From assembly GCF_003148775.1 (NCBI RefSeq), contig NZ_QGGW01000016.1:1-37164 (forward strand): a stretch of DNA of 37,164 bases, written 5' to 3'. The notes beneath the pieces were generated by a model. That model ran no database searches and had not been told where the DNA came from. It was given only the letters and a program-made list of their open reading frames with translations. A program made the translations under genes and the position numbers. The stretch is from Roseicyclus mahoneyensis. GTDB lineage: Bacteria > Pseudomonadota > Alphaproteobacteria > Rhodobacterales > Rhodobacteraceae. This document shows positions 1 to 37,164 of the stretch, in pieces. Each line of letters begins with the position of its first letter. Positions within the stretch are counted from its first letter, which is position 1.

Positions 1-350
1 CGAACAGCCTGTCGTTCCCGATCCCGCCATCGATGAAGTCGCCGCCCTGGCCGCCGAAGATCGTGTCATTTCCCGCATTTCCGAACAGCCTGTCGTTCCC
101 GATCCCGCCGTCGATGAAATCGCCGCCCTGGCCGCCGAAGATCGTGTCGCTTCCCGCATTTCCGAACAGCCTGTCGGCCCCGATCCCGCCATCGATGCGG
201 TCGCCGCCCTGGCCGCCGAAGATCGTGTCATTTCCCGCATTTCCAAACAGCCTGTCGTTCCCGATCCCGCCATCGATGCGGTCGCCGCCCTGGCCGCCGA
301 AGATCGTGTCATTTCCCGCATTTCCGAACAGCCTGTCGGCCCCGGTCCCA
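1..350 (-). repeat. 81-bp tandem repeats encoding RTX units
   Basis: Four to five tandem copies with a period of exactly 81 bp (the same landmark, GCCGCCGAAG, at 50, 131, 212 and 293). Each copy encodes 27 residues, that is three RTX nonapeptides. Copies differ at only a few bases, mostly in the GAAGTC/GCGGTC and GTTCCC/GGCCCC positions. The near identity at DNA level suggests recent expansion or gene conversion inside the protease gene. The array continues past the left edge. Confidence 0.9.
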
Positions 351-1807
351 CCGTCGATCATGTCGCCGCCCTGGCCGCCCTCGATGGAATCGTTGCCCGC
401 TCCGCCCATGAGGCTGTCGAACCCGGCACCGCCGATGAGCACGTTGTTCGCGTCATTGCCTGTGATCGTGTCATTGCCGCTGCCGCCCGTCGCGTTCTCG
501 ATGACGGTGCCGCTCGCGATGCCCAGAACCCCCAAGGCTCCTTCGATATCCGAGAATGTCCCGGGGTTAAGGTCAAGGCGGATGGGTCCGGCAAGGGGTG
601 ACAGGTCGATGGTGTCGATCCCGCCCTGATCGTAGATCGTGAACACCGTGTCTTCGCCCACGAAATTGCCGCCGCCGGTCCCGCCGAAGAGGTAGTCGAA
701 ATAGAGCCCGAGAAATCCTGACAGGGTGCTGTTCGCGCCCCAAATGGTGTTGCCTCCCGTCGCCGAGGACGCATCCGGCGCGCCGTATAGGTTCTGGATG
801 GCAAGGATATCGGCCATCATCGTGGTCATGGTCAGGCCGTAGGCGGCATTCGTGAAGGTGTTCTGGGTCTGGCTGAAATAGGACATCAACGACACCTGCC
901 AGCTGTCGTTGACGAAAGTCGCATCTTGGCCGAAGGACGCCGACCCGTTGTAGTTGCCCTGATGCCCAAGTCCCAGCGCATGGCCGATCTCGTGCATGTA
1001 GGTCTGAAAGGAATAGCTGTCCATGGAGGTGCCGTATTGCGCCAGCCACTGTGTGCTGATGTTCACCTCCGAGGAGAGGATCGTGGTGCCTTGGGTGGTG
1101 GAGCTCGCATAAGCGCCCGAGAAGTCGTCGATGAAGGTGATCATGGCGGGGCCTGCGGTCTCGACGAACTCGATGTCCGCCACCAGTTCCCACGCTTCCA
1201 GGGCCCAGCGCGCCAATTGCTGCCCCTCGGCGGTCAGACCCGTGATGTTGACCGTGATCTGGTTGCTCAACGACGTGTTGAAGCTGCGGCCCAGGCGCCC
1301 GCTGTCGTTCCAGTATCCATCGGTCAGGTAATCCGCCAGCTCCGCCAGCGTCGCCGCGTCGCCTAGATCGAACGCGCTGATCGCCATCTGGTAGGTGCCG
1401 ATGAAATCGTCTTCCCAGGCACTGGCTTCGATAAAGTACACACCACTGCTGGTTGCGGTGAAATTCAAACGGGAATCTCGTCCGGTGCCGCCATCGTCGT
1501 TCAGCACGACAAAGTCCCCGTTGGAGTCGAAGACCCGTAGAAAGGGATCCACGAGGGTGCCGTTTCCGCTTGCGGCCCCCAGAACCGAAATGCTGTAGGT
1601 CATGCCCTGTTCGAGCGTCACCGCCACCCAGTCGCGGTCGCCCTCGAAGCTGATGTTGCCCGAGAACACGTCGCCCACCTGCATCGAATAGACCGTCGCG
1701 ATGCTGTCGGCGGCATCTGTCGTCTCGATGATCGTCGCCGACAGCGGGCCACTGTCGGGGTGACGCGTCGGGTCGAAGGTGCTGGTGATGGAGCAGATGG
1801 TGCACAT
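1..1807 (-). CDS. Serralysin-type RTX metalloprotease (partial at left edge)
   Basis: Secreted zinc metalloprotease of the M10/serralysin group, expected to leave the cell by type I secretion and fold on calcium. The reading frame starts at ATG 1807 (GGAGAG upstream) and stays open to base 1, giving about 602 residues; the C-terminus, including any secretion signal, lies outside. Residues about 35-145 look like a PPC-type beta domain. The zinc site HEIGHALGLGH is at 272-282, and a Met-turn (SLMSY) follows. From about residue 440 on there are glycine/aspartate nonapeptides of the RTX type, ending in 27-residue units repeated almost unchanged. There is no Sec signal peptide, as expected for a type I substrate. 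No type I secretion genes are adjacent unless the nearby ABC protein takes that role, which I doubt. Confidence 0.93.
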   Translation of the reverse strand, partial: MCTICSITSTFDPTRHPDSGPLSATIIETTDAADSIATVYSMQVGDVFSGNISFEGDRDWVAVTLEQGMTYSISVLGAASGNGTLVDPFLRVFDSNGDFVVLNDDGGTGRDSRLNFTATSSGVYFIEASAWEDDFIGTYQMAISAFDLGDAATLAELADYLTDGYWNDSGRLGRSFNTSLSNQITVNITGLTAEGQQLARWALEAWELVADIEFVETAGPAMITFIDDFSGAYASSTTQGTTILSSEVNISTQWLAQYGTSMDSYSFQTYMHEIGHALGLGHQGNYNGSASFGQDATFVNDSWQVSLMSYFSQTQNTFTNAAYGLTMTTMMADILAIQNLYGAPDASSATGGNTIWGANSTLSGFLGLYFDYLFGGTGGGNFVGEDTVFTIYDQGGIDTIDLSPLAGPIRLDLNPGTFSDIEGALGVLGIASGTVIENATGGSGNDTITGNDANNVLIGGAGFDSLMGGAGNDSIEGGQGGDMIDGGTGADRLFGNAGNDTIFGGQGGDRIDGGIGNDRLFGNAGNDTIFGGQGGDRIDGGIGADRLFGNAGSDTIFGGQGGDFIDGGIGNDRLFGNAGNDTIFGGQGGDFIDGGIGNDRLF

Positions 1808-1840
1808 CGGGAGCTCTCCGCTGGCCGCGTTGCAGGCCGT

Positions 1841-2284
1841 TTAGAACGAGGATCGCAGACGGGCGCTGAGGTCGGGATCGACCTGCAGCAGGCTGCGCGC
1901 GAAATTCGGATACATCGCGGGCGACAGCACGGCGTCGACCACGTCGAGACGAAGCACGGGACCGGAGTGACGGGCCTCGTCGGGGCCAGCCCGCCATTCG
2001 AGATGTCCGGAGATCCCCATTGCGTCGCGGCTATCGAGCACAAAGGTCACGCCCAGATCCGAGGGTCCAAGCGTGGCGCTGTCATCGGCTTGCCGCACGA
2101 TCGCGCCCGATGTCGCAAGATCGCTGATCGCGCGGATCATCGCACGGCACAGGGCGTCATCCGTCGTCGGCCCGAGGCGACACTCCACAAGCACCAAGGG
2201 GCGCTCGGGCGATCGGGCCATCGCATCCGTCGTCATCGCCCAGACCCCCAAGGCAGCGGCAAAAAAGGTTGTCCATGCAGTCAT
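1841..2284 (-). CDS. Small exported protein of unknown function
   Basis: 147 residues with an N-terminal hydrophobic segment ending in a signal-peptidase-like site (TDAMA at about residue 22), so probably periplasmic or exported. I recognise no family. A good ribosome site (GGAGG at 2291-2295, 6 bases before ATG 2284) supports the start. It lies 33 bases upstream of the RTX protease on the same strand, so the two are probably co-transcribed. A role tied to the protease, such as an inhibitor or accessory factor, is conceivable but nothing in the sequence proves it. Confidence 0.7.
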   Translation of the reverse strand: MTAWTTFFAAALGVWAMTTDAMARSPERPLVLVECRLGPTTDDALCRAMIRAISDLATSGAIVRQADDSATLGPSDLGVTFVLDSRDAMGISGHLEWRAGPDEARHSGPVLRLDVVDAVLSPAMYPNFARSLLQVDPDLSARLRSSF

Positions 2285-2570
2285 CCCGCGCCTCCTGCAT
2301 GACCCATGCCATCTGTCTTAAGCCATTTACGAACGTTAGACAAAAAATAACTTTTGATTTTCATCCTGACAACGGGATTGCGAAATCCATCCATCGACAA
2401 GACGGGGCAGGGTTCCATGACCTTCGGACCCGGATGAATGGATTTGCGCACCTGCCAAGGCGCCCGGCTTGCCGTGATCCGCACCTGCAGGGCGCTGCGC
2501 CGCAGGCTGCGAGGCTTGTCTCGCGGGCGCGTCGACTGTAACGCCTAGGATAAGTTAGTTGTCAGGAGCC

Positions 2571-4391
2571 ATGGCCGTGTCCACGACCGAAGGCAAAATT
2601 GCGGCCTCTCCGTCAAGCGCTTCCGAGGAACGCGCCAAGTCCAGGCGCATCGGCAGTCTGCGCGCGCTGGGGCCGTTTCTTTCGCACTACAAGGCCATGA
2701 TGGCCGCGGCGGGCGCCGCGTTGGTGCTGACCGCGATGGTGTCGCTGACCCTGCCGCTGGCTGTGCGCCGCGTGGTCGACGGGTTCGAGACCGAAAGCCC
2801 CGAACTGCTCGACCGGTATTTTCTCGCCGCCTTGGCCATCGCCGTGCTGCTCGCTCTGGGGACAGGCCTGCGCTACTACCTTGTCACCCGGTTGGGTGAG
2901 CGCGTGGTGGCCGACATCCGCAAAGCGGTCTTCGACCGCATGATCGGGATGAGCCCGTCCTTCTACGAGAAGATCATGACCGGCGAGGTTTTGAGCCGGA
3001 TCACCACCGACACCACGCTTTTGCTGTCGGTGATCTCCTCCAGCGTGTCGGTCGCGCTGCGCAACCTGTTGATCCTGATCGGCGGTCTGGCGCTGATGAT
3101 GGTCACTTCACCCAAGCTGACGGGTGCGGTGCTTTTGATCGTGCCGCTGATCATCGTGCCCATCGTCATCCTTGGCCGGCGGTTGCGCGCGCTCAGCCGC
3201 GAGAACCAGGACTGGATCGCCGAAAGCTCGGGCAACGCGTCCGAGGCGCTTTTGTCGGTGCAGACGGTGCAGGCATTCACCCATGAACGCGCCTCGGCGG
3301 CGACCTTCGACGCGGTGACGGAAAAGAGCTTTGTAAGTGCTAAAAAGCGCATAGCGACCCGCGCGTTGATGACGGTGATCGTCATCACGCTGGTCTTTGC
3401 GGGCATCGTGGGTGTGCTGTGGACCGGTGCGCGCGATGTGCGCGCCGATGCGATGACCATCGGTGAGCTGATCCAGTTCCTGATCTACGCCATCATGGTC
3501 GCGGGATCGGTCGGCGCACTGTCGGAAATCTGGGGCGAGTTGCAGCGCGCCAGTGGCGCCACCGAACGGCTTGTGGAATTGCTGCGCACTGTCGATTCCG
3601 TCTCCGACCCCGTCGCCGGCGTGGCGCTGCCGCAAGGCGGGCGCGGGGCCATAACCTTCGATGACGTAAGGTTTTCCTATCCCACCCGCCCCGAGGATCG
3701 GGCGCTGGACGGCGTTGCCCTGACCATCCGGCCCGGTGAGACGGTGGCCCTTGTCGGCCCGTCGGGGGCAGGCAAGACCACGATCTTTCAGCTGTTGCAG
3801 CGGTTCTACGACCCGTCCGAGGGTCGGATCACGCTGGACGGGGTCGACCTGCGCGACATGGAGCGGTCCACCTTCCGCGCCGCCATGGCGCTGGTGCCGC
3901 AAGACCCGGTGATCTTCGGCGCAACAGCGCGCGAGAACATCCGCTTTGGCCGGCCCGATGCCAGTGACGCCGAGGTGGAGGAGGCCGCGAAAGCCGCCGC
4001 TGCCCATGACTTCCTGACTGCGCTGCCCAAGGGCTATGACACATATGTGGGCGAACGGGGCTTGATGCTGTCGGGAGGCCAGAAGCAGCGTATCGCGATT
4101 GCCCGCGCGATTTTGCGCGACGCCCCGATCTTGCTGCTGGACGAGGCGACAAGCGCGCTGGACGCGGAATCCGAACGTGCGGTGCAAGATGCCGTCGCGC
4201 GCCTGTCGGCCGATCGGACCACTCTGATCGTGGCGCACCGGCTGGCAACGGTGAAACAGGCCGACCGTATCCTGGTGTTCCAGGACGGCAAGATCGTCGC
4301 CGAAGGGGCCCATGACGCGCTGGTGGCCCAAGGCGGGCTTTACGCGCGGCTTGCGCGGCTGCAGTTCACCGAAGGTCTTGCCGCCGAGTGA
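2571..4391 (+). CDS. MsbA-like ABC exporter (fused permease and ATPase)
   Basis: About 606 residues: an ABC type 1 transmembrane domain with several hydrophobic segments in the first 300 residues, then a nucleotide-binding domain with Walker A (GPSGAGKTT), the LSGGQ signature, Walker B (ILLLDEATSALD) and the switch histidine (IVAHRL). This half-transporter would work as a homodimer in the inner membrane; the substrate is unknown, and lipid or hydrophobic compounds are usual for the group. An upstream TTG at 2559 is in frame. AGGAG at 2564-2568 sits only 2 bases before ATG 2571 but 8 bases before GTG 2577, so translation may really begin at 2577. It diverges from the protease unit. Confidence 0.9.
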   Translation: MAVSTTEGKIAASPSSASEERAKSRRIGSLRALGPFLSHYKAMMAAAGAALVLTAMVSLTLPLAVRRVVDGFETESPELLDRYFLAALAIAVLLALGTGLRYYLVTRLGERVVADIRKAVFDRMIGMSPSFYEKIMTGEVLSRITTDTTLLLSVISSSVSVALRNLLILIGGLALMMVTSPKLTGAVLLIVPLIIVPIVILGRRLRALSRENQDWIAESSGNASEALLSVQTVQAFTHERASAATFDAVTEKSFVSAKKRIATRALMTVIVITLVFAGIVGVLWTGARDVRADAMTIGELIQFLIYAIMVAGSVGALSEIWGELQRASGATERLVELLRTVDSVSDPVAGVALPQGGRGAITFDDVRFSYPTRPEDRALDGVALTIRPGETVALVGPSGAGKTTIFQLLQRFYDPSEGRITLDGVDLRDMERSTFRAAMALVPQDPVIFGATARENIRFGRPDASDAEVEEAAKAAAAHDFLTALPKGYDTYVGERGLMLSGGQKQRIAIARAILRDAPILLLDEATSALDAESERAVQDAVARLSADRTTLIVAHRLATVKQADRILVFQDGKIVAEGAHDALVAQGGLYARLARLQFTEGLAAE

Positions 4392-4518
4392 CGCGGGGTT
4401 TCGCCGCGAGACGCTTGCGCGCAACCCATGATCCCCCCATGCTCGGTCCCCGGAGGACGGGGCGCCCTCGTGCAAGACCGGCGCGCCCTGCAAGGGACGA
4501 CAAGGGAGGGAACGCGCC

Positions 4519-6408
4519 ATGGTCCGTTTTGCCAGCGCCGAGGATGTCACGCAGATCGAGCACGACATGCCCTGGCCCGACAGCCAACCTGCGCAGACGA
4601 TCTACCAGTTGCTCAGTGACACCCGCGACCGTCACGGGGCGCTCAACGCCACCAGCTTCCAGATGTTTTCCGGGCCGACGGACCCCGCCGAAACCCTGAC
4701 CTGGACCGAGCTTCATGGCCGCGTCACGCAGGCCGCCAACATGTTCCGCGCGCTGGGGGTCAAGGAGACGGATACCGTCGCCTATGTCCTGCCCAATTGC
4801 ACCGAAACCGTCGTGACCCTTCTGGGCGGCATGGTCGCGGGGATCGCCGCGCCCATCAACCCGCTGATGGAACCCGAACAGATCGCCGCCATCTTGCGTG
4901 AGACCAAGGCCCGCGTCGTCGTCACGCTCAAGGCATTTCCCAAGACCGACGTGGCGCAAAAGATGGCCGAGGCGGTGCGCAACGCCCCCAATGTGCAAGT
5001 GGTGATCGAGGTCGACCTGTTGCGCTACATCACCGGGATCAAGCGCTTCATCATCCCCTTCATCCGCCCCAAGAACCCCGCGGGCCATCATGCGCGCGTG
5101 CTCGATTGGGCCACGGAAACCGCGAAACACCCAAGCGACCGCCTGACCTTTCCCGACAGCGCCGGCGACCGCGTCGCTGCCTATTTCCATACCGGCGGCA
5201 CCACCGGCATGCCCAAGGTCGCCCAACACAGTTATTCCGGCATGATCTACAACGGCTGGATCGGCCACACGCTGCTGTTCACCGAAAAGGACAACGTGCT
5301 CTGCCCGCTGCCCTTGTTCCATGTCTTTGCCTGCCACGTCATCTTGATGGCGATGGTCGCCTCGGGCGGCCATGTGATCTTTCCGACGCCGCAGGGTTAC
5401 AGGGGTGCGGGCGTCTTCGACAATTTCTGGAAACTGGTCGAACGTTGGCAGATCACCTTCATCATCACCGTGCCGACCGCGATTTCCGCGATGATGCAGC
5501 GCCCGGTGAATGCCGATGTCTCCTCGGTGAAAACCGCCTTCTCTGGCTCCGCGCCGCTTCCGGTGGAACTCTTCCGGCGCTTCGAGAAGGCGACGGGCGT
5601 GACGCTGGTCGAGGGCTACGGGCTGACCGAGGCGACCTGCCTTGTGTCGTGCAACCCGGTCGATGGCGAGAAAAAGATCGGCTCGGTCGGCGTGCCCTTT
5701 CCGCATTGTGACGTGAAGATCCTGAAGACCGACCCGCATGGCATCCTCGAATGCGAGACCGACGAGGTGGGCGAGATCTGCGTCGCCAATCCCGGCGTGC
5801 GGATGGGCGACACCTATACCGAGACGGACAAGAACCGCGATCTCTACTATCACGACGCTTATCTGCGCACGGGCGATCTGGGCCGGATCGACGCCGATGG
5901 CTATCTGTGGATCACCGGCCGCGCCAAGGATCTGATCATCCGCGGCGGCCACAACATCGACCCCGCGGAAATCGAGGAGGCACTGGCCGGTCATCCTGCC
6001 GTTGCCTTTGCAGGCGCCATCGGCCAGCCCGACGCCTTCGCGGGCGAGTTGCCTTGTGTCTATCTCGAACTGGTCGTCGGGGCCGAAGTGAGCCAAGACG
6101 ACCTCATGGACTGGTGCCGCGAACATATCCATGAACGTGCGGCGATCCCCAAGCATCTCGAAATTCTGGACGAATTGCCAAAGACTGCGGTGGGCAAGGT
6201 GTTCAAGCCCGATCTGCGCAAGCGCGCGATCATCCGCATCTATGACGCGGCCCTGTCCGATGCGGGTCTTGCGGCCCGCGTCGACCATGTGGCCGAGGAC
6301 AAGAAACAGGGCCTTGTCGCACATCTGAAAAGAAACGGCCCGGTCGACGATGCGGCGGTAACGAAAACGCTTGGCGAATTCACCCGGCCATGGGTTTGGG
6401 TCGCGTGA
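4519..6408 (+). CDS. Acyl-CoA synthetase (AMP-forming, FadD-like)
   Basis: 629-residue adenylate-forming enzyme that activates a carboxylic acid, probably a fatty acid, to its CoA thioester in two steps with ATP. Core motifs are all present: the phosphate loop TGGTTGMPK, YGLTEAT, YLRTGDLG, the hinge region GRAKDLIIRGG, and a C-terminal catalytic lysine in PKTAVGKVFK. The start at ATG 4519 is preceded by GGGAGGGA. Length is somewhat above the usual 550, due to extra sequence after the N-terminal AMP-binding motifs. The exact chain length used cannot be read from the sequence. Confidence 0.9.
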   Translation: MVRFASAEDVTQIEHDMPWPDSQPAQTIYQLLSDTRDRHGALNATSFQMFSGPTDPAETLTWTELHGRVTQAANMFRALGVKETDTVAYVLPNCTETVVTLLGGMVAGIAAPINPLMEPEQIAAILRETKARVVVTLKAFPKTDVAQKMAEAVRNAPNVQVVIEVDLLRYITGIKRFIIPFIRPKNPAGHHARVLDWATETAKHPSDRLTFPDSAGDRVAAYFHTGGTTGMPKVAQHSYSGMIYNGWIGHTLLFTEKDNVLCPLPLFHVFACHVILMAMVASGGHVIFPTPQGYRGAGVFDNFWKLVERWQITFIITVPTAISAMMQRPVNADVSSVKTAFSGSAPLPVELFRRFEKATGVTLVEGYGLTEATCLVSCNPVDGEKKIGSVGVPFPHCDVKILKTDPHGILECETDEVGEICVANPGVRMGDTYTETDKNRDLYYHDAYLRTGDLGRIDADGYLWITGRAKDLIIRGGHNIDPAEIEEALAGHPAVAFAGAIGQPDAFAGELPCVYLELVVGAEVSQDDLMDWCREHIHERAAIPKHLEILDELPKTAVGKVFKPDLRKRAIIRIYDAALSDAGLAARVDHVAEDKKQGLVAHLKRNGPVDDAAVTKTLGEFTRPWVWVA

Positions 6409-6412
6409 GCAG

Positions 6413-7630
6413 GTGAACCTGCCGCGTCTGTCCAACGCCACAGCGCGGCGGCTCTTCTTGTCGTCCCACGCGCTCATGGACAGGCCCTCCGGGCCGGGCA
6501 AGGGGGCCGATCTGGCCGCGCTCATCCATCGGCTGGGTTTCGTGCAGGTCGACAGCGTCAACACGCTGGCGCGCGCGCATGACCTGGTCTTGTTCGCGCG
6601 CCGCCCCGCCTACCGGCCCGACAACCTCCGCCGCCTCAACGATCGTGACCGCGCCACCTTCGAACACTGGACCCATGACGCCAGCGTCATCCCGACCGCC
6701 TTCTTTCCGCACTGGCGTCTGAAGTTCGCCCGCGACCGGGCCCGCCTGCGCGAGCGGTGGAAGGATTGGCACGGGTCCGCCTTCCATGCCGAGATCGACA
6801 CCGTCTTGCGCCGTGTCACCGACCATGGCGCCGTCCATTCCGCTGAAATCGGCGAGAAACGGCCCGAGAAATCGACCGGCTGGTGGGATTGGCATCCGTC
6901 CAAGACGGCGCTCGAATACCTGTGGCGGTCGGGCGATCTGGCGATCACCCGGCGCGAGGGGTTCCGCAAATACTATGACCTGACCGAACGCGTGATCCCG
7001 CCCGAACATCTCAATACCCATGTCCCGGAGGCGCAGGTCATCGACTGGGCCTGCAACGCCGCGCTCGACCGGCTGGGCTTTGCCACCTCGGGCGAGCTTG
7101 CGGCCTTTTTCGCCCTCATCACCCCCGCCGAGGCCAAGGGCTGGGCCGCGCTGGCGCTGGCGCGCGGTGAGATCATGGAGGCGGAAATCACCTGCGCCGA
7201 CGGTGCCCCTCGCAAGGTCTTGATCCGTCCCGAAACGCTTCGAATGCTCCCCGATCTGCCCGATCCGCCAGCCCGGATGCGCCTGCTCAGCCCCTTTGAC
7301 CCCGCGCTTCGGGACCGCAAGCGGGCCGAGCGCCTTTTCGGCTTCACCTACCGGATCGAGATCTTCGTGCCCGAGGCGCAGCGCAAATATGGCTACTACG
7401 TCTTCCCGCTGCTCGAAGGCTGCCGCATCGTCGCCCGTGTCGACGTCGCCGCGGACCGTCAGGCGGGCGTGCTGCGCCTGCGCGCGCTCTGGCCCGAGGC
7501 GGGGGTGCGCTGGGGCTCGGGGCGGCAGGCAAGGCTCGAGGCGGAGCTGGACCGCCTCTTGCCGCTGGCGGGCTGCGACCGGGTGGACTTTGCCGATGGC
7601 TGGCTGCGCGAGGCGGGCACAATCGGTTGA
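6413..7630 (+). CDS. YcaQ/AlkZ-like winged-helix DNA glycosylase family protein
   Basis: About 405 residues of the HTH_42 (former DUF1006) family, whose studied members excise damaged or cross-linked bases. The family start LSNATARRLFL and the QVD motif in FVQVDSVNTLARAHDLVLFARR are visible; a QxD form is typical of the YcaQ-like branch rather than AlkZ proper. An upstream in-frame TTG at 6371 would overlap the acyl-CoA synthetase by 38 bases, but GTG 6413, 4 bases past that gene's stop, fits the family N-terminus better. Substrate specificity is inferred only from family. Confidence 0.82.
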   Translation: MNLPRLSNATARRLFLSSHALMDRPSGPGKGADLAALIHRLGFVQVDSVNTLARAHDLVLFARRPAYRPDNLRRLNDRDRATFEHWTHDASVIPTAFFPHWRLKFARDRARLRERWKDWHGSAFHAEIDTVLRRVTDHGAVHSAEIGEKRPEKSTGWWDWHPSKTALEYLWRSGDLAITRREGFRKYYDLTERVIPPEHLNTHVPEAQVIDWACNAALDRLGFATSGELAAFFALITPAEAKGWAALALARGEIMEAEITCADGAPRKVLIRPETLRMLPDLPDPPARMRLLSPFDPALRDRKRAERLFGFTYRIEIFVPEAQRKYGYYVFPLLEGCRIVARVDVAADRQAGVLRLRALWPEAGVRWGSGRQARLEAELDRLLPLAGCDRVDFADGWLREAGTIG

Positions 7631-7685
7631 CGGACAGGCTGTGGATAAGTCACATTCGGCATGCATCACAAAAGGCTGCGCCCCG

Positions 7686-8867
7686 ATGTTCATGCGTTTG
7701 TCCCTTGCGGCAGCGGTCGTGCTGGCCGCCTGCACACCGACATCTGGGCCCGCCCCCGGCGGGAGCGGTGCGATCTGTCCGCAGGCAGGCGTCTTCCGCC
7801 CCGGTGCCGCAACCTTCGCCTTCACCGGCGACGTGATGGCCCATATCCTGATCCAGCAAGACGCCGCCCGCAGACCCGAGGGCTTCGCCCCCGCGCTCGC
7901 GCCGTCCGCCCCTTTCCTGCGCCGCGCCGATGTGACGGTCGTCAACCTCGAGACGCCGCTGGCGCGCGACATCTTGCCCGGCGGGCGCGAGGCCACCAGC
8001 CCCGCCGCCCCCGCGCAAGGCCCGGTCTACGCGGGCTACCCGGCCTTCAACGCCCATCCCTCCTACGCCGCCGCGCTGGCTGGGGCAGGCGTAGACGTGG
8101 CGCAGACCGCCAACAATCATGCGCTGGACCGCGGTCCGCTGGGCGTCGACCGGACGCTGGAGGCGCTGGCCGAGGCCGGGCTGCTGACGACAGGAACCCT
8201 GCGGCGTGGGACTGCCGGACCATGGCACACGGTCGTCCAGACCCGGGTGGGACGCATCGCACTTTTGGCCTGCACCTATTCGGTGAACGGCTTGCCCGAC
8301 CCTGCCGGGCAGGCGCTGCGCTGCTACGGCACCGCGCCCGCAATCCCCACGCTCATCGCGCAACTGGTGGCCGACCCCGGCATCGATGCCGCGATCTTGT
8401 TGCCCCACTGGGGGCAGGAATACAGCCGTACGCCCGATGCGCAGCAACGCCGCCTCGCCCGCGCGGCGATCGAGGCAGGCGCTGCCGCCGTCATCGGCTC
8501 GCACCCCCATGTCCTGCAACCGATCGAGGAGCTGATGGCCAGCGACGGCCGCACCGCCTTTGTCGCCTACAGTTTGGGCAATTTCATCTCGTCGCAATGG
8601 TCGCTCGACCGGCGCACCGGTGCGATCCTCTACACGGATCTGACCCGCGACGCGCAGGGCAGGGTGGTCGCCAACCCGCCTCGTGCCCTGCCAACCCGCG
8701 TCAACCGATATGTGGAAAGCGGCGTGACCGTCACACCAGCCGGTCTGGTCGCGGATGGTGCGCCCTCCATCGCCCAGGCGGCAAGCGTCCTGGGCGAGGG
8801 GCGTTTGCTCAACCCCTCCGATTTCGGCTATGCCAGCTTGCACCCGCAAGGGGCCGCCTGCCGCTAG
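7686..8867 (+). CDS. CapA-family (PGA_cap) lipoprotein
   Basis: 393-residue protein with a lipoprotein signal: hydrophobic stretch then lipobox VLAAC, with the lipidated Cys near residue 16. The rest is the CapA / poly-gamma-glutamate-capsule-type metallophosphoesterase fold: FTGDVMAH, NLETPL, TANNHALDRG, LLPHWGQEY and GSHPHVLQP are its usual motifs. Many members of this family have no link to capsule synthesis, and no capsule genes are nearby, so the role is open. Its TAG stop overlaps the convergent znuB stop within a shared CTAG at 8864-8867. Confidence 0.88.
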   Translation: MFMRLSLAAAVVLAACTPTSGPAPGGSGAICPQAGVFRPGAATFAFTGDVMAHILIQQDAARRPEGFAPALAPSAPFLRRADVTVVNLETPLARDILPGGREATSPAAPAQGPVYAGYPAFNAHPSYAAALAGAGVDVAQTANNHALDRGPLGVDRTLEALAEAGLLTTGTLRRGTAGPWHTVVQTRVGRIALLACTYSVNGLPDPAGQALRCYGTAPAIPTLIAQLVADPGIDAAILLPHWGQEYSRTPDAQQRRLARAAIEAGAAAVIGSHPHVLQPIEELMASDGRTAFVAYSLGNFISSQWSLDRRTGAILYTDLTRDAQGRVVANPPRALPTRVNRYVESGVTVTPAGLVADGAPSIAQAASVLGEGRLLNPSDFGYASLHPQGAACR

Positions 8868-9667
8868 CTTGCCCGCCGCGCAAGGCCCGACAGGGTCGAT
8901 GCCGCAAAGATCACCGCCGCGACGCAGACGATCGATGGCCCTGCCGGCGTGTCGAAATTCCACGCCACGGCCATGCCCCCCAGTGCCGCCACCGCGCCGA
9001 AGCCCGCCGCGATCAGCGCCATCGCCTCTGGCGTGCGGGCGAAATTCCGCGCCGCCGCCGCCGGAATGATCAGCAGCGCCGCGATCAAAAGCACGCCCAC
9101 CACCTTGATGGCGACAGCGACGACAATCGCCAGCGCCAGCGTCAGGATCAGTTGCTCGCGCCGCGGGTCGATGCCCGCCGCCGTCGCCAGATCCTCGGAC
9201 AATGTTGCCGTCAAAAGCGCCGACCAGCGCGCCCAGATCAGCCCGATGACCAGCGCCGCGCCGCCCCAGATCACCGCAAGATCGCTGCGCCCCACCGCAA
9301 GGATATCGCCGAACAGGTAGGCCGACAGGTCCAGCCGCACGCCTTGCAGCAGCGACACCGCCACCAGACCCGCCGCCAGCGCCGAATGCGACAGAACGCC
9401 CAGCATTGTGTCCATAGCCCGACCGCGCCCCGACAGGCCCGACACCGCCAGTGCCATGGCCAGCGCCATCACCAGCGTTCCCAGCATGATCGACAGGTTG
9501 AAGGCCAGCGCAAGCGCCACGCCCAGAATCGCCGCATGCGCCGTGGCATCGCCGAAATAGGCCATCCGCCGCCAGACGATGAAACAGCCCAAGGGAGCCG
9601 CGGCGAGCGCCACGCCGATGCCCGCCAGCGTGGCGCGGATCAGGAAATCATCGAGCAGGTCGGTCAT
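8864..9667 (-). CDS. znuB: Zinc ABC transporter permease ZnuB
   Basis: 267-residue integral membrane protein of the ABC-3 metal permease family with about eight hydrophobic segments. It carries the typical start FIVWRRMAYFGDATAHAAILG and the late motif KVVGVLLIAALLIIPAAAAR. It forms the channel for zinc brought by ZnuA and powered by ZnuC. The start overlaps the end of znuC by 4 bases (ATGA), giving a zur-znuC-znuB operon. Expression should fall when zinc-loaded Zur binds upstream of zur. Confidence 0.93.
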   Translation of the reverse strand: MTDLLDDFLIRATLAGIGVALAAAPLGCFIVWRRMAYFGDATAHAAILGVALALAFNLSIMLGTLVMALAMALAVSGLSGRGRAMDTMLGVLSHSALAAGLVAVSLLQGVRLDLSAYLFGDILAVGRSDLAVIWGGAALVIGLIWARWSALLTATLSEDLATAAGIDPRREQLILTLALAIVVAVAIKVVGVLLIAALLIIPAAAARNFARTPEAMALIAAGFGAVAALGGMAVAWNFDTPAGPSIVCVAAVIFAASTLSGLARRAS

Positions 9668-10425
9668 TCCGCCGCCTCGTGGCTGTGGGGATGGTCGTGG
9701 TCGTGATCATGTCCATGGGCATGCTCGTGCCGGTAAAGCGCCAGTGCCCCTTGGGTGCCGGTCCCGAAGAGCGCGCGGTACTCCGGGGCCGAGGCCACAT
9801 GTTCCGGCGCGCCCGCGCAGCAGACATGGCCGTTGAGACAGATCACCCGGTCGGAGGCCGCCATGACCACATGCAACTCGTGGCTGACCATCAGAACCGC
9901 GCAGCCCAGTTCGGCCCGCACCTCGGCGATGCGGCGGTAGAAGGCCGCCGATCCGGGCTGGTCCAGCCCTTGGGTTGGCTCATCCAAGATCAAGAGGTCC
10001 GGGCGGCTCAGGATCGCGCGCGCCAGAAGCACGCGCTGGAACTGGCCGCCCGACAGGTCGGCCATCTGCTGCCCGCCCAAGGCGCCTGCGCCGGCCTGAT
10101 CCAGCGCCTCGCGCGCCAGTGCGTCGGGGATGCGCGCGGGCAGGTCGAGGAAACGGCGCACGGTCAGAGGCAAGGTCGGGTCGACATGCAGCTTTTGAGG
10201 CACATAGCCGATGCGCAGGCCCGGCACGCGCGCCACCGTGCCCGTGGCCGTCCCCTGCGCCCCGATCACGACGCGCAAGAGCGTCGACTTGCCCGATCCG
10301 TTCGGCCCCACGACGGTGACAATCTCGCCGCGCTCGATCTGGAAATCCACGTCGTGCAGAACCTGCCGTCCACCAAGGCGCACGGCCACATGCGACAGGG
10401 TGACGAGACTTTTAGTGGGGCTCAT
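9664..10425 (-). CDS. znuC: Zinc ABC transporter ATPase ZnuC with histidine-rich tail
   Basis: 253 residues from ATG 10425, which overlaps the zur stop in ATGA; an earlier in-frame ATG at 10455 lies inside zur and is less likely. Walker A (GPNGSGKST), signature (LSGGQFQR), Walker B (LLILDEPTQGLD) and the switch histidine (VSHELH) are present. The C-terminus ends in about 20 residues dominated by His and Asp, a likely zinc-binding tail. It would energise ZnuB in the cytoplasmic face of the membrane. Confidence 0.93.
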   Translation of the reverse strand: MSPTKSLVTLSHVAVRLGGRQVLHDVDFQIERGEIVTVVGPNGSGKSTLLRVVIGAQGTATGTVARVPGLRIGYVPQKLHVDPTLPLTVRRFLDLPARIPDALAREALDQAGAGALGGQQMADLSGGQFQRVLLARAILSRPDLLILDEPTQGLDQPGSAAFYRRIAEVRAELGCAVLMVSHELHVVMAASDRVICLNGHVCCAGAPEHVASAPEYRALFGTGTQGALALYRHEHAHGHDHDHDHPHSHEAAE

Positions 10426-10931
10426 GTCCTGCCGTCCGCTGTGCATTTCGGGCACAGGCCCTGCGCCTCCAGCACCATGCGCGCGATGGTGAACCCTGCC
10501 GCGCGGGCGGTCTGAGACAGCGCCGCGCGGGCGGGCTCCACCGGCGCCTCGGCCACAGCACCACAGCCGGTGCAGATCAGAAAGGCCGCGTCGTGATCTT
10601 CGCCCGGATGGGTGCAGGCGGCAAAGGCGTTCAGGCCCTCGATCCGGTGCACGAACCCGTGTTTGGTCAGGAAATCGAGCGCGCGATAGGCGACCGGCGG
10701 CTGCGAGCCCAGCCCCTCCTCGCGCAGGACGTCGAGGATGTCATAGGCCCCCAGCGCACGGTGGCGCGCCAGCAAGATCTCCAGCACGCGCTTGCGCACG
10801 GGCGTCAGCTGCAGGCCTTCGGCGGCGCAGCGCTCGGCCACGGCGGCCACCGTGCCGTTGATGCAGGCGCGGTGATCATGGGTCTCGAAGCCGATCATGT
10901 CGGGGGTCTGCGGGGCGTGCTTGTCCATCAT
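10422..10931 (-). CDS. zur: Zinc uptake regulator Zur (Fur family)
   Basis: Fur-family repressor of about 169 residues: an N-terminal winged helix (LTPVRKRVLEILL, AYDILDVLREEG, PVAYRALDFLTKHGFVHRIE) and a C-terminal metal-binding domain with CTHPGEDHDAAFLICTGCG and a late CPKC pair. Its place at the head of znuCB and back to back with znuA identifies it as Zur rather than Fur. Two adjacent ATG codons (10931 and 10928) exist; AAGGA lies 3 and 6 bases before them, favouring the second slightly. Confidence 0.93.
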   Translation of the reverse strand: MMDKHAPQTPDMIGFETHDHRACINGTVAAVAERCAAEGLQLTPVRKRVLEILLARHRALGAYDILDVLREEGLGSQPPVAYRALDFLTKHGFVHRIEGLNAFAACTHPGEDHDAAFLICTGCGAVAEAPVEPARAALSQTARAAGFTIARMVLEAQGLCPKCTADGRT

Positions 10932-10944
10932 CTTTCCTTGATAT

Positions 10945-10957
10945 GTTATTCCATAAC
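10945..10957. promoter_or_regulatory. Zur box 1 (GTTAT-TCC-ATAAC)
   Basis: Perfect 5-3-5 palindrome GTTATTCCATAAC in the zur-znuA intergenic region, 14 bases upstream of the zur start. It matches the general form of alphaproteobacterial Zur operators. It should repress zur-znuCB when zinc is plentiful and may also act on znuA. Identification rests on symmetry and position, not on a binding assay. Confidence 0.75.
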
Positions 10958-10977
10958 CCCTAACAAGGCTGCGTCGC

Positions 10978-10992
10978 TGTTATGTTATCACA
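10978..10992. promoter_or_regulatory. Zur box 2 (imperfect, before znuA)
   Basis: TGTTAT-GTT-ATCACA, the same half-site as box 1 with one mismatch, ends 13 bases before the znuA ATG and just before its ribosome site. Together with box 1 it gives each divergent transcript its own operator. Confidence 0.6.
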
Positions 10993-11005
10993 TCCGAGGT
11001 TGCCC

Positions 11006-12205
11006 ATGCGCGCGAAAACCCTGACTGCCCTTCCCCTGCTGATGGCCGGCCCGGCGTTGGCCGATGTGCCCCGTGTCGCGGTCGATATCGCCCCTGTCCA
11101 TGCGCTGGTTGCGCAGGTGATGGATGGGGTTGGTACGCCCGATCTGGTGCTGCCCCCCGGCGCGTCCCCGCATGGCTATGCGATGCGCCCCTCCGAGGCG
11201 CAGGCCCTGCAGGACGCCGATCTGGTGATCTGGGTCGGGCCCGAGTTGACGCCATGGCTCGCGGGGCCGCTCGACACCATCGCGGGCGGGGCCGCCCGGC
11301 TGGACTTGCTGGAGGTCGAGGGGATTGTTCGGCTGGGCTTCCGCGAGGGCGCCACCTTCGAGGCGCATTCCCATGACGACGAGCATGCGCATGAGGCCGG
11401 GCACGAGGGCCACGGCCACGAGGACGACAATGGCGCCGAGGGGGATCACGACCATGACCATGGGGACCACGCCCACGAGGACCACGCCCACGAGGACCAC
11501 GCCCACGAGGAGCACGCCCACGAAGAGCATGCGCACGAAGAGCATGCGCACGAGGACCACGGGCACGGGGATCACGCTCACGAGGAACATGCGCATGACG
11601 ACCATGCCCATGACGACCACGGGCATGACGACCATGCCCATGACGACCATGCCCATGACGACCACGGGCATGACGACCATGCCCATGACGGCACCGATCC
11701 CCATGCCTGGCTCGACCCGGTGAATGCGGGCCTTTGGCTGGACGCCATCGCGGCGGAGTTGTCGCGTCTCGACCCGGAAAACGCGGCCGCCTACGCCGCC
11801 AACGCCATAGAGGGGCGTGCGGCGCTGGAGGTCGTGCAGGCCGGGATCGCGGCCCGGATGGAGCCCTTGTCTGGCGGGTTCATCGTATTCCACGACGCCT
11901 ATCACTATTTCGAGGCCCGCTTCGGGATCGAGGCGGCGGGCGCCATCAGCATGTCGGACGCCTCCGACCCGGGACCGGCGCGGGTGGCGGAAATCCGCGA
12001 TCTGGTCGCGGCGCAGGGCATTTCCTGCGTCTTCGTGGAACCCCAGTTCAACCGCGGCATGGTCGATGCCGTGTTCGAAGGCACCGGCGTGCGGATCAGC
12101 GTCATCGACCCGTTGGGCGTCGGGCTGGAGATCGGCGCGGGTCTGTACCCCGCGCTGCTCGACGCGATGGCCGCCTCTTTCGAGGACTGCCTCGGCCAAG
12201 GATGA
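11006..12205 (+). CDS. znuA: Zinc-binding protein ZnuA with giant His-rich loop
   Basis: 399-residue periplasmic cluster A-I solute-binding protein that captures Zn(II) for ZnuBC. ATG 11006 has GAGG 6 bases upstream and opens a clean signal peptide ending near ALAD at residue 20; the in-frame ATG at 10982 lies in the second Zur box and is rejected. Metal-site histidines appear in SPHGYAMRPS, DPHAWLDP and FHDAYHYF. Between residues about 121 and 228 sits a loop made almost only of His, Asp, Glu, Ala and Gly in short AHEDH/AHDDH-like units, much longer than in most ZnuA proteins. A terminator follows. Confidence 0.95.
   Translation: MRAKTLTALPLLMAGPALADVPRVAVDIAPVHALVAQVMDGVGTPDLVLPPGASPHGYAMRPSEAQALQDADLVIWVGPELTPWLAGPLDTIAGGAARLDLLEVEGIVRLGFREGATFEAHSHDDEHAHEAGHEGHGHEDDNGAEGDHDHDHGDHAHEDHAHEDHAHEEHAHEEHAHEEHAHEDHGHGDHAHEEHAHDDHAHDDHGHDDHAHDDHAHDDHGHDDHAHDGTDPHAWLDPVNAGLWLDAIAAELSRLDPENAAAYAANAIEGRAALEVVQAGIAARMEPLSGGFIVFHDAYHYFEARFGIEAAGAISMSDASDPGPARVAEIRDLVAAQGISCVFVEPQFNRGMVDAVFEGTGVRISVIDPLGVGLEIGAGLYPALLDAMAASFEDCLGQG
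11369..11690 (+). repeat. Short tandem repeats encoding the ZnuA His-rich loop
   Basis: About 320 bases of degenerate 15-base units (variants of CACGCCCACGAGGAC and CATGCCCATGACGAC) inside znuA. The first part uses mainly CACGAGGAC and the last part mainly CATGACGAC, suggesting two separate expansions. Such an array can change length by slippage without breaking the frame. Confidence 0.85.
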
Positions 12206-12228
12206 GGCTTGAAAAAACGAAACGATCG

Positions 12229-12257
12229 CAGGGCCTTCGGGCCCTGTTTTCTTTTTT
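12229..12257 (+). terminator. Rho-independent terminator after znuA
   Basis: Seven-base-pair stem CAGGGCC/GGCCCTG closed by a TTCG tetraloop, followed by TTTTCTTTTTT. It starts 24 bases past the znuA stop and is the clearest intrinsic terminator in the window. Confidence 0.9.
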
Positions 12258-12303
12258 CCGACGAGTCACGGGAACCGAGGTCAGGGGTGGCCGAAAGGGG
12301 GAA

Positions 12304-12378
12304 TGGTGCTGTGAGAGAGGATTGAACTCTCGACCTCTCCCTTACCAAGGGAGTGCTCTGCCACTGAGCTACCACAGC
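12304..12378 (-). tRNA. tRNA-Thr (anticodon GGT)
   Basis: Reading on the minus strand, a full cloverleaf: acceptor GCTGTGG with TCACAGC, D arm GCTCAGTGGCAGAGC, anticodon stem CTCCC/GGGAG around TTGGTAA, T arm GAGAG-TTCAATC-CTCTC, and an encoded CCA end at 12304-12306. The anticodon GGT reads ACC/ACU threonine codons. No mobile DNA is seen beside it. Confidence 0.95.
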
Positions 12379-12463
12379 ATCGTGGGCGTCCCAATAAAAG
12401 CAACGCCTGCCCTTCGCAAGCGCAATCTGGACGCCCCGGCCCATCGCGGGTAAACGCAAGGCC

Positions 12464-12643
12464 ATGGCACGGCGCGGAGCGGAAACCGACAAGGCGGCAT
12501 CGGCTGCCACATTGCGCGAGGCGCGGCTCAAGGCGGCGCTCAAGGCAAATTTGGCAAGGCGCAAGGCACAGGCGCGCGCCAAGGCGCAAGGCGGGGCCGC
12601 CGGAGACGAAACGGAACAGCCGGACGATACCGGCGAAAAGTAG
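12464..12643 (+). CDS. Small basic helical protein upstream of murA
   Basis: 59 residues, rich in Ala, Arg and Lys up to residue 42 ([20 protein letters not shown]) with an acidic end. It would form one long amphipathic helix. It ends 25 bases before murA on the same strand and has GCAAGG before its ATG. I believe similar short proteins precede murA in other Rhodobacterales, but the function is unknown. Confidence 0.65.
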
Positions 12644-12668
12644 CACGGGCAGCGAAAGGGCAGGGGCA

Positions 12669-13940
12669 ATGGATCGGATCGTGGTGACGGGCAATGGCCC
12701 GCTTTCGGGGCAGATCCCCATAGCCGGCGCCAAGAATGCCTGCCTGACGCTGATGCCCGCGACGCTGCTCAGCGACGAGCCGCTGACGCTGACCAACGCG
12801 CCGCGGCTGAGTGACATCCGCACCATGACCACGCTGCTGCAATCGCTGGGCGCCGAGGTGTCGTCGCTGAACGGCGGGCAGGTTCTGGCGATGTCGTCGC
12901 ACGGGTTGAACAACCACACGGCCGATTACGACATCGTGCGCAAGATGCGGGCCTCGATCCTCGTGCTGGGGCCGATGCTGGCGCGCGACGGGCATGCCAT
13001 TGTGTCCTTGCCCGGCGGTTGCGCCATCGGCGCGCGGCCCGTCGACCTGCATCTCAAGGCGCTGGAGGCGATGGGGGCCGAATTGGACCTGCGCGACGGC
13101 TATGTGCATGCAAAGGTCCCCGGCGGGTTGAAAGGGGCTGTGATCGACTTTCCGATGGTCTCGGTCGGGGCCACGGAGAACGCCCTGATGGCGGCCACGC
13201 TGGCGAAGGGTACCACGGTCCTTAAAAACGCCGCGCGTGAGCCCGAGATCGTCGATCTGGCCCGCTGCCTGCGCAAGATGGGCGCCCAGATCGAGGGCGA
13301 AGGGACCTCCGAGATCACCATTCAGGGCGTCGACCGGCTGCATGGCGCGACCCACCCGGTCGTGACCGACCGGATCGAGCTGGGCACCTACATGCTGGCC
13401 CCCGCCATCGCAGGCGGCGAGGTGGAATTGCTGGGCGGTCGGATGGAGCTGGTCGCGGCCTTTGCCGAACGGCTGGACGCTGCGGGCGTGTCCGTGACCG
13501 AAACCGACAAGGGCCTCAAGGTGGCGCGCAAGAACGGCCGCGTGCGGGCGGTCGATGTCGTCACCGAACCCTTCCCCGGTTTCCCGACCGACCTGCAGGC
13601 GCAGATGATGGCGCTGCTCTGCTTTGCCGAAGGCACCTCGGTGCTGGAGGAGCGCATCTTTGAAAACCGCTTCATGCATGCCCCCGAACTGATGCGCATG
13701 GGGGCCAAGATCGACGTGCATGGCGGCACCGCCACCGTCACCGGCGTCGAGAAACTCAAGGGCGCGCCGGTGATGGCGACCGACCTGCGCGCCTCGGTCA
13801 GCCTGATCCTTGCGGGTCTGGCGGCCGAGGGCGAAACCGTGGTCAGCCGGGTCTACCACCTTGACCGCGGATATGAGCGGGTGGAGGAAAAGCTGCGCAA
13901 TGTGGGCGCAAAGATCGAGCGGGTCAGCGGCGATGGGTGA
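12669..13940 (+). CDS. murA: UDP-N-acetylglucosamine 1-carboxyvinyltransferase MurA
   Basis: 423-residue cytoplasmic enzyme that transfers enolpyruvate from PEP to UDP-GlcNAc, the first committed step of peptidoglycan synthesis. The substrate-binding Lys22-Asn23 (GAKNACL) and the active-site Cys118 within [10 protein letters not shown] are present, so it is the fosfomycin-sensitive Cys form by sequence. Later motifs [12 protein letters not shown] and [13 protein letters not shown] fit as well. Length is normal. It overlaps the next gene by 8 bases. Confidence 0.97.
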
Positions 13941-14397
13941 GGATGCACGCTTCGAGGATGCAGGCGGCGGTCCGGTCGCGCTTCGTGCGCTCGACTTCGA
14001 AGATCTCAAGGTGATCTCGGCCTTGGCGCAAGATGCGATCTTTCCGGTCTCCGAGATGACATGGGACCGCCGCCGCCGCCGTTTCGCGCTTTTGCTCAAC
14101 CGCTTCCGCTGGGAAGAGGTGGGCAAGGGCGGTCCGGAACGTGTGCAGGCGGTGCTGGTGATCGAGGATGCGCTGGCCGTGGCCACGCAGGGCGTCGACC
14201 GCGCGGACGCCGATCTGGTGCTGTCGATCCTTGCGCTGGACTGGACGGCGGGCGAGGACGGGACGGGGCGGATCACGCTGGTGCTGGCGGGCGATGGCGC
14301 CATCGCCGTCGATGTCGAGGCGATCGAGGTCACGCTGCGCGATGTCACACGGCCCTATGTCGCCCCTTCGGGCCAGACGCCGCATCACCCGGAATGA
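13933..14397 (+). CDS. DUF2948 family protein
   Basis: 154 residues of an alphaproteobacterial family without known function, recognised by [22 protein letters not shown], the [13 protein letters not shown] segment and the end [17 protein letters not shown]. It starts inside the end of murA (8-base overlap), so it is translated from the same message. It may act in a housekeeping process linked to the envelope, but that is only from position. Confidence 0.85.
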
Positions 14398-14446
14398 TGC
14401 AAGCCGGGGCAACCGTGATCGTGATCTGCGCGGGGATGGCACAGCC

Positions 14447-14944
14447 ATGACGATCCGTCGCCTCGATCCGTCGGATTGGGCGCGGTTCCGCGAGATAAGG
14501 CTCGATATGCTGCGCGCCGCGCCGCGCGCCTTCGGTGCCACCCAGTCCGAATGGGCCGCCAAGCCCGAGCGCGAGATCCGCGACTGGCTGAGCAAGGTCC
14601 ACACGATTGCGGTGTTCGACGGGCCGCGCCTCCTTGGCACGGCCGGGTTCCAGCGCCGGCCCGGCAGCCGCAACACCCACAGGGGCGAGGTCGTCGCCGT
14701 CTACCTGCGCCCCGAGGCGCGCGGACAGGGGCACGCCGCCCGCCTTTTCGCCGCCTTGGCCGTGGCCGCCCGAGGTGAGGGTCTGCTGCAGTTGGAGCTT
14801 GAGGTCGCCGACTGGAACGCGGCCGCCATCGCCAGCTATGCCCGCGCGGGATTCGTGCAGGTGGGCAAGATGCCGCGCGCGATGCAGGACGGCGCGCGAT
14901 TTACCGACACGCTGGTGATGGTCCTTGCGCTTGATGCGGGCTGA
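14447..14944 (+). CDS. GNAT-family N-acetyltransferase
   Basis: 165 residues with a GNAT fold: acetyl-CoA-binding loop in VVAVYLRPEARGQGHAARLF and the C-terminal NAAAIASYARAGFVQVG helix and strand. Substrate unknown. ATG 14447 lies 49 bases after the DUF2948 stop on the same strand. Resembles small-molecule or protein N-terminal acetylases in general form only. Confidence 0.85.
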   Translation: MTIRRLDPSDWARFREIRLDMLRAAPRAFGATQSEWAAKPEREIRDWLSKVHTIAVFDGPRLLGTAGFQRRPGSRNTHRGEVVAVYLRPEARGQGHAARLFAALAVAARGEGLLQLELEVADWNAAAIASYARAGFVQVGKMPRAMQDGARFTDTLVMVLALDAG

Positions 14945-15032
14945 TCCGCGGCGTGTTGCGCGCTTGAGGCCGCGCGCCCCGCGCGCTATCTGGCCTCGAC
15001 CTGACGACGGTCCGTAGAAGGCGAACCCCCTG

Positions 15033-16358
15033 ATGCCCCAGTTCCTTGACAGCCGCGACGCCGATTTCGAACCCCGGTTCCGCGCCCTGCTGGAGATGAA
15101 GCGCGAGGATGCGCCCGAGGTTGATGACGCGGTGGCCGCCATCATCGCCGATGTCCGCAGGCGCGGTGATGCCGCCGTGATCGAGCTGACCGAGCGGTTC
15201 GACCATCTGGCCCTCACGCCCGAGACGCTGGCCTTCAGCGCGGGCGAGATCGCGCAGGCCATCGAAAAGGTGCCCGCCATCGAGCGTGCGGCGCTGGAAC
15301 GGGCCGCCGCACGCATTCGCGCCTATCACATCCGCCAGCGGCCCGAGGATGCGCACTGGACCGATCCGGAGGGCGCAAGCTTGGGCTGGCGCTGGACGGC
15401 CGTGGATGCTGCGGGGCTGTATGTGCCGGGCGGTCGCGCCTCCTACCCGTCGAGCGTGTTGATGAACGCGATTCCGGCGCAAGTGGCGGGCGTGAAACGG
15501 CTGGTGATGTGCGCGCCCACGCCCGAGGGCGTGTCGAACCCGCTGGTCCTTCTGGCCGCCCACCTGTCGGGGATCGAGACGGTCTACCGTATCGGCGGCG
15601 CGCAGGCCGTCGCCGCCATGGCTTACGGCACGCAGACCATCGCGCCCGTCGACAAGATCACCGGGCCGGGCAACGCCTATGTGGCCGCCGCCAAGCGCCG
15701 CGTTTTCGGCAAGGTCGGCATCGACATGATCGCGGGCCCGTCGGAAATTCTTGTCATCGCGGACAGGGACAACGACCCCGACTGGATCGCGCTCGACCTT
15801 CTGTCTCAGGCCGAACATGACGAAAGCGCGCAATCCATCTTGATCACCGATGACGCCGCTTTTGGCCGCGCCGTCGCCGCCGCCGTCGACAAGCGCCTCG
15901 AGACGCTGGAGCGTCGTGCCATCGCGGGTGCCAGCTGGCGCGACTACGGGGCCGTCATCACCGTGCGCGACCTGAGCGAGGCGGCAGGGCTGTCGGACCG
16001 CATCGCCCCCGAGCACCTCGAGCTTTGCGTCGCTGACCCGGTGGGCTTGAGCGAACAGATCACCCATGCCGGTGCGATCTTTCTTGGACAGTGGACGCCC
16101 GAGGCGATCGGCGATTACATCGGCGGGCCGAACCACGTCTTGCCCACGGCGCGCTCGGCCCGGTTTTCCAGTGGGCTTTCGGTTCTGGATTTCATGAAAC
16201 GGACGACACTGGCCCGGATGACCCCCACGGCCCTCAAGGCCATAGGTCCCGCGGCGCAAACGCTGGCCATCTCGGAAAGCCTCGAGGCGCATGGCCTGTC
16301 GGTGCGCGCGCGCCTTGACCGGCTGAACCGCGCCGAGGACCGGGAGGGCGAGGCATGA
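15033..16358 (+). CDS. hisD: Histidinol dehydrogenase HisD
   Basis: 441-residue zinc enzyme oxidising L-histidinol to histidine with NAD, the last step of histidine synthesis. It shows the family blocks YVPGGRASYPSSVLMNAIPA, DKITGPGNAYVAAAKR, AGPSEILVIAD, the zinc and catalytic segment LLSQAEHDESAQS, IAPEHLEL, and YIGGPNHVLPT. Full length. It overlaps the UPF0262 gene by 4 bases (ATGA) and leads a tightly packed run of six genes. Confidence 0.97.
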   Translation: MPQFLDSRDADFEPRFRALLEMKREDAPEVDDAVAAIIADVRRRGDAAVIELTERFDHLALTPETLAFSAGEIAQAIEKVPAIERAALERAAARIRAYHIRQRPEDAHWTDPEGASLGWRWTAVDAAGLYVPGGRASYPSSVLMNAIPAQVAGVKRLVMCAPTPEGVSNPLVLLAAHLSGIETVYRIGGAQAVAAMAYGTQTIAPVDKITGPGNAYVAAAKRRVFGKVGIDMIAGPSEILVIADRDNDPDWIALDLLSQAEHDESAQSILITDDAAFGRAVAAAVDKRLETLERRAIAGASWRDYGAVITVRDLSEAAGLSDRIAPEHLELCVADPVGLSEQITHAGAIFLGQWTPEAIGDYIGGPNHVLPTARSARFSSGLSVLDFMKRTTLARMTPTALKAIGPAAQTLAISESLEAHGLSVRARLDRLNRAEDREGEA

Positions 16359-16837
16359 GCATGCAGATCACCCATATCGAAATCGACATGGAGGGGATGC
16401 CGCCCCCCACACCCGAGATCGAACAGGAACGCCGCGTCGCCATCTTCGACCTGCTGGAGGACAATTCCTTTGTGCTGCCCGCCCGCGAGGACCGCAGCGT
16501 GCCGCCCGGACCCTATCATCTGACTCTGGCGATCCGCGAAAAGCGGCTGGTTTTCGACGTCAACACCGAGGATGCGCAGGACGCGGCCGAGTTTCACCTC
16601 TCGCTGTCTCCCTTCCGGCAGGTGGTCAAGGATTACTGGCAGATCTGCGAAAGCTACTACAAGGCGGTGAAAAACCTGCCGCCCAGCCAGATCGAGGCGA
16701 TCGACATGGCCCGGCGCGGCATCCACAACGAGGGTGCGCGCATCTTGCAAGAACGGCTCGACGGCAAGGCCAGTGTCGACACCGACACCGCGCGGCGCCT
16801 CTTCACGCTGATCTGTGTCTTGCATTTCGGGGCCTGA
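16355..16837 (+). CDS. UPF0262 family protein
   Basis: 160 residues of a family found beside hisD in many alphaproteobacteria; function not known. Recognised by HLTLAIREKRLVFDV, the PFRQVVKDYWQICESYYKAV segment and the IEAIDMARRGIHNEGARIL region. Starts in the hisD stop (ATGA), which implies translational coupling. Confidence 0.9.
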   Translation: MSMQITHIEIDMEGMPPPTPEIEQERRVAIFDLLEDNSFVLPAREDRSVPPGPYHLTLAIREKRLVFDVNTEDAQDAAEFHLSLSPFRQVVKDYWQICESYYKAVKNLPPSQIEAIDMARRGIHNEGARILQERLDGKASVDTDTARRLFTLICVLHFGA

Positions 16838-16847
16838 GGGGGAGGGT

Positions 16848-17318
16848 GTGACCGGCGATTTTCCCTCCTCGGTGCTGTTTTGTTGCGATCACAATGCGAC
16901 GCGCTCCCCCATGGCCGAGGGGTTGATGAAGAAATTCTACGGCCACAGCGCCTATGTGCAGTCGGCGGGCGTCAAGAACGATCTCGAGATCGACGGCTTC
17001 GCCGTGACCGTGTGCCACGAACTGGGGGTGGAGCTGCAACGTCACCGGGTGCGCAGTTTCGACGACATGCACCAATGGGGCGACGACCTGTCGGGTTTCG
17101 ACCTCATCGTTGCACTGTCGCCGGCCAGTCAGCGCCGGGCACTGGACCTGACGCGGCATTTCCATCTTGATGTGGAATACTGGCCCATCCTCGATCCCAC
17201 CGGTCTTGGCGAGACGCGCGAGGCGAAACTGGCCAGCTACCGGCAAGCCCGCGACCAGATCATCGAGCGGATGACCGCCCGCTTTGGCCCGCCCATTCAA
17301 GGAGATGACCATGGATGA
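16848..17318 (+). CDS. Low-molecular-weight phosphotyrosine phosphatase-like protein
   Basis: 156 residues from GTG 16848, with GGGGGAGG directly upstream; an earlier TTG start would sit inside the UPF0262 gene. The phosphate loop CDHNATRS (C-x5-R-S) near residue 12-19 follows a beta strand, and a conserved acid in PILDPTG stands where the catalytic Asp loop is expected. Relatives act on phosphotyrosine or arsenate; this branch beside hisD has no proven substrate. It overlaps the next gene by 8 bases. Confidence 0.85.
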   Translation: MTGDFPSSVLFCCDHNATRSPMAEGLMKKFYGHSAYVQSAGVKNDLEIDGFAVTVCHELGVELQRHRVRSFDDMHQWGDDLSGFDLIVALSPASQRRALDLTRHFHLDVEYWPILDPTGLGETREAKLASYRQARDQIIERMTARFGPPIQGDDHG

Positions 17319-17715
17319 CACCCCCGCCCTTGTTGCCCGCTATTACGCCGCCTTCAACGCGGGTGATGCGGATGGCATGATCGCCTGTCTGGCGCCTGAC
17401 GTGGCCCATCACGTGAACGAGGGGCAGATCAGGCGCGGCGCCATCGCCTTTCGCGCCTTTTGCGATCACATGGCGCGCTGCTACTCCGAACGGCTGGAGG
17501 ATATCGTCATCATGGCGACCCCTGACGGCACGCGGGCGGCCGCCGAGTTTACCGTCCACGGCAGCTATCTCGTCACCGAAAAGGGCCTGCCCGAGGCGCG
17601 CGGGCAATCCTACACGCTGCCCGCCGGCGGTTTCTTCACCGTCCGCGACGGCCAAATCGCCCGCATCGTGACCTATTACAACCTTGCCGATTGGGTGGCG
17701 CAGGTCTCGAGATGA
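17311..17715 (+). CDS. SnoaL/NTF2-like protein
   Basis: 134 residues with the cone-shaped NTF2 fold pattern: RYYAAFNAGDADGMIACLAPDVAHHVNEG at the front and a closing VRDGQIARIVTYYNLADW. Known relatives are small isomerases, cyclases or binding proteins; no catalytic set can be assigned here. AAGGAG at 17299-17304 is 6 bases from ATG 17311, which decides against the ATG at 17305. Confidence 0.85.
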   Translation: MDDTPALVARYYAAFNAGDADGMIACLAPDVAHHVNEGQIRRGAIAFRAFCDHMARCYSERLEDIVIMATPDGTRAAAEFTVHGSYLVTEKGLPEARGQSYTLPAGGFFTVRDGQIARIVTYYNLADWVAQVSR

Positions 17716-18296
17716 GCCTGACCATCCGCGAATATCGCGGCGCGCAGATCGCCGACATGGTCGAGCCCTTCGCCTGTCTGCGGATGACCGTGTTCCGCGA
17801 CTGGCCCTATCTCTACGATGGCGATCTGGACTACGAGCGCCGCTATCTGGCCGATTATGCGCACTCCGACAGCCTTCTGGTCGCGGCCTTCGACGGTGAC
17901 AGGCTTGTGGGCGGCTCGACAGGCTTGCCGTTATCCGATCACTCCGAGGTTGCAGCGGATCTGGCGACAGCGCTGCCGTTTGACGTGAATAACGTCTACT
18001 ACTGCGCTGAATCTGTTATGCTTGAATCGGGCAGAGGACAGGGCGTCTATCGCAGGTTCTTCGCCCTTCGGGAGGCGCATGCCAAGTCGCTTGGTTGCAC
18101 TTATGCAATATTCTGCGCTGTCATCCGGCCCGACGATCATCCCTTGCGCCCGATGGAAGCACAGACCCTCGATCCGGTCTGGCGCCACTTCGGCTACGCG
18201 CCGCTGGACGGTGTGACGACCACGATCCGGTGGCGCGACATCGGCGAGACGGCAGAGACCGCCAAGCCCCTTCAGGTCTGGATCAAGCCCCTATGA
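17712..18296 (+). CDS. GNAT-family acetyltransferase
   Basis: 194 residues, starting in the SnoaL-like stop (ATGA) and ending in the nitrilase-like start (ATGA). The pattern FDGDRLVGGSTGLPL, then a long ESVMLESGRGQGVYRRFFALREAHAKSLG with a GRGQG acetyl-CoA loop, fits GNAT. Bases about 17930-18020 are visibly more AT-rich than the flanks. Coupling to the nitrilase-like gene suggests a shared small-molecule substrate (inference). Confidence 0.82.
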   Translation: MSLTIREYRGAQIADMVEPFACLRMTVFRDWPYLYDGDLDYERRYLADYAHSDSLLVAAFDGDRLVGGSTGLPLSDHSEVAADLATALPFDVNNVYYCAESVMLESGRGQGVYRRFFALREAHAKSLGCTYAIFCAVIRPDDHPLRPMEAQTLDPVWRHFGYAPLDGVTTTIRWRDIGETAETAKPLQVWIKPL

Positions 18297-19186
18297 AGAT
18301 CGCCGCCGCCGCCTATCCGCTCGACCGCTTCGACACATGGATCGACTATGCCGAAAAGCAGATCGCCTGGGTGCGCGAGGCCGCCCAGGCGGGTGCCGAC
18401 CTGCTGGTCTTTCCCGAATACGCCCGCATGGAGCTGGCCGCCCTTACGGGTGCCGCCCATGACCTTGAGGCCTCGCTTCATGCCGCCGCCGCCCTCGCTG
18501 AACGCGCCGACCACCTGATGGCGGATCTGGCGCAGGGCTACGGCGTCCACATCCTGTGTCCCTCCGGCCCCGTCTTTGACGAGGGGCGCGCGCGACCCGT
18601 CAACCGCGCATGGCTTCTCGGGCCCGATTCCGAGGCGCCCTTTCTCGCCTACCAGGACAAGCAGGTCATGACCCGCTTCGAGCGCGAGACGTGGAATGTC
18701 GTGCCCGGTGATCCGCTCGAGGTCATCGACACGCCGCTTGGCCGCATCGGCATCCTGATCTGCTATGACGCGGAATTCCCGCTGCTTGGGCGCGCCTTGA
18801 TCGAGCAGGGCGCCGAAATCCTGCTCGTGCCGTCGTGCACCGACACCGTCCACGGCTACAACCGCGTGCGTATCGGTGCCATGGCCCGTGCGCTCGAAGG
18901 GCAATGCGTCGTCGTGCAATCCCCCACCGTGGGCGATGCGCCGTGGTCGCCCGCCGTGGACGAGAATGTGGGGGCGGCCGGCATCTTCGGCCCGCCCGAT
19001 CTGGGCTTTCCCGAGGACGGCATCATGGCGCAAGGTGCGCTGAACGACCCCGGCTGGGTCATCGCCGAGATCGACCTTGCCGCCATCGCCCGTGTGCGCG
19101 CCAAGGGGGCCGTGTTCAACCACGCCCATTGGCCCGAAAGCGTCACCCGCGCCGATGTTGCGGGGCGCAGGTCAGATTTGCCTTGA
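18293..19186 (+). CDS. Carbon-nitrogen hydrolase (nitrilase superfamily)
   Basis: 297 residues with the Glu-Lys-Cys triad: Glu42 in VFPEYARME, Lys123 in YQDKQVMTRFE and Cys157 in GILICYDAEFP. These enzymes cleave amides, nitriles or carbamoyl groups. Translationally coupled to the GNAT gene before it. The substrate is unknown. Confidence 0.92.
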   Translation: MKIAAAAYPLDRFDTWIDYAEKQIAWVREAAQAGADLLVFPEYARMELAALTGAAHDLEASLHAAAALAERADHLMADLAQGYGVHILCPSGPVFDEGRARPVNRAWLLGPDSEAPFLAYQDKQVMTRFERETWNVVPGDPLEVIDTPLGRIGILICYDAEFPLLGRALIEQGAEILLVPSCTDTVHGYNRVRIGAMARALEGQCVVVQSPTVGDAPWSPAVDENVGAAGIFGPPDLGFPEDGIMAQGALNDPGWVIAEIDLAAIARVRAKGAVFNHAHWPESVTRADVAGRRSDLP

Positions 19187-19256
19187 AAATCTGCCCCGAG
19201 GGGCGCATCTACCCGCCACCTGCACCGCCCCGCGGTGCCCATAGCAAGGAGTGACC

Positions 19257-19475
19257 ATGGCCAAGGAAGAAATGCTCGAATTTCCCGGCGTCGTAAAGGA
19301 ACTTCTGCCCAACGCGACATTCCGGGTCGAGCTTGAAAACGGCCATGAGATCATCGCGCATACGGCAGGAAAGATGCGCAAGAACCGCATCCGGGTTCTC
19401 GCAGGCGACAAGGTGCAAGTCGAAATGACGCCCTATGACCTGACCAAGGGCCGTATCAACTATCGTTTCAAGTAG
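19257..19475 (+). CDS. infA: Translation initiation factor IF-1
   Basis: 72-residue single S1-like (OB) fold that binds the ribosomal A site during initiation; sequence is near the bacterial consensus ([50 protein letters not shown]). ATG 19257 is served by AAGGAG; a GTG 6 bases earlier is too close to the ribosome site. The order infA-maf-RNase E/G is common in Rhodobacterales. Confidence 0.97.
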
Positions 19476-19563
19476 GGCGGCGTTTTGACGTCGCCCAGTG
19501 CGGGTGAACGCGGCGCTGCAGGCGACGCGCGGCCCGGCACCCGTCACCGTTCCGGGTGCTGAA

Positions 19564-20157
19564 ATGACCAACGGTTCACATCCCCGCCTTATCCTCGGTT
19601 CAGGCAGTCCCCGCCGCAAGGAATTGCTCGCGGTGCTTGGTCTTGTGCCCGACGCCGTTCTGCCCCCCGAGATCGACGAGGCCCCGCGCCGTACCGAGCT
19701 GCCCGGTGCCTACTGCGCCCGTATCGCAAGGGAAAAACTGGCCGCGATCCCCGCCAATCCCGATGACGTCGTCTTGTGCGCCGACACGACCGTGGCGCTT
19801 GGCCGGCGCATCTTGGGCAAACCCGTCGACGAGGTCGAGGCGCGCGCGTTTCTGGACCTCCTCTCGGGCCGCCGCCACCGGGTCTACACAGCGCTCGCCG
19901 TCAGGCGTGGCGACAAGGTCTGGGAAAGGCTGGTCGAGTCCCGCGTGCGGATGAAACGTCTGTCGCAGCTGGAACGCGAAGGCTATATCGCCAGTGGCGA
20001 TTGGCAGGGCAAGGCGGGCGGCTATTCCATTCAGGGGCCTGCGGGCGCCTTCATCCCGTGGATTTCGGGCAGTCACAGCGCCATTGTCGGCCTGCCGTTG
20101 GCCGAGACCGCGCACCTGTTGCAGGCCGCTGGCCTGCCGGTCTGGGGACGATCATGA
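19564..20157 (+). CDS. maf: Maf-like nucleotide pyrophosphatase
   Basis: 197 residues of the Maf/Ham1-like house-cleaning pyrophosphatases that hydrolyse non-canonical or unwanted nucleoside triphosphates. Key parts: [14 protein letters not shown] at the start, the ADTTVALG segment, [12 protein letters not shown], and [11 protein letters not shown]. The family start fits ATG 19564 rather than the in-frame codon at 19498. The stop overlaps the RNase E/G start (ATGA). Confidence 0.92.
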
Positions 20158-21212
20158 AGGGTCGCGTTGTCTTGCTTGATCAGGTCGCGGGCCGTGCGGC
20201 GGCCGCGCTGATGGTCGATGGCCATCTCGCCGATGTCTTGATCGATGCGCCCGAGGATGCGGGTCCGATGCCCGGCGCCATTTACCGCGCCGTGGCCGAC
20301 CGGCCGATGAAAGGGCAGGGCGGCGTTACCGTCTCCATGGGCACGGCCAAGGGCTTTTTGAAACAAGCCGGCGGCGTCTCGCCCGGCGACAAGATGCTGG
20401 TGCAGGTCACGGGCCCCGCCGAGGCCGGCAAGGCCGCGCCCGTGTCCACCAAGATCTTGTTCAAGAGCCGCTACGCCATCGTCACCCCCGACGCGCCCGG
20501 CATCAACGTCTCCCGCCGCATCCGCGACGAGGCCGAGCGTGACCGCCTGCTGGAGGTTGCCCATGCCGCGATGGAGGGCGCGCCCGAGGGCTTTGGCGCC
20601 ATCCTGCGCAGCGCCGCCGAGGAGGTGGACGACGACGCGCTCGAGGCCGATATCGCCGCGATGCGCGATCTGGCCACAGCCGTCATGGCCGATACGGCCG
20701 GGGCGCCGGAAATTCTGGTCGATGCCCCGGACGCCCATCACCTCGCTTGGCGCGACTGGGCCGATCCTGACCCCGACGAGGTGATCGATGTGCCGGGCTG
20801 TTTCGAGATCCATGGTGTGATCGAAGCCGTGGAAGCTGCGCTGTCGGCCCGCGTCGATTTGGCCGGGGGGGCAACCGCCTATGTGGAACCCACCCGCGCG
20901 CTGGTCGCCGTCGATGTGAACACCGGCGGCGACACCTCGCTGGCGGCGGGCCTCAAGGCCAATCTGGCGCTTGCCCGCGCCTTGCCCCGCGTGCTCAGGA
21001 TCAAGGGTCTGGGTGGGCAGATCACGCTTGATCTGGCACCGATGCCGAAAAAAGATCGTCGCGTGCTCGAGGATGCGCTGCGCCGTGCCTTCCGCGAGGA
21101 TGGGGCCGAGGTCGTGCTTGCGGGCTGGACGCCTTTGGGCTGCTACGAACTTCAGAAAAAACGCGACAGACCGCCGCTGTCGGGGCTCTGGCCTGCCTCT
21201 GCCTCTGCCTAG
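20154..21212 (+). CDS. Short ribonuclease E/G family protein
   Basis: 352 residues. The metal-binding catalytic aspartates of RNase E/G are present at Asp254 ([10 protein letters not shown]) and Asp293 ([10 protein letters not shown]); an S1-like N-terminal part and the 5' sensor region are recognisable ([21 protein letters not shown]). It lacks the zinc-link cysteines and the degradosome scaffold of full RNase E, so it is a short form as in other Rhodobacterales. Likely endoribonuclease acting on AU-rich single strands (inference). Confidence 0.88.
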
Positions 21213-21226
21213 GTCTGGGCCTTGGC

Positions 21227-21287
21227 TAGGCGGCGCCTTCGGGCGCCACCTGTTTCCTGTGCCCGATCTGCCGGAAGGCGCCGCCTA
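21227..21287. terminator. Inverted repeat between convergent genes
   Basis: A perfect 14-base inverted repeat (TAGGCGGCGCCTTC at 21227-21240 and its complement at 21274-21287) lies between the RNase E/G stop and the transglycosylase stop. The left arm also folds locally with GGGCGCC after a TTCG loop. It probably ends transcription from both sides, although no long T run follows. Confidence 0.55.
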
Positions 21288-22550
21288 ACCGCGTCGGAGC
21301 GCCGCCAGCACCGCAGGCGAGGGGCGTCCGTCCACCGTCACCCCGCGCGCGGACTGCCAGGCGCTGATTGCCGCCTCGGTCCGCCGCCCGACCACCCCGT
21401 CGGGCGTGCCCACGTCATACCCCGCACGGTTGAGCAAAGCCTGAAGCTCCCGCCGCTCGGCTTGCGTCAACCCTGTCTCGTCCGGGCCCCATCCCTGCGA
21501 CAGCGGTCTGCCGCCCGCCAGACGGTCCGACATGTAGCCCACGCCGATCCCGTAATTGTTGGAGGGGTTGTAGCGCAGGATCATCGTGAAGTTGTGGTAG
21601 ACGATCCAGGCCGGTGCCCCCGCGCCGCCCGGTGCGAGGATCGCCGCGGCGCCTGCGTCGGGCAGGTTGCCGCCGCGCGCGGGCCGCACGCCCGCTGCTG
21701 CCCAATCCGTCACGGACCGCCGGCTGTCCCGCCCCGTTGCGGCCATGTTGAACCCGCTGGGCAAGACGACCTCGAGCCCCCAGGGCTGGCCCGTCCGCCA
21801 GCCCGCCCGGCGCAGGTATTCGGCGGTCGAGGCCAAGGCATCGCTCGGGTCCGTGCCCCAGATGTCGCGCCGCCCGTCGCCGGTGAAATCGACGGCATAC
21901 TCCTCGTAGACCGTCGGCATGAATTGCGTGTGTCCCATCGCCCCCGCCCATGATCCCAGCATCCGGTCGGTCGTGGTGTCGCCCGATTGCAAGATCCGGA
22001 GCGCCGCGATCAACTGCGCCTCGAAGAACCGACCGCGCCGCCCCTCCCAAGCCAGCGTCGAGGTCGCCGAGATCACGGGAATATCGCCCAGCCGCGTGCC
22101 GAACCGCGTCTCAAGCCCCCAGATGGCCGCGATGACATCGGCATCGACCCCGCTTTGCGCTTCGATGGCCGCCAAGGTCGCACGCTGCGGTCCAACGCGA
22201 GTCCGCCCCAGCGCAAGGTCCTCATCCGAGGCGACCAGAGCGAGGTAATCCTCGGTCGATCGGCGGAATTCCGTCTGGTTTCGGTCGCGGTCGATGACGC
22301 CGGGCAAGAAGCCCTGCCCGCGAAAGCCGCGCTCGAGCGTGTCTTGCGTGATGCCCTGCGCCAGCGCCCGTGACCTAAAGGCCGCCACCCATGCGTCGTA
22401 ATCGGCGTTGGGTTGAGGGCGGAAATCGGGATCAGTGCTGGGGCCTGACGCGCCTACGCCCTCGATGCTGCCGCCGAACGACGGCATGCAGCCCGTCAGC
22501 GTCGTTGCGGCCCCGGCCGCCAATATCGTCCTGCGTGTCCAGCCTGTCAT
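21285..22550 (-). CDS. Lytic murein transglycosylase (MltB-like) lipoprotein
   Basis: 421 residues. A lipoprotein signal with a twin-arginine-like start (WTRRTILAAGAATTLTGC) places lipidated Cys21 in the envelope. The transglycosylase domain has the catalytic Glu147 in IWGLETRFGTRLG and the AGAMGHTQFMPT and DFTGDGRRDIWGT motifs; a C-terminal peptidoglycan-binding domain spans about 350-415. It cleaves glycan strands to 1,6-anhydro ends. It sits on the opposite strand, splitting the otherwise usual RNase E/G-yacG pair. Confidence 0.93.
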   Translation of the reverse strand: MTGWTRRTILAAGAATTLTGCMPSFGGSIEGVGASGPSTDPDFRPQPNADYDAWVAAFRSRALAQGITQDTLERGFRGQGFLPGVIDRDRNQTEFRRSTEDYLALVASDEDLALGRTRVGPQRATLAAIEAQSGVDADVIAAIWGLETRFGTRLGDIPVISATSTLAWEGRRGRFFEAQLIAALRILQSGDTTTDRMLGSWAGAMGHTQFMPTVYEEYAVDFTGDGRRDIWGTDPSDALASTAEYLRRAGWRTGQPWGLEVVLPSGFNMAATGRDSRRSVTDWAAAGVRPARGGNLPDAGAAAILAPGGAGAPAWIVYHNFTMILRYNPSNNYGIGVGYMSDRLAGGRPLSQGWGPDETGLTQAERRELQALLNRAGYDVGTPDGVVGRRTEAAISAWQSARGVTVDGRPSPAVLAALRRG

Positions 22551-22687
22551 TTGTGTCGATCCTTGCCCGATGTGCCACAGTGCTAACGCTTGGTGCCTGC
22601 CGCTCGCAAGGACGGAGGGCGGGGCGGCTTGCGATCCGGCGGGGTCCAGCCCATATTCGGCCGCGCATCTTCCCAGCGGAGCCCGAG

Positions 22688-22870
22688 ATGAGTTGTCCGA
22701 TCTGCAGCAAGGATACGAGCCCGTCCTACCGCCCCTTCTGTTCGCGCCGGTGTGCGGATGTGGATCTTGCGCGCTGGCTGACTGGGTCCTACGCGATCCC
22801 GTCCGAGGATCCCGAGGACCTGCAGGCCGCAGCCGAGGCCCTTGGGTCGGAGCCGCGCAAACCGCACTGA
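22688..22870 (+). CDS. yacG: DNA gyrase inhibitor / zinc-finger protein YacG
   Basis: 60 residues with a four-cysteine zinc site: Cys3, Cys6, Cys18 and Cys22, followed by VDLARWLTGSYAIP. YacG proteins bind gyrase B and curb its activity. The ATG at 22688 follows GCCCGAGA, a weak ribosome site. It normally follows the RNase E/G gene directly in this lineage. Confidence 0.92.
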   Translation: MSCPICSKDTSPSYRPFCSRRCADVDLARWLTGSYAIPSEDPEDLQAAAEALGSEPRKPH

Positions 22871-22981
22871 CCCGTTGCCTGTCGGGGCGGCCAAAAAACG
22901 CGCAATCCCCTATGGACAGCCCCGTGCGTTGGGCCTAGAACGCCGCTCACCCGCGGACGTCCACGTGACACCGCAACCCGT

Positions 22982-23056
22982 GCCCGGGTAGCTCAGGGGT
23001 AGAGCAGTGGATTGAAAATCCTCGTGTCGGTGGTTCGATTCCGCCCCCGGGCACCA
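22982..23056 (+). tRNA. tRNA-Phe (anticodon GAA)
   Basis: 75 bases with acceptor GCCCGGG pairing to CCCGGGC, D arm GCTCAGGGGTAGAGC, anticodon GAA in TTGAAAA, T loop TTCGATT and an encoded CCA. It marks the left border of the island: normal chromosomal genes end here and AT-richer accessory DNA begins at 23057. The 3' half is a classic tyrosine-integrase attachment site. Confidence 0.96.
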
Positions 23057-23194
23057 CTTAACATATTGAAAAGATTAGCATATTTGCGCTGCATATTGTG
23101 GTTCTGATTTGGTCCGATCAACTGGGCAACGCATGGGCAACAAAGTTTTTCTGGATGGGGCGATCACGCGGATGTGATCGACTGTGCGGCCATC
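23057..23194. other. Island border stretch without genes, possible attachment-arm sites
   Basis: 138 AT-richer bases between tRNA-Phe and the AlpA-like gene with no credible coding region. Two 7-base direct repeats GGGCAAC (23124-23130 and 23135-23141), 11 bases apart, resemble the short arm or excisionase sites near integrase attachment points. No integrase gene is seen here. Confidence 0.4.
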
Positions 23195-23404
23195 TCAATC
23201 TGCCTCGGTGCATTTTTCAGCTGGTGTCAGCACTTTTATATAAGCACTGATTTGATCGGCACGCCAACGCACGCATCCCGGCGAAAGATGCAATGGCTCA
23301 GGGAAGCGGGGATCACGCTTCTGAATCCTATACAGCGTTGCTCTTGATACGCTGAGCAGGTTGGCAGTTTCTTTGACAGATATCAGTTTCGGCACGTCGG
23401 GCAT
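23195..23404 (-). CDS. AlpA-type / excisionase-like HTH regulator
   Basis: 69-residue MerR-like winged helix (LISVKETANLLSVSRATLYR, then a basic wing and VRWRADQISAYI). AlpA proteins activate prophage or island integrase genes and can act as excisionases. Good ribosome site (AAGGAG, 6 bases before ATG 23404). Its place next to tRNA-Phe fits an island control gene whose integrase has been lost or lies at the far end. Confidence 0.85.
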   Translation of the reverse strand: MPDVPKLISVKETANLLSVSRATLYRIQKRDPRFPEPLHLSPGCVRWRADQISAYIKVLTPAEKCTEAD

Positions 23405-23655
23405 GGCAGGCTCCTTTTCTGGCCTGATCTTAGCATGTCATACTGAAACCGCGTATCCCGAATTGGGCTCTATTCTGATATAGATGTGTATAACCATGAG
23501 GTTAGGGAGCATTTCCTTGGCTATGTCGCACTTCGGCGTGATTAATGGTGCCGCCGATGATCCCGGCTCTTATAGGTAACTGAGCATTCGCACTGTGGGC
23601 GATCCAAGCAAACAAACGAGGTATCTGGCTGTGCAGCGGCGTGCGTTTTCTCCGC

Positions 23656-24993
23656 TTAGCCCGGCGCTTTGTCCCGCATATTATCGAACAAAGCGGCTGT
23701 TGACGGCACACCAAGTATCATCGCCTTCATCCTTGGATCGGCTTTTCCCAGCTGACGAACGACGAACCCATGATAATCTGAGACTTGCTCAGAGACGAAA
23801 TTGTCGAGCTGGTCGAAAGGTTGGCGCTGATTGCAGAATGCAAACGACTTCTGCCAACCATAAACACGTTTTCCCAAGGCATCTAGGGTTGCGCTCTGGG
23901 AATGCTTGGGGTTCAAGTTGCTGCCCTTTCTTAATGCTTCCTTGATCGCTGCCTTTGACGTGGAGAGCGCCTCTCTAACCCCAACCTTCATATTGTCGAT
24001 CGACTTGGCGCTTGGAACGCATCTCTTGGGCTGCAAGGTGCAGCCAAGGAAGTTGATGGCCGCGCTACACTCACCTTGTTCGGCCTTTCCGTGACCGTCT
24101 CCGGGTGAATAAAGTCCGAAGCCGAAACCCGTCAGTGTTTTCTCTGCATATGCTTTGGCTGCGTCAATCGACTCGATATCAGATCCTACCATCAGGATAT
24201 CGTCAATGTACCTTACCGCAGTTACGCCCATCGTGTTCAGCGTCTGATCCATTTCGTAGAGCAAGACGTTTCCGGCGAAAGCAGAAAGTGAGGACCCTTG
24301 CGCAACACCGGTGCCGTCTTTCGGGAAAAGGTGGGTGTAGCCGATCAATTCTTCTTCATTTCCCAAACGAACCTCCAAGGCTCTCGAGAACAGTTCGACA
24401 AGCGCTTCATCGCCTGTTTCACCTCGAACAAAAGACACCACCTTTTCAGTCGGGATCTTTGTGAAGAAAGCACGGATATCGGACTGGAAGTAGAACTTCG
24501 CGCCATGATCGATGGCTGCCATGATTGTCTCGATTGCAGGGCGGACACCCCCATATGGATAAATAAGCCCTCCAACACCGTATTTGGAACGATTGACATC
24601 GTTTATGCGACCAAGTCTTGCATCGCGCACCGTTTCAAAACGTGTGTCTGGATCCCGCAATTCTCGTGCTATCCTTGGCTGCAGGACCTGCAAGATCGCC
24701 CGCTGCACCACGCGGTTTTGGATCGTGGATATCGCAATAGGCCGCGGGTCTTTCCCAGCGGCAAGGCGCTTGCGCTTATCTTTCAAAACGCCCTCAACGG
24801 GGTCGAAGGAAAGAGTATTCGTCCGTAGTTGACGTATTATGCGCCGCAGGTGCCGTTGGTGCGCAAACTCAAACTCTGAGGCTTTGCCTCGAATCTCGGC
24901 ATTACCAGAATTTAAGGCGCTTCGCTTTACATGCCGCCAAGCAGCAAAAATGTTCTGTTCACTTCTGACTTCTTGAAAAAGTGTCTTGGCCAT
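23656..24993 (-). CDS. Stand-alone reverse transcriptase, class not assigned
   Basis: 445 residues from ATG 24993. RT palm motifs are intact: Asp172 in QSDIRAFFTKI (motif A), QGSSLSAFAGNVLLYEMD at about 232-249 (motif B) and YIDD at 262-265 (motif C). There is no intron maturase X domain signature, no HNH domain and no integrase, and motif B reads QGSSLSA, not the SQ form of diversity-generating RTs. A retron VTG motif is not evident. It best fits the varied group of host-benefit or defence-associated RTs, but I cannot name a type. Composition is less GC-rich than the chromosomal genes. Confidence 0.88.
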   Translation of the reverse strand: MAKTLFQEVRSEQNIFAAWRHVKRSALNSGNAEIRGKASEFEFAHQRHLRRIIRQLRTNTLSFDPVEGVLKDKRKRLAAGKDPRPIAISTIQNRVVQRAILQVLQPRIARELRDPDTRFETVRDARLGRINDVNRSKYGVGGLIYPYGGVRPAIETIMAAIDHGAKFYFQSDIRAFFTKIPTEKVVSFVRGETGDEALVELFSRALEVRLGNEEELIGYTHLFPKDGTGVAQGSSLSAFAGNVLLYEMDQTLNTMGVTAVRYIDDILMVGSDIESIDAAKAYAEKTLTGFGFGLYSPGDGHGKAEQGECSAAINFLGCTLQPKRCVPSAKSIDNMKVGVREALSTSKAAIKEALRKGSNLNPKHSQSATLDALGKRVYGWQKSFAFCNQRQPFDQLDNFVSEQVSDYHGFVVRQLGKADPRMKAMILGVPSTAALFDNMRDKAPG

Positions 24994-25255
24994 GTTCTTC
25001 GCTCGGGTCCTCCGCACATACAATCCCGACCGTTGACGCACACCCATCCCCTGCGCACGGCATGGCCGCGACGACAGACACCTCAGCGGCAAATGCCACC
25101 TTGGCGCGGTCTCCGTGGCGCACGATCCGCATGGAAAGCTCCAGCTTCACGTCGGACGCCATGGGGACCATGGACGCTGCGGCAAGCGCGAACAAAATTC
25201 CGCACAAGCCGGTAATCCAGCTCAGGCGAGCCGGTTTTTCGGGGCAAATCCACAC
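24959..25255 (-). CDS. Possible small exported or membrane protein overlapping the RT start
   Basis: 98 residues from GTG 25255, with GGAAGG 9 bases upstream. Residues about 10-33 (LSWITGLCGILFALAAAS) form a signal-peptide-like or membrane segment, followed by a 45-residue part encoded by the 133-bp repeat (VKLELSMRIVRHGDRAKVAF). Its end overlaps the RT start by 35 bases, so coupling is possible. No family recognised. It might be non-coding instead: this same DNA is a candidate RNA template region for the RT. Confidence 0.4.
   Translation of the reverse strand: MWICPEKPARLSWITGLCGILFALAAASMVPMASDVKLELSMRIVRHGDRAKVAFAAEVSVVAAMPCAGDGCASTVGIVCAEDPSEEHGQDTFSRSQK
25043..25175. repeat. 133-bp direct repeat, copy 1
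   Basis: Identical, base for base, to 25404-25536 (offset 361). On the minus strand both copies read as the same peptide beginning MVPMASDVKLELSM. It begins 50 bases upstream of the RT start on the minus strand. Perfect identity implies a recent duplication or active maintenance. Confidence 0.93.
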
Positions 25256-25403
25256 ATTTCGTCACCTTCCACCTTAGCAGGTTTTTAGCAATGTCAAGCG
25301 CGTTACGCCCCGGCCACACCCGCCGCTTTGAATGCTTATCTGCTGCTTGGAGGCCGTCCAATGACGGAGCATTCACAGCTTCAAAGCCAACGGTCAGGCT
25401 CAG

Positions 25404-25536
25404 CCCATCCCCTGCGCACGGCATGGCCGCGACGACAGACACCTCAGCGGCAAATGCCACCTTGGCGCGGTCTCCGTGGCGCACGATCCGCATGGAAAGC
25501 TCCAGCTTCACGTCGGACGCCATGGGGACCATGGAC
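25404..25536. repeat. 133-bp direct repeat, copy 2
   Basis: Second identical copy. The 228 bases between copies (25176-25403) contain on the minus strand a TTGACA-like box (25292-25297) and the start of the 98-residue ORF, and no other gene. On the minus strand copy 2 also opens a reading frame that runs on past the repeat, but its later part overlaps the 98-residue ORF in another frame, so I do not call it a gene. A 23-base palindrome abuts this copy. Confidence 0.93.
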
Positions 25537-25557
25537 ATACCACATATAGTGGTATGT
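25535..25557. promoter_or_regulatory. Perfect 9-bp palindrome (operator-like)
   Basis: ACATACCAC-ATATA-GTGGTATGT, two perfect 9-base arms around a 5-base AT spacer, directly at the outer end of repeat copy 2 and upstream of the RT region. It looks like a regulator-binding site. The remaining bases to 25672, before the FtsH-like gene's stop, hold nothing else I can identify. Confidence 0.6.
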
Positions 25558-25672
25558 CAGAGCGTTGCATTCAAGGGGTGCTCGCTGAGATTTTGGTAGG
25601 TCAAACTCGACAACCCAAACAAAAAACCATTCCTCGCCTGATCAGTGCAGGTTTCGTTGAACCAGGAACCGT

Positions 25673-27964
25673 TTAGATGCTCTGTAATAACCTCGAGCTG
25701 CTGTTTTCAACCTCAACGCATTCAGCGCAATTCTCCAGTAACGGGCCCTCGGCTTGACCTGTCATTTCCGCCAGTTTGACGCCTGACAGCAACCCGGCAA
25801 GATCCGGGCCCGAAAGACTTCCTCGATCCAGCAACATTCGGGCCATCGCGATCAGGGTTTCGCGATTTTCCGTGAGGATTGCCAATGCGGCACTTTCCGC
25901 ACGGGTGAGATGGTCCTGGACCCGTTCCTTCAGGCTGTGATCAAACCGCAAGCGATCGACGGCTGTGTTTGGGGGCCCCATCCAGACCGTTCCGCTTTCT
26001 CCCAGCCCATATGACATTTCAAGACCGGTCGCTCTTTCCGTGGCTTTGGCCAAATCACTGTGCTGTCCCCCACCTGCGCCGCCGCTGGGGCGTCCGAGAA
26101 CAAGGCGTTCAGCGGCCCGCCCGCCAAGAAGCAAAGCGATATCACCCTCAATGTCAGACCGGCGCATCGCGCTGGGAAGCTGGGTCATGTCAGCCTGCCC
26201 GCCGCCTTGATACAGTGACAGGAGCTTTGGCTGCGCCCGGCCCGTCGCATGCGCAACGATGGCATGCCCGGACTCGTGCAGGGCGACACCCCAACCGATC
26301 TCGGGTGCGATGGATGGCCGAATCCGTTCGACTGCTGTTGTCAGATCATCTGCATCCAATTCACGCCGTTCCCGCCGTGCGGTGGCACGGGCTGTCTTGA
26401 CCGCATTTGCGATCTGCGCACCGGACAGACCAACCGCCCTTGCGCAAACAGACGCAAGGTCGGCATCCCGCAGATCATTCCCGAGGTGCCACCGAAACGC
26501 GGCTGGCAGCAGATCAAGTGTCGGGTGGTCCATTTTGATCAGATAATCGAATCTGCCCGGCCGTGTCATGGCAGCGTCGATCCTGTTTGCGAAATTCGTG
26601 GCGGCGATCACGACGACACCCTCCCGCCCATCGAACCCGTCAAGACATTCCAGCAATCCCGCCACAATGCTTGCAGTCCATGAGGAGTTCTGATCATGCG
26701 GGCGGTCCCGATCTCCGATCGCATCCAGTTCATCGATGAAGACAATTGCGGGGCTGGCTTGCATCGCTTGATCGAAAAATGCCCGCATTTTCTGAAGCAG
26801 ATCGCTCGATCTGGCGCCTTCTGACTGCCATTTTGACAGCGATCCGGCAAAGACCGGAAACCCTGCGTCACGGGCGAGAAGTTTGGGAAGCTCCGTTTTT
26901 CCGCAACCCGGAGGGCCTTCAAGCAGCAAACCACTGGTTACGTCTTTCCAGCGGATCTTGCCTGCTTGCCAGTCCCGCAAATCAGCAAGGACTTGTTCAA
27001 CAGGTTCCCGAACGTCGGCGGCCAGCGGAAAATCAGCAAGTCCCGGGGCCGCTGAAATCTTCCCCTTGTTCAGCAACCTGACCAGCACTTGCCCCGCTCC
27101 AATCGGGTTTGGCGCACGGGCGGCGATTGTCAGCTGTTCGGGCGTCAGCGCTGCAACCTCTGCGGCGCTGATGGAAGCGGGAATGTCCGTCTCATGCACG
27201 ATCTGTCCGGGGTAGAGATGGCCGAGGATCACCCGCAGCATTTCGCGGTCCAATTCCGGAAGGTTGATTTCGGCTTCCAGAACACGGGCAAAGCTTGCAG
27301 GAAGTGTCGAAGGGTTGGCGCCTACCAGCAGCAAAGGGCGGCCCTCATCGATCACATGTTCGAAGCTTTTGGCCAGTCCGAAATACCCGGTTTCCTTCCC
27401 GGCAGCTGCGCTGCCCAGCAATTCGCTGACCTTACGGGCATCCGGCCTGTGCAGCCCCGGACAAAGATCCGGGCTGGCGACGATGGCCCGTAGAATGTTT
27501 GTCATCATGCCCGGAGAGTAGCCAGCAGGCGACCGCAAAAACAGAATGCTGCCCGGCTTGCAGAATGCATTTGCAAAGCCCTCTGGTGTCACAAAGCAAC
27601 GGGCAAGCTGAACTGCCATCATCACGCCTTCGGCCCGTGGCCGTTGGTGATGTTCCGGACAAGTCGGCAGGATGCGGCCCATGTTTTCCTGCCAATCCAT
27701 TTCGATTTCATCGAGGATCGAATCCACATGGGGTTGCTCGACATCGCCCGGCGCCTGATCTCTGCCCTCGGGTTCGCAAAAGCCGCTGAGCTTCTTTTGA
27801 CGCCCCTGCGCTTTCGGCTTTGTCGAGGCTGAAGCAGCGATCAGCGTGCCATGCCAATCCGTAAATGCCCATTTTGCGTGAGGCGGGAGCGCAAGCTGCT
27901 CCAGAATCTCATTGGCAAAGGAACGCCATTTCTGGCCGTCGTTTCGTGTTGTTGACTGCGTCAT
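25673..27964 (-). CDS. Soluble FtsH-like AAA+ / M41 metalloprotease
   Basis: 763 residues from ATG 27964 (GGGAG 8 bases upstream; another ATG lies 15 bases earlier). The AAA+ core has Walker A GPPGCGKT (350-357), Walker B IVFIDELD, and RPGRFD with the arginine finger (468-473). A peptidase M41 domain follows with HESGH (563-567) and the third zinc ligand in GGQHSDLAKAT (Asp about 637). Unlike FtsH it has no membrane segment. Residues about 110-300 look like a second, degenerate AAA module without a Walker A. A cytoplasmic ATP-driven protease of unknown target, in an island setting. Confidence 0.88.
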   Translation of the reverse strand: MTQSTTRNDGQKWRSFANEILEQLALPPHAKWAFTDWHGTLIAASASTKPKAQGRQKKLSGFCEPEGRDQAPGDVEQPHVDSILDEIEMDWQENMGRILPTCPEHHQRPRAEGVMMAVQLARCFVTPEGFANAFCKPGSILFLRSPAGYSPGMMTNILRAIVASPDLCPGLHRPDARKVSELLGSAAAGKETGYFGLAKSFEHVIDEGRPLLLVGANPSTLPASFARVLEAEINLPELDREMLRVILGHLYPGQIVHETDIPASISAAEVAALTPEQLTIAARAPNPIGAGQVLVRLLNKGKISAAPGLADFPLAADVREPVEQVLADLRDWQAGKIRWKDVTSGLLLEGPPGCGKTELPKLLARDAGFPVFAGSLSKWQSEGARSSDLLQKMRAFFDQAMQASPAIVFIDELDAIGDRDRPHDQNSSWTASIVAGLLECLDGFDGREGVVVIAATNFANRIDAAMTRPGRFDYLIKMDHPTLDLLPAAFRWHLGNDLRDADLASVCARAVGLSGAQIANAVKTARATARRERRELDADDLTTAVERIRPSIAPEIGWGVALHESGHAIVAHATGRAQPKLLSLYQGGGQADMTQLPSAMRRSDIEGDIALLLGGRAAERLVLGRPSGGAGGGQHSDLAKATERATGLEMSYGLGESGTVWMGPPNTAVDRLRFDHSLKERVQDHLTRAESAALAILTENRETLIAMARMLLDRGSLSGPDLAGLLSGVKLAEMTGQAEGPLLENCAECVEVENSSSRLLQSI

Positions 27965-28033
27965 GGTATTCTCCCGCATGGTTGCATGCGTTTCATTGCA
28001 TTGGGTTTTTCGGAGGGCTGGGCCGAGGGGCCG

Positions 28034-29050
28034 TCACCGCGTGGTGTCAGCAGCGACCAATCTCGCCTTGATCTGATCCATCAGTGTGGTGATTTCACGT
28101 ATCAGTGCCGGGCGATAAATCTCGGAAACCACGTTGATATGGGCCGAGTAGGTGGCAATCGGCACAACGCCATCGGGAAAATCCCGGACAAGGCTGGCAT
28201 TCGCCTGCTTTTCGGCGGCGCAGGCGTCATGCCCGGTTGGCATTGGCAAAAGCCTCAGGAACGTGACTTTGGCCAACTTCGAAAGCCCAAGTTGATGCCG
28301 AAACCTGCGTTTCGGATTTGCGCTGTATCCAAGCTTGACCACATCAAGATTTGCGGAAGAGAGCTGAATTCGGGCGAGATAAATCACCGAAGGCTTCGAT
28401 GACCAGCTTTGACCGCATGCAGCGCAGTCGCATTGCCCGTTGCGCATGTTGACGCGTGCAACCCTCTGAAGATGGCCGCAACGGTGACGGTACAAGCGGT
28501 AATTCGCCTTCCCATCGGGGTCAGGCCCAACACGTTCCCAGCCTTGCGCCAAGGCTTCGGCCTTTTCGTGTTCGATCAGGCAAACACGGCATTTGACATC
28601 GACCTCGCCTTTCCTGACTTTTTCGACAAAGCCGAATTGACGCCGCACATCATGCCCGCAGAGCGCACGGAAGACCCCGTATTTATGGTGTTGAGGGTCG
28701 CGCCGCAGGAATACGAGCTTTGCCCCATCGGCGGCATTCTGGCGCTTGGTTGCCGCACAACCACCGCAGCGGGGGCGAGAATCCCGCAAGGCGAACAGTT
28801 TTACCGCCGTATGCGCCCCACATGCCTTGCACTCAAGCGTCAGGTGAAAACGATCACGGATCCGCCGAACAATGCGAAAACCTTTCTCATCCGCCATACG
28901 GTGCCAGTCAGGGGTAATGGGGCCGTCATAATCCGACCACCCACAGGAGGGGACATGACGCGAACGGTGGGAGACCCAGAGCCGCGACGGGTTCAATGTT
29001 TTGGGGACAGAGTGAGGGGAACGATCCCGCGTTTTTGGCAGTTCGGGCAT
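28034..29050 (-). CDS. Zinc-ribbon protein with GIY-YIG-like (T5orf172/MUG113) C-terminus
   Basis: 338 residues. Three cysteine clusters suggest zinc ribbons: C74-C77/C95-C98, C131-C154-C157 and C191 with C209-C212. From about 221 the chain reads VIYLARIQ ... VKLGYSANPKRRF, then a Glu in CAAEKQANASL, the outline of the GIY-YIG-type T5orf172 domain. A DNA-binding endonuclease is likely but not proven. It ends 69 bases before the FtsH-like start, same strand, so probably one operon. Confidence 0.78.
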   Translation of the reverse strand: MPELPKTRDRSPHSVPKTLNPSRLWVSHRSRHVPSCGWSDYDGPITPDWHRMADEKGFRIVRRIRDRFHLTLECKACGAHTAVKLFALRDSRPRCGGCAATKRQNAADGAKLVFLRRDPQHHKYGVFRALCGHDVRRQFGFVEKVRKGEVDVKCRVCLIEHEKAEALAQGWERVGPDPDGKANYRLYRHRCGHLQRVARVNMRNGQCDCAACGQSWSSKPSVIYLARIQLSSANLDVVKLGYSANPKRRFRHQLGLSKLAKVTFLRLLPMPTGHDACAAEKQANASLVRDFPDGVVPIATYSAHINVVSEIYRPALIREITTLMDQIKARLVAADTTR

Positions 29051-29114
29051 GGTCGCACCTGTAACTTAAGAAGGGAAAGGACAGCGATGGCGATGCTGGG
29101 GCGCAGCCGAAATG

Positions 29115-29624
29115 TCACAGGTTCGGGGCTGTTTCGTCCCGACCATGGTCCGGCGTCCCGTCAGGGCGGAGGTCGATCATGCCATCGTCGAGGGCCGCGT
29201 AGTTTTCGAAAAGGGTCAATCCCTTCAAGATCAGCTGGTTCAGCCGGAAATTGACAGGATCACCCCACGGCAGCAGGAAAACCTGCGTCTGACTGGCCCG
29301 ATGGCGCAAATAGGCCATCTGGTCAGGATCGCTGCTTTTCATCGCGACAAGGAACAGCCGCGCAATAGCCTGCAAGCGCACCTCAGCCTCGGTCAACGCA
29401 GGCAATGCAATGACAATCGCGGCTTCTCCGAGCGTTGCTGCATGCATGGTTTCAGCGTCACGAATCCAGGCATCTACCGCGGGGTCTTGTCCGGAATAGC
29501 CAGACAGGTCCCGCTCTGCGTCGATCATCTTATTGACAAACAACAGAAAAGCATAAAACCGGACAACAACCGGGGTGCGCAAACCGGACAGGTGGTGGGG
29601 GGTCGAGGTGGACGGGTTCGTCAT
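29115..29624 (-). CDS. Unknown 169-residue protein, first gene of the FtsH-like unit
   Basis: Mostly helical, with TPVVVRFYAFLLFVNKMIDAERDLSGYSG near the front and PALTEAEVRLQAIARLFLVAM in the middle; no motifs recognised, no signal peptide. ATG 29624 has AAAGGA 7 bases upstream; a longer reading from 29720 lacks this. It is followed after 64 bases by the zinc-ribbon protein. Could be a substrate or adaptor for the protease (inference from order only). Confidence 0.65.
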   Translation of the reverse strand: MTNPSTSTPHHLSGLRTPVVVRFYAFLLFVNKMIDAERDLSGYSGQDPAVDAWIRDAETMHAATLGEAAIVIALPALTEAEVRLQAIARLFLVAMKSSDPDQMAYLRHRASQTQVFLLPWGDPVNFRLNQLILKGLTLFENYAALDDGMIDLRPDGTPDHGRDETAPNL

Positions 29625-29705
29625 GATCGTATCCTTTGTTGATTTGGCCAGCCTGTGCTCTCGCCAGTTAGCTAGCCGTGTAGGTAAGGTGGAGATAGGT
29701 GGAGT

Positions 29706-29805
29706 AAAGCTACACGTCAAGTATCTTGCGAATATATTTTGTGGGAGGTCGATTTTCTTGCTAGCCGCTCACATCTTGAGGGAGGATAAGTAGACGTGTA
29801 GCTTT
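29706..29805. repeat. 100-bp segment flanked by 13-bp inverted repeats
   Basis: AAAGCTACACGTC at 29706-29718 and its exact complement at 29793-29805. It lies in the gap between the divergent 169-residue gene and the MarR-like gene. GTGTAG also occurs at about 29678, and AGGTGGAG is repeated with a 10-base period at 29687 and 29697. It may be operator DNA for the MarR-like protein or a small MITE-like insert. Confidence 0.7.
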
Positions 29806-29856
29806 TTAAGGGGTAACGTCCCCGCAGAGGTTCCGCCGCATGACCAAGGCTTCAAG

Positions 29857-30270
29857 ATGACAGATTTCCCAGACTTGCGCGTGATAGACCCGCTGAACAC
29901 AGCCGCACGCTCGGTCAATCGCGCCTTGACCGAGGCGCTTCGTCCCTACGGCCTGAGCTTTGCGCAATTCTGCATAATCGACCTGATCGACAGGGGCGGC
30001 CCGCATTACCCTTCAAGTCTTGCTCGCAAACTGGATATCGAGACCAGCACCATGGCCTCCACCCTCAAACGAGCCGAGGGGGCGGGGTTCATCATCCGCT
30101 CACCCGACCCAAACGATGCGCGGGGTGTTGTCGTTACCCTGACAGACCACTCCCGGGAGATACTGCCGAATGCCAGGGCAGCGGTGTTGGACATCGAAGT
30201 ACGGTGTGCGAGTGGCGTGACAGGGGAAGAGCGAGAAGGCGGGATCGGGTTTTTGAAAAAGATTTGGTAA
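29857..30270 (+). CDS. MarR-family transcriptional regulator
   Basis: 137 residues with a winged helix: SFAQFCIIDLIDRGGPHYPSSLARKLDIETSTMASTLKRAEGAGFIIR followed by the wing SPDPNDARGVVVTLTDHSREILP. Length is typical. It faces away from the FtsH-like unit across a repeat-rich gap, so it may control that unit and itself. A six-codon reading frame (29840-29860) ends in its start codon as ATGA and could couple translation. Confidence 0.85.
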   Translation: MTDFPDLRVIDPLNTAARSVNRALTEALRPYGLSFAQFCIIDLIDRGGPHYPSSLARKLDIETSTMASTLKRAEGAGFIIRSPDPNDARGVVVTLTDHSREILPNARAAVLDIEVRCASGVTGEEREGGIGFLKKIW

Positions 30271-30321
30271 AGCTGACAGAATAGCTTTCTCGTGAACTCG
30301 GGTGTTGGCGTTTCAAGGATT

Positions 30322-30492
30322 ATGTCGACTTGGCGTCAAAATAACCCAAACCTTCTGAAAGAACTTCAAGCGAAACCTCTTGCATTACAGTTCGAGGGCG
30401 CATCACCAAATGCTTGGGAGAGTATTCTGAATTCCGGCTTGCCGCCTGCGCCATCCCTTGAAATGCTGATGGCAGATCGAACTGAACTATAA
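30322..30492 (+). CDS. Possible small protein or gene remnant
   Basis: 56 residues from ATG 30322 (a GTG at 30292 would add 10). STWRQNNPNLLKELQAKPLALQFEG and NAWESILNSGLPPAPSLEMLMADR look protein-like, but there is no strong ribosome site and no family match. The end overlaps the EcoRII-like stop by 6 bases. It may be the tail of a gene cut by past rearrangement. Confidence 0.35.
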   Translation: MSTWRQNNPNLLKELQAKPLALQFEGASPNAWESILNSGLPPAPSLEMLMADRTEL

Positions 30493-31719
30493 ATGATTTA
30501 ACATCCTCAAATCTCCCAAGAAACTTTCCAGCGTCATGATATCTGTCCGAATAGCTGGCGGGAATTTAGCAATCAGTGGTTCGGGCACCACAAGCTGCAC
30601 ATTGGCCTGCGTCATCTCGCGGAACTGTGCCTCGGACACGCCCTCTTGTAAGGTCAGAAGGTGCTTCACCGAAATCCGGTCTGCCTCGTTGATCACCTGC
30701 CGCCAGCGGTCGCGGCATGTGGTCTTGGTGGCGAGCATCCGAAGTCGGGCCTTGGGAAAGCCTGGGTCACGATAGGCAGCCTGCGATGGGAACAGGAAGT
30801 CTGGGCGCTTGCCTGGCTCCGACTGCGGCCCGTGCTGGAAATCTACACCCTCGCGGAACCGCTCCTCTATCAGGATTTCCCGCGTGTGCAGTTCCAGCGA
30901 GCGACCCGAGCGTGCCTTGCGCCTTTGCAGCACGGTTTGCGCGCGGGCAATGAAATCGTCCAGAGTCGTGAAGCCGACTCGGATCGCCGGAAGCTCTATC
31001 GCCTCTTCCACGCTTCGGAAGATTTCAAACTCGCAATCGCGCCGCCGCAGAAGCCGCTTGTCGGGCGGCGTGCCATGCTCTGGCCGAAGCTCAACTGTCT
31101 TGCGCACAATGTCCGCGCCGGTCGGGAACTGTGCCAGCCATGCGGGCGGAATCTCGGCCGGCTCAAGCCAGCACCGAGCGGGCCGGGCGGCAAAGGGCGG
31201 GAACAGCCCGGGTTGATCGGGGGACCACATGACAAAACTGCCGGGCTCCACCGGCCCGAACCGCTCCTCGGCAATGTCTTCCTCTGTCTCGTGACGGCAC
31301 ACCCAAACATGGCAGCGGATCGCCGCACCGTTCTCGTCCAGCGGAAAGGCGAAGATCGTCAGAGCGCCAGTGCTCTCCGGGTCCAGAAGCGCCGAAGCAC
31401 CGCCGCCGAAATTGGTCAGCCGGGTTTCGTCCCTGCCATTTTTCTGCCCCTCGGAGCGCTTGGAGTTGTAATAGATCGCCCGCACCTGCCGCACGTCCAT
31501 GTGCGAGTCTACCGCCAGTTCAAACCAGTGATCCGGGTTCTTCTCATCCGTCCGGTTGATCGCCGGGAATATGCGAAACAGGAACTCTTTCGGGATATAG
31601 GGGCCTGCCTGATGCGTCCGGTTGGCGAGCGTGTCATTGCCCGAAAGCCGCTTCACGCAAAGGGCGATGCCAGGTGCGCAGAACTCGCCGAGCCAATCCG
31701 TCAGATCAGATACCGCCAT
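30487..31719 (-). CDS. EcoRII-family type II restriction endonuclease
   Basis: 410 residues from ATG 31719 (GGGGGGAG upstream; the longer start at 31734 is weaker). The N-terminal 200 residues correspond to the effector DNA-binding part of EcoRII; the C-terminal nuclease has the family block GRSLELHTREILIEERF, then RPDFLFPS (Asp307) and MLATKTTCRDRWRQV (Lys332), a PD-(D/E)xK core, and KHLLTLQEGVSEAQF. EcoRII cuts at CCWGG; the same site is likely here given the Dcm-like partner. It overlaps the vsr end by 14 bases. Confidence 0.92.
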   Translation of the reverse strand: MAVSDLTDWLGEFCAPGIALCVKRLSGNDTLANRTHQAGPYIPKEFLFRIFPAINRTDEKNPDHWFELAVDSHMDVRQVRAIYYNSKRSEGQKNGRDETRLTNFGGGASALLDPESTGALTIFAFPLDENGAAIRCHVWVCRHETEEDIAEERFGPVEPGSFVMWSPDQPGLFPPFAARPARCWLEPAEIPPAWLAQFPTGADIVRKTVELRPEHGTPPDKRLLRRRDCEFEIFRSVEEAIELPAIRVGFTTLDDFIARAQTVLQRRKARSGRSLELHTREILIEERFREGVDFQHGPQSEPGKRPDFLFPSQAAYRDPGFPKARLRMLATKTTCRDRWRQVINEADRISVKHLLTLQEGVSEAQFREMTQANVQLVVPEPLIAKFPPAIRTDIMTLESFLGDLRMLNHL

Positions 31720-32173
31720 ATGCTCCCCCCGCAATCATCTCGTGCGCCCGGCCATTCACAAGCCATTCCGCTGCGCGGTCAAGAACCGTTTCCACCGGCA
31801 GCCGCTCTCGCCCCTTGAGGGCGCATTCCCAGATTGTTAGCACCCGCCAGCCATCGGCCAGAAGCGCCGCCTCTGCGGCCTTGTCGCGGGCCGCGTTGCC
31901 TTCGATCTTCGCGCGCCAAAACTCTTGCCGCGTGGCAGGCAGGCGGAACAGCGGGCAGGTGTGCCCATGCCAAAAACAGCCGTGAACGAACACCGCCGCG
32001 CGGCGGCCCGGGAACACCAGGTCGGGCGAGCCTGGCAAGCGGCGGTCATGCAGCCGGAACCGGAAGCCCCGGGCATGAAGCCCCCGCCGCAGGATCATTT
32101 CCGGCTGCGTGTCCTTCCCCCGGATGCCCGCCATCATCCGGCTTCGGGTTGCGGCGTCCACAACGTCAGCCAA
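31706..32173 (-). CDS. vsr: Very-short-patch mismatch endonuclease Vsr
   Basis: 155 residues from TTG 32173. Vsr nicks 5' of the T in T:G mismatches produced when 5-methylcytosine deaminates. With this start the catalytic Asp51 (GSPDLVFP), His69, and the zinc ligands Cys66, His71, Cys73 and Cys117 carry the same numbers as in E. coli Vsr, which supports the TTG start. The opening RSRMMAGIRGKDTQPE is the family signature. It overlaps the methyltransferase end by 8 bases. Confidence 0.95.
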   Translation of the reverse strand: MADVVDAATRSRMMAGIRGKDTQPEMILRRGLHARGFRFRLHDRRLPGSPDLVFPGRRAAVFVHGCFWHGHTCPLFRLPATRQEFWRAKIEGNAARDKAAEAALLADGWRVLTIWECALKGRERLPVETVLDRAAEWLVNGRAHEMIAGGAYGGI

Positions 32174-33440
32174 CGAGCGGCAGCCGCCTTTGCAGGTGTG
32201 CAGGGTCTTGCGTGGCCTCGGCCGCGATAAAGGGCAGCATGTGCCGCGCAACGGCTTCGATCACCGGCACGGCAACCGAATTGCCGAACTGCTTGTAAGC
32301 CTGCGTGTCCGAAACCGGGATTTTGAAGGCCGACTCTCCGGGCTTGTCGAAGCCCATAAGCCGGGCGCATTCGCGCGGGGTCAGGCGGCGCGGGTTTTGC
32401 CCGTCCCCCCGGTCAATCAGGATTTCGGAGCCGTCCTTGTAATAGCGGGCAGAGAGCGTGCGGGCCACGTCTCCCGGCCCCACAAGCCCGAAGCCGAAGC
32501 CGTTCCCGGCCGCGCGGTGCTTGGCGGCATAGTCTTGCAGATAGCGCCACAGATGATCGGTCAGAATGAACTTCGGATTCACCCGCCCCGTAGCATCGGT
32601 GTAGTGCTTGTCCGGCCCCTTCTCGCTGCCGTCTTCCGGGTGCAGGATTGCCTTGAGCTTCGGCCCGTTCAAGGGCGAGGGCACGTCCAGATCGTCAAAG
32701 GTGAAATCGCATTCCTCGCGGAAACCGGCGATCAGGATGCGTTCGCGGTGTTGCGGCACATAGCCCTTCGCATTGATCACGCGAGGCGTAGGGACGTGAT
32801 AACCAAGCTCGCGGAGCCTGCCCAAGATCACGGCAAAGGTGCGCCCCTTGTCGTGATTCACAAGGTTCTTCACGTTCTCAAGGAGGAACGCCTTCGGCCG
32901 GTGCTCGGCGATGATCCGGGCCACATCGAAGAACAGCGTGCCTTGCGTCTCGTCCGCGAAGCCGTGCGCCCGACCGAGGGCGTTCTTCTTGGACACGCCT
33001 GCGATGCTGAAGGGCTGGCACGGGAAACCGGCAAGCAGTAGGTCATGCGCCGGAATATCCTTCGCGTCGATCTTGGTTATGTCTCCGGCAATCTCGTGAT
33101 CGTCATGCGGGAAGTTCGCGCTGTAGGTCAGCTTTGCCCAGCGATCCCATTCCGAGGTGAAGACGCACTTGCCGCCGAGCGGTTCAAAGCCCCTTCGAAT
33201 CCCGCCAATTCCTGCAAACAGGTCGATGAACCGGAAGGCAGGTTGCCCGGCCTCGGCCACTCCTTGTCCACGTGCGAGGTCTTCCAGCACCGCAAGCGCG
33301 GCCTGCCGGGGCGGCGCCTCGCCGCGCTCCCAGCGATAAAGTGTCGCCGAAGAATAGCCTAAGATGGGTCCGAGGGCTTCGACAGACAGGCCTGCCCGTT
33401 CACGTAGCCTTGAGAAGTCAGAACGGCTTTCGTCGAGCAT
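32166..33440 (-). CDS. Dcm/M.EcoRII-type cytosine-5 DNA methyltransferase with HTH
   Basis: 424 residues from ATG 33440, which has GGAGG 6 bases upstream; a TTG 18 bases earlier is less likely. Residues 6-55 form an Xre-like helix-turn-helix (LSVEALGPILGYSSATLYRW), then motif I FIDLFAGIGG, the catalytic Cys141 in GFPCQPFS, ENV at 188-190, QHRERI, and QFGNSV. The LTDHLWRYLQDYAAKH segment resembles E. coli Dcm, which methylates CCWGG. Such N-terminal HTHs often let the enzyme repress its own gene. Confidence 0.95.
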   Translation of the reverse strand: MLDESRSDFSRLRERAGLSVEALGPILGYSSATLYRWERGEAPPRQAALAVLEDLARGQGVAEAGQPAFRFIDLFAGIGGIRRGFEPLGGKCVFTSEWDRWAKLTYSANFPHDDHEIAGDITKIDAKDIPAHDLLLAGFPCQPFSIAGVSKKNALGRAHGFADETQGTLFFDVARIIAEHRPKAFLLENVKNLVNHDKGRTFAVILGRLRELGYHVPTPRVINAKGYVPQHRERILIAGFREECDFTFDDLDVPSPLNGPKLKAILHPEDGSEKGPDKHYTDATGRVNPKFILTDHLWRYLQDYAAKHRAAGNGFGFGLVGPGDVARTLSARYYKDGSEILIDRGDGQNPRRLTPRECARLMGFDKPGESAFKIPVSDTQAYKQFGNSVAVPVIEAVARHMLPFIAAEATQDPAHLQRRLPLVG

Positions 33441-33574
33441 GGCGTACCTCCGGGTCAAATTTTCTCATCTTTGCCGCAATAAACACACAGAAACAAGAAC
33501 AAAGAATGAATATCAGACGAAAACCTGATCGCTGCTGCTTTTGCGGCAGTCTGTTCCAAAAGAAGATCGCGCCG

Positions 33575-35335
33575 TTACGCAAGCAAGCGACTGAAAAACG
33601 CAAGAGGGCCCGCGCTCAGCAAGGTCCGGTCCAGAAATCCGTTCCACACCTCACAACTTGTCTCCGGCAAAAACACACAATTATGACAAGCCGCGTGGTT
33701 ACCATTGGAGCCGCTTCGCGCCATTCCCTCGGAACAAAGCGGATCGGCCGAGCATAGTTCATGGTCAGCCAATGCTTGTAGCACAAGCTGCTCCATCCGA
33801 GCCGGCCTGGCCTGCCGCGACAGGCCGCCCATGGTCCCGTCTGCGTCGGGAGTCGAGGTGTAGATCAACAATCCCGCCATATCTGGTCCAACGTAAAGAC
33901 GCTCCCTCAGCGCACTCGATGAATACCCACTGTCGAGTGACAGTCGTACAACAAGTGCATGCGCAAGGGTATGGACAAGCATATATCGTGCGCTCAGTTG
34001 AGGTGGCGGACCTTCCGCCGGCTTTCCTTCGGCTCGGGTCGTCTCCAAGAATGTAATTACAAGCCCTTGAAGGTGCTTTTCAACATCTGGCCTTTTCTCC
34101 CAATCGGAGACAGCATCAATGTCCAGGGTGAGAAAAACGCCTTCGCCGTGCATGGCAACGGCCGGAAGCCACGACAGCGCAGAGCGCGACAAAGGCACCG
34201 CCTCCGGTTTGCCGCCCACCTGTGCCTTCAGCCTCGTGAAACCGGTCAATGCTCGCACTTCCCGAAGGCGTTCAACGGAAGAAATCCACGAGATCATGCC
34301 GTTGAATACGGTCGGAACTGGCTGACGACGGTTGAGCAAGGTCATCGCCTCCGCGTTTGACGCGGACGTATCCGTTAACAGCATCCGGAATTCGTCAAGC
34401 CGAAGGTCATGTTCAGCATCAGTGCTGTCCTGTTTCATCTCCCTGAAGCGTCGGGCGATTTCCTCTGCGCTCTCGTCTCCGTCCCAAATCGGCAATATCT
34501 TCTTCGTGATGAAGGAGACCATCATTGCCTCATCTTCGAGAAAATCGAGCATTTCGATGAAATCCCCAATCTTTTCCTTGAACGGGACCTTCCAGTCCGG
34601 AAGCGTGATAGCGCTCTGCTCAATCGAGAAATATACGTTGCTGGCACCTCGTTGCGTGATCCGCGGCGCCGCCTCACATCCCATTTCACTGCCTCCAAGC
34701 CAAGGCCGCCCACCCCGACATTTGTGTTTCGGGATGCCCCTCGGTGAAAATGCTTCGGCCATTGAACGACTGCCACCGCAGGACTTACATGTCAGCATCA
34801 GCCCACCAATGCCCGCTCCAGCTGTCCGGAGCGCCAGAACGGGCTGGGTGCAGGATTCCTTGTGTGTCAGCCAGGACATCCACGGAAAATCATCAAGGTG
34901 GCCATTCTCACAAATCGTCACGAAGCGGACTGGCACCACAGCAGGCTTGCCGCGACACTTGCCGCAATGAAGACTGTCACCATTGCGAGAGGGAGCCCAT
35001 TGTCCGGAACGATTGATCACGTGGCACTCCGGGCATGAGAGCCAATCCGGAAAGCGTTCGATCGGCAGTACGCGCTCCCGGGTCTGCCCGTCTTTGAGGT
35101 AAGTTCCGACCGGAGGCGCCCTGAAATGATCGACACCTAACAGAGCCTCGAGGCGGGGTTCCCGAACGATATCCTGCTTGTAGCCGCCTTTCGTATAGGC
35201 TTCCCAAGCTTCCAGACCCTGCATGACCCCTGACAGAAGTGCGCCACTTCCCGGCAAACGGAAGTCGACAATTGCCCCTGGACCGAAGGTTGAGATGATC
35301 TGGCTGCGGCGGATACTGCCAACATTCTTGCTCAT
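33575..35335 (-). CDS. drmB: DrmB-like DUF1998 protein (DISARM core)
   Basis: 586 residues. Opening VGSIRRSQIISTFGPGAIVDF, the CPEC...CGKC pair, the ICENGHLDDFPWMSW motif, CKSCGG, then the DUF1998 part LVHTLAHALVVRLSLDSGYS and the closing CHNCVFLPETSCE are the features of DrmB. In DISARM, DrmA and DrmB form a complex that blocks unmodified phage DNA. ATG 35335 overlaps the drmA stop (ATGA). No drmC follows; the next gene is the methyltransferase, 134 bases away. Confidence 0.92.
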   Translation of the reverse strand: MSKNVGSIRRSQIISTFGPGAIVDFRLPGSGALLSGVMQGLEAWEAYTKGGYKQDIVREPRLEALLGVDHFRAPPVGTYLKDGQTRERVLPIERFPDWLSCPECHVINRSGQWAPSRNGDSLHCGKCRGKPAVVPVRFVTICENGHLDDFPWMSWLTHKESCTQPVLALRTAGAGIGGLMLTCKSCGGSRSMAEAFSPRGIPKHKCRGGRPWLGGSEMGCEAAPRITQRGASNVYFSIEQSAITLPDWKVPFKEKIGDFIEMLDFLEDEAMMVSFITKKILPIWDGDESAEEIARRFREMKQDSTDAEHDLRLDEFRMLLTDTSASNAEAMTLLNRRQPVPTVFNGMISWISSVERLREVRALTGFTRLKAQVGGKPEAVPLSRSALSWLPAVAMHGEGVFLTLDIDAVSDWEKRPDVEKHLQGLVITFLETTRAEGKPAEGPPPQLSARYMLVHTLAHALVVRLSLDSGYSSSALRERLYVGPDMAGLLIYTSTPDADGTMGGLSRQARPARMEQLVLQALADHELCSADPLCSEGMARSGSNGNHAACHNCVFLPETSCEVWNGFLDRTLLSAGPLAFFSRLLA

Positions 35336-37069
35336 TGGATTTCCTCAGCGTCCGACAACACAGTCTCTTTAATCACAAAGCCAGTAGAAGGCTCGACAGC
35401 ACGAAGTGTGCCGGGCGTGGCGCGTGCGAGGCCCTTGGAAAATCCAGAGGCATTCGATGTTGCCTGTGCGTCAGCAGAGATCAACAAGGCGTTGTCCGAC
35501 CAGTTGTCCCAATACTTTGCTACCGCGCCACGCCGCAGCCAGCGTTTCAGGAACTCGCCAAGCTCTTGTCGGGCGGCTATGGCTTCGTCCGGATCCACTC
35601 TGGATATACGCGCACATATCAGATCAATAAGCACATCCAATTCAGCTTGATGTGATTCCGCATTGGCCGGACTGTTCAACATTCCGGGAACCAGATGCCT
35701 CGCCATGGCAACGAATGGCGCATGGAGAGCCTTGTCTCGCGCCCTCGGTGCGAATGGGGTTACGCCAGTTGCCTCGACATCCCGATAGAGCGCGCCGTGC
35801 CATGTTGGGAAAGTCTCGTAGCGACTTCGGTCGCGCGATTTGTTCGCATTGTAGAGGGTGACCACCAGCCCCGGCACCTTGCCACGGCCAACGCGGCTCG
35901 TTGCCTGGATGTATTCGGCGATGGTCTTTGGTTGGCCGTTGACCAACATCAAGCCGAGGCGACCCACGTCCAGACCGACGGAGATCATATTGGAAGCAAG
36001 GACAACGTCTGCAGCTTCGCCCGTGTCACGGCTCGCATCCAGTTCAAGAAGCTTCTCGCGGATTTCGTCTGACTTTACGCGACTGGTGAGTTCGCTCGGT
36101 GGCTGGAGAGGGCGAGATGTTTCTTGCCGCCGGGCAGAAACCAGTTCCAAGCTGTGTTTGACGTCGTCCTGCATGATGATCGAGGCGCTTCCGAGTTCGC
36201 GCAGCGAATTGAAATAACCCACCAACGTCCAGTAATGATCTTCCTCTTGCTTGGCGAAGGAGGGATCGGCAGCTGCCTGGAGGAGCGATGACACGATGGC
36301 CTGATAGATGTAACTGGCTGTGCGGCCTGCCGTGGTTATACCAAGATAAAGCCGACCGGGACTGCCCTGCTCCACACAGGCAAAACCCGAGTTGGAATGA
36401 TGCAATCCTGGCGGGGGGAATTGCATGACCTTGCGGTCAAACAGGTTAAGGACCTGATCAGCGGCGCGGCGGATTGTTGCTGTGGACCCGATGACCTTCG
36501 GACGACGGGTATTTCGAGTGCATAGAGCATCAATGGCCGTCTCGAAAAGCCCTGCCATGCTCCCCAAAGGTCCCGCGATCAGATGCAATTCATCCTGGAT
36601 TATCAGATCCGGTGGCAGGCGCCCCGCATCGCCAAGCCCGAACAGCCGACCTGTTTCCTTCTTCGTAACGATCTGGACGAACTTGTCAGCGGTACCCAGA
36701 AGGAGCGTCGGAAGTTCACGGTAAATGTCATCATCCACTGTCCAGAATGGAAAGTGAGTTCTTGCTTGCCCTGAACGGCACCCGCTCTGTCGACAGCGTG
36801 CATGAACCCTGTCACCGCTCTCGGCGACGTCCCACTCCAAATGAGACCCACAATCAGGGCAGTGTTCGATCTGGGCCGGAGAACCCGTCTTTTCTGTTTC
36901 GTTCACTTTGTTCGGCGTGGTGTCCCTGCCGACCCAAAGGCCAATAGAAATTGGCGCGCCTTGCGCAAGCGAAGACGGAATACTGGTTCCGGGGCATTCG
37001 TAGTCACCCGTCCGCAACAGATCACTTGCGAGAATCATCGCGGCTGCCCGCTGGAACTGCTGCGCTGTC
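35332..37069 (-). pseudogene. drmA: DrmA-like helicase, 5' part missing (IS insertion)
   Basis: Helicase C-terminal-type protein of DISARM. What remains is the second half: counting from ATG 37038, a zinc knuckle CPDC at 60-63, DELH at 149-152, GSTATIR at 184-190, ISVGLDVGRLGLM and QATSRVGR at 378-385. Walker A and everything before it, several hundred residues in DrmA homologues, is absent. The frame stays open upstream (QTAQQFQRAA) until the IS3-type end at about 37070, so this is an interrupted gene; the front half may lie beyond the element. If translated from 37038 it would be a helicase without an ATP loop. Confidence 0.85.
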
Positions 37070-37164
37070 TGAGCTACCCCCCGAAAATTGGACAGTGACG
37101 GAAGCTACGATCTGAGGTCTGCTGATCCCCAAGACGAGGAGATCAGAATATGTCGAAACGCAGG
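37070..37164 (+). mobile_element. IS3-family insertion sequence (left end, partial)
   Basis: Begins TGAGCTACCCCCCGAAAATT at 37070, a TG-starting end of the sort found in IS3-family elements of Rhodobacterales, followed by an 80-base leader. GAGGAG (37136-37141) precedes ATG 37150, which opens MSKRR, the start of the typical orfA transposase. The rest is beyond the edge. It interrupts drmA. Confidence 0.85.

Follow-up and report, generated by a model that had tools for sequence, protein, structure and literature searches.

Toward the end of the window, by which we mean the whole 37,164-nucleotide stretch of Roseicyclus mahoneyensis DNA analyzed (contig C16), a type II restriction set and a DISARM-like core adjoin each other on the reverse strand. 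The set contains a full-length EcoRII-type restriction endonuclease (30487..31734; Pfam EcoRII-N 166 bits, EcoRII-C 206 bits) that matched R.EcoRII in the PDB (1na6) with an E value of 3.7e-96 and carries the motifs PDFLFP, ATKTTCRDRWRQ, and NEAD, which we take to be catalytic. It is preceded by vsr, encoding a mismatch endonuclease (31706..32251; Pfam Vsr 106 bits; TIGR00632 145 bits against a cut-off of 98) with 49% identity over 138 aa to Vsr of Escherichia coli K-12; because this match begins only at residue 27, the true start of vsr probably lies nearer 32170. The third member is a Dcm-type cytosine-5 DNA methyltransferase with an N-terminal helix-turn-helix (32166..33458; Pfam DNA_methylase 281 bits). 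Its 54% identity to K-12 Dcm extends to the variable region ahead of the final conserved block, presumably the target-recognition region. vsr overlaps both its neighbors, such that dcm, vsr, and the EcoRII gene overlap end to end. The set starts 116 bp downstream of a full-length drmB on the same strand (33575..35335; DUF1998/MZB protein, 586 aa; NCBIfam DrmB_fam 471 bits against a cut-off of 240), whose product matched the PDB DrmB structure 7s9v with an E value of 9.9e-78. Upstream of drmB lies the C-terminal part of drmA (35332..37069), identified by the PADLOC DrmA profile (best stretch 393-829 of 837, with an extra piece at 197-354), in which the motifs DELH and QATSRVGR occur. The contig closes with the end of a repeat that resembles an insertion sequence and interrupts drmA (37070..37164, no strand given).

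The original prediction placed drmA, drmB, the methylase, vsr, and EcoRII together on one strand; profiles confirmed the last four, with matches far above chance, whereas drmA is represented in the window by its C-terminal part only. Both EcoRII domains, N- and C-terminal, were found together with a Dcm-type methylase, as in EcoRII restriction-modification. Given the identity of the methylase to K-12 Dcm and the match of the endonuclease to R.EcoRII, the set likely methylates and cleaves CCWGG, and the Dcm-like assignment and CCWGG site put forward for the methylase were soundly inferred. GC content was 0.63 to 0.70 at 1 to 23 kb of the window and 0.51 to 0.60 beyond, save for 31 to 33 kb (0.64), which corresponds to vsr, dcm, and part of EcoRII. 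GC3 of the set genes was 0.73 to 0.76 vs. 0.58 to 0.61 for the core, and in the closest relative these values were 0.69 to 0.76 and 0.57 to 0.61, respectively.

The repeat beginning at 37070 matched 10 other places in this genome, of which at least eight are contig ends. The N-terminal part of drmA, with a GGGKT motif, formed one end of another contig of this genome (C20; locus L012), outside the window, placing the break between GGGKT (C20) and DELH (window). By eye, similar inverted ends and a short target repeat were seen at both drmA edges. drmA hence appears to be interrupted by an insertion-sequence-like element between the two motifs. Since L023/L106, the nearest relative, has an unbroken DrmA whose residues 1-480 and 480-1056 are matched by the two pieces (87% and 93%, respectively), we infer that C16 and C20 adjoin, the assembly itself not showing the junction. 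As drmA is broken, DISARM in the host strain is probably inactive and its function probably lost, while the restriction set of the window looks intact. Beside the drmA N-terminal part, C20 encodes an 813-aa helicase of the UvrD/GajB kind, a divergent protein of 979 aa, and an SNF2 helicase; beyond the latter lie genes for Mob_Pre-type, Shedu, and AlbA_2 proteins and for a tyrosine integrase, a gene content that suggests a mobile island. The 979-aa protein had no match in Pfam, PADLOC, or NCBIfam, and a PDB sequence search with the alignment of its family found none. The family member of L023 (1004 aa) was modeled with AlphaFold2 (mean pLDDT 78, pTM 0.47), and a Foldseek search of this model against the PDB gave no match at an E value of 0.001 or better.

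Relatives were sought in 84,980 species genomes with a DrmB alignment whose choice took no account of methylases. The loci studied were the best 80 of at least 555 confirmed DrmB candidates, and the counts below therefore describe relatives of the window DrmB rather than all DISARM. Genes for UvrD, DrmA, and DrmB, in that order, occurred in 70 of the 80 loci; among these 70, a NERD-domain protein was encoded in 49, SNF2 plus a member of the 979-aa family in 26, and DrmC in 6. Eight of the remaining ten loci were short or cut (L037, L042, L051, L058, L063, L081, L088, and L090), and the other two, L100 and L102, sit on the classical side of the DrmB tree. According to database records, many of them for MAGs, UvrD-type loci occur in Alpha-, Beta-, and Gammaproteobacteria, Acidimicrobiia, Bacteroidetes, Planctomycetota, Myxococcales, and Acetomicrobium, among others. 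On the same side of the tree as the UvrD-type loci, L132, L135, and L137 have a NERD-like gene and no UvrD; a 5mC methylase was in view in all three and Vsr in one. No NERD gene was found in the stretches seen for the 11-row clade of the window, whose closest relative (L023/L106, DrmB 94% identical) carries an MvaI/BcnI-type set at the other end of the core. By gene content, the window core fits a DISARM branch with the order UvrD-DrmA-DrmB, usually followed by a NERD-domain helicase. No methylase was identified among the core genes of this branch.

DISARM class 1 and class 2 systems were reportedly described by Ofir (2018). PADLOC defines class 1 by DrmD, DrmMI, and DrmC, and class 2 by DrmE and DrmC with DrmA and DrmB (PMC9252829). 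A DrmA helicase and a separate DrmB, the DISARM core, are present here, with drmA interrupted in the host strain. That the locus is an ordinary class 1 or class 2 system which lost drmC and acquired a type II set would agree with DrmA and DrmB being clear DISARM homologs, with the 438-bit match of the methylase to the PADLOC DrmMII model, next to 510 bits for a type II methylase model, and with an SNF2 helicase distantly like DrmD. We nevertheless consider this reading very improbable. The SNF2 helicase reached 91 bits against the NCBIfam DrmD cut-off of 610 and was nearer to DpdE (148). No DrmMI, DrmC, or DrmE was among the matches listed for the 18 proteins of the window and C20 that were compared with PADLOC (best 25 families each), leaving both classes without their defining genes among these matches, and we rejected class 1 or class 2 membership of the window core on this basis. 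For the UvrD proteins, DrmE was absent from the best 25 of 37 to 45 PADLOC families, a view in which a weak DrmE match could be hidden, and from all 14 of 14 NCBIfam families. The DrmB tree, a quick, midpoint-rooted one of 100 rows with long-branch warnings, set 13 rows of classical DISARM apart from the other 87 with an SH-aLRT of 98. The class 2 arrangement first proposed, with the methylase in the place of drmC/drmMII, accordingly gives way to a core that fits the UvrD/NERD branch.

The side-by-side placement of drmAB and a 5mC methylase/Vsr/endonuclease set was borne out in many genomes. Counts were restricted to UvrD-type loci with full 10-kb flanks (50 of 70; 20 were dropped by this rule), of which 36 had a 5mC methylase within 10 kb and 34 a methylase plus Vsr. 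Both genes occurred at about 11 to 15.5 kb in L023, L044, L045, L056, and L083, four of which (all but L044) belong to the 14 full-flank loci devoid of a methylase within 10 kb; L044 has a different methylase in its flank, plus a methylase-Vsr-EcoRII set beyond SNF2. Methylase and Vsr together were thus present within about 15.5 kb in 39 of the 50 loci and not in the other 11. A methylase alone was found about 10 to 11 kb from DrmB in L074 and L079, and no 5mC methylase lay within about 15.5 kb in L029, L033, L048, L049, L050, L065, L084, and L093. The five-gene order drmA-drmB-methylase-vsr-EcoRII-type, on one strand, recurred in 3 of the 80 loci (L047, L077, and L092), but with a NERD gene separating drmB from the methylase in each.

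Across 244 genomes of the window's order, DrmB was encoded in nine genomes at 10 places. A 5mC methylase lay within 15 kb of at least seven of these, and Vsr within 15 kb of six, vs. about 0.003 Vsr expected per stretch; the six are drawn from roughly 94 Vsr genes in the census. 5mC methylases as such were common, occurring in 155 of the 244 genomes, including all nine with DrmB, and somewhere in all 18 relatives' genomes searched, a group extending beyond this order. Classical DISARM accounted for four of the seven places with a methylase (G118, G174, G264, and G270) and four of the six with Vsr. The nonclassical places comprised three with a methylase, namely the host genome, a Loktanella relative (G265), and G160, and two with Vsr, G160 having none. 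The remaining three DrmB places (G042, G141, and the second of G118) were on short contigs or near contig ends. Among 13 classical DISARM control loci, for some of which flanks beyond 10 kb were viewed, methylase plus Vsr occurred within about 13.5 kb in six (L100, L102, L140, L142, L143, and L144, the last four being close kin), and L136 had a methylase alone. The methylase-Vsr link is stronger in the UvrD branch and is not confined to it.

Sets of different types were found beside closely similar cores. For a count of set changes, we started from 61 rows that showed a methylase or were hand-added, of which 41 were labeled and 20 with unnamed sets left out; labels for L023, L044, and L045 came from extended neighborhoods, those for the window, L017, L018, and L020 were assigned by hand, and the EcoRII-C label was Pfam-checked for L077, L098, and L109, with other rows labeled by sequence similarity. 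The 41 rows comprised EcoRII (3), EcoRII-C (8), MvaI/BcnI (5), Dcm plus GHKL-HNH-SNF2 (7), DUF2357/PD-(D/E)XK (6), and another methylase, usually accompanied by Vsr (12). On the DrmB tree these labels required at least 15 changes, compared with a mean of 25.4 (range 21 to 28) in 200 shuffles, which argues that sets are partly inherited and often exchanged. Different sets accompanied DrmB proteins over 90% identical in five pairs (L038-L044, L039-L044, L069-L072, window-L023, and L018-L098) and 90% identical in L055-L062. Representative Dcm-type methylases of the EcoRII, EcoRII-C, MvaI/BcnI, and GHKL sets were 55 to 65% alike when aligned and 50 to 62% identical to K-12 Dcm, while those of the other two set types were 23 to 30% identical to the Dcm-type ones. 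Only 14 of the 50 full-flank loci encoded a Dcm-type methylase (>250 bits to K-12 Dcm); CCWGG is therefore not the general rule. Nor did the EcoRII endonuclease prove to be a constant member: of the 80 loci, one (L092, 65% identity over 413 aa) had a full-length homolog no more than 10 kb from the core, a second was found farther out (L108, in the neighborhood of L044), and since other loci carry other modules we rejected the view that EcoRII always belongs to the system.

Such mobility would also be expected if the sets were independent modules that merely travel with DISARM-like cores as mobile cargo, with no function in common, and we hold this to be possible, though doubtful. It would account for the frequent exchange of sets and their differing GC3, for their occurrence at both ends of the core and on either strand, by which many are not in one operon with it, for the Dcm-Vsr-EcoRII set standing alone on an Acidiphilium plasmid (L130), and for the C20 island with its integrase, Mob_Pre-type protein, and Shedu. 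The association nevertheless looks specific to 5mC sets. K-12 HsdR, HsdM, and HsdS probes, the sole means of type I detection, had no match in the 70 UvrD-type loci, and type III genes occurred in two. In 18 genomes, the seven strong N6-methylase genes came no nearer than about 19 kb to DrmB; three weak matches (22 to 32 bits) lay about 10, 12, and 18 kb from DrmB in G019 and G028, two of them adjoining the second, less similar DrmB of these genomes. Set genes also usually abut the core: of the 50 UvrD-type loci in which a methylase was seen, flanks full or not, 44 have a set gene within 1 kb of the core. In a Shedu control, none of nine genomes other than that of the host had Vsr and SduA on one contig no more than 15 kb apart, a weak comparison because only two of the nine have any Vsr and one SduA match was below cut-off.

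We favor, at a probability of roughly 0.6, the reading that the window carries a distinct variant of DISARM, interrupted here, whose self-marking comes from an exchangeable neighboring set, here of the Dcm-Vsr-EcoRII kind. Gene content, adjacency, exchange of sets, and kinship with Dcm were all evident from sequence comparison, and together they point to a real, recurrent architecture of which the window is one instance, in a broken copy. In the proposed mechanism the core would act as a helicase machine, made up of DrmA and DrmB, the two parts of a split YprA-type helicase, and a UvrD-like helicase, joined by the SNF2 helicase and 979-aa protein in the window's lineage and by a NERD-domain helicase in most others. 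The neighboring 5mC methylase would mark host DNA and shield it against both the endonuclease of the set and DrmAB, Vsr would repair T:G mismatches arising from 5mC deamination, and the endonuclease and helicase machine would attack unmarked DNA. From time to time one set would be swapped for another, by which the self mark could change while the core stays. As no methylase was identified in the core and a neighboring one is the usual case, the simplest reading is that the core borrows the mark of the set; the idea that one methylase serves two layers of defense is plausible and agrees with the data. Cuts by the endonuclease might feed the helicase machine. EcoRII leaves 5-nt and MvaI 1-nt 5' overhangs. 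Serratia DrmAB bound a 7-nt 5' overhang (PMC9142583), and those of EcoRII and MvaI are shorter. DrmAB prefers DNA with a 5' overhang, its ATPase activity is lowered by 5mC DNA, and DrmC appears nonessential (PMC9142583). The set's methylase may protect host DNA from DrmAB, the endonuclease and the helicase machine may cooperate in cutting, and loci of this type are predicted to act in anti-phage defense. A more elaborate form, in which a methylase-less DISARM branch plugs into whichever 5mC methylase-Vsr-endonuclease set adjoins it, the set providing the self mark and perhaps, in the window's lineage with no NERD gene in the stretches seen, the first cut, and a swap re-specifying the entire defense, is offered tentatively.

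The occurrence of a UvrD-type machine beside sets of different types in dozens of bacteria suggests a borrowed self-marking methylase and extends the known range of YprA-helicase defense by a UvrD-type branch, with Vsr as a suggested frequent companion of DISARM-linked 5mC methylases. Natural pairs with near-identical cores and different sets (the window and L023, L069 and L072, L018 and L098) would make recognition of self vs. foreign DNA by DISARM directly testable.

Like DISARM of class 1 or 2, the window-type core has separate drmA and drmB genes and a link to a 5mC methylase, and the probable CCWGG marking by the window set resembles DISARM of Bacillus paralicheniformis, which methylates CCWGG (PMC5957327). 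Unlike either class, it places UvrD upstream, with DrmB usually followed by a NERD helicase; DrmE, DrmC, and DrmMI are absent here among the matches listed, and the methylase is exchangeable and accompanied by Vsr and a restriction module. The TA1 relative has a DrmA that scored 904, below the NCBIfam DrmA cut-off of 950. ARMADA type II likewise combines a YprA-type helicase with SNF2/BrxHII-like and GajB/UvrD-like helicases and a methylase; there, the YprA protein has a C-terminal Vsr domain, the methylase is PglX-like, and UvrD carries a RelE domain (PMC12458937). In contrast, the locus here has split DrmA and DrmB, a vsr gene of its own, and a 5mC methylase; with no PglX-like methylase among the proteins scanned, identity with ARMADA type II was rejected. 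A Dcm methylase and Vsr beside helicase and nuclease defense genes also occur in UvrD-Cas4 and MORC contexts, and MORC-type sets are similar to the GHKL-HNH-SNF2 set found in close relatives of the window, although the parts of these reports dealing with such contexts do not describe DrmA/DrmB alongside them (PMC5704561, PMC2292703). Closest to the set itself is the type II set of the Acidiphilium plasmid, with three clear genes, dcm, vsr, and EcoRII, in identical order; unlike that lone set, the set of the window follows drmB on the same strand, 116 bp downstream.

In the UvrD-type DISARM branch, a conserved protein of ~980 aa (L023 1523-4537 and relatives, L023 being the nearest relative of the window) was paired with SNF2 in 26 of 70 loci. 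An AlphaFold2 model of the L023 member predicted a beta-rich middle with helical ends, and a Foldseek search of this model against the PDB returned no confident fold match at E 0.001 or better.

On a Leisingera plasmid (L103 11188-26214), a 2094-aa YprA-type helicase that joins DEAD and MZB domains in a single protein adjoins the 979-aa family, SNF2, and NERD genes. NERD, SNF2, and the 979-aa family were likewise all present in Paracoccus (L104). On the host's own contig C20, which also bears a member of this family, the end of the island (L012 10617-16679) encodes a Mob_Pre-type protein, Shedu, an AlbA_2 protein, and a tyrosine integrase.

The window itself carries a reverse transcriptase gene (23656-25092), which matches Pfam RVT_1 as well as the RT and DRT-type models of PADLOC. 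A 133-nt direct repeat occurs in two identical copies, one (25043-25175) at the 5' end of this gene and the other (25404-25536) past it. An AAA ATPase gene (25673-27979), neighbored by genes for a MarR regulator and two uncharacterized genes, encodes an M41 peptidase domain within the ATPase and matched IetA only distantly (77 bits).

In Lentibacillus (L100 3202-14585), Vsr was found with a DrmA-DrmB-DrmC-5mC methylase locus, whose drmA is divergent from two UvrD/GajB-like genes. At classical, class 1-like DISARM loci (L142-L147), genes encoding Vsr and a 5mC methylase lie directly upstream of drmD; hence, the role of Vsr as a DISARM companion may extend beyond the UvrD branch.
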